Source of the DNA: a bacterium
GTDB taxonomy: Bacteria > T1Sed10-126
Length of the DNA: 8,896 nucleotides
Direction: 5' to 3'
Assembly: GCA_003554945.1 (NCBI GenBank)
Contig: PWHN01000074.1
Coordinates: 1 to 8,896 of the forward strand
Positions 1 through 8,896 of the stretch are shown piece after piece. The notes under the pieces are model-generated. The model was not told where the DNA came from, searched no databases, and saw only the letters and a list, made by a program, of their open reading frames with translations. The position numbers were made by a program, and so were the translations under genes. How positions within the stretch are numbered: the stretch's first letter is position 1; each line of letters starts with the position of its first letter.

Positions 1-1
1 G

Positions 2-115
2 GGGTTGGGAGCTAAGATTATGGACGGAATGAATCTGGACTATGCGTTTGTTCCTTATGGTGATTTTGGGACACAGCACAGGATAGCGTTCAGGTATCAT
101 TTCGGTGGAATCTAA
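2..115 (+). CDS. PorV/UPF0164-family outer-membrane barrel, C-terminal end only
   Basis: This is the last 37 codons and the TAA stop of a gene that enters from the left edge. The tail contains LDYAFVPYGDFG, then a basic/aromatic last strand ending in RYHFGGI. The same block closes the two complete PorV-like proteins in this window (FDYAYVPYGDFG and FDYAFVPYGDFG), so family membership is well supported despite the short piece. In this family these residues form the last strands of an outer-membrane beta-barrel related to FadL and PorV. It lies directly upstream of the giant cargo gene, separated by 78 nt, so it is probably the last gene of an earlier transcription unit or an earlier copy of the cargo/PorV pair. 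Nothing can be said about its N-terminus or full length. Confidence 0.85.
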   Translation, partial: GLGAKIMDGMNLDYAFVPYGDFGTQHRIAFRYHFGGI

Positions 116-130
116 ATAAATATTTGCTTT

Positions 131-155
131 ACCTAAAAAATTGTGTTAGGTTTTT
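131..155 (+). terminator. Weak terminator-like hairpin
   Basis: ACCTAA at 131-136 and TTAGGT at 146-151 form a perfect 6-bp inverted repeat with a 9-nt loop, followed directly by a run of five T (151-155, the first T also closing the stem). It lies 15 nt after the TAA of the upstream PorV-like gene, where a Rho-independent terminator would be expected. The stem is short and has only two G:C pairs, so it could be inefficient and allow read-through into the next gene, or be a chance match in an AT-rich spacer. Confidence 0.4.
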
Positions 156-179
156 ATATAAACACGTAACTACACTCAC

Positions 180-185
180 AGGCGG
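180..185 (+). promoter_or_regulatory. Shine-Dalgarno-like site that decides the start of the giant cargo gene
   Basis: AGGCGG at 180-185 matches AGGAGG with one mismatch. It is only 2 nt from the GTG at 188 but 8 nt from the in-frame GTG at 194. Normal spacing therefore favours GTG 194, giving a protein that begins (M)NKLLNILFRR. No convincing -35/-10 promoter was found in the 78-nt spacer; TATATA at 155-160 has no well-spaced -35 partner. Confidence 0.45.
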
Positions 186-193
186 ACGTGACA

Positions 194-3100
194 GTGAATA
201 AACTATTGAATATACTCTTTAGACGGTTATCAAAACACATTTCTTTCCTCCAGCCCCTTCTTCTTATCATTTCTGTGCTGGTTGCTTCATTTTTCCTGGC
301 TTCAAGCCTCGAAGCTCAGACTGTTACAATCACAAGTCCAACAGTCGAGGATTACTATGATACCGTGGCTGAATATGTAACGCTATCGGGAACGGTGGCG
401 GATGCCAATGAGGGAGATTCGGTATCAATTGTATTTGGGCCAGATCGTGATCCCGAACATTATGTGAGAGTGGATGCGGATTCGGAGTGGACATTTTCAG
501 AGATAGAACTTGATTACGATGAGAACGAAGAGATCACAGCAGAGTTAAGGGATGGAGGTGAAGGGGCTGACATACTGGATACGGATGTTTTGACTATCCG
601 TCGTCATAGTTTCGAATTTTACGACGTAATGGATGGAAATTGTCCAGATAGAGATAATTACTTACACAGAATTATACTAGTTTTAGGCGAAGCCAGCCAT
701 TCTGATTCAAGCGATTCAGTGCAGATAACGGTAAATAACCAGGAAACGGTGGATGACGATTCAGATTCAATATTTAGTGACACTGTTACAGTAAATGTTT
801 TTGAACCAGGCATACCGGTAGATCTTCCATCAGATACTCCGGTGGCCAGTGACACTTTTTATTTCAACGCGACCCTGCTTGCTGACGGCGGGCCGGAGGT
901 GCTGGCTGAAAGCGACACGTTTATAGTAAGAAGGGAAAAATCCATAGACGTTACTGACCTGGGGGGAGAAAATATAGTTGCGGGTGAGACTTTAGATGTT
1001 GGCGCAGGTGATCAGAACACGCTAGGTGGGACGGCAGCTTTTTTGACTAATCCTGACGACACGATGGAGATTAGAGTTTACCAGGATAATGAGAGGATAG
1101 ATCGTTATCCCGGACTTGATCCTGAAACTAATTGGGACAAGGACATAGAAATAGTTCCCGGTCTTCAGGAGATTGTAGTGCGATTGTACGAAGGAGATGA
1201 CTGGATTTCTCCTATGCCCGAGACGCCGGTGATTGATGATACGGCATCATTCAATGTTCGCGGTCATGATATTGGCATTGACACCCCCGTTGACGGTGAT
1301 ACGACCGGGGCCCATTCAATTACTGTCGAGGGCCGTTCGGATGGTTCGTTGGAAGGGGAGTACGTGACCATTGTGGTTGAATCTGGCTCTGATTCAGAAA
1401 TCTTTGAAACCCATGTTACCGGTTCCGATGCGAACGATACTTTTGTGACAGATGTTGATTTGTTTCTGGGCTCTGTGGATAATGACGCTGAAAATGTACT
1501 TCAAGCCAGGGTGCACTCAGAAGAAACATTAGATGACAATATAATCGACAAGTCGGATACGGTTGTGATCGAACAATTGGTTGATATAGAATCTGATACC
1601 TTTACACCGGGGAGGAGATTTGAAGCACCGGATACAGTGACAGTTGAAGGGCGAAGTATTGGGGCTAATTCTATAACGGTATATGATCCGGTAGCAGAGG
1701 AGACGATAACCAGGGACACCGCCCCGGTCGATGCGGTCTGGGACACCTGGGTAGTAGAACTTCCAGAATTGGGTATTGGTGAAAATCGGTATGAGCTTAT
1801 ATTACATGAATGCATAGGTGAGGATTCTCGCAGGATAGATGATGACGAATTATTATTTTATGGTTTTGATGTCGGTATTGATTCCCCCCTGGAAACCACG
1901 GCGGGTCTTTCAGACGTCGTTTCAGGGGATTCAACCACTGCTCCAAGAGTCCTGGTGGAAGGCGAGTGGAAGGGAGACATAGGAGGATTCCCCGACCTGC
2001 CGGGAAAAATGACATTACATGTCAGTGGGGTGTTGAGCGGTGAGGCTGATACGCACCTGATCGAGTTAGATTCGTCTGAGCCGGACCTGGTCCAGCCTTA
2101 CGAACGATCAATTCCTCTATACCCTGGTGATACTAACCTCATTACCGCCCGAATTCACGATACGTCCCCGACTTCGCGGATTGTTACCAGGTCGGATACG
2201 TTCGAATTATACCGTCAACGTATTGTAGATATTACTGCTCCCCGGTCGGGACTCGATACCGGGGCCACGCATATCGACGTTGCCGGCACGGCTGCCGGGG
2301 CTAACGTGGTTGGTGACTCCGTTTCCCTGCATCCTCCGGCCGGCACAACTATGTCGGGAACGGTTGCCGCTGACTCAAGCTGGCAAATTCAGGATGTTCC
2401 CCTGGATACCGGGCTCCAGGACTTAAAGGTAGAGTTACATTACGGCGGTACTGGAGAACCTGTCGCAGCTTCAGCCAGCATTGAGGTGCGCCGCCACTCG
2501 ATTTCACTGGATACCCCGGTTTACGACCAAAAAGGAGACCCGGTGGAAAATTATGGCTATACCCAGGCAACCGGGGTTGATCTTTCAGGAACTTCCGCCG
2601 GCTCAGCGGGCGGTGATACCGTGAGTGTCCTGGTGGAGGGGGAAGAATCAGGCGACACGGACATATTTGCGACCGCTGTTACCGGTGATCATGCAGACGG
2701 TGAAGACACATATTCTCTACCGGTTCACCTTTTTGCCGGTGACACCAACGAACTGCGGGTCCGCGTCCACGAAGGGGACTCGACGACCACGGTGGTTGAT
2801 GAAAGTGACAGTTTTGTAGTTCGCCGGGGACCCAAAATTACGTTGTATTTGAAAGAAGACACCGCGGCTTTTAAAACAACCACAATTTCCGGCACCGCCC
2901 CGGGGGCCGCTGACGGGGACTCAGTAGAAGTTATCATAAAGGACACGACAAATGTCGTGATTTCCCAATTTGAGACCTCCGTTACCGGTGAGACCTGGTC
3001 GGTTGATGCTGAATTTACGACCGGACCCCAGGTGGTTCGGGTTGATCTATTTGAGGGTGAGATTGACTGGGACAATCACATTTACAGAGATACTGCGCCT

Positions 3101-4012
3101 GTCAGGGGACATGCTCCGGCCATTGAACCGTCTTTGTACGGTGTGGTTTTTGGTGATGAAATAGTAACTGTGGACCAGTCCGGTGATTCAACTACGGCAA
3201 CAAAGTTGCAGGTTATCGCCCCCGCTCCCGGGTCAGATACGGGACAGCCCGTCTCTGTAGAAGTGGCAGCGACTGAGAAGGGAGATACACGGGAAGTGAT
3301 CAGCGAAGTAAAAACTGGTGGAGACCCGATTATATCGGAAGAGGTTACCCTGTTCAGAGGTGATACAAACACGATAACCGTTAGCATTCTCGATGAAAGC
3401 GGCGAATACGTGGCAGCTTCGGACAGTTTTGTTGTCCGCCAGTGGGACGTAAGTGACACAGTTGAATTCCGGGTAATTGATAAGCGTACATCCGAACTGC
3501 TTGTTGGGGCAACCGTGGAACTGTGGAGCGCTGACTACCCGCGCCGGGCGGATGAAACAGACGAGGATGGAACAGTTGAGTTCGAGCTGCCCAAAGAGAA
3601 CCATCAATATGAAGTTACTCTCGATGGTTTTGCCTCGAAAAGCGGTGAAATTGTTCCCGAAGAAATAGACGAAAAAGTTGTTGAACTGGTGGATGCCCCG
3701 GAGGAAGGGCTCCGGAATTTTGTCGCCGGTCCCAACCCCTACCGTGCTTATGAAGAAGAAAGGGACATACGGTTTCAGTTTGAGCGCACGGCGAGCAGTA
3801 GTTTTGAGCTTGAAATATATACTGTCAGCGGACAGCTTGTCTATGAACAGTCCTATACCTGTGGGAATCTCGGGGAAGCCGGGGACAAGCATTACATTAG
3901 CTGGCCCGGCACAAACAACGAAGGTGACGATGTTGCGCGCGGATATTATTTGTACATTTTTACTGATGATTCTGGTGACGAAAAAACCGGAAGGCTGGCT
4001 ATAATACGATGA
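194..4012 (+). CDS. Giant secreted Ig-like repeat protein with T9SS-type C-terminal sorting domain
   Basis: This protein of about 1272 residues (from GTG 194; GTG 188 would add two) is probably a surface fibre or adhesin-like molecule. A basic N-terminus (KLLNILFRRLSK) and hydrophobic stretch at about residues 20-38 form a signal peptide, likely cut after SLEA at residue 41. Residues 43-1084 are ten degenerate beta-rich repeats of 92-118 residues. A typical repeat opens with I-D-x-x-x-P, has V-x-G-T/R-x-x-G and G-D-S/T-V in the middle, then a G-D-T-N strand, and closes with S-D-T/S-F-x-V-R-R or a variant. Residues 1085-1172 resemble a carboxypeptidase-regulatory/Cna-B stalk. Residues 1173-1272 are a sorting domain opening FVAGPNPY, with LEIYTVSGQLVY and GYYLYIF, ending TGRLAIIR. 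It is very acidic and has few cysteines. The stop overlaps the next PorV-like gene. No catalytic motif is visible, so the ligand or partner is unknown. Confidence 0.9.
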   Translation: MNKLLNILFRRLSKHISFLQPLLLIISVLVASFFLASSLEAQTVTITSPTVEDYYDTVAEYVTLSGTVADANEGDSVSIVFGPDRDPEHYVRVDADSEWTFSEIELDYDENEEITAELRDGGEGADILDTDVLTIRRHSFEFYDVMDGNCPDRDNYLHRIILVLGEASHSDSSDSVQITVNNQETVDDDSDSIFSDTVTVNVFEPGIPVDLPSDTPVASDTFYFNATLLADGGPEVLAESDTFIVRREKSIDVTDLGGENIVAGETLDVGAGDQNTLGGTAAFLTNPDDTMEIRVYQDNERIDRYPGLDPETNWDKDIEIVPGLQEIVVRLYEGDDWISPMPETPVIDDTASFNVRGHDIGIDTPVDGDTTGAHSITVEGRSDGSLEGEYVTIVVESGSDSEIFETHVTGSDANDTFVTDVDLFLGSVDNDAENVLQARVHSEETLDDNIIDKSDTVVIEQLVDIESDTFTPGRRFEAPDTVTVEGRSIGANSITVYDPVAEETITRDTAPVDAVWDTWVVELPELGIGENRYELILHECIGEDSRRIDDDELLFYGFDVGIDSPLETTAGLSDVVSGDSTTAPRVLVEGEWKGDIGGFPDLPGKMTLHVSGVLSGEADTHLIELDSSEPDLVQPYERSIPLYPGDTNLITARIHDTSPTSRIVTRSDTFELYRQRIVDITAPRSGLDTGATHIDVAGTAAGANVVGDSVSLHPPAGTTMSGTVAADSSWQIQDVPLDTGLQDLKVELHYGGTGEPVAASASIEVRRHSISLDTPVYDQKGDPVENYGYTQATGVDLSGTSAGSAGGDTVSVLVEGEESGDTDIFATAVTGDHADGEDTYSLPVHLFAGDTNELRVRVHEGDSTTTVVDESDSFVVRRGPKITLYLKEDTAAFKTTTISGTAPGAADGDSVEVIIKDTTNVVISQFETSVTGETWSVDAEFTTGPQVVRVDLFEGEIDWDNHIYRDTAPVRGHAPAIEPSLYGVVFGDEIVTVDQSGDSTTATKLQVIAPAPGSDTGQPVSVEVAATEKGDTREVISEVKTGGDPIISEEVTLFRGDTNTITVSILDESGEYVAASDSFVVRQWDVSDTVEFRVIDKRTSELLVGATVELWSADYPRRADETDEDGTVEFELPKENHQYEVTLDGFASKSGEIVPEEIDEKVVELVDAPEEGLRNFVAGPNPYRAYEEERDIRFQFERTASSSFELEIYTVSGQLVYEQSYTCGNLGEAGDKHYISWPGTNNEGDDVARGYYLYIFTDDSGDEKTGRLAIIR
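320..3445 (+). repeat. Ten tandem Ig-like protein repeats within the giant cargo
   Basis: Repeat boundaries, in residues counted from GTG 194, are: 43-138, 139-249, 250-358, 359-462, 463-558, 559-676, 677-768, 769-879, 880-973 and 974-1084. They were placed by the recurring end motif (TIRRH, SDTFIVRREK, SFNVRGH, SDTVVIEQL, FYGF, SDTFELYRQR, IEVRRH, SDSFVVRRG, APVRGH, SDSFVVRQW) and the following start motif (such as DIGIDTP, DVGIDSP, IVDITAP, SISLDTP). Units 2, 3 and 5 are the most degenerate; 4, 6, 8 and 10 share the clearest motifs. The repetition is at protein level: no long identical DNA blocks were seen, so the duplications are old. Confidence 0.75.
3710..4009 (+). other. T9SS type A-like C-terminal sorting domain of the giant cargo
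   Basis: The last 100 residues begin FVAGPNPY. They continue with a beta-strand pair around IRFQFER and LEIYTVSGQLVY, an acidic loop, then YISWPGTN, ARGYYLYIF and TGRLAIIR. This is the N-P ... I-Y-x-x-x-G-x-x-V ... W-x-G ... S-G-x-Y-x-Y ... K/R-x-x-x-x-K/R order of T9SS type A C-terminal domains, which also resembles FlgD-type Ig-like folds. Known type A domains direct export and are then removed or recognised at the cell surface. Assignment rests on this motif order and on close similarity to the protease tail at 7298-7618. Confidence 0.75.
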
Positions 4013-5001
4013 CCTTTGAGTTGAAAAGGACGAGGCTGAGGGAAAAAACAACAGTCTTCCTGATACCCCTTGTCCTGCTGTTTTTAGTAGGCACAGGCGC
4101 CAGTAGTCTCTATGCCGGTTCAGCCGGTCAGGCGACTGCCGAAGTTCTGCGTCTTGGAGCAGGAGCCGAGCATCCCGCCATGGGTGGTGCGGGGGTGGCG
4201 TCTGTCAGCGGCGCTCCAGCCCTCCAGTATAACCCCGCCGGGCTTGCTGCCGATTACCGCATGGATGTTGATTTTACCTATCAGCGGATGGTGGAGGATA
4301 TAAACTACGGTAATTTCAATTTTATGAGCGAACTCGGAGCTGATGAGTTCATTGGTCTTGGTCTTGGTTACCTTGACTACGGCAGTGTCGACCGGGTGGA
4401 ATTTTCTGGTGACATTCTGCAGACGAGTGGTTCTTTTACCGGTATGGACCTGGTTGGACAGGCCGGCTATGGCCGCCGCTGGGGAAATATATCGGCCGGA
4501 ATAAATGCCAAGATCATCCGGCTGGAAATAGACGATAACGCCAAGACGGCCCGCGCTGTCGACTTTGGCCTCCTCTGGCGCTCCGGGCGCGAAGAATATC
4601 CCCTCTCTCTCGGTCTGGCTCTGGCAAACCTGGGCTCGAAAGTGCAGGGCGAGGACGACGGTCACGAGGACGAGCTGCCGGCAACGTTTCGCCTCGGTCT
4701 GAGTTATGATATACCGCAAGTTCTGGGCAACAACTTTCGGGTAGACCTTGACATGGAAAACCAACTCGAATCGGGCGAAATAGGGTTCCTGGGTGGAATA
4801 CAGTGGAATCCTATTGAACGGCTGGCACTACGGACCGGTTACGACGATAATCTTGACGTTGACGGTGGTCTTACTGCGGGGGCGGGCTTTGAATTTGCCG
4901 AGGGAATGAAATTTGACTACGCTTACGTACCTTACGGTGATTTTGGTAATCTACACCGGTTCTCGTTCGGTTTTAGCCTGGGGGCGAATGACAATGAATA
5001 G
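4009..5001 (+). CDS. PorV/UPF0164-family outer-membrane beta-barrel, copy 1
   Basis: This 330-residue predicted outer-membrane barrel belongs to the family of the T9SS shuttle protein PorV. Residues 1-36 are a signal peptide: basic start KRTRLREK, hydrophobic VFLIPLVLLFLV, likely cut after SLYA. The mature N-terminus shows the family signature: AEVLRLGAG, MGGAGVAS, then QYNPAGL with NPAGL at residues 75-79. Later come GSFTGMDLVGQAGYGRR, IRLEIDDNA, LALANLGSKV, and the closing FDYAYVPYGDFG at 302-313 with final strand FSFGFSLG. Length is slightly below typical PorV. ATG 4009 overlaps the cargo stop as ATGA, and GGAAGG lies 14 nt upstream (3989-3994), so coupled translation is likely. In known systems PorV binds cargo C-terminal domains, so this copy may serve the upstream repeat protein; that link is inferred. 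A fatty-acid or general porin role, as for FadL relatives, is the main alternative. Confidence 0.88.
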   Translation: MTFELKRTRLREKTTVFLIPLVLLFLVGTGASSLYAGSAGQATAEVLRLGAGAEHPAMGGAGVASVSGAPALQYNPAGLAADYRMDVDFTYQRMVEDINYGNFNFMSELGADEFIGLGLGYLDYGSVDRVEFSGDILQTSGSFTGMDLVGQAGYGRRWGNISAGINAKIIRLEIDDNAKTARAVDFGLLWRSGREEYPLSLGLALANLGSKVQGEDDGHEDELPATFRLGLSYDIPQVLGNNFRVDLDMENQLESGEIGFLGGIQWNPIERLALRTGYDDNLDVDGGLTAGAGFEFAEGMKFDYAYVPYGDFGNLHRFSFGFSLGANDNE

Positions 5002-7621
5002 GATTTTTAAATTTACTATTCCCCTGGTTCTCTTCCTGTTTATTCCGGGACTGTTGGTTATCGCCCCCGGTTTTATCCTGGGCGATAGCGGAATTGTACC
5101 CGAACTGACAAATACAACCCGGCAGGAACTTGAAACCGATGCCGCCGCCGGCGCTGCTCGAATCATTGCCAGCCTCAACGTTGACTTTACTCCCGAGGGG
5201 GAGTTAAGTGAAACCGCGAAAGAGGATCAGCGCCAGGCTATCAATCAAAAGCAGGAGACGGTTCTGGGCCAATTGGACGGCACGGATTACGTGAAGACGG
5301 CCCGGATGAAAACGGTCCCCCAATTAGGTCTTATACTGGGACCGGAAGCGCTGGATGAAATACTGCAAATGACGGAAGTGAAGTCAATTTCTAAACAGCG
5401 TCCCCTCGAGCCTCTGCTTGAGGAAAGCGTACCTTTTATCCAGGGAACGCAACTGCAGCAGATGGGAATTGATGGCACGGACCAGGTCGTGGCCGTGCTC
5501 GATACCGGGATCGATCCCGACCACCCCGCGTTCAGTTTTATGGATATTGATGATCGTATTGTTGCTGAGGCTTGTTTTTCGTCGGGGCAAACCCCCGAGT
5601 CGGTCGGGGATGTGGAACCCGAACCAGATAAGCGGTTGTGGGAAGGAGACTGTCCTGATGGAACTGGCCGGCAGATCGGTCCCGGGAGTGGAGTGCCGCT
5701 GGAGGTTCTTAATAGAATGGGAGATTTAGAACCGGCCGACCATGGGACTCATGTCGGTGGAATAGCGGGGGGGAGCAGAGTTAATGACCTGAATTTAGCT
5801 CGAGGCGTAGCACCGCGGGCCTCAATAATGTCGATTAATGTCTTTTTTAAATATAGGGATCCACATCCACTTACTCCACCGGAACAACCTTTGAGCTGGC
5901 CCGATGACATGGTCAAAGCATTGGAGCATGTTTTAGAGAAATCGGCCGAGCTTGATATCGCTGCCGTTAACATGAGTCTTGGTGGAGGAGAATTTAATGA
6001 ACCCTGTCCCGAAGAACCTCAGCAAGAAGTCATTAAAAACCTGAAAAGCGAGGGCATAGCCACAATCATTGCCAGTGGGAACAACAATTGGGTAGAAGCA
6101 GTGGCTTCTCCAGCCTGTATTCCGGAGGCGATAGCAGTGGGGGCTACTGGTATTGAGGAAGAAGACGAATACATCGCTGATTTTTCCAACCAGCACCCTG
6201 AGATGGTTGATTTGGTTGCACCCGGTGCAAATATCCGGGCGGCGGCGCTTGATTTTGACTCAATCCGGGACGTAGTAGAACACGTGGGAGAATCTAAAAG
6301 CGGTACCTCGATGGCCGCGCCACACGTTGCTGGGGCATGGGCGCTCCTGCAATCGGCAACCGGAGAGCAACTGACAGTTGATGAGATAGAACAAACGCTG
6401 ATTGAGACGGGGGCTACTGTCCGTGATGAGCGTGAGGATGTCCTGGGCAGACCCTTCAACGAATATTCCAGTATACGGATAATGGAAGCTCTCGATGAGC
6501 TGGGCAAGACCAAAGTAGTTTTTGAAGTTGAAGAGGAAGGCCCGGACGCCCCCCGACCGGCAGCTGAAGCGCTGGTCGAAGTAAACGGCACTCGGGGTCG
6601 CACTAACGAACAGGGACGTGCCACCATTTTTCCGGAACGTACCGGTGGTCCCTACAAATGGAGCGTTAGCAAATTTGGCTATAAGACAGACACCGGGATT
6701 ATTGAGTCACTGGCCGAAGAACGACGGATTGAACCGGACGTGCTTGAGGAAAGCAAAACTGATCTAACTTTCAGGCTTGAGGATGATGAGGGGAACATAA
6801 TAGATAATCCGGATGATGGCTGGGTTTTTGTGGGCAACGAGGCTGAATCTGCGGATGACCAGGGCGTTGTAACTTTTTCTGACGTTCAAACCAGAAATCA
6901 TCGCTATGTGGCCGTTCATGACGACTACTGGTATAAGCAGGGCTGGATTGACGTGGGGGCGGAAACGCAGGTGATTAAGCTGTCCGTCCCCGACACGAAT
7001 AGTGTGGAGATAGAAGTGGCCGATCCGGCCGGTAATCCGGTTGAAGGGGCACGGGTAGAACTGCGACATAATATTCCTGATTTTCCCGTCTTTGATTATG
7101 TGGAAGAAGAAGAAACTGATTCAGACGGTATCGCTGAGTTTGATGAAGTTGAAGCGGCAGAGTGGCTGGTTAACGTATCAAAAAGCGGCTACGACCGGGT
7201 TCAAACCACGAAAACTCTGCAGCAGGAAGGCCTGAGTAGTATAGATCCTACTGTTGCTGATGAGTTGAGCTACAGTTTTGTATTATCCGTGGATGGTATA
7301 AAAGATTTTCTCGCCGGCCCAAATCCGTTTGATTTTTCTAATTCCAAACATACTGAGCCGGAAAAAAGATTTATCTTTCAGTTTACGGACCCCGGTAAAA
7401 TTAACATGGAACTTGAAATTTACAGTTTAAGCGGAGAACTGGTATATGATTGTAATATTACTGAAGCTGATGATACTGTTGATAATGATAATAAAGCACA
7501 GATATACTGGGATTTAGAAGACAACAGCGGCAGTGAAGTATCCAGTGGCTACTATCTCTACCGGCTGAAGGATCATTCCAGCGGCGACGAAGAGACCGGC
7601 AAGCTGGCTGTGATAAAATGA
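4994..7621 (+). CDS. Secreted subtilisin-family (S8) serine protease with T9SS-type sorting domain
   Basis: This 875-residue exported endopeptidase has N-terminal MNRIFKF plus a long hydrophobic segment (about 8-30) as signal peptide. Residues 54-138 look like an I9-type propeptide. The catalytic domain (about 155-490) has a complete triad and oxyanion site: Asp170 in VAVLDTGID, His250 in DHGTHVGG, Asn363 in ASGNNNW and Ser439 in GTSMAAPHVAGAW. The Asp-His gap is 80 residues against about 32 in subtilisin BPN'. That insert has Cys194 and Cys220; Cys338 and Cys375 follow, so disulfides are possible. Three carboxypeptidase-regulatory-like stalk domains span about 505-587, 588-668 and 669-768, then a sorting domain at 769-875. 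ATG 4994 was chosen because GGGGG at 4980-4984 is 9 nt away; ATG 4988 is the alternative. Overlap with the preceding PorV-like gene is 8 nt. The substrate is unknown; the neighbouring repeat protein is one candidate. Confidence 0.95.
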   Translation: MNRIFKFTIPLVLFLFIPGLLVIAPGFILGDSGIVPELTNTTRQELETDAAAGAARIIASLNVDFTPEGELSETAKEDQRQAINQKQETVLGQLDGTDYVKTARMKTVPQLGLILGPEALDEILQMTEVKSISKQRPLEPLLEESVPFIQGTQLQQMGIDGTDQVVAVLDTGIDPDHPAFSFMDIDDRIVAEACFSSGQTPESVGDVEPEPDKRLWEGDCPDGTGRQIGPGSGVPLEVLNRMGDLEPADHGTHVGGIAGGSRVNDLNLARGVAPRASIMSINVFFKYRDPHPLTPPEQPLSWPDDMVKALEHVLEKSAELDIAAVNMSLGGGEFNEPCPEEPQQEVIKNLKSEGIATIIASGNNNWVEAVASPACIPEAIAVGATGIEEEDEYIADFSNQHPEMVDLVAPGANIRAAALDFDSIRDVVEHVGESKSGTSMAAPHVAGAWALLQSATGEQLTVDEIEQTLIETGATVRDEREDVLGRPFNEYSSIRIMEALDELGKTKVVFEVEEEGPDAPRPAAEALVEVNGTRGRTNEQGRATIFPERTGGPYKWSVSKFGYKTDTGIIESLAEERRIEPDVLEESKTDLTFRLEDDEGNIIDNPDDGWVFVGNEAESADDQGVVTFSDVQTRNHRYVAVHDDYWYKQGWIDVGAETQVIKLSVPDTNSVEIEVADPAGNPVEGARVELRHNIPDFPVFDYVEEEETDSDGIAEFDEVEAAEWLVNVSKSGYDRVQTTKTLQQEGLSSIDPTVADELSYSFVLSVDGIKDFLAGPNPFDFSNSKHTEPEKRFIFQFTDPGKINMELEIYSLSGELVYDCNITEADDTVDNDNKAQIYWDLEDNSGSEVSSGYYLYRLKDHSSGDEETGKLAVIK
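7298..7618 (+). other. T9SS type A-like C-terminal sorting domain of the protease
   Basis: Residues 769-875 of the protease open with FLAGPNPF, then FIFQFTD, LEIYSLSGELVYD, an acidic insert, IYWDLEDNSG, SGYYLYRL and a terminal TGKLAVIK. It aligns by eye with the tail of the giant cargo (shared AGPNP, LEIY, SG-LVY, GYYLY, DEKTGRLAIIR versus DEETGKLAVIK). The central loop is several residues longer here and holds a cysteine in VYDCNIT. Both cargo genes thus end in the same recognition module immediately before a PorV-like gene. Confidence 0.78.
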
Positions 7622-8601
7622 TTTTGAAAATCTTTTCATTGCAAGGTTACTTACGGCGCCCGTGGCTTCTGCTTTTGAGTTTATGCTTTGTCCTCCAGTT
7701 CTTCGCTGTCCCCGCTGTCGACGGTGGCGGCGGGCAGTCGGCCGCCGAAGTCCTGCGGTTGAAGACGGGGGCGCGGGAAGCGGCCCTGGGTTCAGCCGGA
7801 CAGGCTACCGCCCGGGGGGCTAAGGCCATTGATTATAATCCCGCCGGGTTACTGCCCGGAGAAGGTAGTGAATTTGAACTGGGGTATACCAGCTTGGTCG
7901 AGGATATTGACTTTGGTAGCTTCACCTATACACACTCGCCTGATTTTGTTGGTAACCAGTCTGCTCTTGGCTGGGGGGTTAATTACATAAGCTATGGCGA
8001 CGAGCAGAGGACTGATGTTAGGGACGGCAAGTTGTATACAGACGGTGATTTTACCGGGCTTGACCTCGTGGGTAGCGCCGGTTACGGACGGCAGATAAAC
8101 GAGAATACGAGCCTTGGTTTTGCACTTCGCGGAATACGTCTGGAAATAGACGACAGCACCGCGCAGGCCGCTTCTCTTGACCTCGGACTGCGCTGGGCAT
8201 CCAACCAACCTGATCTGCCGCTCGCCTTCGGTTTCGTCATCGCTAACCTGGGCACCGAGGTGGAGTTTGAGGACGAGGGCGACGATCTGCCGCTGCTTGC
8301 CCGTGGCGGGCTGAGTTATGCTCTCCGTGAAAACGCAGCTTTTCCTGTTGAATTATATCTTGATACCGAGTATCAGATTGAAAATAGCCGGGCCAGCTTG
8401 ATGCTCGGCACGGAAATTCAGTTGTACAATGATTTAGATTTCCGATTGGGTTATAACAGTAACCGGGAGATTGACGACGGGATGAGCGTTGGTCTTGGAC
8501 TGAATTTTGTTGATAACCTTGAATTTGACTACGCATTTGTGCCTTACGGCGATTTTGGCGACCTGCACCAACTGGGTTTTCGGTACAGCTTTGGGGAATG
8601 A
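7618..8601 (+). CDS. PorV/UPF0164-family outer-membrane beta-barrel, copy 2
   Basis: This is a 327-residue paralogue of the PorV-like protein at 4009-5001. A basic start (LRRP) and hydrophobic WLLLLSLCFVLQFFAV form the signal peptide, probably cut near AVDG at about residue 36. The mature part has AAEVLRLKTGAREAALGSAG, DYNPAGLL (NPAGL at 74-78), LVEDIDFGSF, GDFTGLDLVGSAGYGRQ, IRLEIDDST, FVIANLGTEV, LSYAL and the closing FDYAFVPYGDFG (303-314) with RYSFGE at the end. Blocks line up with copy 1 along the whole length but identity is partial, pointing to an old duplication. ATG 7618 overlaps the protease stop as ATGA, with no strong Shine-Dalgarno seen, so it probably depends on coupling to protease translation. 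By analogy it could be the PorV partner of the protease. It is the last gene seen in the operon. Confidence 0.88.
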   Translation: MILKIFSLQGYLRRPWLLLLSLCFVLQFFAVPAVDGGGGQSAAEVLRLKTGAREAALGSAGQATARGAKAIDYNPAGLLPGEGSEFELGYTSLVEDIDFGSFTYTHSPDFVGNQSALGWGVNYISYGDEQRTDVRDGKLYTDGDFTGLDLVGSAGYGRQINENTSLGFALRGIRLEIDDSTAQAASLDLGLRWASNQPDLPLAFGFVIANLGTEVEFEDEGDDLPLLARGGLSYALRENAAFPVELYLDTEYQIENSRASLMLGTEIQLYNDLDFRLGYNSNREIDDGMSVGLGLNFVDNLEFDYAFVPYGDFGDLHQLGFRYSFGE

Positions 8602-8643
8602 TTTGCGATAAGCGAGCTCGAGAGTAGTTCTTTACATCTTTTA

Positions 8644-8682
8644 GCACGCAGATTACACAGATTTACACAGATTTAATTCAAG
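8644..8682. repeat. CAGATT-rich dispersed repeat, copy A (39 bp)
   Basis: The unit starts GCACGCAGATTAC and ends TTCAAG. Inside it consists of three ACRCAGATT-like subunits in tandem with roughly 10-bp spacing. It matches copy B at 8733-8771 at 32 of 39 positions without gaps, counted by eye. The sequence is non-coding and of the type dispersed between genes in many environmental genomes. Confidence 0.8.
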
Positions 8683-8690
8683 CCCGGAAA

Positions 8691-8714
8691 CGCAAAGGCG
8701 CGAAGGCGCTAAGA
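8691..8714. repeat. Short tandem octamer array between the two 39-bp repeats
   Basis: Three consecutive octamers, CGCAAAGG, CGCGAAGG and CGCTAAGA, form a degenerate tandem array. It is followed by AAAATTCAAG (8714-8723), which resembles the AATTCAAG and AGTTCAAG ends of the flanking 39-bp copies. The TTCAAG end therefore recurs three times in the block, as if separate repeat modules share one boundary. Confidence 0.7.
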
Positions 8715-8732
8715 AAATTCAAGTGCGAAGGG

Positions 8733-8771
8733 GCACGCAGATTACGCAGGTAGACGCAGATTAAGTTCAAG
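8733..8771. repeat. CAGATT-rich dispersed repeat, copy B (39 bp)
   Basis: This is a direct repeat of copy A in the same orientation, with 50 bp between the copies. The seven differences lie mainly at A/G positions inside the subunits (ACACAG versus ACGCAG). The first 13 bases and the final TTCAAG are identical to copy A. Confidence 0.8.
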
Positions 8772-8788
8772 GGCGGGGTTGGGCGGCG

Positions 8789-8821
8789 GGAGCCGGCTTG
8801 CAGCCGGATTTAACTGGCTCC
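8789..8821. other. GC-rich nested hairpin
   Basis: CCGGCT (8793-8798) and AGCCGG (8802-8807) form a perfect 6-bp stem with a TGC loop. An alternative outer pairing joins GGAGCC (8789-8794) with GGCTCC (8816-8821); the two stems share bases 8793-8794, so they cannot both form fully. No T-run follows on either strand in the position needed for an intrinsic terminator. It may be another dispersed palindromic element. Confidence 0.45.
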
Positions 8822-8896
8822 TGTCCGTAAAAAAATATATACATAACCCGCCTATACATTTTTTCACTCCCAGTCACCAGCACGGAAGTGCAGGCA

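Follow-up and report, generated by a model that had tools for sequence, protein, structure and literature searches.

The stretch of DNA analysed here (the window) is one whole contig of 8,896 bp from a 2.2-Mb genome assembled in 121 contigs and estimated to be 93.5% complete. All its genes lie on the + strand, in the order barrel tail, cargo 1, barrel 1, cargo 2 and barrel 2, followed by about 295 non-coding bases. The features are as follows:

2..115, + strand: C-terminal tail of a third PorV/PorQ-family barrel, cut off by the contig start
188..4012, + strand: cargo 1, 1274 aa, with its GTG start at 188 or 194
3680..4012, + strand: C-terminal sorting domain (CTD) of cargo 1, from alignments and an AlphaFold model
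4009..5001, + strand: barrel 1, a PorV/PorQ-family outer-membrane protein of 330 aa (NF033709)
about 4988..7621, + strand: cargo 2, a subtilase (S8), from its Peptidase_S8 match
7289..7621, + strand: CTD of cargo 2, with 42% identity to the CTD of cargo 1
7618..8601, + strand: barrel 2, a PorV/PorQ-family outer-membrane protein of 327 aa (NF033709)

Each cargo gene runs into the barrel gene behind it through an exact ATGA overlap (4009-4012 and 7618-7621), and the 3' end of barrel 1 also overlaps the start of cargo 2. That start was placed from the signal peptide and the overlap; the listed open reading frame opens at TTG 4913 and the signal peptide begins at ATG 4988/4994. The barrel tail at 2-115, overlooked in the first-pass annotation, emerged from the search with barrel 1 (51% identity to P0002 residues 291-325, E 7e-7), and the motif DYAFVPYGDFG..HR is readable in it. 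The non-coding 3' end (8602-8896) contains degenerate short repeats (acgcagattacacagattt...) and looks like spacers elsewhere in the genome. The window has no Rfam match and no more promoter-like sites than expected by chance, and a plasmid collection searched with barrel 1 gave no match.

Sorting domains and barrels of the window

Both cargos end in the same FlgD/Ig-type sorting domain. This part of the first-pass annotation, which saw two otherwise unrelated exported proteins sharing one type of CTD, was confirmed: the two domains are 42-43% identical (E 1e-24), and these last ~110 residues are the only part that the cargos have in common. Cargo 1 has an N-terminal hydrophobic signal, beta-sandwich/Ig-like repeats and, near its end, a carboxypeptidase-regulatory-like domain (CarboxypepD_reg at 1092-1156, 23 bits, under the cut-off); its passenger has a relative on contig C23, the Ig-repeat cargo there. 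Cargo 2 matches Peptidase_S8 with 122 bits and carries two carboxypeptidase-regulatory-like domains (CarboxypepD_reg, 40.9 bits). The motifs of the first CTD are PNPY ... ELEIYTVSGQLVY ... GYYLYIF ... TGRLAIIR and those of the second PNPF ... GYYLYRLKDHSSGDEETGKLAVIK. Taken singly, both window CTDs stay under the curated cut-offs of CHU_C (PF13585), FlgD_ig (PF13860) and TIGR04183, the CHU_C scores being 22.7 and 13.5 bits against a cut-off of 27. A profile built from these CTDs and their relatives matches PorZ (E 5e-14) and PorU (E 1e-8), as well as the CTDs in translocon structures 8glj/8glk. Moreover, the AlphaFold model of the cargo 1 CTD is a beta-sandwich (pLDDT 89.5), and its best Foldseek matches are the CTDs of PorZ (5m11) and PorU (6za2).

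The barrel behind each cargo had been described as ATGA-overlapping and of PorV/UPF0164 type. The overlap and the PorV relationship hold, and the UPF0164 label (PF03687) was abandoned: the window barrels do not match this Pfam model, although they share the FadL-like outer-membrane superfamily with it, and its best score in the genome, on contig C20, is 19.2 bits against a cut-off of 21.4. It was replaced by NF033709, the NCBIfam PorV/PorQ family, which barrels 1 and 2 match with 165.8 and 144.9 bits (cut-off 90) and whose cut-off is passed by 7/8 of the other CTD-linked barrels of the genome. Barrel 2 is 41% identical to barrel 1. With a profile of the CTD-linked barrels, the solved PorV of F. 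johnsoniae is found at E 6e-40 and the next match, the FadL-like TodX, at 7e-8. Similarly, the top fold matches of the barrel 1 AlphaFold model (pLDDT 85.4, 14 strands) are F. johnsoniae PorV in translocon structures 8gl6_F/6h3i_F (E 1e-16 and 1e-14), compared with 2e-8 for FadL/TodX. The PorQ score exceeds the PorV score in 9/10 CTD-linked barrels of the genome, all of them below the PorQ equivalog cut-off (220 bits). Against the PorP family (TIGR03519, cut-off 90.55), barrel 1 reaches 13.3 bits and barrel 2 has no match. With CHU_C and PorP scores both under cut-off, membership of the group formed by type B CTDs (TIGR04131, PF13585) and PorP/SprF barrels was rejected; the window pairs may work like such pairs without being members.

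Some PorV-family barrels bear C-terminal TPR extensions that are expected to be periplasmic (L019 6295-7632, L022 9718-10980, L026 875-2521), and one has a proline/glutamate-rich linker. The barrel of locus L024 has a charged W-rich tail, and the genes flanking it look helix-hairpin-helix/ComEA-like.

Gene order in two genomes and across phyla

The search with barrel 1 returned 11 PorV-family genes in the source genome (one of them matched in two pieces), namely the window tail and ten complete ones. Each of the complete, clear members (10/10) directly follows a CTD gene on its own strand, the pairs being located on contigs C118 (two), C6 (two), C23, C45, C102, C79, C20 and C108. A further, divergent member lies on C102, two genes downstream of a pair. 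From the other side, the CTD profile finds 12 CTD genes, 10 of which directly precede a barrel; on C108 a CTD gene and a second CTD gene are followed by a single barrel, and a weak CTD match on C36 (33 bits) has no barrel. The CTD cargos of this genome comprise two subtilases, Ig-repeat giants, a GLUG/LRR protein and unknowns. One cluster on C102 (L022, G000:C102:79000-97803; 3181-12549, - strand) consists of a CTD cargo, a PorV-family barrel with a TPR tail and a DUF559 gene, and continues with a second, divergent PorV-family barrel, ExbB, ExbD, TonB and a 908-aa TPR protein. Judging from this neighbourhood, ExbB/ExbD/TonB might be an alternative energiser.

The search for the phylum gave two genomes only, so the host does not belong to Bacteroidota. 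The other genome returned (the sister genome) belongs to the same family and to another genus; evidence from within the phylum thus comes from one incomplete genome and one relative, and the remaining relatives are MAG-based. The sister genome has 43 CTD matches, compared with the 12 CTD genes above. In the 20 stretches of it that were read, 6/6 barrels are preceded by a CTD gene, and a barrel lies directly downstream of 6/27 CTD genes and of none of the other 21/27, so adjacency is not required for CTD use. Several giant CTD proteins (2,000-3,300 aa) stand there in tandem without barrels. The idea of a strict one-cargo-one-shuttle system finds no support as a general rule, given these 6/27 paired CTD genes and the two CTD genes with one barrel on C108.

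Named genomes were scanned as well and yielded 77 loci, among other lineages in Elusimicrobia/Endomicrobia, Aerophobetes, Desantisbacteria, Lindowbacteria, Firestonebacteria and Hydrogenedentes, and also in Poribacteria, WOR-3, Calditrichota, Goldiibacteriota and FCPU426. Among these named relatives, a CTD gene occupies position -1 of the barrel in 44/83 cases and other positions in 19/701 (odds ratio 40, p 6.6e-34), with position +1 at 6%. Barrels are thus not found equally often beside genes lacking the CTD, and the observation that PorV paralogues adjoin CTD cargos extends from the source genome to other phyla. Spacing is tight, 42/60 pairs being at most 30 bp apart and 14/60 having a 4-bp overlap, and the CTD-then-barrel order is kept across phyla at 28-30% barrel identity. 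The cargo-barrel gene pattern is old and widespread. Barrels without a preceding CTD gene exist as well, such as a conserved solitary one in Endomicrobia (L041, L044-L048, L050, L058, L063), which has a conserved neighbourhood and is followed by genes of ~187 and ~412 aa; this solitary gene is possibly a general PorV.

Translocon, sortase and motor

SprA/Sov homologues support the proposed T9SS variant in a lineage where this system has received little study: they occur in the source genome (as a fragment), in the sister genome and in most other lineages sampled. In the source genome, searches with PF14349 and an SprA profile gave no match until the sister SprA was used as query, which recovered an N-terminal fragment on contig C25 (G000:C25, L215, 3-359, - strand) cut by the contig end; loss of SprA, or SprA-independent export, was consequently dropped as an explanation. 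The fragment is 52% identical to the sister SprA, itself split over two contigs (C23 and C86), and the remainder of the gene is absent from the assembly. Of 23 genomes searched, most gave SprA homologues; their profile matches SprA 6h3i with E 1.5e-94, and the relatives also match TIGR04189. SprA/Sov-like proteins of about 1,700-2,200 aa occur in Elusimicrobia, Desantisbacteria and other non-Bacteroidota (L163, L158-L162, L205-L213), with comF-like and lptF/lptG-like genes beside them in several relatives.

Among the features by which a T9SS is recognised, the genome has cargos with an Ig-like C-terminal sorting domain (fold and profile), PorV/PorQ-family outer-membrane barrels (NF033709 and PorV fold) and an SprA/Sov translocon (the N-terminal fragment). 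A PorU sortase was not found: the PorU model matched only CTDs, and the C25 peptidase of PorU (PF01364) is present in 8/13 genomes and was detected neither here nor in the sister genome. The gene could lie in the ~6% of the genome that is unassembled, yet the sister is also without it. PorU is considered a module of many species that stands outside the minimal T9SS core (PMC10202324). Genomes without the C25 peptidase have fewer CTDs (p 0.003; per Mb p 0.045), but these genomes are few, incomplete and not independent, and the comparison is not used as support. TIGR03517 (GldM/PorM) matched in 0/13 genomes, in a search run without a T9SS-positive control.

Co-divergence and possible roles of the barrels

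The distances between CTDs and those between barrels are correlated over the ten pairs of the source genome (Mantel r 0.64, p 6e-4), in the sister genome (r 0.76, p 0.007), in both genomes together (0.88) and over 44 named pairs (0.68). Tree groups agree accordingly: the barrels of L022 and L024 group together as their CTDs do, and the same holds for the L019 (3955) and L023 pair and for the window class. Two passenger swaps were found. The subtilase of the window is a homologue of the one on C45 (36% over 453 aa), and two cargos on C6 are likewise homologous (36% over 185 aa); in both cases the CTDs and the barrels belong to different classes, each barrel resembling those of cargos with the same CTD class. 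Therefore the barrel goes with the CTD and not with the passenger. The swaps fit recognition between the two proteins, but they also fit physical copying of an adjacent CTD-barrel cassette. When the extracellular loops were placed by analogy with the PorV topology, loop distances in the ten pairs correlated with CTD distances at a raw r of 0.69, compared with 0.36 for the periplasmic loops; a register-shift control was not significant, 5-13% of the shifts scoring at least as high (0.05-0.13). Co-variation of the extracellular loops with the CTD is thus suggestive. Taken together, co-divergence and swaps lend indirect support to the partner specificity suggested in the first-pass annotation, and not to its strict one-to-one form; that interpretation was right in outline and overstated in this respect.

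Cognate cargo-shuttle logic is already known for type B CTDs, whose matching PorP/SprF shuttles are encoded behind the cargo (PMC12618676). The F. johnsoniae type B pairs (SprB/SprF and others; PMC12618676) resemble the window pairs in having the shuttle gene directly downstream of the cargo, several pairs per genome, a preference for the cognate partner that allows some sharing, orphan cargos that share a shuttle, and the cell surface as final location. Unlike them, the window barrels are of the PorV/PorQ family (FadL fold), the CTDs are type-A-like (PorZ/PorU/RemZ) and the host is not a member of Bacteroidota; the specificity of the window pairs is putative. With the PorV/type A system of Bacteroidota, in which PorV loops catch the CTD inside SprA and PorV then exits sideways with it (PMC10994853), the locus shares the fold and profile of the barrel, the SprA translocon, and an Ig-like CTD with PNP, GxYxY and C-terminal K/R motifs. 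Here, in contrast, there are about ten cargo-linked barrels instead of one PorV, and no PorU-type peptidase was found. The PorZ CTD stays attached to PorQ, and a protective role of cognate PorV-like barrels has been proposed (review PMC10202324). This system is close in that 9/10 barrels of the genome are nearer PorQ and the closest solved CTD is that of PorZ, and a retained CTD would explain 1:1 co-expression; the cargos are unrelated to PorZ outside the CTD, and CTD retention would be, in our case, a prediction.

We consider the best explanation, at a probability of about 0.6, to be a set of T9SS-like tandem cargo-barrel cassettes outside Bacteroidota, in which the barrels are class-level cognate carriers and possibly also anchors. 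It builds on the observed gene order, families, folds, SprA fragment, co-divergence and correspondence of barrel class with CTD class, and from these we infer a physical pairing, an export route, anchoring and a 1:1 amount. Each cargo, which has a signal peptide, would be exported by Sec; in the lumen of the SprA/Sov-type translocon, a PorV/PorQ-family barrel would then capture the cargo's type-A-like Ig CTD with its extracellular loops. The barrel would leave the translocon sideways with the cargo attached, so that each barrel pulls out of SprA the cargo encoded upstream of it, or others of that CTD class. Recognition would operate at the level of the CTD class with some sharing, and not strictly as one barrel per cargo; indeed, sharing within a class is suggested by the orphan CTDs of the sister genome. 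Translated together with its cargo, the barrel would be a matched carrier in an amount of about 1:1. As the searches revealed no peptidase of PorU type, the CTD probably stays on the cargo, and the barrel may double as a lasting surface anchor, as PorQ does for the retained PorZ CTD. The overlap of the genes would then make sense, since a carrier that is spent and not recycled has to be made in about the same amount as its cargo.

Co-divergence could, however, also arise from copying of the CTD end together with the barrel gene, and it is possible, if on the unlikely side, that the linkage carries no specificity and that the cargo 3' end with its barrel gene is a recombination or duplication cassette. 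The CTD end and the barrel are indeed contiguous over about 1.3 kb, and passengers have been shuffled with CTD and barrel kept together; linkage alone nevertheless fails to explain a CTD-then-barrel order that persists across phyla at such low barrel identity, and the signal in the extracellular loops, weak as it is, speaks for contact. Ordinary T9SS-like secretion with an interchangeable pool of PorV paralogues, in which any barrel of the genome would serve any type-A-like CTD like the single Flavobacterium PorV and the operon would couple cargo and carrier amounts only, appears unlikely to us. In its favour, a single PorV handles every type A CTD in F. johnsoniae, and CTDs show little conservation on the surface turned towards the translocon (PMC12618676, PMC10994853); many CTDs of the sister genome, moreover, are unpaired, and few barrels were found there. 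Against such a pool, several barrel classes per genome track the CTD classes even across passenger exchange, and if the shuttle were recycled, keeping about ten barrels for twelve cargos would be a waste. That the barrels might be FadL-like substrate channels unrelated to secretion, adjacent to the cargos by an envelope-operon coincidence, is very improbable. PorV itself has the FadL fold, and barrel 2 and the C102 barrel give weak Toluene_X/FadL matches, but PorV is far ahead of FadL/TodX in both profile (6e-40 vs 7e-8) and fold (1e-16 vs 2e-8), the adjacent gene codes specifically for a CTD protein (odds ratio 40) and SprA is present.

The cognate-carrier reading can be carried further, to a sortase-less type-IX-like export in many non-Bacteroidota phyla, with class-specific barrels as permanent anchors, a CTD-barrel cassette that moves to new passengers and a non-PorLM motor (e.g. 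of ExbBD type). We put this forward tentatively and would sooner doubt it than rely on it.

Published accounts confine the T9SS to Bacteroidota or the FCB superphylum and describe one PorV for all type A cargos. The present host and its relatives lie outside Bacteroidota, and what is new is the combination of the PorV/PorQ family with a type-A-like CTD, the multiplicity of barrels, the apparent absence of PorU and the occurrence in other phyla than Bacteroidota. No report on PorV-linked type A CTDs or on T9SS in Elusimicrobia was found in the literature searched, most subscription journals being outside its scope. To conclude, several candidate phyla possess a core set of SprA, a PorV-type barrel and an Ig-like CTD, and the carrier has multiplied and become linked to its cargo. 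Cognate and non-cognate pairs occur naturally among these loci and bear on how a barrel reads a CTD, on whether the carrier is recycled or spent, and on the age of the translocon relative to motor and sortase.
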